Positions 1-64,000 of a stretch of 64,000 nt of DNA are shown here, piece after piece. A model generated the notes under the pieces. It saw only the letters and a program-made list of their open reading frames with translations, did not search any database and was not told the origin of the DNA. The translations under genes and the position numbers were made by a program. The stretch is from an uncultured Spirochaetaceae bacterium (lineage in GTDB: Bacteria; Spirochaetota; Spirochaetia; Sphaerochaetales; Sphaerochaetaceae): assembly GCA_944392965.1 (NCBI GenBank), contig CALXYM010000002.1, positions 186,001 through 250,000 on the forward strand, in the 5' to 3' direction. Every line of letters begins with the position of its first letter. The first letter of the stretch is position 1.

Positions 1-66
1 ACGGACTATAAATCCGATGCCGATGCCAAGTACACAACATAGGAGGGCTATAAGTACATGTATCAT
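1..66 (-). CDS. rny: 5' end of a membrane-anchored protein, probably ribonuclease Y (partial)
   Basis: This leftward gene runs off the window edge; only its first 22 codons are present. They encode a single hydrophobic segment (MIHVLIALL... to GIGIGFIVR) ending in a basic residue. That matches the N-terminal anchor that ties RNase Y, an endoribonuclease starting mRNA decay, to the inner face of the membrane. The ATG at 64-66 is preceded by a strong Shine-Dalgarno, AGGGAGG at 74-80, with 7 nt spacing, and by a good promoter. The catalytic KH/HD domains lie outside the window, so the identity rests on the anchor alone; another single-pass protein is possible. Confidence 0.45.
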   Translation of the reverse strand, partial: MIHVLIALLCCVLGIGIGFIVR

Positions 67-105
67 CAAATAACCTCCCTGATGTATAACTACATATATC
101 TATTG

Positions 106-134
106 ATAATGGTCTAAAGTCCCTCTGCTGTCAA
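106..134 (-). promoter_or_regulatory. Promoter of the rny-like gene
   Basis: On the minus strand, TTGACA (129-134) and CATTAT (106-111) are separated by 17 bp. The predicted start near position 99 leaves a leader of about 33 nt before the ATG at 66. It lies just downstream of the ATPase gene, so the rny-like gene appears to be transcribed separately. Confidence 0.55.
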
Positions 135-207
135 GAATAAGAGACCAACAAATCAGATATAGAATCCATGATAAATGGTAAATCAACAATAGCAGAGGCT
201 TCTATTG

Positions 208-1437
208 TCACATTTCCTGTGATAACCAATCAATAATATTAATGACCTCTATCCCTTCATAATTTCCTACAGAGAACTTATCCAATGTCAGTATTATTTT
301 CCTATAATTATCCTTTATACTTTTAAGTGGTTTCATCTCTCGGAAAAAGGTTTCTTCTGCCGTCAAGTCCGCACTTACCTGATAATATGTGACTATTCCC
401 TGTTTCATTGCAACAAAATCGACTTCGAGTTCTCTAAATTTTCCGACATATACCTTATAGCCCCGTCTAAGCAGTTCGAAATATACGATGTTCTCTAAAG
501 AAAAACCTAAATCATATTTTTTCCGTGGCAGGATATGATTCCGCAGTGCCAAATCAATAATGTAGAATTTCTGGTTGTTTTTCAGAATCTGTTTGCCTAC
601 AATATCAAACCGTTCTACAGGATAGAATACAAAAGCCTCGACAAGGGAGTAAACATAATCATCTATGGTATTGTATGAAACTTTTCTACCGGATGAAATC
701 AGATAATCGGTTATGCCTTTTATGGATATCGTACTTCCTATGACACTTGCCAGATACCTTGCAATAGTCTTCAACAATACGGTATCCAAAACTCTTCTTC
801 GTCCACCTTCCTGTACCTTTCTATTTTGCCTATCTTCGATATCCTTAATAAGAATCGTGTTATATATACCTTCAATATAGGAATCAACCTTTTCTTCCGT
901 TCTATCATTCATAGCGGATATGTAAGGAAATCCTCCGTTCTTCATGTAATCGGCAAACGCTTCCTCTCTGCTCTTCCCTTCAAGCAGACTTCTATATTCT
1001 CTAAACGAAAGCGGCACTATTGATATTTCGACATATCTACCGGTCAATAAAGTAGCCAAGTCTCCAGAAAGCGTATATGCATTCGATCCTGTAATGTAAA
1101 TATCTATATTCTTATGCACATAAAGACTGTCCACGACCTTTTCAAAGGATTCAACATTCTGAATCTCATCAAGGAATATATAGGTCATTCGCCCTTCAAC
1201 AATCCTTTCTTTTATATACTGATAAAGGGTTCTATAATTCTGCAGGTATTCATACTCCAGTCTTTCAAAATTAAGTGAAATAATCTGTCCTTCCTCAACC
1301 CCGTTCCTTAACAGGTATTTCTGAAACTGCACCAATAAGGTAGATTTTCCAGATCTGCGTATACCTGTGATGACTTTTATTACATCCTCATCTTTCCAAG
1401 AAAGTAGCCGATTTAAATACTCTTTACGCTCTATCAT
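208..1437 (-). CDS. AAA ATPase with DUF4143 C-terminal domain
   Basis: A 409-aa protein of the widespread AAA_14/DUF4143 family, whose cellular role is mostly unknown. Visible motifs are a Walker A, GIRRSGKS at residues 25-32, a Walker B, FLDEIQ at 88-93, and a sensor-like ITGSNA at 115-120. The C-terminal half carries a conserved ELEVDFVA stretch resembling a PD-(D/E)XK-like core. The gene appears intact. A broken relative lies at 18167-19198, so the family has been gained or duplicated here. No Shine-Dalgarno is seen; TAATAT at 1444-1449 ends 6 nt before the ATG, suggesting a leaderless mRNA. It lies downstream of the rplQ terminator and is not part of the ribosomal operon. Confidence 0.85.
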   Translation of the reverse strand: MIERKEYLNRLLSWKDEDVIKVITGIRRSGKSTLLVQFQKYLLRNGVEEGQIISLNFERLEYEYLQNYRTLYQYIKERIVEGRMTYIFLDEIQNVESFEKVVDSLYVHKNIDIYITGSNAYTLSGDLATLLTGRYVEISIVPLSFREYRSLLEGKSREEAFADYMKNGGFPYISAMNDRTEEKVDSYIEGIYNTILIKDIEDRQNRKVQEGGRRRVLDTVLLKTIARYLASVIGSTISIKGITDYLISSGRKVSYNTIDDYVYSLVEAFVFYPVERFDIVGKQILKNNQKFYIIDLALRNHILPRKKYDLGFSLENIVYFELLRRGYKVYVGKFRELEVDFVAMKQGIVTYYQVSADLTAEETFFREMKPLKSIKDNYRKIILTLDKFSVGNYEGIEVINIIDWLSQEM

Positions 1438-1514
1438 ATTTATATATTAGCATAAACTTTTGGTATTTTTTGTAGAAATTTTCCATATTAGGAAAAATAT
1501 TATCTAATATATAC

Positions 1515-1543
1515 AAAAAAAATACCCTCACATTCCGTGAGGG
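1515..1543 (-). terminator. Intrinsic terminator of the S10-spc-alpha cluster
   Basis: On the minus strand a 7-bp stem (CCCTCAC/GTGAGGG, loop GGAAT) is followed by TA and eight T residues. It sits 29 nt past the rplQ stop and ends the long ribosomal-protein transcript. A smaller dyad (AGGTAT/ATACCT) lies between it and rplQ. Confidence 0.9.
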
Positions 1544-1571
1544 CTCAGGTATCAATACCTGTGATAAGGTC

Positions 1572-2012
1572 TTATTTATCTGCCTTATCTGCCTTGGCCT
1601 TTGCCTTGGCTTCTTTCTTGTCAGCCTTGCTATCCTTCTTGCTTTCCTTCTTAGGAGTCTTTTCTACAAGTTCAAGGATAACCATCTCAGCTGCATCCCC
1701 AAGGCGGTAACCTGTCTTTAAGACTCTGGTATAACCACCATTCCTTTCTGCAAAGAGAGGAGCAATCTCCTTGAAGAGCTTATCGAGGACGGCCTCATCC
1801 TTGATGTCGCGTGCGATCATACGGCGGTTATGAACGTTGTCCACCTTAGCACGTGTAATCATCTTCTCGGCCATCTTCCTGACTTCAAGTGCCTTTGCCT
1901 TTGTGGTCTCGATTCTCTCATATCTGAAGAGAGAGGTTACCATGTTTCTCTTGAGGGCTGTGCGCTCGCTTGTTGTGCGGGATAGCGCGTTAAAACCAAT
2001 TCTATGCTTCAT
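1572..2012 (-). CDS. rplQ: 50S ribosomal protein L17
   Basis: L17 of the large subunit, 146 aa, starting [20 protein letters not shown] as is typical. The family core is about 120 aa; here a low-complexity tail rich in Lys, Ala and Asp makes up the last 25-30 residues. The start codon overlaps the end of rpoA by 11 nt, so the two are translationally coupled, with a GGAAG motif in the rpoA end as ribosome-binding site. It is the last gene of the alpha operon, followed by a terminator. Confidence 0.97.
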
Positions 2013-3057
2013 TATCCACTTCCTTATTCTCTGGAACTTTGATAGACGTCTTTAATACACTGAAGTCTGTCATACCAAGTGTCAAGCCCCATTCCTTGAG
2101 CTTGTCCTTAATCTCAGAAAGGCTCTTCTTTCCGAAATTCCTTGTTTTACCGATCTCATCTTCAGTTTTCTTTGCTAAATCACCGATTGTCTTGATACCG
2201 GCGTTCTTCAGACAGTTAGAAGACCTAACAGTAAGCTCGAGTTCCTCAACAGGGGTATCGAGAATACTCTTAATTCTCTCCTCTTCCTCATCAACCTCGT
2301 CGTTGGATGCGATTTTTCCCTCATCGAAATTGATGAAGATCGTAAAGTGGTCCTTTATGATCTTAGCTGCTTCACCAAGTGCGTTCTCCGGGCTTATTGT
2401 ACCATCGGTATAGATCTCGAGAATCAACTTATCATAGTCGTTTCTCTGTCCTACACGGGTCGGCTCTATGGAGTACTTAACCCTCTTTACAGGAGAGAAG
2501 AACGCATCGACGGAGATGGTCCCCGGCTCCTCGGAATACTTCTCATTGTACTCAGAAGGAACATAACCACGTCCAAGGTCGATCTGGACCTCCATCTCCA
2601 TGTCGCAGTCATCCATCATAGTGAAAATCTCAAGGTCCTTGTTCGTGATAGTCACCTGATTCTTCTCGAAATCAGCACCGGTTATGACACCAGGGCCTTT
2701 GCAGGCGATTGTTATAACAGTTCCCTCGGAATCCTCTGGCATACTGATCTGAAGCTTCTTAATGGCAGCAATGATATCGTTGATATCCTCCCTGACACCT
2801 GTAAGTGATTCATACTCGCTTGTAACAAGATGAGCTGTGTGATCCTCTCCATTAAAGGTAGTGAAACGTATAGCCGTAACAGCATATCCCTGAATAGAGG
2901 AGAGAAGAACACGGCGAAGCGTATTTCCAACTGTCGTCCCAAATCCTCTTTCAAACGGATAGGCGATGAATTTTCCATACTCTGCGGTGCTTACTGTGTG
3001 CTCGGAAGTGATTCCCGTAGGCTTCTTAAAACCCTTGAGAAGTGATTTTCTAGCCAT
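2002..3057 (-). CDS. rpoA: DNA-directed RNA polymerase subunit alpha
   Basis: The alpha subunit (351 aa) dimerises to seed assembly of beta and beta-prime. The N-terminal assembly domain (about residues 1-240) contains the family stretch [20 protein letters not shown]. An acidic linker ([11 protein letters not shown]) leads to the C-terminal DNA-binding domain (about 265-325), with the helix-hairpin-helix pattern [13 protein letters not shown]. It is encoded 44 nt downstream of rpsK. rpsD, which sits between these two genes in many bacteria, is absent here. Confidence 0.98.
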
Positions 3058-3101
3058 TTATTACTCCTTAACTAGGTACTGCGGGTTATCCCCGCAGTAA
3101 A

Positions 3102-3479
3102 TCAGACACGTCTTGTCTTGCGTGGGCGGCAACCATTATGAGGAATAGGAGTTACGTCCCTGATGGAACGAACCTTGAGGCCGAGGACACCAATAGTCCT
3201 GATTGCGCTCTCTCTTCCAACTCCAGGTCCCTTGACGAAGACATTAACTTCCCTCAGACCGTAGTCCATAGCTTTCTTAACTGCCGCTTCACAGATTGTC
3301 TGAGCAGCATAAGGAGTAGATTTCTTTGCTCCGCGGAAGCCAAGGCCTCCAGCCGATGCCCAGCTGATGGCATTTCCGGCAAGATCAGTAACGGTAATAA
3401 TCGTGTTGTTGAAGCTAGTCTGGATATATACGTTTCCTTCCAGAACGGTCTTCTTTACTTTCTTTTTTACGTTTGCCAT
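3102..3479 (-). CDS. rpsK: 30S ribosomal protein S11
   Basis: S11 (125 aa) forms part of the 30S platform near the mRNA exit channel. The conserved core ([32 protein letters not shown]) and the C-terminal [10 protein letters not shown] are intact. It lies 13 nt downstream of rpsM in the same transcript. Confidence 0.97.
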
Positions 3480-3492
3480 ATCTCACCTACCC

Positions 3493-3858
3493 TTACTTCT
3501 TCTTTCCAGCAACGGTCTTCTTCTTACCCTTTCTGGTTCTTGCATTTGTCTTTGTTCTCTGACCGTGAACAGGAAGTCCCTTTCTATGGCGGAGTCCCCT
3601 ATAGCATCCGATATCCATCAATCTCTTGATGTTGAGAGCAACCTCTGTGCGGAGGTGACCTTCGATGTTGTACTCCTCTTCAATGACCTTTCTTAAAAGA
3701 GCGATCTGATCCTGGTCGAGAGTGTTGATCCTAACTTCTGGATCGATATTTGTTTTATTACAGATATCCATGGCTGACTTATTGCCGATACCATAGATAT
3801 AAGTCAAAGCAATCTTGACCGCCTTATTTGGCAGGTCAACACCTGCTATACGTGCCAT
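3493..3858 (-). CDS. rpsM: 30S ribosomal protein S13
   Basis: S13 (121 aa) sits at the top of the 30S head and contacts the P-site tRNA and intersubunit bridges. It starts [20 protein letters not shown] and ends in the basic tail that reaches the decoding site. The helix-two-turns-helix region ([14 protein letters not shown]) is present. It follows rpmJ by 12 nt. Confidence 0.97.
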
Positions 3859-3870
3859 CCTGGCCTCCTA

Positions 3871-3984
3871 TTATTTCTGTCTCTGCTTGTGCTTCGGGTT
3901 CTCACAGATAATACGTACAACCCCTGCACGTCTGATTACTTTACACTTGTCACAAATTGGTTTGACACTTGCTCTAACTTTCAT
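3871..3984 (-). CDS. rpmJ: 50S ribosomal protein L36, zinc-binding form
   Basis: A 37-aa protein, [19 protein letters not shown] onward. It keeps the zinc ligands C11, C14, C27 and H32, so this is the C+ form. It sits in its usual place between secY and rpsM, with 14 nt to secY and 12 nt to rpsM. Confidence 0.96.
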
Positions 3985-3998
3985 TTCGTGAGCTCCTA

Positions 3999-5324
3999 TT
4001 ACATTTTCTTAGCTTTGCGCTTCTTTACATCAACAAAGCCATCATGATGGTGCATCTTCATAAGTCCGTCGAGCTGGCGCATAGTGTCGAGGTCAACACC
4101 GACCAAGATGATCAATGACGTACCACCGAACAACATCGCAACATCACTTGGGAAGTTGAAGAACATCTGAATCAGAGTCGGAATCAAAGCGATGAAAGCC
4201 AAGAAGATCGCACCTGGGAGAACGATTCTGTTGAGAACCTTCGTAAGGTACTCTTCCATTTTCTCGTTTCTTACTCCAGGAATCGAACCACCGTTATCAC
4301 GGATGTTCTTAGCCATCTCAATCGGATTGAGACTGATCTGCGTATAGAAGAATGCAAAACCGATAATCAACAAGGTGTAGATAATCATATAGGGGGCACC
4401 CTGAGGATTAAGGAAGTTTGCAACTGCTCGCAACCATCCTATGTTTGAATTATATCCAAGTTGAAGGGGAAAGGAAAGAAGTGCGGATGCAAAAATTACA
4501 GGGATAACTCCACTTGGATTGATCTTGAACGGGATGAATGATGACTGAGAGCCATACATTTTCCGTCCTACAACCCTCTTTGCATAATGCACAGGAATCT
4601 TCCTCTGTCCCTGCTCTTCATAAACGACAAGGATGACAACGAAGATGAACATTACGACAACAAGAAGCAACGCGAAAGGATTCATTCCGACTCTTGCTCC
4701 CGCCTCTGAAGCGAACCAGAGGTTGACGGACTGAATAAGGGTGTAGAATGCAGACGGGATACGAGCTACGATACCTGCGAAAATAAGCAGGGAGACACCG
4801 TTTCCAACACCGAACTGCGTGATCTTCTCACCGATCCAGAGCAAAAGCATGGAACCCGCGGTAACGGATACGATCGCGATAAGCGTGAATGGAACCGTTC
4901 CAATCGTAAGCGCACCAGGAATACCTCTAGCATATACTGTAGTCGCAAGGGACTGGAGTATACACACTACGATCGTACCATAGCGTGTATACTGCTGAAT
5001 CTTCTTTGCACCCTGAGGATCCTGAGATAGCTTCTTAAGAGATGGAATGACCAACATCAAAAGCTGCACAATGATCTGTGTGCTGATATATGGCATAACG
5101 CCCAGCATGAATATTGAATAATAGCTGAACGCTCCACCTGAGAAGAAGTTCAAATACTCAGTAAAGCTGTTTGCACTAGCTTCAAAGTAATTAAGAACTG
5201 CGACAGGATTGATACCAGGAACAGGAATTACCGCACCGATTCTCGATACGGCAAGAAGGCCTAATGTGATTAAGACCTTCTTCCTGATATCTTTCATGCG
5301 CATCATATCTACCAGAGTTGACAT
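3999..5324 (-). CDS. secY: Preprotein translocase subunit SecY
   Basis: The 441-aa channel subunit of the SecYEG translocon, with about ten hydrophobic segments. Recognisable stretches are the cytoplasmic loop [20 protein letters not shown] and the plug-region PGINP near residues 36-40. The start at 5324 is preceded by GAGGG. It sits in the spc part of the operon between rplO and rpmJ; secE is encoded in the other cluster at 35581-35760. Confidence 0.98.
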
Positions 5325-5341
5325 CAGATACCCTCTATTAT

Positions 5342-5773
5342 TTACTTGACATCTCCGCCGGCTGCCTTGATCTTCTCAGAAGCAGAAGCAGAGCACTTGA
5401 TTCCTGCCACGGTAAGAGCCTTTGTAATCTCTCCGTTTGAAAGAATCTTTGCGATTGCATTATGACCCTTAATAAGTCCCTTCTCCCTAAGGCTCTCATC
5501 GTTTACAGTCTCTCCTGCCTCATATGAGATATCGAGATCGTGCAAACTTACTGCCGTATAGGTGACCTTGAAAGGACAATTAGAGAATCCACGACGAGCA
5601 ACACGCCTGTAAAGAGGCATCTGTCCACCTTCAAATCCTAAGCGGACTCCACCACCACTTCTTGAGTTCTGTCCGTCATGACCTCTGCCGCAAGCCCTGC
5701 CCTTGGAGGATGCACCGCGGCCTACAATTGTCTTTTTCTTCGTTGCGCCAAGTGGCTTTACAATCTGAGCCAT
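5342..5773 (-). CDS. rplO: 50S ribosomal protein L15
   Basis: L15, 143 aa when started at MAQIVKPLGATKKKTIVGRG. A longer in-frame reading begins 39 nt upstream, but GAGGAGG is correctly spaced before the ATG at 5773 and the shorter protein fits the family. The glycine/arginine-rich N-terminal extension (RGASSKGRACGRGHDGQNSR) threads into 23S rRNA. One nt separates its start from the rpmD stop. Confidence 0.96.
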   Translation of the reverse strand: MAQIVKPLGATKKKTIVGRGASSKGRACGRGHDGQNSRSGGGVRLGFEGGQMPLYRRVARRGFSNCPFKVTYTAVSLHDLDISYEAGETVNDESLREKGLIKGHNAIAKILSNGEITKALTVAGIKCSASASEKIKAAGGDVK

Positions 5774-5774
5774 C

Positions 5775-5957
5775 TTATACCTCCTCGACCTTAACAAGGT
5801 GTGATACAACACGGACCATACCCTGATGCACAGGATTATTGTCCTTTATAACAGAGCTGTTAATCTTTCCGAGTCCAAGAGCCTTGACGGTCTTTCTCTG
5901 CTTTGGAAGAGTACCAGCCACGCTCCTAACCAGTGTTATCTTAATCTTGTCTGCCAT
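5775..5957 (-). CDS. rpmD: 50S ribosomal protein L30
   Basis: L30, 60 aa, from [21 protein letters not shown] start it at 5957, two nt after the rpsE stop (TAA at 5960-5962). An alternative start 12 nt upstream would overlap rpsE. It contains the expected (K/R)[14 protein letters not shown] segment. Confidence 0.94.
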
Positions 5958-5959
5958 GA

Positions 5960-6469
5960 TTAACCCCACATTTCCTTCAGAGACTTACCTCTGTTCTTTG
6001 CAATCTTAGCAGCATCGAAGAGGTTCTCCAGTCCGTCAAAGGTAGCCTTAACAGTGTTGATACCGTTTCTGGATCCGAGGCTCTTTGAAATGATGTTCTT
6101 AATACCTGCGGCATCACATACGAGGCGGACTGCACCACCTGCGATAACACCTGTACCAGGAACAGCCGGCTTCATGATAACAGAAGCGCTCTTATAATTA
6201 CCGATCACATCGTGAGGAATCGTGCTTCCCTTGAGAGGTACGGTAATCATATTGCTTCTGGCCTTGCCTGTAGCCTTCCTGATGGCATCAGATACATCAT
6301 TAGCCTTTCCAAAGCCGTAACCGACTTTGCCCTGACCATCTCCTACTACAACAAGAGCTGAGAAGGAGAACCTCTTACCACCTTTTACTGTCTTAGATAC
6401 GCGATTAAGCCTTACGAGCTTCTCTACGTATGCGTCTTTCTTTTCCTCAAAATCTTTAGACCTTTCCAT
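5960..6469 (-). CDS. rpsE: 30S ribosomal protein S5
   Basis: S5 (169 aa) helps set decoding accuracy and lines the mRNA entry pore. The double-stranded-RNA-binding-like N-terminal domain contains [20 protein letters not shown]. The C-terminal domain contains the glycine-rich [20 protein letters not shown]. It lies 8 nt downstream of rplR. Confidence 0.97.
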
Positions 6470-6477
6470 ATCCGCTC

Positions 6478-6837
6478 CTAGAACTTAACGCCTGCTTTTC
6501 TTGCACCGTCAGCAATTGACTTGACAATACCATGGTAAAGGTAACCATTTCTGTCAAAGACAACTGACTCAATCTTTGCGTCAAGAATCCTCTTTCCTAC
6601 TATCTCGCCGAGCTTTTCTGCATCTGCACAAGTATTTCTGAGGTTCCTGAGATCTGCCTCTACAGTGGATGCGGAAACCAAGGTCCTTCCACATGTGTCA
6701 TCAATAACCTGTACATACATGTGGAGGTTACTTCTGAAAACAGTCATGCGTGGGCGCTCCGGAGTTCCAGAAATTTTCTTTCTGATATGAGCCTTCCTCT
6801 TGAGCTGCCTTCTTGTCTTATCTACCATTCTGTTCAT
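6478..6837 (-). CDS. rplR: 50S ribosomal protein L18
   Basis: L18 (119 aa) binds 5S rRNA in the central protuberance. The basic N-terminus (MVDKTRRQLKRKAHIRKKI) and the motif GTPERPRMTVFRSNLHMYVQ are typical. Translation could begin at the ATG at 6837 (preceded by GGGG) or three codons later. It lies between rplF (12-nt gap) and rpsE. Confidence 0.96.
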   Translation of the reverse strand: MNRMVDKTRRQLKRKAHIRKKISGTPERPRMTVFRSNLHMYVQVIDDTCGRTLVSASTVEADLRNLRNTCADAEKLGEIVGKRILDAKIESVVFDRNGYLYHGIVKSIADGARKAGVKF

Positions 6838-6849
6838 CAGTCAATCCCC

Positions 6850-7392
6850 TTATTTCTTACCACCGGACTTACCGACCTTGCGGCGGATCGTCTCAGTCTC
6901 ATACTTAATACCCTTGCCCTTATATGGCTCAGGTCCCCTGAGGGAACGGATTTCTGCTGCAACCTGTCCTACACGCTCCTTGTTGATACCGGAAACTGTA
7001 AGCTTTGCAGGTCCATCAGCTACGATGCTGATCCCCTCTGGAATCATATACTCAATCGGTGTTGAATAACCAAGGTTTAGAGTAAGAATGCTACCCTTCA
7101 CCTCTGCACGATAACCTACACCATTGATAAGAAGAACCTTTGAATATCCCTCGCTTACACCCTTAATCATGTTAGCGATAAGCTGGCGATAAAGGCCATG
7201 ATAGCTTCTGGAAGTTTTCTCATCATTCTTCCTGGTTACGATTACCTCGTTATCCTTAACTTCTACTACAACCTCATCCCTTACAATCTGAGAGAGAGTT
7301 CCCTTGCTTCCCTTCACAGTCACCAAGTTGTCAGCAACACTGACCGTCACTCCTGCAGGGATTGCCACTGGTAATTTTCCAACTCTTGACAT
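6850..7392 (-). CDS. rplF: 50S ribosomal protein L6
   Basis: L6 (180 aa) has two similar alpha/beta domains and lies near the sarcin-ricin loop, where elongation factors bind. It starts MSRVGKLPVAIPAGVTV and carries the C-terminal signature RGPEPYKGKGIKYETE. It lies 10 nt after rpsH. Confidence 0.97.
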   Translation of the reverse strand: MSRVGKLPVAIPAGVTVSVADNLVTVKGSKGTLSQIVRDEVVVEVKDNEVIVTRKNDEKTSRSYHGLYRQLIANMIKGVSEGYSKVLLINGVGYRAEVKGSILTLNLGYSTPIEYMIPEGISIVADGPAKLTVSGINKERVGQVAAEIRSLRGPEPYKGKGIKYETETIRRKVGKSGGKK

Positions 7393-7402
7393 GTCCTACT
7401 CC

Positions 7403-7801
7403 TTACCAGATCGTGCAAATAAGCTCTCCACCGACTTTGGCATCAACAGCCTTCTTGCCTGTGATGACTCCGGTTGAGGAAGAAACGACTACAACACCAT
7501 TACCGTTGAATACGCTAGGCATATCCTTATATCCGCAATATACACGGCGGCCCGGAGTTGAGATACGATCAAGCCCATGAATTACAGGGTTCTGCTCATC
7601 GTCATATTTAAGGAATACGCGGATATATGGAACATTATCCTTTGTAACCTTCTTGAAATTCTTGATAAAGCCCTCGTTCTTGAGAATCTTCACGATCTGA
7701 AGCTTCATCTTTGAATTGGTAACTTCTACCTTTTCATGCTTAGCCTGACTAGCGTTCCTAATCTTGGTAAGCATATCTGCAATTGGATCACTCTGTGCCA
7801 T
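7403..7801 (-). CDS. rpsH: 30S ribosomal protein S8
   Basis: S8 (132 aa) is a primary binder of the 16S central domain, and in E. coli it is the repressor of the spc operon. It begins with the typical [13 protein letters not shown] and ends with the signature [16 protein letters not shown] ... GGELICTIW. It lies 9 nt downstream of rpsN. Whether S8 autoregulates here cannot be judged from the sequence. Confidence 0.97.
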
Positions 7802-7810
7802 AACTATCTC

Positions 7811-7996
7811 CTACCAGCTGGATTTGGTAACGCCAGGAATCTGGCCTTCGCTCGCCAATTTTCTAAAGCATACCCTGCACATATCGAACTGGCGCATATA
7901 ACCACGAGGACGACCGCAAATTCTGCATCTGTTGTAAGAACGGGTGGAGAACTTCGGTGTCTTCTTTGCCTTTACAATCAAAGATTTCTTAGCCAT
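7811..7996 (-). CDS. rpsZ: 30S ribosomal protein S14, zinc-binding type
   Basis: A short 61-aa S14 of the type Z form. Zinc ligands are C24, C27, C40 and C43 (CRIC ... CRVC). The last residues, IPGVTKSSW, are the family hallmark. It sits between rplE and rpsH as usual in the spc operon. Confidence 0.96.
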
Positions 7997-8011
7997 ATCT
8001 ACTCCTACTCC

Positions 8012-8569
8012 TTACTTCGCAAAAGGCATGCCGATCTTCTTGAGAAGTGCAAATGCCTCTTCATCAGTCTCTGCTGTCGTAACGATAGCGACGTTAAGGC
8101 CACTTACTCTCTCGATTTTATCATAGTCAATCTCAGGGAAGATGATCTGCTCTGTAATTCCGAGGCTGTAGTTTCCGTGGCCATCGAAAGCATTTGGCTT
8201 GACTCCCCTGAAGTCCTTAACACGAGGAAGAGCAATTGAGATGAGGCGCTCGAGGAAATACCACATATTGTCACCGCGGAGGGTAACCATAGCTCCGATC
8301 TCCTGACCTGCTCTGATCTTGAAGTTTGCAATACTCTTCCTTGCCTTCGTCTTAACGACGTGCTGTCCTGTAATCTGCTCGAGTTCCTTTACAGCTGAGT
8401 CAAGGAGTTTCTTGTTTACAGTAGCCTCTCCTACTCCAACGCTGACAGTGATCTTCTCGATCCTAGGAATCTGCATTACAGTCTTATAGCCGAATTCCTT
8501 ATAAAGCTCAGGTGCTACTACTTCAAGATACTTCTTCTTGAAATTTGGGATAAACTTCTCATCTGCCAT
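8012..8569 (-). CDS. rplE: 50S ribosomal protein L5
   Basis: L5 (185 aa) binds 5S rRNA and contacts the P-site tRNA. I start it at the ATG at 8569 ([20 protein letters not shown]), one nt after the rplX stop. A longer reading from 8635 would overlap rplX by 65 nt and adds an atypical basic extension. The conserved RDFRGV-like segment appears as [20 protein letters not shown]. Confidence 0.96.
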
Positions 8570-8570
8570 C

Positions 8571-8870
8571 TTAGAGTACCTCACCTGTCTTCTTTGCGTA
8601 ACGGACTTTCTTTCCGTTCTCAATCCTGTATCCAACCTTGCTTACCTTGTCCTTTGAGAGCAAAGCGACATTGGAAACATGGATTGGAGCCTCGACTTCC
8701 ATCATGCCACCCTTATCCTGAGGACTTCTCTTCTTGATAGTCTTCGTAATCATGTTGGCACCCTGGACGTAGACCCTTTCCTTTACGGGGTCAATCTTCA
8801 CGATCTTGCCGGTCTTACCTTTATCCTTGCCGGCAATGATCTTGACTGTGTCATTCTTCTTCAGTCTCAT
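8571..8870 (-). CDS. rplX: 50S ribosomal protein L24
   Basis: L24 (99 aa) initiates 50S assembly. The N-terminal KOW motif reads [20 protein letters not shown] (about residues 9-28). Its last codons supply the ribosome-binding site for rplE, one nt downstream. Confidence 0.96.
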
Positions 8871-8878
8871 ACTATCTC

Positions 8879-9244
8879 CTACAACACTTCCGGTGCGAGT
8901 GAAACGATCTTCATGTAGCCATCCCTGAGCTCACGAGCAACAGGTCCGAAGATACGCTTTCCGCGTGGGTTATTGTTGGCATCAATGACAACACATGCAT
9001 TGTCATCGAACCTGATATAGGTACCGTCAGGTCTGCGGTATTCCTTCTTTGTCCTTACGATAACAGCCTTCAAAACATCACCCTTCTTGATGGCTCCGTT
9101 TGGAAGAGCGTCCTTAACGGCAACTACGATGATATCACCTACTCCAGCGATATATCTATGGCTTCCGCCGAGAACCTTGATGCACTGCACACGCTTCGCA
9201 CCACTGTTATCCGCTACATTCAAATAAGTCTGCATCTGTACCAT
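8879..9244 (-). CDS. rplN: 50S ribosomal protein L14
   Basis: L14 (121 aa) forms an intersubunit bridge and contacts 16S helix 44. The start [20 protein letters not shown] and the ribosome-facing stretch [20 protein letters not shown] are typical. It lies 11 nt downstream of rpsQ. Confidence 0.97.
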
Positions 9245-9255
9245 GGTATTACTCC

Positions 9256-9510
9256 TTAGCGTGCTCTCTCAACGATCTCAACGAGCCTCCAGCACTTATC
9301 CTTTGACAGGTGGCGGCATTCCATTATGCGAACAGTGTCCCCATAGTGGGCTTCGTTGCGCTCATCATGAGCCTTGAACTTCTTTGTGGAAACCACGTAC
9401 TTCTTGTAAAGAGGATGGAGTGTCCTGTTAGAAACCTGAACTACGATGGTCTTATCCATCTTATCGCTGACAACAAGACCCTGCATAATTTTTTTTCTTG
9501 CCTGTATCAT
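9256..9510 (-). CDS. rpsQ: 30S ribosomal protein S17
   Basis: S17 (84 aa) is an early-assembling OB-fold protein of the 30S body. It contains [19 protein letters not shown] near the N-terminus and the C-terminal loop [20 protein letters not shown]. It lies 13 nt downstream of rpmC. Confidence 0.96.
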
Positions 9511-9523
9511 TTCCTATCCTCTC

Positions 9524-9727
9524 TTACTTTGCCTTTGCAATCCCGATATCCACAGCGTGGATTCTGGTATTCAAGCGAGCAATATCTCTCTTTGTGGTTC
9601 TGATTGCCACAGGATTGTCTAAGTGGCTGAGCACCTTCTGCATCCTGAGGTTCACCAGTTCCTTTCTAAGCTTATCGCGTTCTGCTACTAGCTCTTTGTA
9701 GCTAAGATCCTTATAAGATTTCTTCAT
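9524..9727 (-). CDS. rpmC: 50S ribosomal protein L29
   Basis: L29 (67 aa) is a helical hairpin near the polypeptide exit site. The family pattern is seen in [20 protein letters not shown] and IARLNTRI. Its start is 5 nt from the rplP stop. Confidence 0.95.
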
Positions 9728-9732
9728 TTCTA

Positions 9733-10149
9733 CTACTCCATCTGTGAGCGGACGATGAACTTAGTCTTGATAGGGAGCTTTGAAGCTGCGAGCTCAAGAG
9801 CCTCACGGGCCAGTGTCTCATCAACGCCACCCATCTCGAACATGATTGCACCAGTCTTAACCACTGCAACCCATCCTTCCGGATTTCCCTTACCATTACC
9901 CTGCCTTGTTTCCGCAGGCTTCTTCGTATAAGGCATATCTGGGAAGATACGGATCCAAACCTTACCGCCACGCTTTACGTGTCTTGTCATGGCGACACGG
10001 GCTGCCTCAATCTGGCGGTTGGTAATCCATCTTGGCTCAAGAGCCATAAGTCCATACTCGCCGAATGCAAGGCTGTTACCCTTATGCGCTACTGCATCGC
10101 GTGTACCGCGCTGCTTCTTTCTGAATTTAATTCTCTTTGGACTAAGCAT
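9733..10149 (-). CDS. rplP: 50S ribosomal protein L16
   Basis: L16 (138 aa) helps position the A-site tRNA and organises the peptidyl transferase centre late in assembly. It begins [16 protein letters not shown] and contains [20 protein letters not shown] and the [12 protein letters not shown] signature. It lies 2 nt after rpsC. Confidence 0.97.
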
Positions 10150-10151
10150 CG

Positions 10152-10856
10152 TTAACTCCTTGCCTCTGATTCAGTCTTCTTCTTTACGAGAGTTCCGACT
10201 GTCTCGTCTTCAGCCTTCGCACGGTTAAAGATCTCACCATTGAAAACCCAAACCTTGACACCGATCGCTCCGAAGCTCGTATTCGCCGTAGCTACGCCAT
10301 AATCGATATCTGAGCGGAGTGTGTGTAGAGGAACACGTCCTTCCTTCATCCACTCTGTTCTTGCGATCTCAGCTCCACCGAGGCGGCCAGCGCACATTAC
10401 CTTGACACCCTGAGCTCCTCCTGCCATAGCCTTTGATACAGCATTCTTCATAGCACGGCGGAACGCACCTCTTGCCTCAAGAGTACGTGCAATGTTCTGA
10501 GCGATAAGCTGTGCATTTGTCTCACTTTTCTTAATCTCCTTAATCTTGATCTGGAGATTCTTGTCAGTGAGCTTCTGAAGCTTCTGTGCAATCTTCTCAA
10601 CCGTCGCACCCTTTGTACCGATGATAACTCCAGGGCGGGCTGTGGAGATTACGAGAGTTACACGCTGTGGCTTACGGATAATCTCAACATCCGCAGTCTC
10701 TGCGCTCTGAACCTCAGGACATGCGAGAAGTGCCTTCCTGAGAACGAGATCCTCGTGAAGCGTATCTGCATACTCCTTGCGGTCTACATACCACTTTGAC
10801 TTCCAAGTCTTGTTTATACCAAGTCTAAGTCCGATTGGATTAACTTTCTGGCCCAT
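10152..10856 (-). CDS. rpsC: 30S ribosomal protein S3
   Basis: S3 (234 aa) lines the mRNA entry tunnel and takes part in mRNA unwinding. The type II KH domain holds the loop [13 protein letters not shown] (near residues 77-89), and the C-terminal domain contains [20 protein letters not shown]. Its first base overlaps the last base of rplV. A charged tail ([15 protein letters not shown]) follows the folded core. Confidence 0.97.
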
Positions 10857-11209
10857 TACTTACCTACCTTCTCATCTACGACGACTGTGATATGACTCAT
10901 CCTCTTAAGAAGGATGTCACGTCTTCCATGTGAGCGTGGCCATACCCTCTTAAGCCTAGGGCCATCATCTACATAGACCGCGGAAACAAAGAGGGAATCC
11001 TCATCAAGCTTCCTGTTCTGGTAAAGTGCATTAGCACCTGCTGACTTCAGTACCTTGGCGATAAGGCGTGCACCCTTCTGAGGCATAGCATTCAAGATAG
11101 CCTCAGCCTGAGGATAGCTCTTACCCCTGATTAAGTCTGCGACAGGGCGTACCTTAGAAGGTGAAACCATCAAATACTTGGCAATTGCTTTATAACCTTT
11201 AGTTTCCAT
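10856..11209 (-). CDS. rplV: 50S ribosomal protein L22
   Basis: L22 (117 aa) has an extended beta-hairpin lining the peptide exit tunnel, where macrolides bind. The hairpin region reads VDDGPRLKRVWPRSHGRRDI (about residues 76-95) and looks wild type. It lies 11 nt downstream of rpsS. Confidence 0.97.
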   Translation of the reverse strand: METKGYKAIAKYLMVSPSKVRPVADLIRGKSYPQAEAILNAMPQKGARLIAKVLKSAGANALYQNRKLDEDSLFVSAVYVDDGPRLKRVWPRSHGRRDILLKRMSHITVVVDEKVGK

Positions 11210-11220
11210 ATAACACCTAC

Positions 11221-11493
11221 TTATTTACCCTTCTTGTCAGACGCATGACCGCGGAAGATACGTGTAGGAGCAAACTCACCGAGCTTATGTCCTACAAGGT
11301 TTTCAGTAACATATACTGGAATCCAGGTCTTGCCATTATAAACGGAGATGGTGTATCCAACCATTTCTGGGATGATTGTAGAACTACGTGAGTAGGTCTT
11401 AACCATCTGCTTCTGACCAGCTTTGTTTGATTCTAAAATCCTCTTTTCGAGCTTTGCCTCTACAAAAGGACCTTTCTTAATTGACCTTGACAC
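11221..11493 (-). CDS. rpsS: 30S ribosomal protein S19
   Basis: S19 (90 aa) forms a complex with S13 in the 30S head. It opens [19 protein letters not shown] and contains the signature [20 protein letters not shown] ... GEFAPTR. It follows rplB by 9 nt. Confidence 0.97.
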
Positions 11494-11502
11494 TTTCTAC
11501 TC

Positions 11503-12327
11503 CTACTTGCGCTTCTTAACGATAAACTTATTGGAAGGATTCTTCTTACTGCGTGTCTTAGCACCCTTAGTCGGCTTACCCCAAGGAGTAACCGGATGAC
11601 GACCTGCAGCTGTCTTTCCTTCACCACCTCCATGTGGGTGGTCAACTGGGTTCATTACAACACCTCTAACCTTAGGCCTTCTTCCAAGATGCCTAGAAGC
11701 TCCCGCCTTTCCAAGTGAGATGTTCATGTGATCCTCGTTTCCGAGCTCGCCAATTGTGGCGTAGCACTCACCGAAGATCATTCTCATCTCTCCTGAAGGG
11801 AGACGAAGTGTTACATAATCTCCTTCCTTCGCTATTATAGTTGCGCCTAATCCTGCTGATCTAACAAGCTGTCCACCGCGTCCAAGGGTGAGTTCGACAT
11901 TGTGTACGGTAAGACCAAGGGGAATGTTCTTGAGAGGAAGAGCGTTTCCGACAGAAAGTGGTGCGTTAGGTCCGCTAACGATCTCCGTTCCTACTGTCAG
12001 TCCCTTAGGTGCAATAATATAACGCTTCTCGCCGTCCTTATAGAAAACGAGTGCGATGTTCGCAGACCTGTTAGGATCATACTCGATCGTCTTAACAGTT
12101 CCAGGAACGCCATACTTGTTTCTCTTGAAATCGATGATTCTGTATGCCCTCTTATGTCCACCGCCACGGCGACGTACGCTGATACGACCGAACGTATCGC
12201 GTCCTGCCCTCTTTGGTAAAGAGATCACCAAAGATTTCTCTGGCTTGTCTGCTGTGATCTCAGAGCGGACTAAGACCGTTCTCTGGCGGAGGCCAGGAGT
12301 ATTTGGTTTATATGATTTAAGTGCCAT
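11503..12327 (-). CDS. rplB: 50S ribosomal protein L2
   Basis: L2 (274 aa, normal length) is needed for subunit association and peptidyl transferase activity. The diagnostic [10 protein letters not shown] motif near the C-terminus (about residues 226-235) includes the functionally important histidine. The N-terminal OB-fold and SH3-like domains are complete. It lies 15 nt downstream of rplW. Confidence 0.98.
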
Positions 12328-12342
12328 CTCTCTCGTCCTCCA

Positions 12343-12642
12343 TTAACCTTCTATGGCTGCGATGCTCTCGCCTTTTTCCAATGTGACAATAGCCTTCTTC
12401 CAAGATGCGGTGTAGCCCTTTATAGCACCACCCTTGCCTCTTGAATACTTTGGCTTACCTTTAACATTCATTACGTTGCAAGAAATGCACTTTACACCGA
12501 AAAGGTCCTTACAAGCCTTCATGATTTCAAACTTGTTAGCCATCGGGTTTACACGGAAGGTGTACTTTTTGCACTCAGCTTCACGTGCAAGATTTGATTT
12601 CTCGCTCAAGATTGGTTCAATAATTACCTGATCTGCTCTCAT
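12343..12642 (-). CDS. rplW: 50S ribosomal protein L23
   Basis: L23 (99 aa) sits at the peptide exit and docks trigger factor and SRP. Typical stretches are IIEPILSEKSNLA near the N-terminus and YTFRVNPMANKFEIMKAC in the core. It lies 10 nt downstream of rplD. Confidence 0.96.
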   Translation of the reverse strand: MRADQVIIEPILSEKSNLAREAECKKYTFRVNPMANKFEIMKACKDLFGVKCISCNVMNVKGKPKYSRGKGGAIKGYTASWKKAIVTLEKGESIAAIEG

Positions 12643-12652
12643 CTCTTACCCC

Positions 12653-13282
12653 TTAGTTCTCACCATAGAAATCATTAAGGTTGGTGCAAGCGCCTTCAAG
12701 GATGAGAATCTTTCTTCCATAAAGAAGCTCTTTAGCAGAAAGCTTGTCATAGCAGAGTACGTGGAGGTAAGGGATGTTCCTTGCCGCACGGCGGAGCATG
12801 ACATCATCATCCTTCATAATGATAACGGTGCGCTGATCTTCAGTGTTAAAAGCCTTCATAATGCGGACAAGATCCTTGGTCTTACCATTCTCACTGGTGA
12901 AGTCCTCGATAACACAGAGTCTTCCATCTTCGACACTCATCGAAAGGAGGCTCTTAAGAGCGAGGCGCTTTACCTTCTTTGGTAAGCTGTAGCTATAATC
13001 TCTTGGCTTCGGTCCAAAGATTGTACCACCACCGACAGAGATTGGGGATTTCTTATCACCCCTTCTTGCATTACCAGTTCCCTTCTGCTTATAAGGCTTG
13101 GTATTGCTGTAATTGACCTCAGCACGGGTCTTTGTGCAAGCAGTTCCAACTCTTCTGTTTGCTGCTTCATTTCTAATTGCATGGTAGATTGCGCCAGTTG
13201 AAACCTCAATTCCGAATACATTCTCACTGAGATTTATTGTGCGGATCTCCTCACCTGTAGTAGAAAAAACCTTCTGTTCCAT
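12653..13282 (-). CDS. rplD: 50S ribosomal protein L4
   Basis: L4 (209 aa) has a globular domain and a long loop reaching the exit tunnel constriction (KPYKQKGTGNARRGDKKSPI, about residues 62-81). In E. coli L4 represses the S10 operon through the leader RNA. A structured leader exists here upstream of tuf (15548-15752), but whether L4 acts on it is unknown. It lies 12 nt downstream of rplC. Confidence 0.96.
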   Translation of the reverse strand: MEQKVFSTTGEEIRTINLSENVFGIEVSTGAIYHAIRNEAANRRVGTACTKTRAEVNYSNTKPYKQKGTGNARRGDKKSPISVGGGTIFGPKPRDYSYSLPKKVKRLALKSLLSMSVEDGRLCVIEDFTSENGKTKDLVRIMKAFNTEDQRTVIIMKDDDVMLRRAARNIPYLHVLCYDKLSAKELLYGRKILILEGACTNLNDFYGEN

Positions 13283-13294
13283 ATCCTAACTCCA

Positions 13295-13915
13295 CTACTT
13301 CTTAATCGCTTTCTTTACGATCACAGTGCTCTGAGTTGGGCCTGGAATAGCGCCCTTGACCATAAGAACCTGCATTTCACTGTCAATTGCGACAACCTTA
13401 AGGTTCTGTACGGTCACCCTCTCGTCACCCATGTGTCCAGCCATCCTGTGGCCTTTGAACGTGCGTGCAGGAGTGGTGCTCATAGCTGTACCACCAAGAT
13501 CCCTATGGAACTTGGAACCGTGAGTTGCTCTACCACCACCAAAGCCGTAGCGCTTCATACCGCCCTGGAATCCTTTACCCTTGCTTGTTCCTGTTACGTC
13601 AACGAACGTGACATCCTTGAACAGGTCAACACCGAGCTTGTCTCCAACTTTGGTTTCCTGGTCGAAGTCCCTCATCTCCATAACAACGGCCTTTGGATCG
13701 CAAACATCCTTGAACTGGCCGGCATATGGCTTCGTGATCTGACTTTTCTTCTTGTCTCCAGTTGCGAGAACTGCTGCTGAATAACCATTCTTATCTTCAG
13801 TTCTATTTGCAATGACGACATTATCTTCAATTTTAATTACAGTCACAGGAGTGAGTCTGCCGTTTTCGTCAAACACCTGTGTCATTCCAACTTTTTTGCC
13901 GATAAGCCCTAACAT
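13295..13915 (-). CDS. rplC: 50S ribosomal protein L3
   Basis: L3 (206 aa) is an early-assembling protein near the peptidyl transferase centre. The extension loop contains the signature KGFQGGMKRYGFGGGRATHG. It starts MLGLIGKKVGMTQVFDENGR and follows rpsJ by 14 nt. Confidence 0.97.
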   Translation of the reverse strand: MLGLIGKKVGMTQVFDENGRLTPVTVIKIEDNVVIANRTEDKNGYSAAVLATGDKKKSQITKPYAGQFKDVCDPKAVVMEMRDFDQETKVGDKLGVDLFKDVTFVDVTGTSKGKGFQGGMKRYGFGGGRATHGSKFHRDLGGTAMSTTPARTFKGHRMAGHMGDERVTVQNLKVVAIDSEMQVLMVKGAIPGPTQSTVIVKKAIKK

Positions 13916-13929
13916 CTCTTACCTCAACT

Positions 13930-14238
13930 TTACTGTCTAATTTCTACGTCCACACCGGCTGGAAGTTCAAGCTTCATAAGGGCTTCCACAACCTTCTGAG
14001 TTGGGTCCAATATGTCAATTAACCTCTTGTGTGTTCTCATCTCGAACTGCTCGCGACTCTTCTTATTAACGTGAGGTGATCTCAAGACAGTATACTTATT
14101 GATACGAGTCGGAAGTGGTACGGGACCTGATACTTTTGCCCCCGCCTTAACAACGGTCTGAACAATTGCTCTTGAGCTCTGCTCTACTAATTCCGTTTCG
14201 AAACCTGTTAATTTGACTCGAATTCTCTCGTTTGCCAT
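13930..14238 (-). CDS. rpsJ: 30S ribosomal protein S10 (NusE)
   Basis: S10, 102 aa from [20 protein letters not shown]. An in-frame TTG lies two codons upstream, but the ATG at 14238 gives the usual length. S10 sits in the 30S head and, as NusE with NusB, takes part in transcription antitermination. It lies 66 nt downstream of tuf. No separate strong promoter is evident in that gap, so it is probably read from the promoter upstream of tuf. Confidence 0.96.
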
Positions 14239-14304
14239 TTTCAAAAATCTCCAAAAATCAAAAATACCGACCGAGGTCTCTACAACCCCGGCCAGTTATG
14301 TAGG

Positions 14305-15495
14305 TTAGTCCTGAATCTCAGTAACCTGACCGGATGCTACAGTGCGTCCACCTTCACGGATAGCGAAGCGAAGACCCTTGTCCATAGCAACTGGGTGAAT
14401 GAGCTCAACGTTGATCTCAGTATGGTCACCAGGCATAACCATTTCCTTTCCTGCTGGCAGGTGGCATGTACCTGTGATATCTGTCGTTCTGAAGTAGAAC
14501 TGTGGGCGATATCCATCGAAGAATGGGGAGTGTCTACCACCCTCTTCCTTGCTGAGAACGTAGATCGTTCCGAGGAACTTTGCATGAGGAGTGATTGAAC
14601 CTGGCTTTGCAAGAACCTGTCCTCTTACAACTTCCTTCTTATCGATACCTCTGAGGAGAGCACCGATGTTGTCTCCAGCCTGTCCCTCGTCGAGGAGCTT
14701 GTTGAACATCTCAACACCTGTAACAACTGTGTTCTTTGTCTCGCGGATACCAACGATGGAAACAGGATCGTTTACGTGGATCACACCGCGCTCAACTCTT
14801 CCTGTAACAACTGTTCCTCTTCCACTGATAGAGAAGATGTCCTCAATTGGCATAAGGAATGGCTGATCAACTGCACGTGCAGGAAGTGGGATGTACTCAT
14901 CCATAGCGTCAAGAAGCTCGTCGATGCACTTTGTAGCCTCTGGATCGTCCGGCTGAGTCATAGCAAGATATGCGCTTCCCTTGATAACTGGGCATCCAGC
15001 TCCATCGAAGCCATACTCTGTGAGAAGGTCCCTCATCTCCTCTTCTACGAGTTCGATAAGGTCTGGATCGTCAACCTGGTCACACTTGTTGATGAATACG
15101 ATGATTGCAGGTACACCAACCTGGCGAGCAAGGAGAATGTGCTCCTTTGTCTGAGCCATAGCACCGTCTGTAGCAGCTACTACGATAATAGCTCCGTCCA
15201 TCTGGGCAGCACCAGTAATCATGTTCTTGATGTAGTCAGCGTGGCCCGGGCAGTCAACGTGTGCATAGTGTCTGTTCTTTGACTGGTACTCAACGTGACG
15301 CGTATTGATTGTAATACCTCTTTCCTTTTCCTCTGGTGCGTTGTCAATTGCGTCATAAGCAAGAGCCTTGTCACCGAAAAGTCTTGCACAGTGCATCGTG
15401 ATAGCAGCTGTGAGAGTTGTCTTACCATGGTCAACGTGACCGATAGTACCAACGTTTACGTGTGGCTTCGTTCTTTCGAATTTTTCCTTAGCCAT
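14305..15495 (-). CDS. tuf: Elongation factor Tu
   Basis: EF-Tu (396 aa) delivers aminoacyl-tRNA to the ribosome. GTPase motifs are GHVDHGKT (residues 19-26), DCPGH (81-85) and NKCD (136-139). Domains II and III are complete. I start at the ATG at 15495 because GGAGGA precedes it with 5 nt spacing; a longer reading has no such site. It is the first gene of the S10-spc-alpha cluster, and this is the only tuf in the window. fusA, a common neighbour, is absent. The ribosome-binding site abuts a hairpin at 15507-15524. Confidence 0.98.
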
Positions 15496-15506
15496 CAGTT
15501 TCCTCC

Positions 15507-15524
15507 TTGTGACTCTAGTCACAA
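15507..15524 (-). promoter_or_regulatory. Hairpin at the tuf ribosome-binding site
   Basis: On the minus strand TTGTGACTAGAGTCACAA is a perfect inverted repeat (7-bp stem with a 4-nt loop). Its 3' arm runs straight into the Shine-Dalgarno of tuf. It could modulate ribosome access to tuf or mark an RNA-processing site; neither is shown by the sequence alone. Confidence 0.6.
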
Positions 15525-15528
15525 CTCA

Positions 15529-15565
15529 AAAAATAAAAAATATATCATAAAGGCCCAAGCCTTTA
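15529..15565 (-). terminator. Terminator-like hairpin within the tuf leader
   Basis: On the minus strand a 7-bp stem (TAAAGGC/GCCTTTA, loop TTGG, 15548-15565) is followed by ATGATATA and then a T-rich tract. The tract begins 8 nt past the stem, so termination may be partial. It lies between the promoter at 15758-15786 and tuf. It therefore either ends a small RNA or acts as an attenuator for the operon. Confidence 0.5.
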
Positions 15566-15752
15566 CCGGTTTTGCGAGATAAAACTGATTGCTTCTTAGT
15601 GTTCTTTAGGTTTCCAGAGGTCAGCAGGAAGAATCCTGACGACATACGTATTAAGTTATTCAAAAAATCTACGCATCTGGAACCACCTGAACTGCACTTA
15701 GGCAATCGGTTTGGCTCTCCGCCTTCATGAGACTTAGCCCATAAAGACACCT
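15548..15752 (-). ncRNA. Structured leader or small RNA upstream of tuf
   Basis: A consensus promoter drives a transcript whose first 200 nt have no convincing ORF but clear potential structure. GGCAA near the 5' end pairs with TTGCC 46 nt later. Inside that, CTTTATG pairs with CATGAAG. Next, GGTTCCAGA (around 15677-15685) pairs with TCTGGAA-CC (around 15608-15618) and closes a three-way junction with two hairpins (GCGTA/TACGT and CAGGA/TCCTG). A terminator-like stem ends it. I do not recognise it as tmRNA, SRP, 6S, RNase P RNA or a known riboswitch. It may be a cis-acting leader of the S10 cluster or a stand-alone small RNA. Confidence 0.5.
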
Positions 15753-15757
15753 TGCCA

Positions 15758-15786
15758 ATAATAGGAGATTATTCCAAATGTGTCAA
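15758..15786 (-). promoter_or_regulatory. Consensus promoter for the tuf-S10-spc-alpha cluster
   Basis: Minus-strand TTGACA (15781-15786) and TATTAT (15758-15763) are exactly 17 bp apart, the strongest sigma-70-type promoter seen in the window. Transcription should start near 15751, about 256 nt upstream of the tuf ATG. Confidence 0.8.
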
Positions 15787-15814
15787 CACATTTTCAGAAA
15801 AAGATTTAGCAGGC

Positions 15815-17164
15815 TTATTCGACCTTATCGCGGACGACTTTAATCAGCCTAAGCAGTATGAAGAAAGCGACGAGAGCCGTTGCAAATGTCGATGCCGTGA
15901 TATTTGCAAGTAGGCCATCCTGCCCCAGCGGATAGAGTAGAACTATGAACAGCAGAGGAAATACGAAAGCCTGACTGATGGAGATCATAGTAGCATATAG
16001 TGGCATCCCGATTGAGGCAGAGAAACTCTGAGTAGAGAAATTCAACCATCTGATGAGATAATTGAACGCGAATACGACAATCGCCATATGAGCGCCCCTT
16101 ATTATCGCCTCGGATTCTGAGACAAACAGGGAAGCTGTCTTCTCGGGGAAAATGATCAGTACGAAAAAGGATACTAGGCAGAGGCTTATCGCTGCAGTAT
16201 AGCAGCATTTCTCTATGGCTCTGACTCTGTCCTTTCTACCAGCTCCCCAGTTATAGCCGACAGCAGGCTGCAGGCTATCACAAAGACCATACATCACGGG
16301 GATGACAAGCCCGTCGATGCTCATGAGGATCCCATATATAGAGACCGCCGTCGCACCTCCAACAGCAAGAAGTGCCGCATTCATTATGATTGATACGATG
16401 CGTCCGGACATATTGCTCAGAAATGACGGTATGCCGTTTGCAATGATGATCCTGATCATATGTGGCTTGAATTCAGGACGGCAGAAACGCAGGAGCATCC
16501 TCTTTCTAATGAATGGATACATATAGACACCCGTCGTGATGAGCATGCCAAGGGATGAGGCAAGTGCAGCAAAAGCAATCGGAAGGTGAAGCAGTACGAG
16601 AAACACCAGCTGAAAGAAGAAGCACATCACGCTCATGAATATGTTCACATACATGCTCCTGTTTATCTTTCCACTGATTCTCGTATAGTTATCAAAAGCG
16701 AAGGACATGGAAGCGAACGGTGCGAAGATGGCATACACCCTCATATAAGATGTCGCCTGCGCCGCGATCTCAGGCTCAGCTCCCATAAGGCGGAATATGG
16801 TGGGGGCTGCGAAGAAAAAGAACAGGCCCGATATCAACCCAAAGAGGAATATGAGGACAACAGCAAGGGAAAAGACCTGATTCGCCTCCTCGTTCTTCCC
16901 CTGCCCCAGCTTGATTGAGATAGGGACAGAAGAACCTACCCCGACGAGATCGGCAAGAGCGAATGCTATAAGGATAAAAGGCATCGCAAGATTAAGCCCT
17001 GCAAACGCAGCCTCACCAAGCATACGTCCGACAAAGATCGTCTCCGTAAGATAATATGTTGAAGAGGCCAGCATCCCTATAGCCCCGGGAATGGAAGCCT
17101 TGAAAAATAAATTTACAGGTTTTGTCGAAATAAACAGTTTCTCGGAATCTCTCAAATCGCTCAT
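15815..17164 (-). CDS. MATE family efflux transporter
   Basis: A 449-aa, twelve-segment membrane protein of the MATE/MatE fold, which exports drugs or metabolites in exchange for Na+ or H+. Family features are GAIGMLASSTYYLTETIFVG near the N-terminus and the second-half repeat NGIPSFLSNMSGRIVSIIMN. It is divergent from a MerR-type regulator, and a MerR-type dyad sits in its promoter spacer. This strongly suggests that the regulator controls the pump. Substrate unknown. No clear Shine-Dalgarno precedes the ATG. Confidence 0.9.
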   Translation of the reverse strand: MSDLRDSEKLFISTKPVNLFFKASIPGAIGMLASSTYYLTETIFVGRMLGEAAFAGLNLAMPFILIAFALADLVGVGSSVPISIKLGQGKNEEANQVFSLAVVLIFLFGLISGLFFFFAAPTIFRLMGAEPEIAAQATSYMRVYAIFAPFASMSFAFDNYTRISGKINRSMYVNIFMSVMCFFFQLVFLVLLHLPIAFAALASSLGMLITTGVYMYPFIRKRMLLRFCRPEFKPHMIRIIIANGIPSFLSNMSGRIVSIIMNAALLAVGGATAVSIYGILMSIDGLVIPVMYGLCDSLQPAVGYNWGAGRKDRVRAIEKCCYTAAISLCLVSFFVLIIFPEKTASLFVSESEAIIRGAHMAIVVFAFNYLIRWLNFSTQSFSASIGMPLYATMISISQAFVFPLLFIVLLYPLGQDGLLANITASTFATALVAFFILLRLIKVVRDKVE

Positions 17165-17184
17165 GATAACTTGCCCGATTGTAT

Positions 17185-17215
17185 AATCTAAACTATGGAG
17201 TTACTCTATAGTCAA
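17185..17215 (-). promoter_or_regulatory. MerR-type promoter/operator of the MATE gene
   Basis: On the minus strand TTGACT (17210-17215) and TAGATT (17185-17190) are separated by 19 bp, the over-long spacer typical of MerR-activated promoters. The spacer contains a 19-bp dyad centred at 17202 (CTATAGAGT-A-ACTCCATAG, one mismatch between arms). It lies between MATE and the divergent merR-type gene. Confidence 0.75.
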
Positions 17216-17228
17216 GGAAAGCAGACAA

Positions 17229-18035
17229 ATGCCCGTAAAACATGAGTTTTCAATAAGTGAGATGGCCAGGCTGTTCGATATAAAAAGGGATACCCTACTC
17301 TACTATGATAGAATCGGACTTTTCTCCCCCAATAACAGAAAGGATAACAATTACAGGACCTACACCGTAAGTCAACTGCAGCTTCTGGATACCATCATAA
17401 ATTTAAGAGATCTTGGTATTCCAATAAAAACGATCAGGGAGTTCACGAAAAAAAGAAGTCCCGAATCCTTCATCGCCCTTGCAGACGAAGCGGTTGAGAA
17501 TATCGAGGAAGAGATCCGAAAGCTTAAAAAAAGAGCAAAAGTTCTGAAATCCACGGTTGAGGAAATCAGACCAGCGAAATCATTTGAATACGGTAAAGTA
17601 GAGATAACACATCTGAAAAAGATTCCGATAAGCCTGAGCAATGAAGGAGATTACTCCGCCTCCATGATAACCTTCGATAAACCATATGAGGATTTCATGG
17701 CGACATTCTCCATTCCATGGACGGAGACGGCGGGATTGAAATTCGACATAGCGAACCTGAAAAAGAACAACTATGCAAAGTCCTCCCAGCTCTTTTCCAG
17801 GAATGGAATGGGAAAGAATGCGGAAATAGAGGAAGGATTATATGCCCTCTCCTATTTCAAGTGCCGATGGCAGGACTGTTATCCGAAATACAAGAAAATG
17901 CTGAAAGATATAAAGGACCTGGGATATGAGGCAACCGGTCCATGCTATGAGGAATACCCCATCGCCCACCTTGTAGAAGAGGATGAGAGGAACTTCGTGA
18001 CGAAGATAAGTATCAAGGTTGAAAAGAGAGATTAA
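17229..18035 (+). CDS. MerR family transcriptional regulator with effector-binding domain
   Basis: A 268-aa regulator. The N-terminal MerR winged helix-turn-helix is clear (FSISEMARLFDIKRDTLLYY, then DRIGLFSP and NNYRTYTVSQLQLLD). A coiled-coil dimerisation helix follows (about residues 80-115, EIRKLKKRAKVLKSTVEEI). The C-terminal part (about 125-265) resembles a GyrI-like ligand-binding domain in length and pattern. It is divergent from the MATE gene, and the dyad at 17193-17211 is its probable operator. The inducer is likely a compound exported by the pump. Confidence 0.9.
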   Translation: MPVKHEFSISEMARLFDIKRDTLLYYDRIGLFSPNNRKDNNYRTYTVSQLQLLDTIINLRDLGIPIKTIREFTKKRSPESFIALADEAVENIEEEIRKLKKRAKVLKSTVEEIRPAKSFEYGKVEITHLKKIPISLSNEGDYSASMITFDKPYEDFMATFSIPWTETAGLKFDIANLKKNNYAKSSQLFSRNGMGKNAEIEEGLYALSYFKCRWQDCYPKYKKMLKDIKDLGYEATGPCYEEYPIAHLVEEDERNFVTKISIKVEKRD

Positions 18036-18166
18036 GCAATAGATTATTACAAAGAATGATAAAATGCTAATTTTTAATATTAATCAACTACTTAATTGCA
18101 GATAATTATTATCTAAAATAGCAAAATTGAATAATCTAATAATAATTTTTATCTATTTTTATTTGA
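18036..18166. other. AT-rich spacer with no gene
   Basis: Very AT-rich DNA between the merR-type gene and the ATPase pseudogene. No ORF, promoter of quality or terminator with a GC-rich stem is seen. The N-terminal part of the pseudogene (Walker A region) would be expected here but has been lost or has decayed beyond recognition. Confidence 0.6.
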
Positions 18167-19198
18167 TTAACTTATCTTTTTATTGATGAAATCCAACTCT
18201 CAAGAGAAGTTAAAAATCCAGATGATCCAGAAGGTGATAAACTGACATTCTATGATATGCTCTCCGATTTTCGTGGAATTCATAACCTAGATGTTTATGT
18301 TACAGGAAGCAACTCAAAAATGCTCTCTTCTGACATCATCACCAATTTCTGAGACAGGGGAAACCAAATACATATGCATCCCCTCTCCTTCTCCGAATAT
18401 TTTGAATATATTGGAGGGGACAAGGAAGAGGCATATAAGAAGTATGCTTGGCTTGGCGGTATGCCTCTTGTCCATATGTTCAAATCAGAAGATATGCAAA
18501 TGGATTATCTGGAGAGCCTTTTTCCTGAAATTTATCTTAAAGATATCGTGGAACATTATAAAATAAAAAACATTACAGCAATTGAAGCCGTACTTGATAT
18601 GCTGTGTTCCGCAGTAGGGTCTCTTACAAACCCTAAAAGGCTGTCAGATGCTTTAAATTCCTCCCTGAAACTTCATACGACAAATGTAAGCGTAAAAAAA
18701 TATCTTGATATATTCGAGGATGCTTTTCTTTTTCATAAGTGTAGAAGATATGATGTGAAAGGGAAACAGTATATCGACACCCCCGATAAGTATTATGCGG
18801 AAGATATTGGACTTAGAAATGCCAGACTAGGATTCAAGCAACAGGAGATGCCACATATAATGGAGAACATCATATACAATGAACTAGCAGCAAGAGGCTT
18901 AAAAGTCGATGTCGGTGTTATAAATACAAGAGAAATCATCGATGGTAAACAAAAATCCATTCCAAGGGAAATAGATTTTGTCGTAACATCAAGAAGTAGA
19001 AAATGTTATATACAATCCGTATATGCCATGCCAGATGAAAAGAAAAGAAACATTGAAGTAAAACCATTTACCATGACAGGAGATGCTTTTCAACAAATAA
19101 TAGTCAGAGCGGACACCATCGGACAATGGTATGACAATGATGGAATATTAAACATCAACATAATAGATTTTCTCCTTGATAAGACAATAATCACATAA
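18167..19198 (+). pseudogene. Decayed DUF4143 AAA ATPase
   Basis: The reading frame resumes after a stop at 18164-18166 with TYLFIDEIQ, a Walker B, and continues through the sensor-like VTGSNSKMLSSDI. It is then broken by an in-frame TGA at 18350-18352, where relatives have an arginine (TNF-stop-DRG). The frame stays open from there to 19198 and ends with the typical nuclease-like REIDFVVTSRSRKCYIQ segment. The Walker A half is missing. So it has an N-terminal deletion plus a nonsense mutation (CGA to TGA is the simplest). The 3' part from the ATG at 18374 could still be read as a 274-aa protein, but it would lack ATPase function. An intact family member is at 208-1437. Confidence 0.85.
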
Positions 19199-19339
19199 AA
19201 AACTCTCGATAATCTGCCTAGGGTAAGAATAATCTGCTATCTCTATTGAAAGAGAAAATCAAACTTTTAATTCCTCTTAATAGCACGCTGCTATTTTGAG
19301 TACTGTACTTATAATCCCATGTTGTTAAAGCATAATAAT

Positions 19340-19370
19340 TGGCTTATCCCTAAAATAAAAGGATAAGCCA
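19340..19370 (-). terminator. Terminator of the BspA-like gene
   Basis: A 10-bp stem (TGGCTTATCC/GGATAAGCCA) lies 27 nt past the stop of the leftward BspA-like gene. The following tract on the minus strand (ATTATTATG) is only moderately T-rich. The same hairpin could serve the rightward pseudogene transcript. Confidence 0.6.
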
Positions 19371-19396
19371 TCATAAAATATCAATTTGATTATGAA

Positions 19397-21286
19397 TTAT
19401 TGATAGTTAATTACAGCATCACACATTGCATTCCAATTGCTATCCCAATTTCTTGGAAGATTATTTTCTGCAAACGGAACATTTATCGTCTGATCAGCTG
19501 TCCAATCAACAAATACTTCATACCCCATATACCTGACAGACGAAGGAATAGTAATCTCTTTTATATTCGTACTATCTATAAAAGCAGCCATTTCAATTTC
19601 GTATAAATTATCAGGAAGAATGACTTCTTCCAGAGAAGTACAATTCGAGAAAGACCAACTACCTATTGTTCTAAGACTTGAAGGAAACTCAATTTCTTTT
19701 AAACTTTCACATCCATAAAAAGTAGAATCTTCAATTTCCTCAACACCATCCTCTATAACAACTTTTGCAAGATTCTTACAGCCAGAAAAAGTTCCTCCAC
19801 CATATTCAATATCTTTCCTTATCGTAACTTCTGTTACTCCAGTTCCATTGAAAGCTGAACTGCCTGTAGAAACATTACGCGGAAGCTCTGGTACGACAAA
19901 ATTTGAACATCCCATGAATGCGTAGGAGTTAATAAGTTCGAGATTAGCAGGGAAATTAATTTCTACAAGGTTTGTGCAATCCCTAAAACAGTCCAATGGG
20001 ATTTCTTTCAATTCATCTGAAAGGGTTACTTTCTTTAAATTTGTACATCCTTCAAATATACTTTCATATCCCAATGTTGTGACACTGCTAATATCGATTT
20101 CTTCCAACGCTGTACACCCAGAGAAGGCATTACTACCTATTTCCTTAACGCTTGAAGGAATTGTTACACTTTTAAGGCCTGTACAATCTTCAAAAGCTCC
20201 TCCTGGAATAATAGTCGTTCCTTCTGGTACAACATACGATTCAAAATAAGGATATCCTGCTAAAGCACCATTAAGGATATTCGCATCAGAGATAACTTCT
20301 TCATTCAATTCCGTAAGGTTCTCGCAACCAGAGAAAGCTGCCGGCCCGATTTCCTTTACACTTGCAGGAATTGTGAGTTTTTTCAAATTAGATTCAGCAA
20401 AAGCACGAGATCCTATTATCTCAAGTCCTTCTGGTAATACAAGCTCCTCGATTCTCAATCCTGCGAAAGCCTCACTTCCGATTTCTTTAACATTATCACC
20501 AAATGTAATCGTTCCAACACAATTTTCAAATGCATTTTCAGGTATAACGGATGAATTGATGACTATTTCCTCCAACCAATTACAATGAGAAAAAGCAGAT
20601 GAAGTAAATGAGATAATAGATTCCGGGATAATGATCTTGGTCGTCACATTATTAACCTGAGTGGGACCTTTGAATGCCATTGGGCCAATCCCTACTACAG
20701 GATAACCGTTATACTCCGTTGGAAGATTATCTATGACAGAAGGAATCTCCGCATCACTTTTAAATTCCTTTACAACATACCCTGTCATATCACGGTCAAG
20801 ATATAGAACATAATCACTTACATTTTCTTCTGGTGATGGCACCCCAGGGGTTAATAAGATATCACTATCAACACGCCCCATCCTTGCAGCTCCTCCTACA
20901 AGATCTTGAAGGACACTGATATTATCCAAACCGGTAAAATTATCATTTGATTTCGTAATCTCCTTTGTTTCATTACTTTCCGTTATCTGAATGGTTGTAT
21001 AAGAATAATCACCACTATACGTATACGGTAAAGCTTCTGTTGATCCTACAGATGGAGCATAGAAAATTACAGTATCTTGGGAAAAAGCTATATGAACATA
21101 ATCAGAGAACATTGTTCCTTGATCATCTGTAAATGTTAATAGTTCGTAGCTAGACCATGTTCCCAATAGCGGATTATATTCATAATCCTCATTCGCATTT
21201 GACGGACATGAAACAAGCAGAGTGACAATTGCAACGGCAACTAAAACAGAAAAAATCTGCTTTATAGCATGTTTTGGCTTCATCAT
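19397..21286 (-). CDS. BspA-like leucine-rich repeat surface lipoprotein
   Basis: A 629-aa predicted lipoprotein. The N-terminus has a signal peptide ending LLVSC, so lipidation at the cysteine near residue 28 is expected. Residues from about 200 to the end are tandem LRR_5 (BspA/TpLRR) repeats of about 23 residues. Examples are IPSSVKEIGSNAFSGCTALE and LPEGLEIIGSRAFAESNLKK. Such proteins are surface-exposed in Treponema and Bacteroidetes and often mediate adhesion or host contact. The ATG-ATG start follows AAGGAG. Its putative promoter contains a run of eight G residues, and its leader forms a hairpin. Confidence 0.9.
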   Translation of the reverse strand: MMKPKHAIKQIFSVLVAVAIVTLLVSCPSNANEDYEYNPLLGTWSSYELLTFTDDQGTMFSDYVHIAFSQDTVIFYAPSVGSTEALPYTYSGDYSYTTIQITESNETKEITKSNDNFTGLDNISVLQDLVGGAARMGRVDSDILLTPGVPSPEENVSDYVLYLDRDMTGYVVKEFKSDAEIPSVIDNLPTEYNGYPVVGIGPMAFKGPTQVNNVTTKIIIPESIISFTSSAFSHCNWLEEIVINSSVIPENAFENCVGTITFGDNVKEIGSEAFAGLRIEELVLPEGLEIIGSRAFAESNLKKLTIPASVKEIGPAAFSGCENLTELNEEVISDANILNGALAGYPYFESYVVPEGTTIIPGGAFEDCTGLKSVTIPSSVKEIGSNAFSGCTALEEIDISSVTTLGYESIFEGCTNLKKVTLSDELKEIPLDCFRDCTNLVEINFPANLELINSYAFMGCSNFVVPELPRNVSTGSSAFNGTGVTEVTIRKDIEYGGGTFSGCKNLAKVVIEDGVEEIEDSTFYGCESLKEIEFPSSLRTIGSWSFSNCTSLEEVILPDNLYEIEMAAFIDSTNIKEITIPSSVRYMGYEVFVDWTADQTINVPFAENNLPRNWDSNWNAMCDAVINYQ

Positions 21287-21305
21287 TAAACTCCTTTTTG
21301 CATTC

Positions 21306-21343
21306 GGGTAGTTAAAATGATGTAAATTGCCATTTCACTACCC
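21306..21343 (-). promoter_or_regulatory. Hairpin in the BspA-like gene leader
   Basis: Inverted repeat GGGTAGT/ACTACCC with an additional inner AAATG/CATTT pairing, lying between the putative promoter and the ribosome-binding site. It could protect the mRNA or control expression. There is no T-tract, so it is not a terminator. Confidence 0.45.
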
Positions 21344-21365
21344 TTTCATAGTGCTACCACATCTA

Positions 21366-21381
21366 CCCCCCCCGTTGTCAA
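21366..21381 (-). promoter_or_regulatory. -35 element followed by a G8 tract (BspA-like gene)
   Basis: On the minus strand TTGACA (21376-21381) is followed after two bases by eight consecutive G residues (21366-21373), within what would be the -35/-10 spacer. The best -10 candidate, TAGCAC, lies 19 bp from the -35 and matches consensus poorly. Loss of one or two G residues would bring it to 17-18 bp. A homopolymer here is the classic arrangement for phase-variable promoters. Confidence 0.45.
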
Positions 21382-21475
21382 TATTTTTGTACCTATGGTT
21401 TTTATTTTTCCCAAAATAGTTGAAACTCAGTTTTCTTATTCGAATTTATAATCGAAGCAAAGAACAGCCTAAAAT

Positions 21476-21706
21476 TTATGCCAGTTTATCAGGAGGGATG
21501 TTCTTGAATAGTTTCGACCTAGTTGAAGAATTCCAATAAACGACAGCTGATATCCTCTTTATATCATCATTAGCCGTATGCTTTAAATCTGCAGGATTGA
21601 TGACCCGAAATCCTTTCAGGGAGAAACTCTTGCAGGCATCAGAATATTCTTTCCTTGAAACTATATCTTTTACATCCCCTCCATACAAGAATATAAAGGT
21701 GAACAC
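21476..21706 (-). CDS. Small hypothetical protein, possible DUF4406-like fragment
   Basis: A 76-aa reading frame with a GTG start and no good ribosome-binding site. The middle part (YSDACKSFSLKGFRVINPAD) resembles the N-terminal region of DUF4406 proteins, which are related to nucleoside deoxyribosyltransferases. The rest does not follow the family. It may be a truncated remnant or not a gene. No operon partner: the BspA-like gene promoter lies downstream. Confidence 0.3.
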   Translation of the reverse strand: MFTFIFLYGGDVKDIVSRKEYSDACKSFSLKGFRVINPADLKHTANDDIKRISAVVYWNSSTRSKLFKNIPPDKLA

Positions 21707-21809
21707 CTCACTAAGTGCCCAATCATCATTGAAGGGATTCGACGAAGTGAAGGTCTCACCTATTTTTTTCCTCTTTATCTAAAGAAGGGAAAGTTGTATC
21801 CTCTCTTTT

Positions 21810-22064
21810 ATGAAAGAGTACAGATATAAGACAAGAGGAACTTGTTCATCGGAGATTTTATTCTCCCTTGATGATGAAAGAAAAATCCACGATCTGAAGT
21901 TCATCGGAGGATGTAATGGAAACCTCAAGGGCATAGGATTACTCTGTGAGGGAAAAGATGCTAAAGAAATAGCGGACCTCTTAGAGGGGAACACCTGCGG
22001 TTTCAAGAATACAAGCTGCCCTGATCAGCTTTCAAAAGCATTGAAGGAAGCACTTAACAACTAA
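21810..22064 (+). CDS. TSCPD domain-containing protein (TIGR03905 type)
   Basis: An 84-aa protein with the family hallmark NTSCPDQLSKALKEAL at the C-terminus. It also has cysteines in GTCSSEI, GGCNGNLKGI and TCGFKNTSC, which suggest metal or redox binding. The TSCPD module also occurs at the end of some ribonucleotide reductases; the stand-alone form has no established function. The start lacks a Shine-Dalgarno, and TATCCT ends 7 nt upstream, so it may be leaderless. Its end overlaps the convergent gene by 4 nt. Confidence 0.85.
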   Translation: MKEYRYKTRGTCSSEILFSLDDERKIHDLKFIGGCNGNLKGIGLLCEGKDAKEIADLLEGNTCGFKNTSCPDQLSKALKEALNN

Positions 22065-22399
22065 GTGTTCACCCCGTTTTCGGTGAGGAAGGAGACGAAA
22101 TCGTTATAGATGTCGATGTGAGCTAGTACTTCGTCGTTCTCAATGAATACAGAAAGAAGATTGAGATGGCTTATAAGCTCAGCGATATCGAACTCCTCTC
22201 CTTCCATCGCCCTCTTATGGTATTGAGCCATCAGAGGCTCTATGAAACTGTCATTATCATGTTTTTCCTCCCAGAGTGTTAAAAGATTAAGTGTTGAAGG
22301 ACGGGAGAAATAGAGTTTTATCACATCATCACTATCGCTTATGAACCTGTCGGCATAGCTTTTTAGAGAGTAATACTCATCATAATCCGGTGTATACAT
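22061..22399 (-). CDS. Hypothetical protein, 112 aa
   Basis: An acidic, leucine-rich soluble protein that I do not recognise. There is no signal peptide or membrane segment; predicted helices cover most of its length (FDIAELISHLNLLSVFIEND). It starts MYTPDYDEYYSLKSYADRFI and is convergent with, and overlaps by 4 nt, the TSCPD gene. Codon use is like its neighbours. It may be species-specific. Confidence 0.55.
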   Translation of the reverse strand: MYTPDYDEYYSLKSYADRFISDSDDVIKLYFSRPSTLNLLTLWEEKHDNDSFIEPLMAQYHKRAMEGEEFDIAELISHLNLLSVFIENDEVLAHIDIYNDFVSFLTENGVNT

Positions 22400-22504
22400 A
22401 CCATATTTGTATCAGAAAAAAGAATCTTACGGAATTCATATCTGCTCCCTTAGATAAGACAGATTCCCGACTTTCTGCATTTCTATTATATAGGAGATCA
22501 GAAT

Positions 22505-23392
22505 ATGGATGCAGAAGAGAGAGATGTAGTAATCCGATTCCTTTTCATTCCATCGTATCCAGCCAATTTATTTCTTAAGAAAGAAGAGGCGGAATACTTT
22601 ATGGAAGATACAGCAAAAGAGGTACTTGAAGAACTCAAACACATGAATCTCTGCAACGATGCTCTTTTCAAGATCGTAATGGAAAACAGTCCTGAAGCCG
22701 TTGAGTATCTAGCAAGGGGAATAACAGGAGAGGAAATGAGTATCATAAGGGTTCTCACTCAATATGAGATAAAGAATCTGGGACACTCTGTAATAATGGA
22801 TGTCCTTGCGGAGGACTCAGAGGGAAGATTCATTGATTTCGAGATGCAGAACAGCGTGGAGTCCGATCTGGCAGAGAGAATGAGAATGTATGAGAGTTCG
22901 TTCAATATTGCATTTCTTGCAAAGGGTGCCGAATATTCAAGGCTTCCGGCACTGACATCGATATGGCTCATAGCAGGCGACAGGCACGGTAGAGGAATAT
23001 CTGTGTATACATCGTATCTAAAAGATCAGGACAACTAAATCACGGACTGGACATATGCAAGGTATGAAGTAAATGTGAGCGAAGGAGACGATGAAATCGG
23101 GAGAATCATGTATAATATGAGATGCAGGGAATATGATGAGATGAATGACGATCCTCTAAAGAAAGGGGTTGGATTCGTAAAGAACACGAAGGAGGGACAA
23201 ATGGCATTTGAAAGTGATTTCGCGAGATGGGAAAAAAGAGGATTAGAAAAAGGTGTTGAGAAAGGAAGAGATGATGCAATAGGTATAGTTCTGAAAAGCG
23301 GAATGGCAACGCCAGAAGATATCGCGAAGAATTTCGGCCTCTCTCTTTCCGAAGTATATGAAATAGCAAAAAGGACCGACTCTTGCATCTAA
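22505..23392 (+). pseudogene. Rpn/PD-(D/E)XK nuclease family putative transposase, split by a stop
   Basis: Two ORFs in one frame (22505-23038 and 23075-23392) are separated by an in-frame TAA at 23036-23038. Reading through gives a continuous family protein of about 295 aa. The first half has the nuclease core: NDALFK (residues 51-56), then DVLAEDSEGRFIDFEMQ with D99 and E113-x-Q115. The second half has the family's VGFVKNTKEGQMAF segment and a charged coiled coil (KRGLEKGVEKGRDDAI). Rpn proteins promote RecA-independent recombination in E. coli. Either a nonsense mutation has inactivated it, or readthrough or two polypeptides are used. Confidence 0.75.
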
Positions 23393-23421
23393 GTAAATGT
23401 TTTAAAAACTTACGGAATATA

Positions 23422-23448
23422 AAAAGACCTCCCATAAGGAGGCCTTTT
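23422..23448. terminator. Bidirectional terminator between rpsG and the Rpn pseudogene
   Basis: A CCTCC/GGAGG stem extended by flanking A/T pairs (AAAAGACCTCC ... GGAGGCCTTTT) with runs of T on both strands. It ends the leftward rpsL-rpsG transcript and can stop the rightward Rpn transcript. Confidence 0.85.
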
Positions 23449-23467
23449 ATAGTATAGCAGTTCAGAA

Positions 23468-24327
<860 letters not shown>

Positions 24328-24381
24328 CTTTCGATACGCTCCTTAATTTGTCCCCCTCTCCTCACAAAAAAGGGAGATGTA

Positions 24382-24448
24382 CCGGCGCACAGGCACCGGC
24401 TATATCTAAAACACTGGTCAGCATGAGACTAGACGCAACGAGGAGGCC

Positions 24449-24459
<11 letters not shown>
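24382..24459 (-). promoter_or_regulatory. Hairpins between rpoC and rpsL
   Basis: Two stems on the minus strand: ACGAGGAG/CTCCTCGT (24438-24459), overlapping the rpoC stop codon, and CCGGTGC/GCGCCGG-like (24382-24399) further on. Neither has a following T-tract. They look like mRNA-processing or stability elements separating rpoC from rpsL-rpsG rather than terminators. Confidence 0.45.
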
Positions 24460-28852
<4,393 letters not shown>

Positions 28853-28861
28853 CCTCTCCTC

Positions 28862-31800
28862 CTAGAAAGTACCTTTCTCTTTCTTCGCAATCAGCTCCTC
28901 GTCACGCTCAGTGAGTGGAACCTGCTTACCTGTCTCATCGTATACGGACATGTCAAGCGCAAGTCCTCTTACTTCCTGTACGAGAACGTTGAACGCCTCA
29001 GGCATGCTGCTGGTCTTCGTAGGCTCACCTTTCACGATGGAGCCATAGATCTGGACCCTACCCTTCATATCATCACTCTTGATCGTAAGCAGCTCCTGAA
29101 GGGTGTTCGCCGCACCGTATGCCTCGAATGCCCATACCTCCATTTCTCCAAGACGCTGACCACCGAACATGGCCTTACCGCCAAGAGGCTGCTGCGTAAC
29201 CAGAGAATACGGTCCAGTAGAACGGGCATGCATCTTATCATCTACAAGGTGATGGAGCTTGAGATAATAGATGTATCCGCAGAATACATCATTGACGAAT
29301 GGAACACCTGTTCTTCCATCATAGAGCCTGATCTTTGAGTTCTTCGGAAGCCCCGCCTTGACCATCTCCGCCTCGATCTGCTCCATTGATGCAGACTGGA
29401 ATACCGGCGTCTTATACCACACGTCATTCTTTACAGCCGCCCATCCAAGCTGAGTCTCCATCAGCTGTCCGATATTCATACGGGAAGGAACGCCGAGCGG
29501 ATTAAGACATACGTCCAGCGGAGTACCATCCTCCATGTACGGCATATCCTCTTCAGGAAGAACACGGGATACAACACCCTTGTTTCCATGGCGACCTGCC
29601 ATCTTATCTCCCTGCTTAAGCTTACGCTTCGTTGCAATGAGAACCTTGATCGTGTGCTCTACACCAGGCTGGAGCTCATCCTTGTCACTCTTCTGAAGGT
29701 GCTGGATATCGATAACCGTTCCCTCTGTTCCATGTGGAACCTTGAGAGAGGAATCCCTTACCTCCTTTGCCTTCTCTCCGAAGATTGAGTTAAGGAGCTT
29801 GACTTCAGGAGTAGTATCCGCCTCGCTCTTAGGAGTTACCTTTCCAACAAGGATATGGCCAGGGCGGACATATGTACCGATACATACGATACCATCGCTA
29901 TCAAGATGCTCAAGGAGCTTCTCTGAAGTGTTTGGAATATCCTTGGTGAGTTTCTCCGGCCCAAGTTTTGTATCACGGATATCGACACTGAACTCCTTGA
30001 TGTGGATTGATGTATAGATATCCTCACGGACGACACGCTCACTGATGAGAACAGCATCCTCATAGTTATAACCGTTCCATGGTACGAAACCTACGAGAAT
30101 ATTCCTTCCAAGTGCAAGCTCACCCTTATCGGTTGCAGGACCATCTGCAAGAACGTCCCCTGCATCAACATGATCCCCGACATATACGATAGGCTTCTGA
30201 TTGAGACACGAATCCTGGTTCGTCCTCTCGAACTTATGCACTTCATATTTATCGACTTCCCCTTCGATCTCCGCTTCTTCCCTGTCTACCAGGACCTCGA
30301 TTCTCGTTGAGGAGACATATTTTACAGTTCCAGGTCTCTTCGCCTTGATAAGTACACCGGAGTCGTATGCGGCCCTCTGCTCCATACCTGTTCCAACACG
30401 TGGAGCCTCTGGGAATACGAGGGGTACAGCCTGACGCTGCATGTTCGAGCCCATGAGGGCACGGTTCGCGTCATCATGCTCAAGGAACGGAATAAGAGAT
30501 GTAGCAACGGATACTACCTGCTTTGGAGATACATCCATCCAGTCGATCTCCTCCGGACGTGCAGTACCATAATCCCCGTTTTCCCTAATGGATACCTCTT
30601 CCTCGAGGAAATGGCCACTCTCATCGATCTTTGCATTTCCCTGAGCGATCTTACACCTCTCCTCATCGTTGGCATCAAGGTATTTAACCTCGTTTGTTAC
30701 AACGCCATTGACTACCCTTCTATAAGGAGTCTCGATGAACCCGAGATCATTGATACGAGCATAGTTTGCAAGAGAGAGGATAAGTCCGATGTTAGATCCT
30801 TCAGGAGTCTCAATAGGACAGATCCTTCCGTAGTGCGTGTAGTGTACGTCACGAACCTCATAAATTGCACGGGCACTGCTTCTGGAAAGACCTCCTTTAG
30901 GTCCGAGTGCGGATACCCTTCTCTTATGAGTAAGCTCGGCAAGCGGATTTACCTGATCCATGAACTGGGAAAGCTGAGAGGAGCCGAAGAACTCCTTGAT
31001 CGCACCCACGATAGGCTTGATTGAGATGATCTCCTGCGGCTTCACAGTATCATCTGCAATGTTCATCTTCTCACGCGCCGTCTTTGCCATGCGGGAGAAA
31101 GCGTCCATGATATTATTCTGCAAAAGCTCTCCGACGGTTCTTACACGTCTATTTCCAAGGGCATCGATATCATCTTCCTTGATTCCACCTTCGCAGAAAA
31201 GTTCAAGGTTCTTAACAGTCTCAATGACATCCTCAGGGAGTAAAGAGGTGCTGGTCTTGTACTCACTTTCGTTCATGCCATAGAACTTCTTATTAAGTTT
31301 ATAACGTCCGATATTGGACAGATCGAATCCTCTGGAGTGAAGGAACATCTCCTGGAAATAGCTGATGATCCTGTTCGGATCAGGGAATGTCTTGAGGTTC
31401 TGAGGCAGTGCGTTCTTACATGCATCAACGATCTGATTGATGTACTCGTTCTGGAACTCCTCTGAATCCTCGTTTCTATAGTGTGGGCAGAGAATAGACT
31501 CCCTCTTGAGAGTCTTGATGACGGCAAGCTCAGGATTATCAATATCCTTACCGCCAGCATCTATAACCTCAACCTCTGTTATACCCATGTTATTAAGCTC
31601 TCTGAGCTCAATGGTTCCAAGCTCATCGCCTGCAGCATGAATAAGATCATCCTCGATACGGAGATCCTTATAGCAGTAGAACTTCTGATCACCATAATCC
31701 TCGGCAGTGCTGATCTTCTGACTGGAATAGAATGCGCTTACGATCTTATCACGCCTGTCGATTCCGAGAACACGAAGGAAGAATGTAACGAGGAACGGTT

Positions 31801-32458
31801 TCTTTCCGATACTTACCTGAATGATGTTGTTTACCCTCTTCTTCTCCTGATTTGAAGAGATGTCACCACTCTTTTTAGTATCAATCTTCTCGTTCTTCCT
31901 TGTCAGCGCGAACTCAACCTTTGTTCCCGCATATGGATATAAGGTTCCGTAATAAACGGAAGATGCATCCATCCTCTTACCGAGTTTGAATACGATTCCT
32001 GGGGAACGGACGATCTGGGAAACGATTACCCTCTCCGCTCCATTTATAATAAACGTTCCACGGTCAGTCATGAGAGGGAAATCACCGAAGAATATCTCCT
32101 TCTCCCTCATCTCTCCGCTTCTGAGGCTCAATGTAACCTTCGCCTTTACAGGCACACCGTAGCTTCTTCCCTTCTTCTTGCACTCGGATTCCGAATACTT
32201 GATACCGTCCATATCAACAGAATAGCCATTATAAAGGACCATCATGTCATCATTAGGACTCTTGATAGGGAATACTGTCTGGAAAATATGCTCAAGACCA
32301 TAGGCAGGATCGGGCTCAAGACCTTTTTCCAGCCTGTCCAGCTGTAAGAATTTCTTATAGGACTCAGTCTGAATCCCGATAAGATTTGGTAATGTGCAGA
32401 CCTCAGGCAATTCTGAGCCGATGTCTAATCTCTTCAAGGGTTTACCATTAGAACCCAT
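28862..32458 (-). CDS. rpoB: DNA-directed RNA polymerase subunit beta
   Basis: The 1198-aa beta subunit. The rifampicin-binding region reads [20 protein letters not shown] then [14 protein letters not shown]. The alanine in [10 protein letters not shown] replaces the leucine usual at that rpoB position, and the rest of the pocket looks canonical. C-terminal motifs such as RVLPEEDMP and [18 protein letters not shown] are present. It follows rplL after a 265-nt structured gap. Confidence 0.99.
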
Positions 32459-32723
32459 TCTGTACCTCCATAGGATGGGAAGACCCCATCTTGTTCAGCA
32501 CCGAAGTACTAATTACATATCTCTCCATCCGCTCAGACTGAGAGGAAATGGAGTTTCCAGTACCTTGTACTGGTCTATTCCCGCCACTGCGGGCATCACT
32601 TCCCCGATTTCCGGGTAGGGAATTCCTTCCAAAAAACGATGTCTTAAATAGACACGTTATGCCATCGGGGTCTCCGATGGCATATTCCCGGGACATTTGT
32701 CCCAGGATAAAAGATGTAAAAGC
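32459..32723 (-). promoter_or_regulatory. Structured rplL-rpoB intercistronic region
   Basis: Gene-free and dense in inverted repeats on the minus strand. It has GGGACA/TGTCCC (32686-32707), a 10-bp ATGCCATCGG/CCGATGGCAT stem (32659-32683) and a weak TGTCT/AGACA hairpin followed by CG and six T residues (32631-32654). Closer to rpoB are CCCGC/GCGGG and CCAGTAC/GTACTGG. In E. coli this gap holds an attenuator and an RNase III site that lower rpoBC output relative to rplJL. The layout here is consistent with the same role by convergent means. Confidence 0.6.
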
Positions 32724-33107
32724 TTAGTTAGCAGCAACAACTTCAACTACGCAGCCAGCAGCCTCGAGCTTCTCCTTGATGGATGCAGCCTCTTCCTTGC
32801 TAGCTCCTTCCTTAAGAACACCACCGTTCTCGCAGAGGTCCTTAGCTTCCTTAAGTCCAAGACCAGTAACACCGCGAACTTCCTTGATACAAGCGATCTT
32901 CTTAGCAGCGTCAACACTCTTGAGTGTTACGTTGAATTCTGTTGGCTCTTCTGCAGCAGCCTCAGCAGGAGCAGCACCACCAGCAACAGCAACAGCAGCA
33001 GCGGCAGCCTGTACACCAAACTTCTCTTCCATCATCTTAATGAGATCGGAAACTTCCATTACAGTCATGTTCGCAATGGACTCTAGGATTTCTTCTTTTG
33101 TAGCCAT
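32724..33107 (-). CDS. rplL: 50S ribosomal protein L7/L12
   Basis: L7/L12 (127 aa) is the multicopy stalk protein that recruits translation GTPases. It has an N-terminal dimerisation helix region, an Ala-rich hinge (about residues 35-55, [20 protein letters not shown]) and the conserved C-terminal [20 protein letters not shown]. It is separated from rplJ by a hairpin-bearing 63-nt gap. Confidence 0.97.
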
Positions 33108-33130
33108 ATTATCTACTCCTTATTATTTTA

Positions 33131-33164
33131 ACGGTTTAGCAGGTTACTTGTAGACTAAAACCGT
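33131..33164 (-). promoter_or_regulatory. Hairpin between rplJ and rplL
   Basis: ACGGTTTTAG pairs with CTAAACCGT (one bulge) in the 63-nt rplJ-rplL gap. It may stabilise the rplL message, which must be translated several-fold more often than rplJ. There is no T-tract directly after it. Confidence 0.45.
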
Positions 33165-33170
33165 ATATTT

Positions 33171-33701
33171 TTAGTTTTCTGAAGCGGCCTCTGCCACTCC
33201 ACCCTTTGACTCCACATAAGCAAGCAGTGTAGCTGCGAGCTTCTGCACCGGTGCCTTCATCGTACCCATGAGAGATGCGATGAGTTCGAGCTTCGTTGGA
33301 AGCTTTGAAAGTGCCTCAATCTGAGCAGGAGTCATCAGCTCACCGTCAACCAGAGCACCCTTGATCTGGAGCTTACCGTTGTCCTTAGCAGCTTCAAAGA
33401 GCTTCTTTGCAACAACATTGGCAGTATCTCCTTTTGCAAGAGCAACAGCCGTTGGTCCGATCATCTGCTCCTCAGCACCACTCTTATCGAGATTCTTCAG
33501 AGCGATCTTTGCATAGCGGTTCTTTACAACACGGTATGCGGCATCATCCTGGCGAAGAGCCTTTCTGATGTCTGTGATCTGTGCAACTGTCAGGCCTCTA
33601 TAATCGGTGAAGATAAAGCTGTTATACCCTCCAAATTCATCCTGAAGAGCCTTTACAGCATCCTCTTTAGCCTGGGTAATTCTTGTCTTGTAATCTTCCA
33701 T
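33171..33701 (-). CDS. rplJ: 50S ribosomal protein L10
   Basis: L10 (176 aa) anchors L7/L12 dimers to the ribosome. The N-terminal domain contains FTDYRGLTVAQITDIRKALR, and the C-terminal helix that binds L7/L12 ends VQKLAATLLAYVESKGG. Only 9 nt separate it from rplA. There is therefore no room for the usual L10-binding leader in front of rplJ, and regulation probably acts from the rplK leader. Confidence 0.96.
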   Translation of the reverse strand: MEDYKTRITQAKEDAVKALQDEFGGYNSFIFTDYRGLTVAQITDIRKALRQDDAAYRVVKNRYAKIALKNLDKSGAEEQMIGPTAVALAKGDTANVVAKKLFEAAKDNGKLQIKGALVDGELMTPAQIEALSKLPTKLELIASLMGTMKAPVQKLAATLLAYVESKGGVAEAASEN

Positions 33702-33710
33702 TTTCTACTC

Positions 33711-34406
33711 CTAGTTATTGCTGGATGCCAGAACATCCTTAACATCGACATGGACACCAGGGCCCATTGTGGAAGAGACTGCTACAGAGAGTACGAAATC
33801 ACCCTTAGCATCACTTGGCTTCTTGCGCATGATCTCCTCGACCGTTACGCGGGCATTCTCTACGATCTGCTCTTTCTCCATGCTTACCTTGCCAATAGCC
33901 ATATGGACAACACCCGTCTTATCGGAGCGGAACTCCACACGACCCTTGTTAAGCTCTGCAAGAGCCTCCTTAATGTCGTTAGTTACGGTGTGTGTCTTCG
34001 GGTTTGGCATAAGTCCACGACGTCCGAGGATCGGTCCAAGCCTACCAACATCCTTCATCATGTCAGGAGTTGCAACCGCAACATCGAAATCAAGCCAACC
34101 ACCTCTGACCTTCTCGATGAGATCGTTATCTCCGACATATGCAGCACCTGCGTCAAGTGCCTCCTGAGCCTTCTCACCCTTTGCGAATACGAGAATCTTC
34201 TTCTGAGCTGAGAACTGGTTTGGAAGAACTACAGTATCTCTAACGGACTGACTCTTCTTAAGAGAGAGCTTTACGGAAACCTCGACAGTCTCTGGGAACT
34301 TTGCGAAAGAAAGCTCCTTAACGAGAGCTACAGCCTCATCAAGAGAATATGCCTTGGTCCTGTCAATCTTTTTTACAGCTTCCTGATATTTCTTACCTCT
34401 TTTCAT
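33711..34406 (-). CDS. rplA: 50S ribosomal protein L1
   Basis: L1 (231 aa) forms the mobile stalk that escorts E-site tRNA and is the known repressor of L11 operons. The diagnostic [20 protein letters not shown] is present. It follows rplK with a 1-nt gap, so the two are likely coupled translationally. A candidate L1-binding leader lies upstream of rplK. Confidence 0.97.
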
Positions 34407-34407
34407 C

Positions 34408-34839
34408 TTACTTCTCCACCTCTACACCCATTGAACGGGCTGTTCCAGCTACAATCCTCTTTGCTGCATCAATATCATTGGCATTGAGGTCTGGGAGTTT
34501 TGTAGTTGCGATTTCAGTAAGCTGAGCATCAGTAAGTTTTCCAACTTTCACCTTGTTAGGTGTGCCGGAAGCAGTCTCAAGCCCTAGTGCTTTCTTAATA
34601 AGCACTGCCGCTGGAGGAGTCTTAAGCTCGAAAGTGAAGCTCTTGTCCTGATAAACTGTGATGACAACTGGTACGATGAGTCCAGCTTCGAATGACTTTG
34701 TTCTGTCATTGAACTGCTGAACGAACTGTGGGGCACTGACACCATGAGGACCAAGAGCAGGGCCAACTGGTGGCGCTGGTGTGGCCTTCTGTGCCGGACA
34801 CTGCAACTTGATTATCGCAGTAACCTTTTTCTTTGCCAT
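34408..34839 (-). CDS. rplK: 50S ribosomal protein L11
   Basis: L11 (143 aa) belongs to the GTPase-associated centre and is needed for Rel activation. It starts at the ATG at 34839 ([20 protein letters not shown]), preceded by GGAG; an in-frame TTG two codons upstream is less likely. The proline-rich switch segment ([16 protein letters not shown]) and the C-terminal rRNA-binding domain are intact. Confidence 0.97.
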
Positions 34840-34845
34840 ATTCAA

Positions 34846-34998
34846 TCTCCTTACGCTTTCGGCCTGGTCTGAGTTGACCGGAAAAATTCGGGCCGTGCGC
34901 TGGTATTAACGCCTGTCTACGATCAGGCTCCCACCCCGCTATTGCAGGGGAGTGTATAGCTTAATAAATAAACTATTTCAAAAATCAAAATGCCATCC
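34846..34998 (-). promoter_or_regulatory. Leader between nusG and rplK, candidate L1 regulatory site
   Basis: A 159-nt gap (to the ATG) with a CCCCTGC/GCGGGG hairpin running into GTGGGAGCC, then GCCTG/CAGGC closing a small loop, then GTTAATACC. The GTGGGAG...TTA.TACC arrangement resembles L1-binding leaders known upstream of rplK-rplA in other bacteria. This match is by eye; no separate promoter is evident. Confidence 0.5.
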
Positions 34999-35571
34999 TT
35001 ACTGGATGGTCTTTTCAACCTGCGAGAAATCTACATCCACAGGGGTAAAACGCCCAAGGATTTCAAGAGAGAGGCGGAGCTTGCCTTTCTGCAGGTCAAT
35101 CTCCTCAACAGTACCTTTGAAAGATGCGAATGGTCCACTTGTTACAAGCACTTCCTCACCTTTTACAAAGTCCTGCTTTGGACGGAATGTCTTCTCAGGC
35201 GCGATCTCTCCGGTGCGCTCCAAGATAGAACGATGCTCCCTAGCCGTAAGAGGTGTTGGTGGTACTAAACCAGACTTATCTGCACTGATGAATCCCGTCA
35301 CTCCCTGAATCCTTATGATCTTCGTAGTGACAGCCCTCCAGTTTTTCTCCTCCAGATCAAGTTCAACGAGGATATATCCTGGAAGAACCTTCCTCTGTTC
35401 CATCTTTCTCTCCCCTTTCTCGTTGAGGACTTCGACGGTCTCCATAGGAACGTTCACACCTGTGCAATATAATTCGAATTCAGGATCATTCTGTCTGAGC
35501 TTGTTGATTATTCTCTCAATCTTCTGCTCATATCCTGAGTATGTATGGACTACGTACCAACCTTTCGCCAT
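34999..35571 (-). CDS. nusG: Transcription termination/antitermination factor NusG
   Basis: NusG (190 aa) binds the RNA polymerase clamp and links it to ribosomes or Rho. The N-terminal NGN domain starts with the hallmark KGWYVVHTYSGYEQKIERII. The C-terminal KOW domain contains GEEVLVTSGPFASFKGTVEE. It lies 9 nt downstream of secE. Confidence 0.97.
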   Translation of the reverse strand: MAKGWYVVHTYSGYEQKIERIINKLRQNDPEFELYCTGVNVPMETVEVLNEKGERKMEQRKVLPGYILVELDLEEKNWRAVTTKIIRIQGVTGFISADKSGLVPPTPLTAREHRSILERTGEIAPEKTFRPKQDFVKGEEVLVTSGPFASFKGTVEEIDLQKGKLRLSLEILGRFTPVDVDFSQVEKTIQ

Positions 35572-35580
35572 AAACCAATC

Positions 35581-35760
35581 CTAGAATAGAAAATCGAGGC
35601 CTAGACCGAGAAGCACGTCTACAAGGCCAAGAACAACAGCAAAGATGATAGTGGAGATGATGACTACTCCCGTTGACTGTAAGACAACCTGCTTTGTAGG
35701 CCAGCTTACCTTCTTCATCTCTGCAACGCATTCCTTGAAATATTTAACAATCTTCTTCAT
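35581..35760 (-). CDS. secE: Preprotein translocase subunit SecE
   Basis: A 59-aa single-segment SecE. The amphipathic N-terminal helix and conserved motif (AEMKKVSWPTKQVVLQSTGV) precede one membrane span (VVIISTIIFAVVLGLVDVLL). It lies between tRNA-Trp and nusG and partners the SecY encoded at 3999-5324. Confidence 0.95.
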   Translation of the reverse strand: MKKIVKYFKECVAEMKKVSWPTKQVVLQSTGVVIISTIIFAVVLGLVDVLLGLGLDFLF

Positions 35761-35795
35761 TGGAACCTCTTAGAAAACCAAGCTCAAGGATCCTA

Positions 35796-35868
35796 CAGGC
35801 CAAGAGGGACTCGAACCCCCAACATGCGGTTTTGGAGACCGCCGCTCTACCATTGGAGCTATTGACCT
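35796..35868 (-). tRNA. tRNA-Trp (anticodon CCA)
   Basis: 73 nt on the minus strand. The acceptor stem AGGTCAA pairs with TTGGCCT (one G-T pair), with discriminator G. The anticodon arm GCGGT-CT-CCA-AA-ACCGC gives CCA. The T arm reads GGGGGTTCGAGTCCC. No CCA is encoded at the end. It is transcribed between rpmG and secE. Confidence 0.97.
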
Positions 35869-35897
35869 ATACGAGCCTTGAGCCGGATTAAGCCTTC

Positions 35898-36077
35898 TTA
35901 TTTAATCTTTGTTTCCCTGTGAAGGGTGTGCTTATGCTCGAACGGGCAATACTTCATAAGCTCAAGCTTATTCGGGGTATTGCGGCGATTCTTCTCAGTA
36001 GTATAGTTTTTCTGCTTACACTCTGTGCACTGTAAAGCAATCTTTTCTACAGGTCCTTTCTTCTTTGAACTTGCCAT
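35898..36077 (-). CDS. rpmG: 50S ribosomal protein L33
   Basis: A 59-aa L33 ([20 protein letters not shown]...). Zinc-type cysteines C17, C20 and C44 are present. The fourth position, normally cysteine in CPxC, is Glu47 (CPFEHKHT), with His48 adjacent. Zinc binding is therefore either lost or uses a histidine. It lies between tRNA-Thr and tRNA-Trp, a common arrangement upstream of secE-nusG. Confidence 0.94.
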
Positions 36078-36115
36078 ATTCTCTCCTCGGTATAGAACCG
36101 TATATTTTCTTTAAG

Positions 36116-36187
36116 AGCCCTCGGCCGGGATTGGACCGGCGACCCCCACCTTACCATGGTGGTGCTCTACCACTGAGCTACAAGGGC
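36116..36187 (-). tRNA. tRNA-Thr (anticodon GGT)
   Basis: 72 nt on the minus strand. The acceptor stem GCCCTTG pairs with CGAGGGC, with discriminator T. The anticodon arm CCACC-AT-GGT-AA-GGTGG gives GGT, reading ACC/ACU. The D arm has AGCTCAGTGGTAGAGC and the T arm GCCGGTCCAATCCCGGC (C in place of the usual first T of TTC). It is the first gene of the secE-rpoBC cluster. Confidence 0.97.
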
Positions 36188-36245
36188 AACAAGTGCGCAC
36201 ATCCAGCCATGGCTAAAAACCATGTTCTTAAAACATGCACTAGCT

Positions 36246-36275
36246 AACATAGCAAAAGATGGTATATTTTGTCAA
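36246..36275 (-). promoter_or_regulatory. Promoter of the tRNA-Thr/rpmG/secE/nusG/rpl/rpoBC cluster
   Basis: Minus-strand TTGACA (36270-36275) and TATGTT (36246-36251) with an 18-bp spacer. Transcription would start near 36239, about 50 nt before tRNA-Thr. The leader contains CATGTT/AACATG and AGCCATGGCT dyads. Confidence 0.65.
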
Positions 36276-36410
36276 TATATGTGAGACAATTTTCAGTCAG
36301 GGCAGAAATTAACTCACCTCTATTACACAAAATAATGAAGATTACATCATTCATTGCGAATAAAATGAACTGTTTTAAAGGTTCTATTTTTGCTAACATG
36401 ACTTTTGCAG

Positions 36411-36440
36411 TTGAATATATTGTAAAAAATTAACTAATAT
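36411..36440 (+). promoter_or_regulatory. Candidate glgP promoter
   Basis: TTGAAT (36411-36416) and TAATAT (36435-36440) are 18 bp apart. An overlapping TATAAT (36438-36443) is the better -10 but has no well-placed -35. The start site would be near 36450, with a 25-nt leader containing GGGGAG. Confidence 0.45.
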
Positions 36441-36474
36441 AATATGGCAAAATTCCATTAACGGGGAGACTTTA

Positions 36475-38991
36475 ATGGCTACAGAAACAAAAACACGTTA
36501 CGGAAGGGTTAGCAAGGATATCGCTCAGGATTTTGCAGAGCAGCTAAAGTACACATTCGATTCAGATGTATATCACAGAGACAACCAGGCAAGATATCAG
36601 GCTATCTCACTCGCAATCAGGGACAGGATCATCCATCAGTGGGATGTCACGAGAAAGACACAGAAAGAGAAGAAAGGAAAGAGAGTATATTATCTTTCAC
36701 TCGAATTCCTGATGGGAAGGGCAATGACGAACAACGTCATAAACCTCGGACTGGAAAATCAGGTGAAGGATGCACTGAAGAGTCTAGGATATGAATGGGA
36801 GGAGCTCAGAGACCAGGAACCGGATGCAGGTCTTGGTAACGGAGGACTAGGTCGTCTTGCAGCCTGTTTCCTCGACTCTCTTGCGACACTTGAGATTCCT
36901 GCATACGGATATGGAATAAGATACAACTATGGAATATTCAATCAGCAGATAAAGAACGGCTGGCAGGTTGAGCAGCCTGACAACTGGTTGAAAGACGGCA
37001 ACCCATGGGAGATCATGAGAAGGGATCTCGTGTTCCCCGTCTATTTCGGAGGAGAGGTGAAATCCTATCGCGAGAATGGAAGGGACATCTTCGTATGGGA
37101 GCCAAAAGAACAAGTAAACGGAATGGCTTACGACACACCGATTGTAGGCTATGGCGGTAAGACCATCAATACACTCAGACTCTGGAGTGCGATGAGTCCA
37201 GAAGGATTCTCTTTCCAGGAATTCAACAGCGGAGATTACACCGAGGCTGTAAGAAACAAGATTAATGCAGAGACCCTTTCACAGGTACTCTACCCTAACG
37301 ACACCCTCTACATGGGCAAGGAACTCCGGCTCAAGCAGCAGTACTTCTTCGTATCCTGCTCTCTCCAGGATGCAATCAGGAGAGCAAAAAGGGATGGCGT
37401 GACATGGAAGGAGTTCCCAGAAAAGACCGCGATACAGCTCAACGACACACACCCGTCTCTTGCAATCCCAGAGCTCATGAGACTACTGATCGATCAGGAA
37501 GGACTTGGCTGGGATGAAGCATGGGACATCACGGTAAGGACGATGGGATACACGAACCATACCCTCATGCCAGAGGCGCTTGAGAAATGGCCACTGCCAA
37601 TGTTGGAGAGCCTGCTTCCACGCCATATGCAGATCATATATGAGATAAATCAGAGGTTCATAAGCGAGGCTGTCTCCTACTTCCCAATGCAGTCTGACAA
37701 GATTGCGAAGGTATCGGTAATAGAGGAAAGCAATCCAAAGATGGTTAGAATGGCGAACCTGTCGATTATCGGAAGCCACAGCACGAACGGCGTTGCGGCC
37801 CTTCACTCAGAACTTCTGAAGAGGAGCATGTTCCCTGAGTTCTATACGATCTACCCCGAGAGGTTCAACAACAAGACCAATGGAATCACTCAGAGGAGAT
37901 GGCTCTTAGATGCGAACCCGGAACTCGCAAAACTCATAAGCGGGGCAATCGGAGATAAATGGATCACGGATTTCGAGGAGATAAGAAAACTCTCAGAATT
38001 CGCAAATGACGATTCATTCATAGAAGAATTCGCAAAAATCAAGTACAAGTCAAAACTTAATGCGGCGTCATTCTTGAAAAAAGACTGCGGGATAATCATC
38101 AACCCTGACACCCTTGTTGATGTCCAGGTCAAGAGAATCCATGAGTACAAGAGACAGCTGCTGAACGCCCTCAACATCCTGATGATCTATAACAGGATGA
38201 AAAATGATGAAGCTTACAGAAACTCCTTCACGCCAACCACATTCCTCTTCGGAGGTAAGGCCGCACCTGGATATGTGAACGCAAAACTCATAATAAAATT
38301 CATAAACAACATCTCTGCTGTAATCAATTCAGACAATCAGGTGAACAAACTGCTGCAGGTACATTTCATGCCAAACTACAGGGTGACGATGGCTGAGAAC
38401 ATAATTCCTGCGACAAACATCTCAGAGCAGATCTCAACAGCGGGAACAGAGGCATCCGGTACGGGAAACATGAAGTTCATGTGCAACGGAGCGCTCACCC
38501 TTGGCACACTTGATGGAGCGAACGTCGAGATGGCAGAAGAGGTTGGAATGGATAACATCTTCATCTTCGGACATACAGAAGAGGAGATCACGGAGCTTGC
38601 AAAGACTTATAATCCTTATGAATGGGTAGAGAAAGATGAGGAGATAAAGAGCATGATAGCTCTCATAGAATCCGACTATTTCAACATCCATGAGCCTAAT
38701 ATCTTCGAACCTCTGAGAAAGAGTCTTTTCGACTATGGCGACAAGTATTTCCTCTTCGCGGATTTGAGAATGTATCATGAGAGACACGAGGATGCGGAAA
38801 AGCTTTACAAAGATGATCAGAGAGAATGGAACAGAAAGGCGATACTCAACATCGCAGCATCTGCGAAATTCAGCTCGGATAGAACGATAAAGGAATACGC
38901 AAAAGACATCTGGAACGTCTCCCCCTGCAAAGTAAAGAAAGCAAAAGACGATACGGTGCTTGAAGATGCTAGAAACAAAGATGTGAAATAA
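36475..38991 (+). CDS. glgP: Glycogen/starch/maltodextrin phosphorylase
   Basis: An 838-aa glycosyltransferase family 35 enzyme that splits alpha-1,4-glucans with phosphate to release glucose-1-phosphate. The PLP-binding lysine is K667 in GTGNMKF, within the signature EASGTGNMKFMCNGALTLGT. The N-terminal DAGLGNGGLGRLAACFLDS and RIHEYKRQLLN motifs are typical. It is full length and monocistronic, with GGGGAG at proper spacing and a strong terminator. It indicates storage glycogen or maltodextrin use. Confidence 0.97.
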   Translation: MATETKTRYGRVSKDIAQDFAEQLKYTFDSDVYHRDNQARYQAISLAIRDRIIHQWDVTRKTQKEKKGKRVYYLSLEFLMGRAMTNNVINLGLENQVKDALKSLGYEWEELRDQEPDAGLGNGGLGRLAACFLDSLATLEIPAYGYGIRYNYGIFNQQIKNGWQVEQPDNWLKDGNPWEIMRRDLVFPVYFGGEVKSYRENGRDIFVWEPKEQVNGMAYDTPIVGYGGKTINTLRLWSAMSPEGFSFQEFNSGDYTEAVRNKINAETLSQVLYPNDTLYMGKELRLKQQYFFVSCSLQDAIRRAKRDGVTWKEFPEKTAIQLNDTHPSLAIPELMRLLIDQEGLGWDEAWDITVRTMGYTNHTLMPEALEKWPLPMLESLLPRHMQIIYEINQRFISEAVSYFPMQSDKIAKVSVIEESNPKMVRMANLSIIGSHSTNGVAALHSELLKRSMFPEFYTIYPERFNNKTNGITQRRWLLDANPELAKLISGAIGDKWITDFEEIRKLSEFANDDSFIEEFAKIKYKSKLNAASFLKKDCGIIINPDTLVDVQVKRIHEYKRQLLNALNILMIYNRMKNDEAYRNSFTPTTFLFGGKAAPGYVNAKLIIKFINNISAVINSDNQVNKLLQVHFMPNYRVTMAENIIPATNISEQISTAGTEASGTGNMKFMCNGALTLGTLDGANVEMAEEVGMDNIFIFGHTEEEITELAKTYNPYEWVEKDEEIKSMIALIESDYFNIHEPNIFEPLRKSLFDYGDKYFLFADLRMYHERHEDAEKLYKDDQREWNRKAILNIAASAKFSSDRTIKEYAKDIWNVSPCKVKKAKDDTVLEDARNKDVK

Positions 38992-39002
38992 GAACATCAC
39001 AC

Positions 39003-39036
39003 AAGGCCATCACGAATAAAAGTGGTGGCCTTTTTA
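39003..39036 (+). terminator. Terminator of glgP
   Basis: AAGGCCATCAC pairs with GTGGTGGCCTT (one G-T pair), followed by TTTTTAAT. It starts 12 nt after the glgP stop. Confidence 0.9.
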
Positions 39037-39047
39037 ATATCTCATTT

Positions 39048-39734
39048 TTAAATCGGAAGGAAAGAGAAAAGGTAGAGAAGAATCGGAGCAAATACCAAAG
39101 AAGGAAGGAAGTTCCCTGTCTTGATCTTCTTCAACTCTAAAAGGGAGAGTGCGAGCATCACCAACAGATAGCCACCGACCGCACTGATTATCGCAATACC
39201 ATCCTCTCCAAGTATTGGAGAGAGGAATCCCCCTGCTAAAGTGAAAAACCCTTGATAGATCACTATAGTTGCGGCAGAAAGGAATACTCCTTTACCGTAA
39301 GCAGCTGCGAATACGATAGCCATAAAACCATCCATAACGCTCTTTATGAGAATAAGGTCATAGTCACCTACTGTCCCTGCGTTTATACTGCCGACTATAC
39401 TCATGGCCCCCGAGCAGAATAGGAGACTGGAATTAAGGAACGCCGTTCCAAACGACATATCTCCCTCCTCTTTTGGTGCGAACTTCTCACCAAGGGAGAG
39501 AACCCTATCCTCAATTCTGAGGGCTGTACCTGCGAATCCTCCAAAGATGAGAGCGAAAAGGGAGGCAAGGGTATCAGGAGAGTCAAAGGCCATATCTAAG
39601 CCTAAAGCAAGGGTAATAAGACCGGAGGAGGTCATGACTATAGTCTTGAACTCATCACTTATCTTCGATTTGAAAAAAAGCCCCAAAAATGCACCAAGGA
39701 TTACGGCAATGGCATTAATAATAGTCGCTATCAT
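39048..39734 (-). CDS. DUF554 family membrane protein
   Basis: A 228-aa integral membrane protein with about seven hydrophobic segments. Typical DUF554 features are the N-terminal ATIINAIAVILGAFLGLFFK and the GVFLSAATIVIYQG segment. Function unknown, with transport suggested by the fold. It stands alone, convergent with glgP and divergent from the nucleotidyltransferase gene, and its ATG is 52 nt from that gene. Confidence 0.88.
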   Translation of the reverse strand: MIATIINAIAVILGAFLGLFFKSKISDEFKTIVMTSSGLITLALGLDMAFDSPDTLASLFALIFGGFAGTALRIEDRVLSLGEKFAPKEEGDMSFGTAFLNSSLLFCSGAMSIVGSINAGTVGDYDLILIKSVMDGFMAIVFAAAYGKGVFLSAATIVIYQGFFTLAGGFLSPILGEDGIAIISAVGGYLLVMLALSLLELKKIKTGNFLPSLVFAPILLYLFSFLPI

Positions 39735-39786
39735 AATGAAGAGAATAAGACTTTTTAACTTTCCTTAGCAAGGATATAATGGGGAT

Positions 39787-40356
39787 ATGACGACGATTTT
39801 CCTACTTGCAGGTCTTTCAGAAAGGATGGGAAAAAACAAGCTCCTCCTACCTTATAATGGGAAGTACCTTTTTGAGAGCACGCTCTTATCCGCTCTTACC
39901 TTCTCAGACAGGATAATAGCCGTACTAGGATATGAAGAAGAGCAGATAAGAAAGGCCCTGGCCTCATATAGAGATGTGGAAATAAGGGTGAACAGCGATT
40001 ACGAAAAGGGGCAGAAAAGCAGTACCCTTGTCGGTCTGGAAGGAGTATGGGATGATGTCGCCATTCTCCCCGGGGATCTGCCTCTCCTAAAAGATGATGA
40101 CTGGACAATAGGACTCAGATACCTCAGTCTGTGTCTGCCCTCCCGCCCTGAATATGAAAGCATTCCCGGTAATCCCGTATTCGTTCCACGAAGAATGAAA
40201 AAAGGCCTTGAGATGAGCTCAAAGCCTTTTAAAGAATATTTGAATGATGAGGGCATATGCCTCTATCCCGCATCAATCGGATGCATCTATGACATAGACA
40301 CACCCGAACGCTATCAGAACTTACTCAACAACGACACCACCATCCCTGATGCTTAA
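39787..40356 (+). CDS. MobA-like nucleotidyltransferase (MocA/YgfJ type)
   Basis: A 189-aa NTP-transferase. The nucleotide-binding signature LLAGLSERMGKNKLLLP (residues 6-22), the metal-binding LPGDLPLL and the C-terminal YDIDTPERYQ match the MobA-like family. That family attaches CMP or GMP to molybdopterin or acts as an accessory for molybdenum hydroxylases. No molybdenum genes are nearby, so the substrate is uncertain. TATAAT at 39775-39780 ends 6 nt before the ATG, so the mRNA is probably leaderless. Its 3' end overlaps convergent clpB by 36 nt. Confidence 0.85.
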   Translation: MTTIFLLAGLSERMGKNKLLLPYNGKYLFESTLLSALTFSDRIIAVLGYEEEQIRKALASYRDVEIRVNSDYEKGQKSSTLVGLEGVWDDVAILPGDLPLLKDDDWTIGLRYLSLCLPSRPEYESIPGNPVFVPRRMKKGLEMSSKPFKEYLNDEGICLYPASIGCIYDIDTPERYQNLLNNDTTIPDA

Positions 40357-42870
40357 CTTGATGTCTTTCTTCGCAGTATCGCCGCTAAGCAGATATACGG
40401 AAAGAGGATTCTCAATCTCGTTCTGAATCGCCCTTCTTATAGGACGTGCTCCGAAGGACGGATCGAAACCAGCCTTCATTATCTCAGACTCGACATCCGC
40501 ATCCCAGCTGAGGATAAGTCCCCTCTTCTCCATCCTCTCCTTAAGGTTCGTAAGCTCAAGACGCACAATCTTCCTTACCTCCCCCTCTCCAAGAGGATTG
40601 AACACGACAATCTCATCAATCCTGTTGATGAACTCCGGTTTGAATGCCCCTCGGATAGCATTCATGACATTCTCCTTTGCATGCTGAGGATCCCTAAGGA
40701 TATATTCGGAACCGAGATTGCTTGTCATGATTATGATGGTATTCGTGAAATCGACAAGCCTACCCTGTCCATCCGTAAGACGACCATCATCAAGAACCTG
40801 CAGGAGGATGTTGAACACATCAGGATGAGCTTTCTCTATCTCATCAAAGAGGATTACCGAGTACGGCCTGCGTCTTACGACCTCCGTAAGCTGACCACCC
40901 TCCTCATATCCAACATATCCTGGAGGCGCACCGATGAGACGGGAGACGGAGAATTTCTCCATGTACTCACTCATATCTATCCTCGTAAGAGCCTTCTCAT
41001 CATCGAAGAGAAGGAACGCCAGCTGTTTCGCAAGAAGCGTCTTACCAACTCCCGTAGGACCTGCAAAGAGGAATGAGCCAAGAGGTCTATGCTCATCAGA
41101 GATTCCGGCCTTGTTACGCCTTATGGCATTGCTTACGGCTTTTATTGCCTCATCCTGTCCAATGACCTTCTGACTCAGAGTCTCATCAAGTTTCAGATAC
41201 TTCTCCTTCTCAGACCCCATCATCTTGGCAACCGGCACTCCTGTCCAGACGGATACGACCTTTGCGATATCATCCTCGGTAACCTCTTCCTTAAGAACCC
41301 CTCCGAGACTCTGAACCTTCTCCTCAGCAGCCTTTATCTCACTCTGAACCTTTGGTATTGTTCCGTGCTTGATCATTGCAGCCTTGGAGAGATCTCCATT
41401 ACGTTCAGCTATCTCCTCCTCGCTTGTGAGCTTATCGAGTTCAGCTTTCTTCTCCCTGAGAGCAGAAATGCTTTCTTTCGCATTCAGCCATTCAAGGTGC
41501 ATGGCATCATATCTCTCTTTATAGCCGGAAAGCTCTTCTTCAATCTTCTTGAGCCTGTCCTTACTTGCCTCATCCTCCTCCTTACTAAGGGCCTGCTTCT
41601 CAATATTGAGTTGAAGCATCTTCCTCTCAATACCGTCAAGTTCTGCTGGCTGGCTCTCAAGCTCCATTTTTATCTGGCTTGCAGCCTCATCGACAAGGTC
41701 AATCGCCTTATCAGGAAGGAAACGGTTTGTCAGATACCTGTCTGAAAGGACCGCAGCGGCGACAAGAGCCTCATCCTTTATCCTTACTCCATGATGAACC
41801 TCATATTTATTCTTCAGTCCCCTGAGGATGGAAATGGTATCCTCCACGCTTGGTTCTTTCGTATAAACAGGCTGGAATCTCCTCTCAAGAGCCTTATCCT
41901 TCTCAATGTACTTACGATACTCATCGAGTGTCGTAGCACCGATTGCATGAAGTTCTCCACGGGCAAGAGCAGGCTTAATGAGGTTGGAAGCATCCGTAGA
42001 TCCTTCTGCTGCTCCCGCACCCACTATCGTATGGAGCTCATCGATAAAGAGGATTATATTACCATTACTCTTTGCGATATCATTGACAACTCCTTTAAGC
42101 CTCTCCTCAAATTCACCACGGAACTTGGCTCCTGCGACAAGAGCCCCCAGATCGAGAGAGAGAAGTCTCTTATCCCTCAGACTTTCAGGGACATCACCTT
42201 TTGCAATTCTCTGAGCAAGGCCCTCTACTATAGCAGTCTTTCCTACTCCTGGCTCTCCAATAAGCACAGGGTTATTCTTGGTCCTTCTTGACAGGACCTG
42301 CATCACACGTCTGATCTCCTCATCCCTTCCAATAACGGGATCAAGCTTATCATCCATTGCAAGACGGGTCATGTCACGACAGTATTTCTCTAGTGCCTGA
42401 TAGCCGCTTTCCGGGTCGTTAGATGTTATCTTCTTATCACCTCTGATGCTCTTAAGAGCCTCCAGTACCGACTTCTCATCCACTCCATACCGCCCAAGCA
42501 GATCCTTGACATCGGCATCCTCCCTCAGTGATGCGAGAAGAAAATGCTCCGTGGAGACATATTCATCCTTGAATTCCACAGAGACCTTCTCCGCTCTCTG
42601 GAACACCTTCTGCAATGCCCTGGACAGTCCTCTGTTCACATCCCCGTAAATCTTTGGCAGACGTTCAATATAATTATTCACCTCTTCCTGAATCTCAGTT
42701 CGAGGAGCCCCAATCTTGTCAAACAATGGAGCTAGAATCCCCTCCTTATCTTCCAGAAGGGGAAGAAGCACATGGAACGTCGTAATTTCCGTTGAGGACT
42801 TATCTTCCGCAAGTGTCACAGCCGCATTTATTGCTGACTGCATTTTCAAAGTATATTTATCAAAATTCAT
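40321..42870 (-). CDS. clpB: ATP-dependent chaperone ClpB
   Basis: An 849-aa disaggregase working with DnaK. It has an N-terminal Clp domain, AAA1 with GEPGVGKT, a long coiled-coil middle domain ([20 protein letters not shown]...) that distinguishes it from ClpA/ClpC, and AAA2 with GPTGVGKT. I start at the ATG at 42870 ([20 protein letters not shown]) because GGAGG precedes it; an in-frame TTG four codons upstream is less likely. No CIRCE element is visible upstream. Confidence 0.97.
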
Positions 42871-42946
42871 ATCAACCTCCAATTATCATGGAAGCATCAT
42901 CACACAAGCCTAATTTAATAATAAGGAAGAAAAACGGCAAGCCTAA

Positions 42947-43546
42947 TCAGACTTTGAAGAACATAAGATAGCTTTTAACGAAATCAAGGCTCTCTTCCCT
43001 GTTGAAGTTCTTGAAGAACGCAATCTGAAAGCAGAATGATTCCATCAGAGAGAAGATATGCCTGGTCGTCATGTCTACGTTACAACTCGCCATGATTGTA
43101 TTCTTCTGAATTCCTCGGGAGAGCAGCCGTTTAAATAATATGGATAGTTTTGCCGTACGCTTATAGATTATCTCAGAGAAATCCTTGTTGAACTCTTTCT
43201 CATGAAGCATGACCTCCATCAGTCTTGTGAGTTCAGCTTCTGCGGATATCGCGTAATCCACGATCCTTGTACAGATTGCGATGATTCTGTCTATCTCAGA
43301 ACCGATTTCCTCATTAAAAGCCATTTCAGACAGCTCGGCGAACAGATGCCCTGTAACGAGTTTCACAGCATAATAATATATTTCGTCCTTATCTTTGAAA
43401 TACTGATAAATAGTAGGACGAGAAAGTCCCGCCTTTTCTGCGATTAGAGAGAGATTAGCCTCCCTGTACCCCACATCGGCAAACACAGCTAAAGCTGTTT
43501 TAAGGATATTTTCCTTTCTCTTCTCGTGATCTATCTTTTTTGGCAT
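42947..43546 (-). CDS. TetR family transcriptional regulator
   Basis: A 199-aa repressor from MPKKIDHEKRKENILKTALA. The helix-turn-helix is LSLIAEKAGLSRPTIYQYFK (about residues 30-49). A longer reading from 43624 gives an unlikely N-terminus. The ATG is 6 nt after a TATTAT hexamer (43553-43558), which suggests a leaderless mRNA. A perfect dyad (AATACA-A-TGTATT) overlaps this -10 and is the likely autoregulatory operator. It is divergent from dfx, which may be its target. Confidence 0.88.
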   Translation of the reverse strand: MPKKIDHEKRKENILKTALAVFADVGYREANLSLIAEKAGLSRPTIYQYFKDKDEIYYYAVKLVTGHLFAELSEMAFNEEIGSEIDRIIAICTRIVDYAISAEAELTRLMEVMLHEKEFNKDFSEIIYKRTAKLSILFKRLLSRGIQKNTIMASCNVDMTTRHIFSLMESFCFQIAFFKNFNREESLDFVKSYLMFFKV

Positions 43547-43554
43547 ACGAAAAT

Positions 43555-43567
43555 AATACAATGTATT
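43555..43567. promoter_or_regulatory. Probable TetR operator
   Basis: AATACAATGTATT is a perfect 13-bp inverted repeat around a central base, 8 nt upstream of the tetR ATG and overlapping its -10. It lies 128 nt from the dfx start, so direct control of dfx would need a second site or longer-range effects. Confidence 0.5.
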
Positions 43568-43694
43568 TTGACAAAAAGAAAGTATTTCGTCAGAAATAAT
43601 ATTATTACTAATAATAAATATCAATTAATATAAAATACTAAATATTGACAATATTCATTATTTTAATTACTTTGATAATATAAGGAGAAAAGAA

Positions 43695-44045
43695 ATGGCT
43701 AATTTTTATTTTTGTACAGAATGCGGAAACGTATTCACATCAATGCGTAAAAGCACTGTAAACTGCTGTGGACAGGAGTGGAAAGCACTGGAAGTAGCAG
43801 GAGAGCCAAATGAGAAACATCAGCTGGATGTTAAAGTTGAAAACGGAAAGAGAGTTTATACATCACATCACCCGCAGACAGCGGAACATTATTTCCCATT
43901 CATTGCATTCGTATGCAATTGCGGTACGATGAAGATCAGATACTACAAGCCGGAGGAAGAGGTTAAATTCTGCCTCGATGAGGATAAGCATGGAAAGCTG
44001 TACTGGTTCTGCAACCTGCACGGCCTGTACGAGATGGAAGTATAA
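43695..44045 (+). CDS. dfx: Desulfoferrodoxin, two-iron superoxide reductase
   Basis: A 116-aa superoxide reductase that converts superoxide to peroxide without making oxygen, a hallmark of anaerobes. The N-terminal desulforedoxin-type iron site is C7, C10, C24 and C25. The catalytic centre has E40-K41-H42, H59, H65, C106 and H109 (CNLHGLYEME), all family ligands. Extra cysteines C74 and C76 (VCNCG) and C93 are not needed for either site. AAGGAG precedes the ATG. It is divergent from a tetR gene. Confidence 0.93.
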   Translation: MANFYFCTECGNVFTSMRKSTVNCCGQEWKALEVAGEPNEKHQLDVKVENGKRVYTSHHPQTAEHYFPFIAFVCNCGTMKIRYYKPEEEVKFCLDEDKHGKLYWFCNLHGLYEMEV

Positions 44046-44065
44046 TCTTCTATAAGAGGATAGTT

Positions 44066-44093
44066 AAGCGGCTCGATGATGAGCCGCTTTTCT
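44066..44093 (+). terminator. Terminator of dfx
   Basis: The stem GCGGCTC/GAGCCGC (loop GATGAT) is followed by TTTTCTATT. It lies 20 nt past the dfx stop and just beyond the end of convergent argF. Confidence 0.85.
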
Positions 44094-44101
44094 ATTGAAT
44101 A

Positions 44102-45115
44102 TCAATAATCAAGTTTATCCGAAAGAGTTGCGACCATGACGGCCTTTATCGTGTGCATCCTGTTCTCTGCTTCATCGAATACGACGCTATGACTACTTCT
44201 GAATACCTCATCAGTAACCTCCATCTCCTTCAGCCCGAACTTCTGATAGACCTCTTTACCTATTGTTGTCTCAAGATCATGGAAAGAAGGAAGACAATGC
44301 TCGAAAAGAACATCCTTGTTCCCACTGGCCTTTAACAGGTCCATCGTCACCTGATAAGGTTTTAAGAGGTTTATCCTCTCTGCCATCTTATCCTCCTCTC
44401 CCATAGAGCACCAGATATCCGTATAGATGACATCAGCTCCTTTGACAGCCTCCATAGGATCACTTGTTATAAAAATAGATCCACCACTCTTTTCTGCATT
44501 CTTCTTACACTTCTCAAGAAGTTCAACATCAGGATTAAGACTCTCAGGGGTTGCCACGGAATAGGAAGCACCCAGGATTGAGCAGCCTATCATCAGGGCA
44601 TTTGCGACATTGTTCCTGCCATCGCCTATGTAGGCGAACTTCAGCTCCTCACTCTTTTTCCCCGTATGCTCCATGGCTGTCATCATATCAGCAAGAAACT
44701 GCGTCGGGTGATCGATATCCGTCAGTCCGTTCCAGACTGGAACCCCACTGTATTTTGCAAGATCTTCAACCGTTTTCTGCTCGTATCCCCTATATTCTAT
44801 GCCGTCATAAAGGCGACCGAGAACATTTGCCGTGTCCTCAAGACTCTCCTTCTTTCCCATCTGTGAATTTGTAAGAAAAGTGACAGAGGCGCCCTCATCA
44901 TAAGCGGCAACCTCGAATGAGCATCTCGTTCTCGTACTGGTCTTGTCAAAAAGAAGCACGATGTTCTTTCCTTCTAGAAGTTTTCCATCAACCTCTTTCA
45001 CATGGCTGAGCCCCTTTTTCTTCGCCTTTAATGCGAATGAAAGCGAGAGCAGATATTCAATCTCCTCCTTGGTGTAATCAAGAAGCGTAAGAAAGCTCTT
45101 TCCCTTTAAATTCAT
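44102..45115 (-). CDS. argF: Ornithine carbamoyltransferase
   Basis: A 337-aa enzyme converting ornithine and carbamoyl phosphate to citrulline. Motifs are STRTRCSFE for carbamoyl phosphate, HPTQ, and HCLPSFHD in the ornithine loop. GGAGG directly before the ATG at 45115 decides the start ([16 protein letters not shown]); a longer frame begins 21 nt upstream. No arginine-pathway genes are adjacent. It could be anabolic (argF) or part of arginine deiminase catabolism (arcB); sequence alone does not settle this. Confidence 0.94.
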
Positions 45116-45137
45116 AAGACCTCCGAAACGTAGCACA

Positions 45138-45166
45138 ATATTACATATTTATGCATTTATAGTCAA
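45138..45166 (-). promoter_or_regulatory. Promoter of argF
   Basis: Minus-strand TTGACT (45161-45166) and TAATAT (45138-45143) are 17 bp apart. The leader is about 16-20 nt and contains the GGAGG ribosome-binding site. Confidence 0.75.
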
Positions 45167-45180
45167 GTATTATTGTATTT

Positions 45181-46602
45181 TTATTCAATTCTATTGATAT
45201 TATCACTACTTAGAGGAATATCTATACCATCGCTCTCATCACTTAGCTCTATATTCTGCAGTTTCTGTGATATCATGGTATTTCTTTTAATAACCGCATC
45301 TATCCTTCTTCCAGCCGTTCCTATGGCATTCTGAGTCTGTAAAAGTTCTTCTGAGAACTTGGCCATAAGGGTCTTTATCTTCGCGAAAAGATCCCTTACC
45401 TCCTTAGTCTTTTTCTCTATCTGAAGTGTTCTGAATCCCATTCCTAGGCTTATAAGAAGAGCTGAGAATGTCGTTGGACCACTGATTATCACCTTATAAC
45501 GGTTCTGAATACCATCTACATAACCAGGATCCCTAAGCAGTTCAGCATAGAGGCTCTCGGTAGGAACGAAGAGAATTGCAAAATCCGTGGTACGCGGAGG
45601 ATTTATATATTTCTCCGATATCTCCTGTGCCTCCTTTCTAACCCGCTCCCTCAGTGCCTTCAGTGCCAGGCGGACAGCTTCATCATCCCCATTATTCACA
45701 GCATCGACATAACGCTCATAATCCTCCTTGGGAAATTTCGAATCGATGGGGATATACACCTCTCCGTCATCTTTTCCAGGAAGCCGAACGGCAAACTCGA
45801 CGACCTCCTGACTCTTAATCCTCGGATGGAAATTCTTCACATACTGTTCGGGAGACAGGATATCAGAGAGGATGGCCTCGACCTGTACTTCACCCCACAC
45901 GCCTCTGCTCTTGACATTGCCGAAGATCTTATTAAGATCGCTGACATCCCTGCTGAGCTTATTTATTTCCCCAAGGGCGGAGCGCAGCTGGTCAAGATTA
46001 TTCGATACCAGTTTAAAACTTTCAGTAAGTCGGAGCTCAAGTGTACTCTGAAGTTTCTCGTCAACTGTCTTTCTCATCTCCTCCAGTTTTTTCTCGTTAT
46101 CAGACCTTATCTTCTCCATATCAGAGCGGACAAGGGAGACCAAAGTCTTTGTCTGCTCTGCAATATTGATTATACTTTTCTCATTTTCAGCTCTGATCTT
46201 CTCGAACTCTGTCTGAAGGCTCTTGGCAAATGCTTCAAGTTCACTCTTTGAAGCCAGTTTCAAATCCATAAGGGAAGATGAGAGTTTGTCACTCATAGAA
46301 GAAAGGGATGTATTCAACCCCTTCGTCTGTGCATCGCTCTGTGCATAGAGATTCTTTGCAGAAGAAAGGGAAGAGTCCAGCGATTTTTCAAGATAGGCTG
46401 TGACCTCTCTCCTGAATTCACTGTTTTCCCGTTCAATACTTTCGAACTCACGTGCTATGAAATTCTCAAGGGATGTAAAGTCCACCTTACCATTCCCTTC
46501 CATAGCTTTTCTCCTTTTTGATGCAGTGACAAGAGAGATGATAAGGGAGAGTACCAAGAGGAGGTTTACCGCCACAAGTGTTAAAATGAGTGACTCCATC
46601 AT
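45181..46602 (-). CDS. rmuC: DNA recombination protein RmuC
   Basis: A 473-aa protein with an N-terminal membrane anchor (LILTLVAVNLLLVLSLIISL). A long coiled coil follows (about residues 45-220), then the RmuC domain, with GNVKSRGVWGEVQVEAILSD and IPIDSKFPKEDYERYVDAVN. The latter is a PD-(D/E)XK-like nuclease motif. RmuC limits inversions at short inverted repeats in E. coli. Its ATG overlaps the stop of the upstream epimerase-like gene (ATGATGG), so they form an operon. Confidence 0.93.
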   Translation of the reverse strand: MMESLILTLVAVNLLLVLSLIISLVTASKRRKAMEGNGKVDFTSLENFIAREFESIERENSEFRREVTAYLEKSLDSSLSSAKNLYAQSDAQTKGLNTSLSSMSDKLSSSLMDLKLASKSELEAFAKSLQTEFEKIRAENEKSIINIAEQTKTLVSLVRSDMEKIRSDNEKKLEEMRKTVDEKLQSTLELRLTESFKLVSNNLDQLRSALGEINKLSRDVSDLNKIFGNVKSRGVWGEVQVEAILSDILSPEQYVKNFHPRIKSQEVVEFAVRLPGKDDGEVYIPIDSKFPKEDYERYVDAVNNGDDEAVRLALKALRERVRKEAQEISEKYINPPRTTDFAILFVPTESLYAELLRDPGYVDGIQNRYKVIISGPTTFSALLISLGMGFRTLQIEKKTKEVRDLFAKIKTLMAKFSEELLQTQNAIGTAGRRIDAVIKRNTMISQKLQNIELSDESDGIDIPLSSDNINRIE

Positions 46603-47462
46603 TCAATCTCCACCGTGATCCCATGCTTTGCAGAAGATCCAGGCTCAAGACTCAGGTAGTCACTCTTCTTCTCCAGATCCATTATGACACCGTCAGGGCC
46701 AGGCATGCTGGACCAGGGCTCAATGCATAAAAACGGAGCATCGCTTTTCATGGGATGCCAGATTCCAAGATATGGGAAACCGTCATATGAGACAGTAAGA
46801 GATGCCGGGGATTTATCACTTTTCAGTACGACATGTTTTCCAGTCCCCGTCAAAACGATTGCATCATTATCAAATAGCCCATGTGTAAGCATTATCCTAT
46901 TCTTGTTTAAAGGATTTACCTCCCTTTTACCTGAATCCAAGAAAACGGAAGAGAATACAGCTCTCATGACATTTCCTGCATCTGGGAACCAAAGATAATA
47001 GTCCTCGAACTGCAATCCAGCAGAAAGAGGAATCTTGAAACCAGGATGGAATCCAATGGCATACGGCATGGGACGGTCTGAACCATTCTCGATGTACGCA
47101 CTCATCTCCAATCGGTTCTCATCAAGGCGGTAAATCATCTTGAAGGTAAGGGGAAAAGGATAGCTCTTGTCCTCTCCAGAGAAAGAGAATACGACATGAT
47201 CAGCTCCTTTATCCTCTACGGAGAAATCTGTCACGGAAACAAAACCATGCTTCTCCGCATCAAAAGTCCTTCCCCTGTAGGTGTATTTCTGATCCTTCAT
47301 TCGACCTATGAACGGAAAGAGCACAGGACTGTGCTTCTTCCAGTACGCAGGATCCCCATCCCAGAGGTACTCCACACCATTCTTCTTCGAGAAAATACGG
47401 ATAAGCTCCGCACCCCTTTCATTGATCTCCACTATAAGATATTCGTTTTCAATTCTTTCCAT
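46599..47462 (-). CDS. Aldose 1-epimerase family protein (LacX-like)
   Basis: A galactose mutarotase-fold protein, about 287 aa from MERIENEYLIVEINERGAEL. LacX-like features include GDPAYWKKHSPVLFPFIGRM, EKHGFV and AIGFHPGF with the likely catalytic histidine. It interconverts anomers of sugars or sugar phosphates; substrate unknown. A longer frame begins at 47507, but the start at 47462 fits the family. TAGAAT ends 7 nt upstream of it, so the mRNA is probably leaderless. It is upstream of and overlaps rmuC. Confidence 0.85.
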   Translation of the reverse strand: MERIENEYLIVEINERGAELIRIFSKKNGVEYLWDGDPAYWKKHSPVLFPFIGRMKDQKYTYRGRTFDAEKHGFVSVTDFSVEDKGADHVVFSFSGEDKSYPFPLTFKMIYRLDENRLEMSAYIENGSDRPMPYAIGFHPGFKIPLSAGLQFEDYYLWFPDAGNVMRAVFSSVFLDSGKREVNPLNKNRIMLTHGLFDNDAIVLTGTGKHVVLKSDKSPASLTVSYDGFPYLGIWHPMKSDAPFLCIEPWSSMPGPDGVIMDLEKKSDYLSLEPGSSAKHGITVEIE

Positions 47463-47537
47463 ACTGATTATTCTAGCATGAAAAGCCTTTTTTTCATCAT
47501 CACTCATTCAATTGCAGGGAAGAAACATGGAGACAAC

Positions 47538-47571
47538 AAAAAAAGGGCATGGTAAGATATACCACACCCTT
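47538..47571 (-). terminator. Terminator of metQ
   Basis: On the minus strand AAGGGTGTGGTA pairs with TACCATGCCCTT (one internal mismatch), followed by seven T residues. It lies 20 nt past the metQ stop. Confidence 0.92.
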
Positions 47572-47590
47572 AGAATGCTGAAAACTGGAA

Positions 47591-48400
47591 TCAGTCTACG
47601 AGGATAACCTCTCCATTCGGATATCTCTCGCTCACGTAATCTCTTACCTCATCGCTCTTCAAAGCGTTTACAAGAGCCAGAATGGCAGGATTAGTCTCAT
47701 TTCCGGACTTCACTGCAATGACATTCACATAAGGGCTGTCCGCACCTTCAACATAGAGGCCGTCACGGGTAGCGATAAGGCCAGCAGGGATTGCATAGTT
47801 ACCATTGATGACTGCGCCATCAACATCTTCCATGATTCTTGGGAGGGTAGCAGCCTCGATTTCTCTGAACCTGAGATTCTTAGGATTCTCTACAATATCC
47901 TGAGGAACAGCTTCCAGACCGGCATCATCCGCAAGCTTTATAAGTCCAGCTGACTGCAGAAGGAGAAGAGCCCTTCCCTCGTTCGTCGGATCATTAGGAA
48001 TTGCAATCATTGCTCCATCCGGAATGTCCTCGATCGCGGAATACTTGGTTGAATAGAGAGCAAGAGGTTCAATGTGAATACCACCAGCACTTACAAGATC
48101 ATATCCGCGCTCCGCATTAAAACTCTCAAGATACGGAAGATGCTGGAAATAGTTTGCATCGATTTCACCTGCCTCTAGAGCCTCATTCGGTGTGACATAA
48201 TCGGTGAATTCTACAACCTCAAGGGTATATCCCTCCTCTGCCAGATCATCCACGACAAGATTAAGAAGAACACCATGAGGATCTGGAGTCGCACCTACCC
48301 TGATCGTGTCCGTGATTTCCCTTGTCTCATTCGCCCCCTGGGCAAAAACAAATGAAGTCAAAGCAACTAAAACTAAAAGAGTAACGAATATCTTTCTCAT
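47591..48400 (-). CDS. metQ: MetQ/NlpA-type methionine-binding protein
   Basis: A 269-aa periplasmic binding protein of the methionine ABC importer. Family features are IRVGATPDPHGVLLN, EIDANYFQHLPYLESFN and the C-terminal VNALKSDEVRDYV. The signal peptide ends SFVFAQGANE with no cysteine, so unlike most relatives it would not be lipidated. No metN or metI gene is adjacent. The ribosome-binding site AAGGAGAG (48405-48412) can pair with a segment inside an upstream methionine-rich leader ORF. Confidence 0.92.
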   Translation of the reverse strand: MRKIFVTLLVLVALTSFVFAQGANETREITDTIRVGATPDPHGVLLNLVVDDLAEEGYTLEVVEFTDYVTPNEALEAGEIDANYFQHLPYLESFNAERGYDLVSAGGIHIEPLALYSTKYSAIEDIPDGAMIAIPNDPTNEGRALLLLQSAGLIKLADDAGLEAVPQDIVENPKNLRFREIEAATLPRIMEDVDGAVINGNYAIPAGLIATRDGLYVEGADSPYVNVIAVKSGNETNPAILALVNALKSDEVRDYVSERYPNGEVILVD

Positions 48401-48412
48401 CTTTCTCTCCTT

Positions 48413-48561
48413 ATGATGGATAATTAAAATTTAACAGGATGAAAATCCTTACATTAAGTTACGAAAATATAGATGTGCCTGATTTAGATATGAATATATT
48501 ATGCCCTGCCGGGCATCATCATGGAGAGCATGTGCATGTAGAATCTGTTGAAAAAAGTCAT
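48413..48561 (-). promoter_or_regulatory. Candidate methionine-responsive leader of metQ
   Basis: The mRNA segment CUCUCCAUGAUG inside the leader ORF (48517-48528) is complementary to CAUCAUAAGGAGAG at the metQ ribosome-binding site (48405-48418). The pairing gives 12 base pairs with a 2-nt AA bulge. It would hide the metQ Shine-Dalgarno. A ribosome stalled on the Met codons that overlap this segment would free it. A short TGCCC/GGGCA hairpin (48502-48515) covers the leader's last codons. No SAM or T-box riboswitch is seen. Confidence 0.55.
48499..48561 (-). CDS. Methionine-rich leader peptide upstream of metQ
   Basis: A 20-codon ORF, MTFFNRFYMHMLSMMMPGRA, with six methionines, three of them consecutive at residues 14-16. 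GAGGAAG precedes the ATG, and a promoter of good quality lies 33 nt upstream. The last codons form a hairpin. It ends 98 nt before metQ. The composition, position and complementarity to the metQ ribosome-binding site argue that it is a regulatory leader peptide sensing methionine supply. Translation has not been shown. Confidence 0.6.
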   Translation of the reverse strand: MTFFNRFYMHMLSMMMPGRA

Positions 48562-48593
48562 CTTCCTCACTCTCCTTACCTTTTGATGAGTCC

Positions 48594-48622
48594 AATATAT
48601 CCTAAAAAAATACATTGTTCAA
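48594..48622 (-). promoter_or_regulatory. Promoter of the metQ transcript
   Basis: Minus-strand TTGAAC (48617-48622) and TATATT (48594-48599) are 17 bp apart. The start near 48588 gives a leader of about 190 nt before metQ, including the short methionine-rich ORF. Confidence 0.75.
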
Positions 48623-48700
48623 TGCGACAAGATGAAAAGTTTCCATTTTTCTTAAAATGTTTTTTGCTTCAAAAATAGAGAACATACGGTTATTCACTGC

Positions 48701-48744
48701 AAAAAACAGGCATGAGACAGGGATACACAGATCCTGTTCATGCC
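48701..48744 (-). terminator. Intrinsic terminator upstream of the metQ unit
   Basis: On the minus strand GGCATGAACAGG pairs with CCTGTCTCATGCC (one bulge), followed by TGTTTTTT. It would end transcripts coming from the cupin gene and the deleted IS element, and so insulate metQ. Confidence 0.85.
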
Positions 48745-48775
48745 AATGCGATATCTGAATTTCCTAAGAAAAAGG

Positions 48776-48989
48776 GTGAACTACCCACACTTAAGAAGAG
48801 CGGGCTTCCGGCTTCAGTGCCAGCTGCTTGCTCAGGAAAACCTGCTCAAGTCTTACGTTAGCTCCACCGGAGTACATATGCGTCCCACATACGTGCAGAG
48901 ATTTTCCTGCCCTGCAAGCAGCTAATTGAAGTATACCTTACGATTCATCTCCATTCTATAGAGATATGGTGTCTTCTCGATATTTTTTG
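48776..48989 (-). mobile_element. Internally deleted IS200/IS605-type element (both ends kept)
   Basis: A 214-nt relic on the minus strand. Its left end (GAGAAGACACC..., GGAGATGAATC) aligns with the left end of the tnpB element at 49458 (AAGAAGACTCC..., GGAGATGAATT). Its right part aligns with the 3' end of that tnpB gene and right end: TGCACGtatGTGGGACGCA against TGCACGcttGCGGGACGCA, then CTCCGGtGGAGC against CTCCGGaGGAGC, and finally GTAGTTCAC. The tnpB body is deleted. The right part corresponds to where an omega (guide) RNA would be made. It is flanked 5' by TTTAT (48990-48994), as is the full element, and sits 11 nt after the cupin stop. Confidence 0.75.
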
Positions 48990-49000
48990 ATAAAGTTTGT

Positions 49001-49402
49001 TTACAGAGCGTTATAAGAGACGTCATCAACCTCTTCAAGCCACTCGTTCCTAGTGTTCTCTCCAGGAACTTCGATTGCAAGATGGGTAAACCAGGAATCC
49101 TTCTTGGCTCCGTGCCAGTGTTTGACTCCAGCAGGGATTACGACAACATCCCCCCTCTTCAGGCTCTGGGCGGGCTTTCCCCATTCCTGATACCAGCCCT
49201 CGCCGTCGGTACAGAGGAGAATCTGGCCACCACCCTTCGCGGCATGGTGAATGTGCCAGTTGTTCCTGCACCCAGGTTCAAATGTCACATTACCAACGGA
49301 TACTCCCTCTGTTGTGAGCATATTCAGATAGCTCTGTCCCTTGAAATATTTTGCAAACGCCTCGTTCGCTTCTCCTACAGGGAAAACAGGTTTAAAATCC
49401 AT
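49001..49402 (-). CDS. Cupin domain protein
   Basis: A 133-aa single-cupin protein. Likely metal ligands are H50, H52 (WHIHH), Q60 and H95 (GVKHWHG), with the second motif in GDVVVIPAGVKHWHGAKKDS. This subfamily often accompanies carboxymuconolactone decarboxylase-like proteins. AGGAG precedes the start. It was probably the last gene of the tetR-flavodoxin-CMD operon, but a tnpB element now lies between it and the CMD gene. It is flanked on the other side by a deleted element. Confidence 0.88.
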   Translation of the reverse strand: MDFKPVFPVGEANEAFAKYFKGQSYLNMLTTEGVSVGNVTFEPGCRNNWHIHHAAKGGGQILLCTDGEGWYQEWGKPAQSLKRGDVVVIPAGVKHWHGAKKDSWFTHLAIEVPGENTRNEWLEEVDDVSYNAL

Positions 49403-49524
49403 ATTAAAATCTCCTATTCTTATGTTATTTAGTATTTTTCTCCGAAGCCTTTTTTATCATAGAATCGGCAAGAAGACTCCATCCTCTACAGGGTGGAGAT
49501 GAATTGCCAAATGGACATGACATA

Positions 49525-49553
49525 TTGCTGATCTTAACCCGATATGATACAAT
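49525..49553 (+). promoter_or_regulatory. Promoter of tnpB
   Basis: TTGCTG (49525-49530) and TACAAT (49548-49553) are 17 bp apart. The -10 ends 5 nt before the ATG at 49559, so the mRNA would be nearly or fully leaderless. Confidence 0.6.
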
Positions 49554-49558
49554 AAATT

Positions 49559-50890
49559 ATGGATGGATCAGCATGCATCGAGAAGAATAGTGTCATCAAG
49601 GAGCATGGCAAAGAAACCCGCATCCGTCACGCTTCGATGCGTCCTGTTGTCATTGAAATGAAGCTTGACCTGAAATGCCTTAACAAGGCAGAACATGAAA
49701 AGCTCTGGCACTACTTCACCCAGTGCCGATGGCTGTGCAATTACCTCATTTCACTTTCAGGTGACGATTTCAAAATATTCAATACGAAAACAAGAGACAT
49801 CACATCCCTGGATAAGGAAGGCAATCCTGTTGAACGTCAGCTTACAATGCCTGCCAAGTTCATCCAGGCGGTATATTCATCCATCAAGCAGGATATGACA
49901 TCCCTTGCCGCAAAGCGTGAGAAGACAGGAAAGAAGAACGGTAAGCTGAAGTTCAGAAGCGAATACAATGCAATAGAACTTAATCAGTATGGGAACACCC
50001 ACTGGATCTGCTATGGCAATGATGGAAACAGGAATGGGAAGTACCGGAATACAGTTCACATCTCAGGTATCAAACGGCCCATAAGGGTGTTCGGAATGGA
50101 ACAGATTCCTCCAGATGCGGAATTCGCAAATGCAAAGCTTGTGAAGAGGCCGTCAGGGATATACCTGATGCTGACATGCTATATACCGGAAAGCAAAGGG
50201 AAATCAGAGTCAGAGGATAAACCGTCAATTGGTCTCGACTTCGGCATCAAGACGACAATAACGACCTCCGAAGGAGAGAAGATCGACATAACAGTCCGAG
50301 AACCGGAACGCCTCAAGGGCCTGCAGAAGAAGTTCGCCCGCCAGAAGAAGGGTTCCAGGGGCTGGTATGATACGAGACATCTCATCAGGAGAGAATATGA
50401 GAAGCTTGCCAATAAGAGGAGGGCAAAGGCCAATCAGGCATACCATGACATCACGAAAGGGAGAAAGCTTATCGTCATCCAGGATGAGAATATCAAGGGA
50501 TGGCATAAGGGACTGTTTGGAAGACAGGTGCAGAACAGCGCGCTCGGTACTCTGAAAGCGAAGCTCATTGCAAATCCCAATGTGCTTGTTGTCGACAGGT
50601 TCTTCCCTTCGACGAAGATGTGCCCCAGATGCGGGGACATCAATGAAGGCATCACGCTATCTGACAGGATATTCACCTGCGGGTGCGGATACAGTGAAGA
50701 TCGTGATGTGAAAAGTGCAAAAACACTGCTTCTTGCAGGAGAGCATGAAATGTCCTGCACGCTTGCGGGACGCAAGTGTCCTCCGGAGGAGCGGAAATCA
50801 GCCTTCTATACCTCGTATGAGATATGGGAGCATTCTGCGAGACGCCCTGAGAAGGGAAAGAGCCCGGAAGCTCCATCCTCTAAGCGTTAG
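49559..50890 (+). CDS. tnpB: TnpB, RNA-guided endonuclease of an IS200/IS605 element
   Basis: A 443-aa TnpB. The RuvC-like catalytic residues are present: D227 in GLDFG, E310 in VIQDEN, and the DRD at 381-383 in CGYSEDRDVKSAKTLLLA. A zinc ribbon is formed by C355, C358, C374 and C376. TnpB proteins use an RNA from the element's right end to cut target DNA next to a short motif and so help the element persist. The N-terminal 27 residues before MRPVVIEMKLDLKC may not be translated. The C-terminal 40 residues overlap the right-end RNA region, and the stop codon lies inside the right-end hairpin. It appears intact. Confidence 0.92.
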   Translation: MDGSACIEKNSVIKEHGKETRIRHASMRPVVIEMKLDLKCLNKAEHEKLWHYFTQCRWLCNYLISLSGDDFKIFNTKTRDITSLDKEGNPVERQLTMPAKFIQAVYSSIKQDMTSLAAKREKTGKKNGKLKFRSEYNAIELNQYGNTHWICYGNDGNRNGKYRNTVHISGIKRPIRVFGMEQIPPDAEFANAKLVKRPSGIYLMLTCYIPESKGKSESEDKPSIGLDFGIKTTITTSEGEKIDITVREPERLKGLQKKFARQKKGSRGWYDTRHLIRREYEKLANKRRAKANQAYHDITKGRKLIVIQDENIKGWHKGLFGRQVQNSALGTLKAKLIANPNVLVVDRFFPSTKMCPRCGDINEGITLSDRIFTCGCGYSEDRDVKSAKTLLLAGEHEMSCTLAGRKCPPEERKSAFYTSYEIWEHSARRPEKGKSPEAPSSKR

Positions 50891-50910
50891 CGAAGGATGG
50901 AGTAGTTCAC
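50871..50910 (+). repeat. Right-end hairpin of the tnpB element
   Basis: An 8-bp stem, CTCCATCC/GGATGGAG, with an inner CTAA-GCG-TTAG dyad, then TAGTTCAC at the terminus. It contains the tnpB stop codon, and on the other strand the stop codon now used by the CMD gene. The bases just outside (AAGACCGGACTT) would be the guide portion of an omega RNA made from this copy. Confidence 0.75.
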
Positions 50911-51330
50911 AAGACCGGACTTAACACTTTCCCTCATCCCCTCTCCGAAGAATTCAACCTGGCAGGCAAGTCCTTTCTCAAAACGGTCCGTCTCATCTGT
51001 GGTCTTCTGTGACGGAAGGGGAAGAGTGATACCATGAGAAGTCATGACGGTATTCGTGAGAGAGAGGAATTCCCTCATCCTCGCCAGTCCAAGATAATCC
51101 ACCGCCTGATAGACGCACTCTTTTACAGCCACAGGGTCAATACCATCATCGAGGGCCTTTTCAAGGATTACACTGAACTCCTCTTTTCCACCTGCTCCGA
51201 CACACGTTGCAAGAATGGCAAGATACCTTGTACGGTCATCGAGCCTTATTTCCTCATTTCCGGAAACTTCCTTATAAGCGAAATTCTCACTGAGTTCCAT
51301 GAATTCAGGATCTGTCTGATATAGATTCAT
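50887..51330 (-). CDS. Carboxymuconolactone decarboxylase-like protein, 3' end altered by an IS
   Basis: A 147-aa protein from MNLYQTDPEFMELSENFAYK, started at 51330 because GGAGG precedes that ATG. CMD/AhpD-like features are LAILATCVGAGGKEEFSVIL and VKECVYQAVDYLGLARMREF. No CxxC redox pair is present. The last seven residues (VNYSILR) and the stop come from the inverted right end of the tnpB element. Removing the element restores KSGL-IKKASEKNTK-stop, 24 nt before the cupin ATG. The protein is probably still functional, with an altered tail. Confidence 0.85.
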   Translation of the reverse strand: MNLYQTDPEFMELSENFAYKEVSGNEEIRLDDRTRYLAILATCVGAGGKEEFSVILEKALDDGIDPVAVKECVYQAVDYLGLARMREFLSLTNTVMTSHGITLPLPSQKTTDETDRFEKGLACQVEFFGEGMRESVKSGLVNYSILR

Positions 51331-51344
51331 AAAGTACCTCCATA

Positions 51345-51824
51345 TCACAGACAAAGGCTATTAAGCCAGCTTTCTATCTCAGCATCACTCATAGCAGATG
51401 TAAGTCTCATCGTTCCCCTCACATCGGAGGATGGGCACAATTTACTGATTCTCTCCTCTATCTTCCCCTTTCCACTTCCTCCGGATGTAAAGAACGGAAT
51501 CACCGTCTTCGAAGAGAAATCATAGCTTTCTAGGAAAGAGTCAATTATCCTGGGTTCAACTCCCCACCAGTTGGGGAAACCAATGAAAATCACATCATAA
51601 TCCTCAAAAGAAGGAACTGTCCCCTTTATCTTTGGACGGGATGTCTCATCTGTCATCTCAAGAGTACTTCTTGATTTTTTATTGGTCCAATCAAGATCAG
51701 CAGCAGTGTATCGCGTCTCCGGTTCAATCTCGAATACATCTGCATTAGAAAGCGATGCAACCCTTTTTGCAATCCTCTCCGTTACTCCACTCGCGGAGAA
51801 ATATGCAACAAGTCTCTTACTCAT
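51345..51824 (-). CDS. Flavodoxin
   Basis: A 159-aa flavodoxin of the Flavodoxin_4 type, a one-electron carrier binding FMN. The phosphate-binding loop is YFSASGVTERIAK (residues 8-20). Isoalloxazine-loop features are GFPNWWGVEP and FFTSGGSGKG. It starts within the end of tetR (8-nt overlap) and is 14 nt before the CMD gene, so all three are coexpressed. Confidence 0.92.
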   Translation of the reverse strand: MSKRLVAYFSASGVTERIAKRVASLSNADVFEIEPETRYTAADLDWTNKKSRSTLEMTDETSRPKIKGTVPSFEDYDVIFIGFPNWWGVEPRIIDSFLESYDFSSKTVIPFFTSGGSGKGKIEERISKLCPSSDVRGTMRLTSAMSDAEIESWLNSLCL

Positions 51825-52452
51825 TATCCTCTCCTCCTAACAGTTTTATAACTGTCTTATATACGAAATCGCGGATAGGAATCTTGTAAATCTCGATTCC
51901 TACCTCTCTCATCGCAATAAGCTGTTTCTCTGTCATCATCGTATAGGGATAGACACCATACATGAAAGGAAAGAACGAATAGAGAAAAGAGGAAATATCC
52001 TTCTCACTGAAAGATGGAAAGAATTTTCCTATAAGGGAAGAAACGGTTGAAAGGGCATTGGCATATGTCTTTTTGAAATCCACAAGGAAGCTAAGCCTGC
52101 TGTTCTCCTCAAGGTCATACAGATTCATGGAAAGCAACCGAAGCATCTGAGTGGCATTCTCAAGAGTTGAAGAGAACATATAGGCGAATTCCTCCCTGCT
52201 TAGCCTTTCATTTCCATCCCTTATCTTCTCAAGACTTTTAATCCATTCCTCATACTGTTCCTTTAAAAGAGACAGAAATATCTCCTCTTTCGTCTCAAAG
52301 TAGTTGTAAATGGAGGTCCGTGTGAAAGAAGTGTCCTCTGCGATATCCTTGATCGTTATCTCTTTAAAACTTTTCTTCTCATAAAGTGCACGTGCGGATG
52401 CGATTATCTCATCTTTGCGAGCATCCGTTAATTCCTTCGATCCTTTTGGCAT
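51817..52452 (-). CDS. TetR family regulator of the flavodoxin-CMD operon
   Basis: A 211-aa repressor from MPKGSKELTDARKDEIIASA. The helix-turn-helix is ITIKDIAEDTSFTRTSIYNY, followed by FETKEEIF. An upstream extension to 52509 would cover the promoter and is not used. It is the first gene of the operon and overlaps flavodoxin. Two matching dyads around its promoter are likely operators, so it is autoregulated. The inducer may be an electrophile or oxidant, judging by the redox genes it controls. Confidence 0.9.
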   Translation of the reverse strand: MPKGSKELTDARKDEIIASARALYEKKSFKEITIKDIAEDTSFTRTSIYNYFETKEEIFLSLLKEQYEEWIKSLEKIRDGNERLSREEFAYMFSSTLENATQMLRLLSMNLYDLEENSRLSFLVDFKKTYANALSTVSSLIGKFFPSFSEKDISSFLYSFFPFMYGVYPYTMMTEKQLIAMREVGIEIYKIPIRDFVYKTVIKLLGGEDNE

Positions 52453-52462
52453 ATTCTTATCC

Positions 52463-52509
52463 TGACACGATGTCAGCAATAATATAGATCTATTCTGACA
52501 CAGCGTCAA
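52463..52509 (-). promoter_or_regulatory. Promoter with twin TetR operators
   Basis: Minus-strand TTGACG (52504-52509) and TATATT (52481-52486) with a 17-bp spacer. Two TGAC-N5-GTCA dyads, at 52496-52508 (overlapping the -35) and 52463-52475 (at the start site), are 33 bp apart, about three helical turns. They flank the core promoter as repressor sites would. Confidence 0.7.
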
Positions 52510-52516
52510 TAATAAA

Positions 52517-52546
52517 AAGAAAAAAAATCCAGGGACTTCCCCCTGG
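52517..52546 (-). terminator. Terminator of the MFS gene
   Basis: Minus-strand CCAGGG/CCCTGG stem (loop GGAAGT) followed by A and eight T residues, 10 nt past the MFS stop. It insulates the tetR operon from the transporter gene. Confidence 0.9.
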
Positions 52547-52555
52547 CCCGGTCTC

Positions 52556-53830
52556 CTACCGTTTCGAGAATGCGGCTATCTCCTTTCCCGCCTCATCCTC
52601 ATCAACCTTTCTTAGAAGGATGAAACCCACGAGGAAGAGGATTATAAGGGAGATTATGCCGTATCGCTGCTCACCTGTGAAAAGAGTTACGATACCTACC
52701 AGGAAAGGTCCAACAATGGCTGCGAACTTTCCGAGCATATTGAAAAAGCCATAGAATTCTGAGGAATTCTCCTTCGGTATGAGCCTCGTGTAATAGCTTC
52801 TCGAAAGTGCCTGGATACCACCCTGAAAGAGACCGATCGTACATGCGAGGATATAGAACTGGCTGACGTCAGTCATAAAGAATCCTATCACTGCAATAGC
52901 TGCATATGCCCCGATTGCAATGAGAATCGCCCTCTTTATTCCGATCTTCTTTCCAAGGATGTTATAAAGAATGGCAGAAGGGAATGCGACGAACTGGGTG
53001 ATTAACAGTGCCACGATAAGACTTTCTGAAGGAAAACCAAGGGCTGTTCCATAATCGGTTGCCATACGGATTATCGTGTCAACTCCATCGATATAGCACC
53101 AGTAGGCAACAAGGAAAAGTGCCGTGTTCTTAAGATTCCTTAGACTCTTCAATGTTGACACAATCTGGGAAAATCCATCATGTATTGCCTCTTTCAGACT
53201 CACCCTCTCCCCTTTCTCCTCCTTTACGAGAAATGCAAGAGGAAGAGTGAAAACAATCCACCAGACGGCGACCATCACGAAACTTATTCTTACTGCTGTC
53301 GGGCCATCAGGGATACCGAAGGTCTCAGGCATGAGAAACATCAGGACATTGAGAAGGAATAAGAGACCACCTCCTATATACCCCAGCCCGTATCCCAATG
53401 ATGATACGAAATCCACCTTCTTTTCACTAGCTACAGTCGTCAGAAGGCTGTCATAGAACGAGTTTGCACTTGCAAATCCAATATTCGCAAAAACGTATAG
53501 AAGCACAGCCACTGGCCACTGTCCCATCGCTACAAACCATAAGGCACCCGTCATCACCGCCCCAAGGAAGGCAAAGAATATGAGTAACTTCTTCCTATAG
53601 CTTCCCCTGTCTGCTATGGCACCTATCACAGGGGCCATGGCTGCCACAAGGATGCTTGCAATGCTGTTCGCAAGTCCCAGGTAAAACGTGCTGGATGCGC
53701 TGTCAGCCCCATATGCCCAGTATTGGGAAAAGAAAATCGGGAAGAACGCCGCCATCACGGTCGTTGCGAAAGCAGAGTTCGCCCAGTCGTAAAACGCCCA
53801 TGAAATTATCTCTTTTTTACTATCCTGCAT
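52556..53830 (-). CDS. MFS transporter, UMF1/Atg22-like
   Basis: A 424-aa major facilitator with twelve predicted membrane segments. The N-terminal SWAFYDWANSAFATTVMAAF is the hallmark of the UMF1/Atg22-like group. Other features are GAIADRGSYRKKLL, between segments 2 and 3, and IQALSRSYYTRLIPKENSSE. In fungi the relative effluxes amino acids from the vacuole; bacterial substrates are not established. GGAG precedes the ATG. It is monocistronic. Confidence 0.9.
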   Translation of the reverse strand: MQDSKKEIISWAFYDWANSAFATTVMAAFFPIFFSQYWAYGADSASSTFYLGLANSIASILVAAMAPVIGAIADRGSYRKKLLIFFAFLGAVMTGALWFVAMGQWPVAVLLYVFANIGFASANSFYDSLLTTVASEKKVDFVSSLGYGLGYIGGGLLFLLNVLMFLMPETFGIPDGPTAVRISFVMVAVWWIVFTLPLAFLVKEEKGERVSLKEAIHDGFSQIVSTLKSLRNLKNTALFLVAYWCYIDGVDTIIRMATDYGTALGFPSESLIVALLITQFVAFPSAILYNILGKKIGIKRAILIAIGAYAAIAVIGFFMTDVSQFYILACTIGLFQGGIQALSRSYYTRLIPKENSSEFYGFFNMLGKFAAIVGPFLVGIVTLFTGEQRYGIISLIILFLVGFILLRKVDEDEAGKEIAAFSKR

Positions 53831-53950
53831 AAAACAATCTCCACATCCCAGAATAAAAGAATGCTGTTAAATCAAGATTACAAGTAAATGCAGATTTTGA
53901 AAATTCCCATTTTAGAAGATGAAAACTCTCTTATGTGCTATCATCATGAT

Positions 53951-55363
53951 ATGAATTATGCGAAATCCATACTTTGGTACGATCTCGAGACCTTCGGCCT
54001 GAATCCCAGGGTGGACAGGATCGCACAGGCCGCGCTTATCAGGACGGACCTACAACTGAATATAATCGAAGAACCGGTACTCCTTTATTCGAAACTTACC
54101 GATGACTATCTGCCAAATCCTGAAAGCTGCATTGTTACAGGACTGACTCCACAGGAAGTGAATGCGAAGGGCATCAGGGAATACGATTTCATAAAGAGAA
54201 TAAATGATATGTTCCTCGTTCCAGGAACGGTAGTTGCAGGATTCAACAATGTCAACTTTGACGATGAATGCATACGTTCCACGCTGTATAGAAACCTTTT
54301 CGACCCTTTCGAAAGAGAATACAAGGAAGGTCGGAGTCGCTGGGACATAATGAACCTCGTGAGGGCCACGAAGGATTTAAGGCCGGATGGAATAGATTTC
54401 TCCGCGATAAATCCTGAGACGGGCTTCACCAGTTTCAAGCTCACTGACATAACAAGGGTGAACCACATCGAACAAGAGGGTGCTCATGATGCACTTGTGG
54501 ATGTAAGAGCGACCGTCGAGGTAGCTCGCCTTATAATGCAGAAACAGCCTAAACTCTTCCAGTATGCGTTCTCCCACCGCTTTAAGAACGACGTATGGGC
54601 TGTGATGGATCCGATAAGGCATCGTCCGGTACTCCATACGAGTGCCGCATACGTATCAGAGAGAGGAAACACGCACCCGATCCTTCCTCTGATGGCAAAC
54701 AAGGACCGGGGAAACGAGATATACTGTTTCGATCTCACTTTTCCAATCCCCGAAAGATTGGAAGGCGTTGAGGATCTCAGAGAAATAGGAATAGTCAGGG
54801 TCATGGCAAATAAATGTCCATTCGTTTCTCCGATGAGCGTGCTGGATGAGAAGGCTGAGGCCCGTCTTGGATTCACGAGAAAAGAGGTCGAAGAGAAGGC
54901 CGAAAGGATCAGAAGGAATCATCGCTACCTCTTCGATCTCAGTTCCGTACTGAATGTAAAAAGGGAATTCGAAGGCGAAACGGATGCCGATTACACGATA
55001 TACGACCGCTTCATGAGCGAGGCGGATAAAGCAAAACTCAAAGAGATTGCGAGATTAAAGCCTGAGGAAAAGTTAAAAGCAGGCGAATACAATTTCGAGG
55101 ACGAGAAGTATCATAAGCTCCTATGGAGAATGGTTGCCCGCAACTGGCCGGAAAGCCTGAACGAGAAGGAGAGAATACAATGGAAGAACTTCTGCGCATC
55201 CCGTCTGATAAACCCTGCCAGTAAATTCGCACGCCCGATAGAACTCTATCTGAGAGAGTGCAAGGAGCATATGGACAGCATTGAGACGGATGCAAAGGAT
55301 AAGCTCATATACAAGGCTCTCTATGAATACGGTAAGGATCTGGAGAGGAGAATCCTCTCATAG
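53951..55363 (+). CDS. sbcB: Exodeoxyribonuclease I (ExoI-type 3'-5' exonuclease)
   Basis: A 470-aa protein from MNYAKSILWYDLETFGLNPR. DEDD exonuclease motifs are WYDLETFG (Exo I), GFNNVNFDDECIR (Exo II) and HDALVDVRATVEVARL (Exo III, with H and D). It follows E. coli ExoI through the SH3-like and helical C-terminal domains (SEADKAKLKEI, LLWRMVARNWPESLNEKE). ExoI degrades single-stranded DNA in recombination and mismatch repair. It is typical of gammaproteobacteria, so its presence here suggests transfer. TATCAT ends 6 nt before the ATG, and a longer frame from 53888 is less likely. Confidence 0.93.
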   Translation: MNYAKSILWYDLETFGLNPRVDRIAQAALIRTDLQLNIIEEPVLLYSKLTDDYLPNPESCIVTGLTPQEVNAKGIREYDFIKRINDMFLVPGTVVAGFNNVNFDDECIRSTLYRNLFDPFEREYKEGRSRWDIMNLVRATKDLRPDGIDFSAINPETGFTSFKLTDITRVNHIEQEGAHDALVDVRATVEVARLIMQKQPKLFQYAFSHRFKNDVWAVMDPIRHRPVLHTSAAYVSERGNTHPILPLMANKDRGNEIYCFDLTFPIPERLEGVEDLREIGIVRVMANKCPFVSPMSVLDEKAEARLGFTRKEVEEKAERIRRNHRYLFDLSSVLNVKREFEGETDADYTIYDRFMSEADKAKLKEIARLKPEEKLKAGEYNFEDEKYHKLLWRMVARNWPESLNEKERIQWKNFCASRLINPASKFARPIELYLRECKEHMDSIETDAKDKLIYKALYEYGKDLERRILS

Positions 55364-56464
55364 GTTTTCAGTAAAGCTAGACTCCCTTCTGTTCAACCTC
55401 TTTTCCGCATCCTCGGAGACGAGGGCTACGACAAGAGCGACGGAGGGGACAGCTACAAGCATTCCGACAACTCCTCCCAGTCCCCCACCTATCGTGATAG
55501 CGGCAAGCACCCAGATACCGGGAAGGCCTATTGAAGAACCCACGACTCGCGGATAAATCACATTATTCTCCGTCTGCTGAAGAATCAATATGAAGATGAG
55601 GAATACAAGAGCCTTGACTGGACTTATCGGGAAGATCATGATCGCACCTACTATTGCCCCTATCCAGGCTCCTGCGATAGGGATAAGGGCTGTCACGCCA
55701 ATAAGAGCCCCAATTGCCGTCGCGTAAGGAAGACGGAGAAGGAACATCCCGATACATGCCAGAGACCCCAGGATGAATGCCTCGGTAATCTGTCCGATGA
55801 AGAACCGCTTGAATATTGAATTGGCCTTAGAGAGGACAACAAGCGTGCTGTCACTCCTCTTTCTTCCAAGATAAGCATTCATAAGACGTTGTGATACACC
55901 GATAATCCGCTCCTTACCTGCAAGCATGTAAATAGAGAATGCAAGTGCGAGTACGAGGGAGACAACGAGGCCGAGAAGAGAACCGACAAAGCTGAAAACC
56001 TCGCTTACTATCGTGTCTCGGCGCTCGGTAAGGAATGAGCGCAGGTTATCAAGAGGTCTGAGGAACTCACTGACATTCTCAATGTAGGGATCCAGATCAT
56101 CCGGGGCCATATCCGCAAGTTCAGAGAGAAAAAGAGGAAGGCTGTTTATAAGCAGGGAGATGGATTCTATCAAGCGCGGTATTATATAGGAGAATATCAG
56201 GGTTACAATCAGTACCACTATGACTATGGAGGACAATATGGACAGAGCCCTCCGCCCACGCTTGATCTTATAAAATACCTTCTTTTCTAAAAGCGTCATG
56301 GGAATATTAAGTATGTAGGCCATGACAGCACCTATGACTATTGAAGTCACGCTGTCAAACAGTGTCTCCAGGAAACTTTCAATGTGTCCGTAGTACCTGA
56401 AAGCCAGAAACAGGATGAAAACGACTATGGCTGAAAAAATAATATTCCTTTTAAACGTGCTCAT
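55358..56464 (-). CDS. AI-2E family transporter (TqsA/YdiK-like permease)
   Basis: A 368-aa integral membrane protein with about eight segments. Family features are an N-terminal pair of spans, IGQITEAFILGSLACIGMFL, the ALIPIAGAWIGAIVGA stretch and NNVIYPRVVGSSIGLPGIWV near the C-terminus. Members export quorum signals or small ions; the substrate here is unknown. The start is the ATG at 56464, after GGGG. The 3' end overlaps convergent sbcB by 6 nt. Confidence 0.9.
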   Translation of the reverse strand: MSTFKRNIIFSAIVVFILFLAFRYYGHIESFLETLFDSVTSIVIGAVMAYILNIPMTLLEKKVFYKIKRGRRALSILSSIVIVVLIVTLIFSYIIPRLIESISLLINSLPLFLSELADMAPDDLDPYIENVSEFLRPLDNLRSFLTERRDTIVSEVFSFVGSLLGLVVSLVLALAFSIYMLAGKERIIGVSQRLMNAYLGRKRSDSTLVVLSKANSIFKRFFIGQITEAFILGSLACIGMFLLRLPYATAIGALIGVTALIPIAGAWIGAIVGAIMIFPISPVKALVFLIFILILQQTENNVIYPRVVGSSIGLPGIWVLAAITIGGGLGGVVGMLVAVPSVALVVALVSEDAEKRLNRRESSFTENL

Positions 56465-56649
56465 TTTCCCCAATATTAATCCAAATAAGATATTTTTTAT
56501 ATAGACAAAAACAGATAAATCTACAGTCTTTTTCAGACAAGAGGGGAAACACCCATTTTATAATCAAAACAGCATCTCTTTTTCCCTGTTCCCCCTTACT
56601 ATCCAAAAAGAAAAGATATGAGCTATAATAACACCTCAGGAGAAAAACC

Positions 56650-57711
56650 ATGTTGGAGAAACTTCCCGGATATAAGAAACAGCTTGAGGACCTGGATCAG
56701 AGGATATCGAGTCCTGAAGTGATGTCAGATATGAAGAAATATAAGGAACTGATGGTCGAACGCTCTCACATAGCCCCGATTGTGGAGAAGCTGGAGGAGA
56801 TAAAAGCTCTCGAAGAGAACAAGAGAGATGCAGAGGAGATGCTGAAAGAGAGTGACAGCGAACTCGTGGAGATGGCCAAAGAGGAGATAAGCGAGACGGA
56901 GAAGAAACTCGAAAGAGCAGAGAAAGAAGTTAAGATGCTTCTCATTCCACCAGATCCTCTAGACGGAAAGAACATCATCATGGAGATAAGAGCAGGAACA
57001 GGAGGCGATGAGGCTGCCCTCTTTGCTGCGGATATCTACCGCATGTATTCCCATTATGCCGAATCAAAGAGATGGAAGATCGAGGTCATGAACAGCAACG
57101 AGACCGGTATCGGAGGTCTCAAGGAGATCGTATTCTCCATAACAGGAAAGGACGTCTATGCATCTCTCAGATATGAGTCAGGCGTGCACAGGGTTCAAAG
57201 GGTTCCGGAAACCGAATCTGGTGGAAGAATACACACATCCGCAATAACGGTCGCGGTTCTTCCCGAGGCGGAGGAGACCGATATCGAGATAAGGCCGGAG
57301 GATCTCAAGGTTGATGTCATGAGAGCAGGAGGGCCCGGTGGGCAGTGTGTTAATACAACCGACAGCGCGGTAAGACTTACACACCTTCCGACAGGACTCG
57401 TGGTAATCTGTCAAGACGAGAAGAGTCAGATAAAGAACAAAGCGAAGGCATTAAGAGTCCTCAGAAGCCGTTTATATGAGATGGAAGAGGAGAAGAAGAG
57501 GAAGGAACGAAGCGAGCAGAGGAAGAGCCAGGTAGGCTCCGGAGACCGTTCAGAGAGAATCAGGACATATAATTTCCCCCAGGGAAGGGTCACTGACCAC
57601 AGGATAAACCTAACCCTCTACAAGCTCGATGCTGTAATGAACGGGGATCTTGATGACATCATCGAACCATTGAAGATCGCAGCCGGAGAAGAAGCACTGA
57701 AAGAGGCATGA
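56650..57711 (+). CDS. prfA: Peptide chain release factor 1
   Basis: A 353-aa factor that reads UAA/UAG and releases the peptide. The catalytic GGQ is in [20 protein letters not shown]. The stop-recognition region is in [20 protein letters not shown]. The N-terminal coiled coil is complete. AGGAG precedes the ATG. It overlaps prmC by 4 nt (ATGA), a common pairing, because PrmC methylates this GGQ glutamine. Confidence 0.97.
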
Positions 57712-58544
57712 GGATAAGGGAACTGAAAAGCGAGCTCAGAAAGAGACTCGCTTCATTAGATAATCCTATGTTGGAAGCAAGAATACTGCTCTCTCATTTT
57801 CTCTCCCTGAACATCTCGGAACTTATAACAAAAGATGGAAATGAAGTCAAAGACGAGGAGATGAAAGCCATATTCAAAGCAGCAGATGAACGCCTAGAAG
57901 GCCGTCCCATGGCATATATCCTCGGAGAAAAGGAATTTTACGGCTATGTGTTCCACGTAACGGAAGACGTGTTGATTCCTCAGCCGGACACGGAAATACT
58001 AGTAGAAACAGCACTTGACATATTAAAGGACACCCCTACCCCCAAGGTTCTTGATATCTGCACAGGCAGTGGTGCAATAATAACGGCATTAAAAATGGAA
58101 AGACCTGATATGGAAGCTTCTTTTTCCGATATCAGTGAAAAAGCTCTTAAAATCGCAATAGAGAACTATAAGAACATCACCGGGGAAACGGCAGAAGGAA
58201 GAGAGGGGGACCTGTTCCAACCATGGAAGGGATGTAAATTCGACATGATTACAGCCAATCCCCCGTATGTGACTAAAGAGTGGTATGAAAGCGTTAGTGA
58301 AGAAGTGAAAAGAGAACCGATACTGGCAATCGTTGACGAAGAGGATGATGGCCTGGGGATTATCAGAAGAATAATAAAAGAGGCCCCTTCATACATGAAA
58401 GAAGGAGGTCATCTCATTCTCGAGGCAGATTACAGACAGCATGAGAAGATAAGAGATCTTCTGAGAAGAGAGGGTTTTTCCTTCATCAATACACAAAAGG
58501 ACCTCTCCGGGCTGGAAAGAATCAGTTATGGAAGAATGAATTAG
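57708..58544 (+). CDS. prmC: Release factor glutamine methyltransferase
   Basis: A 278-aa SAM-dependent methyltransferase acting on the GGQ glutamine of release factors. The catalytic NPPY is in [16 protein letters not shown], and the SAM-binding loop is [20 protein letters not shown]. The N-terminal helical domain binds the release factor. It is translationally coupled to prfA by a 4-nt overlap. Confidence 0.96.
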
Positions 58545-58552
58545 TTACTTCT

Positions 58553-58580
58553 TTGCTTAATCCCACATTCTGATTATAAT
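58553..58580 (+). promoter_or_regulatory. Promoter of rel
   Basis: TTGCTT (58553-58558) and a perfect TATAAT (58575-58580) are 16 bp apart. The -10 ends 7 nt before the ATG of rel, so transcription should start at or within a base or two of the start codon. Confidence 0.7.
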
Positions 58581-58587
58581 CTATTCT

Positions 58588-60606
58588 ATGGACGAGATTC
58601 CAAACAAGGAACTTGTAGATAAGTTCGTAACTAACATCATCAGATTCCATGCCGAGGAAAAAGATAAGATAACATCAGCTGCGATTTATGCAGCAAAGAA
58701 GCATGGAGATCAGAAAAGAAAGAGCGGGGAGCCTTATATAATCCATCCCCTCTCTGTCGCTGAGATTCTGATGAGCCTTGGAATGGATGCCGATACCATA
58801 TGTGCGGGTCTCTTACATGACACTCTTGAGGACACGGATACGACAAGGGAGGAGATAGAAAACCTCTTTGGGAAAGAGGTCGCTATCATGGTCGAGGGTG
58901 TTACCAAGATAAGCCATATCACAGATAATAAGAGCATACAGGAAGCGGAGACAATAAAGAAGATGTTCTTCGCCATGAGTAAAGATGTAAGAGTCATACT
59001 CATAAAGCTCGCAGATAAACTGCATAATATGAGAACTGCGGAGTTTCTCTCGCCTGAGAGGAAGCAGGCTTTTGCCCAGGACTGCCTCGACATTTTCGCA
59101 CCCATTGCTGACAGTCTCGGAATGTCGACAATCAAATGCGAGCTTGAGGATCTCTCCCTGAAAGCACTGAAACCAGAAAGCTATAACTACATAAGTGAAT
59201 ACCTCTTAGAGCGCAAGGGAGAATATACCGCCTATATAAAAGGAGTATCAAGGACTCTTGCTGATGCCTGTAAAAAAGCTGGACTGAAGAACGTGCAGAT
59301 ATCAGGAAGAGTGAAACACGCCTACTCCATCTATCAGAAGATAAAAAAGAGGAAAAAAGAGATTGATGAGATCTATGATATCCTTGGAGTAAGGGTGATA
59401 TGCGAGACCCCGGTCGAGTGTTATACGATCCTAGGCCTCATCCACTCGATATGGGTACCGATCGAGGGACGGTTCAAAGATTATATCGCGATGCCGAAAC
59501 CGAACAACTATCAGAGTCTGCATACGACCGTTCTTGGTCCAGGGGCAAAACATCTTGAGATCCAGATAAGGACTTTCGAGATGCATAAGACCGCGGAAGA
59601 GGGAGTTGCCGCACACTGGTCATATAAGGCTGCAAGCGGAAGTGAGAGCGGGACATGGAAAACTGTTGACAGCATAAACTATAACAAGATAATCGCGAAA
59701 CTTAAAACATGGCAGCAGGAGATAGAGAAGAACGAGGATGATTTCATGGACGAGATCAAGAATGAGCTTCTGAAGGACTCCATAATCGTATTCACACCTC
59801 AAGGACACGTAATAGAGCTTCCTGTCGGGTCTACTCCGCTTGATTTCGCATTCAAAGTGCACTCCGAGGTCGGGATACACTGTTCCGGGGCCCGTGCTGA
59901 CAACTCAATAATCCCCCTCAACAAGCCACTGCAGAATACGCAGATCGTTGAGATACTGACAAGTCCTAACGCCCATCCGACACAGGCATGGCTGGAGTAT
60001 GCCTATACACCGAATGCCAAAAAGAAGATAAAAGCATGGCTGAACAAGAATGAGAACACGAACATCCCTATAGCCCCTGGTAAAAAGGATGAAAAAACAC
60101 CTCTTCCTCAGGTTCCAGAAAAACAGAAACCTCTTATTCCTATCAACGGGGGAATAAAATTTCTGAGTAAGGAAAAGAAAGGTACTGTAGTCATAGGAAA
60201 CAATTCGAACGTCCTCTTCGATTTCGCCAAATGCTGTAATCCCGTACATGGGGATGACATTGTTGCCTATATAACAAGAGGTCGGGGATATGTGATCCAC
60301 AGAAAAGATTGTCCAAATCTCAGGAATATGCCGGAAAAAGATGTCAGGCTCGTACCCGTTGAATGGGATGGAAAGGAACTTGTAAGACGGTTCAAGGTAA
60401 TTGCTAAAATGAATACGGAGCTTTTCGGGGAAATCGATAACGCCACAAGAAAGCATGGTGGGCACCTGATAAGCGGAGAACTTAAAGCCGATGGACAGGA
60501 CCTAGAAGGAGTCTTTACAATCTCCTGTGATGATGAGGATGCCCTTAAAAAGACCACAACCGCAATAAGGGCTATTCCTTCCATAAAGAAAGTCGTAGGT
60601 GTCTGA
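58588..60606 (+). CDS. rel: Bifunctional (p)ppGpp synthetase/hydrolase
   Basis: A 672-aa Rel/SpoT protein controlling the stringent response. The HD hydrolase domain (about residues 25-180) is intact, with GLLHDTLEDTDTT. The synthetase domain contains RFKDYIAMPKPNNYQSLHTT. Its RxKD motif is the bifunctional type, and PNN replaces the usual PNG. TGS (about 400-460) and ACT (about 595-672) domains follow. No Shine-Dalgarno is seen, so it is probably leaderless. It is the only rel in the window. Confidence 0.96.
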   Translation: MDEIPNKELVDKFVTNIIRFHAEEKDKITSAAIYAAKKHGDQKRKSGEPYIIHPLSVAEILMSLGMDADTICAGLLHDTLEDTDTTREEIENLFGKEVAIMVEGVTKISHITDNKSIQEAETIKKMFFAMSKDVRVILIKLADKLHNMRTAEFLSPERKQAFAQDCLDIFAPIADSLGMSTIKCELEDLSLKALKPESYNYISEYLLERKGEYTAYIKGVSRTLADACKKAGLKNVQISGRVKHAYSIYQKIKKRKKEIDEIYDILGVRVICETPVECYTILGLIHSIWVPIEGRFKDYIAMPKPNNYQSLHTTVLGPGAKHLEIQIRTFEMHKTAEEGVAAHWSYKAASGSESGTWKTVDSINYNKIIAKLKTWQQEIEKNEDDFMDEIKNELLKDSIIVFTPQGHVIELPVGSTPLDFAFKVHSEVGIHCSGARADNSIIPLNKPLQNTQIVEILTSPNAHPTQAWLEYAYTPNAKKKIKAWLNKNENTNIPIAPGKKDEKTPLPQVPEKQKPLIPINGGIKFLSKEKKGTVVIGNNSNVLFDFAKCCNPVHGDDIVAYITRGRGYVIHRKDCPNLRNMPEKDVRLVPVEWDGKELVRRFKVIAKMNTELFGEIDNATRKHGGHLISGELKADGQDLEGVFTISCDDEDALKKTTTAIRAIPSIKKVVGV

Positions 60607-60790
60607 GTATATTACAAGCAGGCCTCACTGAGACCTATCTTTTCAGCGTATTCTATCAGCTATCTTCCGTACTTAGGAAAGTGGCATATTAAAGCTCTTT
60701 GATACCTGCGACATCGCCAGCTTATCCCTTAGGATTGTCTCATCGAGTTTCTTAATAGAATAAGTCGAAGGTCTGTTCTCTGATTTAAAG
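60607..60790 (-). pseudogene. Remnant of a decayed gene between rel and ppaC
   Basis: The minus strand carries protein-like fragments in different frames. One reads KSENRPSTYSIKKLDETI then LRDKLAMSQVSKSFNMPLS-stop, and the other LIEYAEKIGLSEACL-stop. The composition looks like real helical coding sequence, but stops and a frameshift interrupt it. I cannot name the family. No intact ORF or RNA gene is seen in this 195-nt gap. Confidence 0.35.
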
Positions 60791-60801
60791 AAAAATTAAA
60801 T

Positions 60802-62430
60802 TTAATCCTCCAGAACCTTAAGTGTCTCAGGTAGAAGCTGTTTTTTCCTTGAAAGAACTCCAGGAAGATAATAAATCCCGCTCTCGATCTTCTCATATGG
60901 GATCTTGTATTCCTTATCGAAAGTCGTCGTAAGGAGCACGGACTCCTCCTTGAACACATCTGTTACCAGAAGCATGGCGATGGACAGTCCCTGCTTATCA
61001 CGAAAGCTCTTGAGCGCATCAAGATACGTGTCCTTCATCTCCTTTATCTCCTCAAGACTTCCGACCTCTACCTGTCCTATTCCAAAATGTACCCCATGTT
61101 CTCTGTACTTCTTGAAGTCAGAAGCTATGAGCGCCATTGGATCCTTATCGCGTATTGATGCAGAGGAAGAGAAAAGGGCATGGCAGAACTCATCGAAATC
61201 CCCGATACCGGATGCTTCTTTAAGAGCATTCGCAACAAATCTGTCATAATCCGTCGTCGTTGGACTTTTGAGCATCACGGTATCTGCAACAATGCCTCCG
61301 AGGAGAATCATGGCAACCGTCTCATCGATAGGAATCTGCCATTTGACATATTGTTCATAGACTATCGTACAGGTACTTCCAACGGGTTCAGAGCAGATGA
61401 AAATCGGTGTTTTCATCTTGGGAGCGGCTAAGCGGTGATGATCTATGATCTCCGTGATATCCGCCTCCTCAATTCCTATCACAGACTGTTCTGCCTCATT
61501 GTGATCCATCATTATTATCTTCGCTCTTGGCCTGTTCAAAAAGCTACGTCTGGTGACAAAGCCTTTCCATGTGCCACTCTCAAATACGCTTACCCCCCTT
61601 TTCTCTCCATCCGAGAGTATGGCCTTCACCTCATCATAGAGGGTATCCATCTCGACGCGAGGAGCATCAGAGGATGAGATTATCTGGCTTATCGGGGTGG
61701 AAAGCCTTAGGAGACGGAGGGTTTCTGCAGTATCCTCCTCAGAAAGGTAAACCATGCCTTTAAAGGAGGAGAAATCGATCTCAACACTCTCAATATCACT
61801 CACACCTGTAAGTATTATTCCTGCCAAATCGTGTTCGATGGCGTAAGAAATATGTCTTTTCCTATTTCCAACAACCAAAAGAGGCGGCCTCTCACAGGCA
61901 CTTACCCTCTTGCAGAAAACCTCATAATCCATGGCGCCGACGACGATCTGCGCATCGAAGGTATCATCTGGCCCACGCTTTAAGAAATGTCCTTCTATTA
62001 CACGTGGAATATTATCCTGGCTTATCGTGTAAAACGGCCTACCCTTGTGATTTTCCATCAAAAAGAAACGGTTTATATCATCAACACTCACAAGTGCCTT
62101 GTATTCACCCTTATCAATCACGGGGACTACCGATGGATGGTATACGTTCAAAAGGCTTATGAGTTCATACACTGGATCCGTCCCCGTTACCGTGAACGTC
62201 GGGCTTTTCACTATGTCCCGGCATTTGGCTTTTACATCCTTCAGCAACTCAGGGATATCCACTCCAGCCCTGTTAAAAAGATATTTCACATTATCATTGA
62301 CGTTTCCCAGTCTTACGGGAATATATTCATTGGCACTGTCCACCGTGCCCTTGAGCTTAGCATATGCCCATGCAGAGCATACTGAGTCCATGTCTGGATT
62401 CCTGTGTCCTAAAACGTATACCTTGGCCAT
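60802..62430 (-). CDS. ppaC: Manganese-dependent inorganic pyrophosphatase with CBS/DRTGG insert
   Basis: A 542-aa family II pyrophosphatase. The N-terminal DHH domain has GHRNPDMDSVCSAWAYAKL (near residue 8) and later IIDHHRLAAPK. The insert (about residues 70-300) contains two CBS domains around a DRTGG-like domain, the nucleotide-regulated type. The DHHA2 domain closes the protein. It hydrolyses PPi to drive biosynthesis, and adenine nucleotides (AMP/ADP inhibition, diadenosine activation) regulate such enzymes. TAACAT ends 6 nt before the ATG, so it is probably leaderless. Confidence 0.93.
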   Translation of the reverse strand: MAKVYVLGHRNPDMDSVCSAWAYAKLKGTVDSANEYIPVRLGNVNDNVKYLFNRAGVDIPELLKDVKAKCRDIVKSPTFTVTGTDPVYELISLLNVYHPSVVPVIDKGEYKALVSVDDINRFFLMENHKGRPFYTISQDNIPRVIEGHFLKRGPDDTFDAQIVVGAMDYEVFCKRVSACERPPLLVVGNRKRHISYAIEHDLAGIILTGVSDIESVEIDFSSFKGMVYLSEEDTAETLRLLRLSTPISQIISSSDAPRVEMDTLYDEVKAILSDGEKRGVSVFESGTWKGFVTRRSFLNRPRAKIIMMDHNEAEQSVIGIEEADITEIIDHHRLAAPKMKTPIFICSEPVGSTCTIVYEQYVKWQIPIDETVAMILLGGIVADTVMLKSPTTTDYDRFVANALKEASGIGDFDEFCHALFSSSASIRDKDPMALIASDFKKYREHGVHFGIGQVEVGSLEEIKEMKDTYLDALKSFRDKQGLSIAMLLVTDVFKEESVLLTTTFDKEYKIPYEKIESGIYYLPGVLSRKKQLLPETLKVLED

Positions 62431-62479
62431 AAGGAAATGTTACCCCAAAGAAGTGAAAATAGAAATATCTTTTCTCTGA

Positions 62480-62508
62480 TTGCTTAACAATAGTTTTTCA
62501 ATCATAAT
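62480..62508 (+). promoter_or_regulatory. Promoter of rpiB
   Basis: TTGCTT (62480-62485) and CATAAT (62503-62508) are 17 bp apart. The -10 ends 7 nt before the rpiB ATG, again implying a leaderless transcript. Confidence 0.65.
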
Positions 62509-62515
62509 CTAAGAC

Positions 62516-62959
62516 ATGAAATGTGTAATGGCTAATGATCACGGGGCTATTGAGCTTGCAAAGAAACTCAAGGCCCATCTTGAAGAAAGAGGAATTGAAG
62601 TAAACTATCTTGGAACGGATAAAAATGAGAGTGTGGACTATCCTGACAAGGCTGTAGAGTGTGCAAAAGAATATCTGAAAGGAGGTTATGATTTCTCAAT
62701 AGTCCTATGTGGTACAGGAATAGGAATTTCGATTGCTGCAAACAAGATAAAAGGAATACGCTGTGCTCTTGTAATGGACTCATACTCTGCAGAGATGTCG
62801 AAGAGGCATAACAATGCCAACATGCTCTCATTCGGAGGAAGAGTCGAGTACAAAGAAGATCCTGTGAAGATTCTCGATGCATATATCGATGCAACCTTCG
62901 AAGGAGGAAGACATCAAAAGAGGATAGATAAAATCACTGCTCTGGAGAACAATCAGTAA
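62516..62959 (+). CDS. rpiB: Ribose-5-phosphate isomerase B
   Basis: A 147-aa RpiB/LacAB-family enzyme interconverting ribose-5-phosphate and ribulose-5-phosphate. Typical stretches are ANDHGAIELAKKLKAHLEER, DYPDKA and the active-site CGTGIGISIAANKIKGIRCA, followed by the HNNANMLSFGGR loop. It overlaps the end of the convergent membrane-protein gene by 7 nt. Some relatives act on allose or galactose phosphates. Confidence 0.95.
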   Translation: MKCVMANDHGAIELAKKLKAHLEERGIEVNYLGTDKNESVDYPDKAVECAKEYLKGGYDFSIVLCGTGIGISIAANKIKGIRCALVMDSYSAEMSKRHNNANMLSFGGRVEYKEDPVKILDAYIDATFEGGRHQKRIDKITALENNQ

Positions 62960-63501
62960 TAATCCCGATAGGTGCCTCGGACATAGAAGTCAAACGTAAG
63001 TAGGGAGAAGGATACGATCACTCGATTATTGATGAAGTCATAACCGATATTGGTCTTTAAAATCCTCTCCCTGTGACCGGTTACCGGGCTACCTACGGTG
63101 AGGGGGGTTATTGAGAGATATGCCCCGGCTCCCTGATAATCACTGTTGAATACTCCCGTATAAAAGCCTCCTATTGAAATAAGAGTGTTTATACCGACAC
63201 CTGCGACCTTGCTGGCGGTACTCCGCTCTCCAAGAAGAGCATATGAGAACTCGAGGAAAGCGGTGTTCTCATTGAATATTGAAGGAGTAAGTTCCGTTAT
63301 CACACCGGCAGCCATCTCCAAATGAGAAGTAAGACCGATATTTATGGAAAGAGAAGCTCTTAGCGAGTCCTCTATACCATATTCACCATAATAACCGTAT
63401 GTGGATATCGATCCCAGGGATATGGAGATATCCTGATAGTCAGCAGCACCGAGAGGGGCGATGACCAGGAACATAATTAAAACGTAGATTATCTTTTTCA
63501 T
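62953..63501 (-). CDS. Predicted outer-membrane beta-barrel protein
   Basis: A 182-aa exported protein not assignable to a named family. The signal peptide (KKIIYVLIMFLVIAPLGAA) is cleaved after GAA or similar. The rest has alternating hydrophobic strands and ends with an aromatic-rich VSFSLLTFDFYVRGTYRDYY. This fits an eight-stranded barrel. AGGAGG decides the ATG at 63501. It lies 8 nt downstream of a similar gene, so they are a pair. Confidence 0.6.
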   Translation of the reverse strand: MKKIIYVLIMFLVIAPLGAADYQDISISLGSISTYGYYGEYGIEDSLRASLSINIGLTSHLEMAAGVITELTPSIFNENTAFLEFSYALLGERSTASKVAGVGINTLISIGGFYTGVFNSDYQGAGAYLSITPLTVGSPVTGHRERILKTNIGYDFINNRVIVSFSLLTFDFYVRGTYRDYY

Positions 63502-63509
63502 CACTCCTC

Positions 63510-63989
63510 CTAAATGAAATATGAGAATTTCATGATTCTTATCCCGTATCCAAGGGAGTAATCGGTAGCATCGACTGTAAGCATCGGCGTGAAGAACTCA
63601 TATTCAAAATCAGTTGATCTGAAATTGATAAGAGCGAGCTCAGCTCTGTAATACCATCCATCCTGATAGACATACTCCGCTCCCAGTTTTACCTTAGGAC
63701 TGTAAAGCACAGGATTTGCAAAGAGGAAATCAAGGTGCACGGGAGTAGAGAAAGGAGAAGATGAGAGATTCACCGCCACCGATTCAAAAAATGGTGAGAG
63801 TGCGACTTCCCCATCGAGCATGAGATAAGGTTCGGAGAAAAAGGAAAATCCCGCATTGACGGAAAGTCCGGCATAATGGCTTTCTCCATTGGCCTCCCCT
63901 ACACCTCCTACCCCATAAAAAAAGGAGAAAGCATAAAGCGGAGAGAGAAGTAGAATAATCAAGATAACAAGTAAAGCCCTTTTCACCAT
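63510..63989 (-). CDS. Predicted exported or outer-membrane protein
   Basis: A 159-aa protein with a signal peptide (ALLVILIILLLSPLYAFS) and a glycine/aromatic-rich body of alternating strands (SHYAGLSVNAGFSFFSEP). It ends in FSYFI, a terminal aromatic as in outer-membrane proteins. GGAGG abuts the start, so ATG 63989 or the following GTG is used. It is the upstream partner of the similar gene at 62953-63501. Its promoter would lie beyond the window edge. Confidence 0.6.
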   Translation of the reverse strand: MVKRALLVILIILLLSPLYAFSFFYGVGGVGEANGESHYAGLSVNAGFSFFSEPYLMLDGEVALSPFFESVAVNLSSSPFSTPVHLDFLFANPVLYSPKVKLGAEYVYQDGWYYRAELALINFRSTDFEYEFFTPMLTVDATDYSLGYGIRIMKFSYFI

Positions 63990-64000
63990 CATCCTCCGTA

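Follow-up and report, generated by a model that had tools for sequence, protein, structure and literature searches.

The methionine transporter gene metQ of an uncultured Spirochaetaceae bacterium is preceded by a short Met-rich ORF. We consider it rather likely that this ORF is a leader peptide gene for methionine sensing, with control codons on either side of an RNA strand that locks the ribosome binding site of the leader itself. Judging from sequence comparisons across one spirochaete family, a shortage of methionine would probably be perceived in these bacteria through ribosomes that stall at this leader. The gene lies in the stretch of 64 kb that was analyzed here, referred to below as the window.

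Organization of the metQ Leader Region

The leader ORF, the elements surrounding it and metQ are all encoded on the minus strand (Table 1). In an earlier note on this DNA, a promoter had been described upstream of metQ, together with an ORF of 20 codons, six of them Met and three of these consecutive, and no riboswitch had been seen. The ORF is present as described, and a search of the leader region against Rfam matched no riboswitch or any other family; at relaxed thresholds the only match was a snoRNA, which was taken as chance. Covariance models of the SAM riboswitch and T-box families did not match at the leader either. As for the promoter, a promoter-like site was found. Matches of this kind are no more frequent in the region than expected by chance (8 found versus 8.0 expected), but the element TATGCATAAT is conserved at the equivalent position in most of the window genus. 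Transcription from this site would start near 48587, placing the predicted 5' end about 25 nt before the leader ATG. An ORF of 15–30 codons with at least six Met codons and a Shine-Dalgarno (SD)-like site occurs once in the window, whereas a single shuffled version of the window contained none. Since a terminator-like hairpin follows metQ, this gene is probably expressed as a one-gene transcript.

Table 1. Features of the metQ leader region, in window coordinates.
Feature	Position	Strand	Evidence
Promoter-like site: -35 TTGAAC (48622-48617), 17 nt, -10 TATATT (48599-48594)	48594-48622	-	Consensus match
Leader SD GGAGAGUG, putative lock helix strand 1	48568-48575	-	SD energy -8.6; co-evolution with the lock strand in the family
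Leader ORF, peptide MTFFNRFYMHMLSMMMPGRA, 20 codons, six Met (codons 1, 9, 11, 14-16); ATG at 48561, TAA 48501-48499	48499-48561	-	Conserved in 80 parsed leaders
Putative lock strand UGCUCUCC (codons 12-13 plus the two bases before), lock helix strand 2	48523-48530	-	Pairing tests
Putative control codons (Met 9, 11, 14-16), flanking the lock strand	48514-48537	-	Met positions in 68 leaders
Hairpin 1, AUGCCC-GGCA-GGGCAU; final base is the first base of the stop codon	48501-48516	-	Stem almost invariant
G-poor, pyrimidine-rich spacer 3' of the leader	48462-48500	-	Base composition
Ribosome binding site of metQ, CAUCAUAAGGAGAG; in the window subclade it complements codons 12-15	48405-48418	-	
metQ, methionine ABC transporter substrate-binding lipoprotein, NlpA family, 269 aa	47591-48400	-	PF03180, 4.8e-93
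Terminator-like hairpin 3' of metQ	47543-47571 (47571-47543)	-	

Two further observations concern the surroundings of metQ. A stand-alone TnpB/OrfB-like protein (Cas12f1-like TNB domain, OrfB_IS605) is encoded nearby on the plus strand of the window (49559–50890). The metN and metI genes of the genome are located apart from metQ on another contig, after a cupin gene (contig C37, 1970–2914 and downstream; locus L221), and have no Met leader.

Conservation of the Leader and of Its Met Codons

Leaders were parsed from the regions upstream of metQ in relatives of the window genome. This rendered 80 leaders (68 after dropping near-identical ones) from a single family of spirochaetes, to which Bullifex, Ornithospirochaeta and related genera belong. 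In Bullifex porci, a cultured species, the leader occurs at L038/L116. The pattern ATGATGCCCNNNNGGGCAT was detected in 46 of the 48 genomes of the window genus, in nearly all of them just upstream of metQ, and in none when the pattern was reversed. Scanning 139 genomes of the order, in which one family is represented, gave matches in 71 genomes from at least six genera. In several genera of the family metQ is located directly after metI in a metNIQ operon and no leader was found. Outside the family, about 357 genomes were scanned, and the few matches were unlike the leader and at chance level. Extra matches in three genomes (G026, G019, and G029) were discarded as apparent chance matches, two sites in G026 having no leader and the others lacking the Met pattern. 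A single Atopobiaceae contig (L088) contains a Met-rich ORF, MTMAMYMYMPGSRAPRLVRVFAA, with GAGGAGG upstream, about 213–144 nt upstream of the metQ start; this is possibly a convergent leader in another phylum.

The parsed leaders have 17–28 codons, of which 4–9 are Met, and nearly all are preceded by a strong SD; most of them end in ...MMMPxRA or a close variant. AUG triplets inside the leaders are found 360 times in frame and only 9 times out of frame (7 in +1 and 2 in +2), and the counts outside the core and the hairpin are 122 in frame, 7 in +1, and 1 in +2. In the 68 leaders, when codons are numbered from the one at the base of hairpin 1, the Met codons cluster around the lock strand at about −8 to 0, mainly at −7 to −5 and −2 to 0, and there are almost none in the first half of the leader. 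The element upstream of metQ is thus a short ORF with an SD, rich in codons for the amino acid of the pathway, in which the Met codons are kept at a putative regulatory position and the rest diverges. Its family-wide conservation indicates that it is a conserved element and not a chance ORF, and agrees with the idea in the earlier note of a Met-rich leader able to sense charged tRNA-Met. By these features the leader would work like a ribosome-sensing leader peptide, with a predicted response to Met supply.

Predicted Pairing Between Lock Strand and Leader Shine-Dalgarno

Between the two Met clusters there is a pyrimidine strand, the lock strand, which varies among leaders (UCCUCC, CUCUCC, UCUUUCUUC, UACCUC, GUGCCUC, and others). 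Because of differing spacings, the SD was misaligned when 46 leaders were aligned with MAFFT. In place of a covariance model, pairing was therefore assessed by comparing the duplex energies of cognate and swapped partners. For the lock strand and the leader's own SD, cognate partners gave −14.97 kcal/mol versus −11.84 kcal/mol for swapped ones (68 leaders, sd 0.31; z = −10; 0 of 20,000 permutations). For the lock strand and the metQ SD of the same 68 leaders, the corresponding values were −9.65 and −9.86 kcal/mol (P = 0.82). Among 45 region pairs tested, lock strand and leader SD was the sole strongly co-evolving one, and with one sequence per type for 27 distinct types, new loci included, z was −6.5 for the leader SD and +0.7 for the metQ SD. 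Examples of lock strand and leader SD partners are AUAGGAGGUAUGCA/UGCAUGUCUUCUAU (L009), GAGGAAAGACAU/AUGUCUUUCUUC (L041), GAGAGACAU/AUGUCUCUC (L156), and GGAGGCAUGUCAU/AUGAUGUGCCUCU (L257). These results indicate that the conserved partner of the lock strand is the leader's own site.

Tested leader by leader, pairing with the own site reached p ≤ 0.05 in 76% of the 62 leaders outside the subclade of the window (defined below), and was weak in L053, L058, L038, L040, L144, L189, L200, and L205; in the window alone it was not above shuffles. Predicted accessibility of the leader SD increased from 0.10 in the free RNA to 0.29 with a simulated stalled ribosome (family mean). The lock strand would accordingly act as an anti-Shine-Dalgarno toward the SD of the leader itself and, in the window subclade, also toward that of metQ. 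That control codons flank an anti-Shine-Dalgarno strand, as the earlier note had it, is supported. A pairing between the U-rich spacer and the metQ SD, seen in folds of L011 and L041, was dropped since it showed no co-evolution (z = +2.8).

Pairing With metQ in the Subclade of the Window

The target given to that strand in the earlier note was the metQ SD: codons 12–15 would cover it, and a ribosome stalled at the Met codons would free it for translation of metQ. The complementarity is real. In the window, CUCUCC AUGAUG (48528–48517) can pair with CAUCAU-AA-GGAGAG (48418–48405) in a duplex of −16.1 kcal/mol, equalled in 16 of 2000 dinucleotide shuffles. The same metQ site, or a close one, characterizes a subclade formed by the window locus (L001) and L003–L007, in which CAUCAU is kept in five of six members and every member shows significant pairing with the leader (p 0.002–0.037). 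The level of 0.05 is reached in just 19% of the other 62 leaders, with low p values also in L023, L030, L146, and L176. Simulated stalling opened the metQ site in L001, L005, and L007, but neither in the other three members of the subclade nor in the family mean, which hardly changed (0.34 to 0.37). Moreover, across the family the metQ SD pairs less with its surroundings than swapped SDs do, and among related leaders the Met codons are kept but the complementarity to metQ is not. Together with the lack of family-wide co-evolution between lock strand and metQ SD, these data make translational attenuation of metQ an unlikely basis for the leader, and the translational model of the earlier note is, on this comparative evidence, not the family-wide design. 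A target SD sequestered by a conserved strand and freed on stalling, as in ermC-type attenuators, finds support only in the window subclade. Since the pairing is significant there, metQ translation could be attenuated in this subclade as a local addition; the six members are close relatives, so that the pairing represents one event or few, and it may be a lineage-specific acquisition.

Hairpin 1, the Spacer and Possible Routes to metQ

Directly after the lock/Met region there is a hairpin, AUGCCC-N4-GGGCAU (hairpin 1), whose GCCC/GGGC stem is almost invariant. In L041 and L181 the stop codon lies inside the loop and the stem is still kept, which argues that selection acts on the RNA rather than on the peptide tail. 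The 30 nt after the leader contain, as family means, 3–8% G, 13–27% C, and 37–49% U, with 49% U in the 10 nt that follow hairpin 1. The presence of a C-rich, G-poor unstructured stretch 3' of the leader and of Rho in the window genome makes Rho-dependent attenuation plausible as a predicted function, although the G-depletion may serve only to avoid pairing between spacer and lock strand. A second hairpin before metQ (GGUCCC/GGGACAU) recurs in part of the genus and was not retained as a candidate; local hairpins in the family barely beat shuffles (−4.5 versus −3.5).

Hairpin 1 itself could be a terminator in a ribosome-mediated transcription attenuation, in which a stalled ribosome would cover the 5' arm and RNA polymerase would pass. 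Its near invariance, even with a stop codon in the loop, and the U-richness downstream would fit, as would the 36 of 68 spacers that contain a site by a lenient terminator rule, mostly hairpin 1, versus 1.9 in shuffles. However, the stem has only six pairs, the first bases after it are the stop codon and not a U run, at least five T in the next 8 nt were found in only 7 of the 68 leaders, and ribosomes stalled at Met codons −7 to −5 would leave the hairpin uncovered. In about half of the leaders, hairpin 1 thus resembles an intrinsic terminator when the lenient rule is applied, although its U tract is displaced, and the 45 region pairs included no strongly co-evolving antiterminator pairing exclusive with a terminator arm. 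On balance we doubt that it acts in this way. RNA stability offers another route. In erm leaders stalled ribosomes protect the RNA 5' end, and by analogy stalled and queued ribosomes might protect that of the metQ transcript; the short distance between its predicted 5' end and the leader ATG would suit this, and opening of the lock would let ribosomes load, but we regard this explanation as improbable. Finally, the ORF might be incidental to an RNA structure that alone matters, such as an uncharacterised riboswitch or a protein-binding site. The greater conservation of hairpin 1 compared with the peptide tail it encodes points in that direction, but the strong excess of in-frame AUG, the SD kept in nearly all leaders and the scarcity of conserved structure besides the lock helix and hairpin 1 make it very hard to believe.

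Other Loci With the Leader and Methionine Genes of the Window Genome

The leader, with its own SD, is also located in front of a second metNIQ operon, which includes an M20 peptidase (L257). It is found as well upstream of a MetQ paralogue with swapped NlpA domain halves (L126, L207, L260, and L262) and of a dpp/opp-type oligopeptide transporter operon with SBP_bac_5 (L258 and L259; genomes G082 and G083), the latter suggesting uptake of Met-containing peptides. Most of these additional loci have a matching lock strand, which is short in L258. The occurrence of the same leader before other methionine or peptide uptake operons indicates that it marks a methionine-uptake regulon.

The swapped paralogue is apparently a circularly permuted substrate-binding protein: profile positions 99–236 are matched first, in residues 30–171. 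It is encoded at 752–1657 in L262 (minus-strand orientation) and at 1624–2526 in L126, and it adjoins an M20 peptidase gene in L126, L260, and L262, the sequence of L207 stopping before the next gene.

In the window genome (95% complete) neither MetE nor MetH was detectable, and this bacterium appears unable to make methionine. No SAM-I riboswitch was found in this genome, and the SAM riboswitches of sampled relatives are mostly at metK or other genes, not at metQ.

Discussion

The following mechanism can be proposed. With enough Met-tRNA, the first ribosome would run to the stop codon and leave, the lock helix and hairpin 1 would close, and the leader RNA would be ribosome-free. With little Met-tRNA, a ribosome would stall at a Met codon and the lock would stay open, since all Met codons lie within about one ribosome footprint, of the size generally accepted, of the lock strand; ribosomes would then keep loading. 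On a ribosome-free leader, transcription might end prematurely, either at hairpin 1 or through Rho acting at the G-poor pyrimidine tract, and a ribosome-loaded one might let RNA polymerase reach metQ; both steps are put forward with reserve. In the window subclade the lock strand could also cover the metQ SD, adding direct translational control. Rho, hairpin termination, RNA stability and translation are thus all candidate routes from the leader to metQ. Because a lock on its own site would limit translation of the leader on finished RNA, a decision during transcription fits better than classical translational attenuation, a preference that we offer as an argument and not as a result. That a ribosome sensor should use Met is surprising because every protein starts with it, and as Met starvation also limits initiation, a Met-codon sensor could be blunted.

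No methionine-codon leader peptide was described in the open literature searched, a coverage from which subscription papers are mostly absent. A survey from 2010 listed amino-acid leaders known only from Proteobacteria and Actinobacteria, and then added Firmicutes (PMC2965389). The closest comparison is with the Cys-codon leaders of actinobacterial cys operons, for which pyrimidine motifs between leader and operon were suggested as Rho sites; in the same study, the regions upstream of methionine operons showed no conserved RNA structure (PMC1262725). Both kinds of leader respond, or would respond, to a sulfur amino acid, have several control codons in succession close to the stop codon, and seem to lack an obvious intrinsic terminator. 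The spirochaete leader differs in using Met and not Cys, in belonging to another phylum, and in having a strongly co-evolving lock on its own SD and a near-invariant hairpin within the ORF. As in ermC-type attenuators and in the toiL uORF of Escherichia coli topAI, which has also been linked to Rho (PMC12121999), a stalled uORF ribosome would alter access to a ribosome binding site, but here the co-evolving site is that of the leader and not that of the target gene, and the proposed signal is amino acid supply and not antibiotics. SAM-I riboswitches (RF00162) and Met T-boxes also control methionine genes through upstream RNA, although neither matches at the spirochaete leader. With the classical attenuators (trp, his, leu, thr, and phe) the leader shares a short ORF, control codons cognate to the pathway, and pairing around these codons; it differs from them in the absence of a canonical terminator/antiterminator pair, in the amino acid, and in controlling uptake and not biosynthesis. 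Self-pairing of the trp leader was reportedly the subject of older work.

On present sequence evidence, the element makes a methionine-uptake regulon clearly recognizable in the sequences of gut spirochaetes. How this regulon is switched on we can propose only tentatively: starvation may keep the self-locked leader loaded with ribosomes, and this occupancy, rather than a switched target site or an intrinsic terminator, may be what turns it on. If such a self-locking design is true, a leader could control the gene downstream just by staying open to ribosomes.
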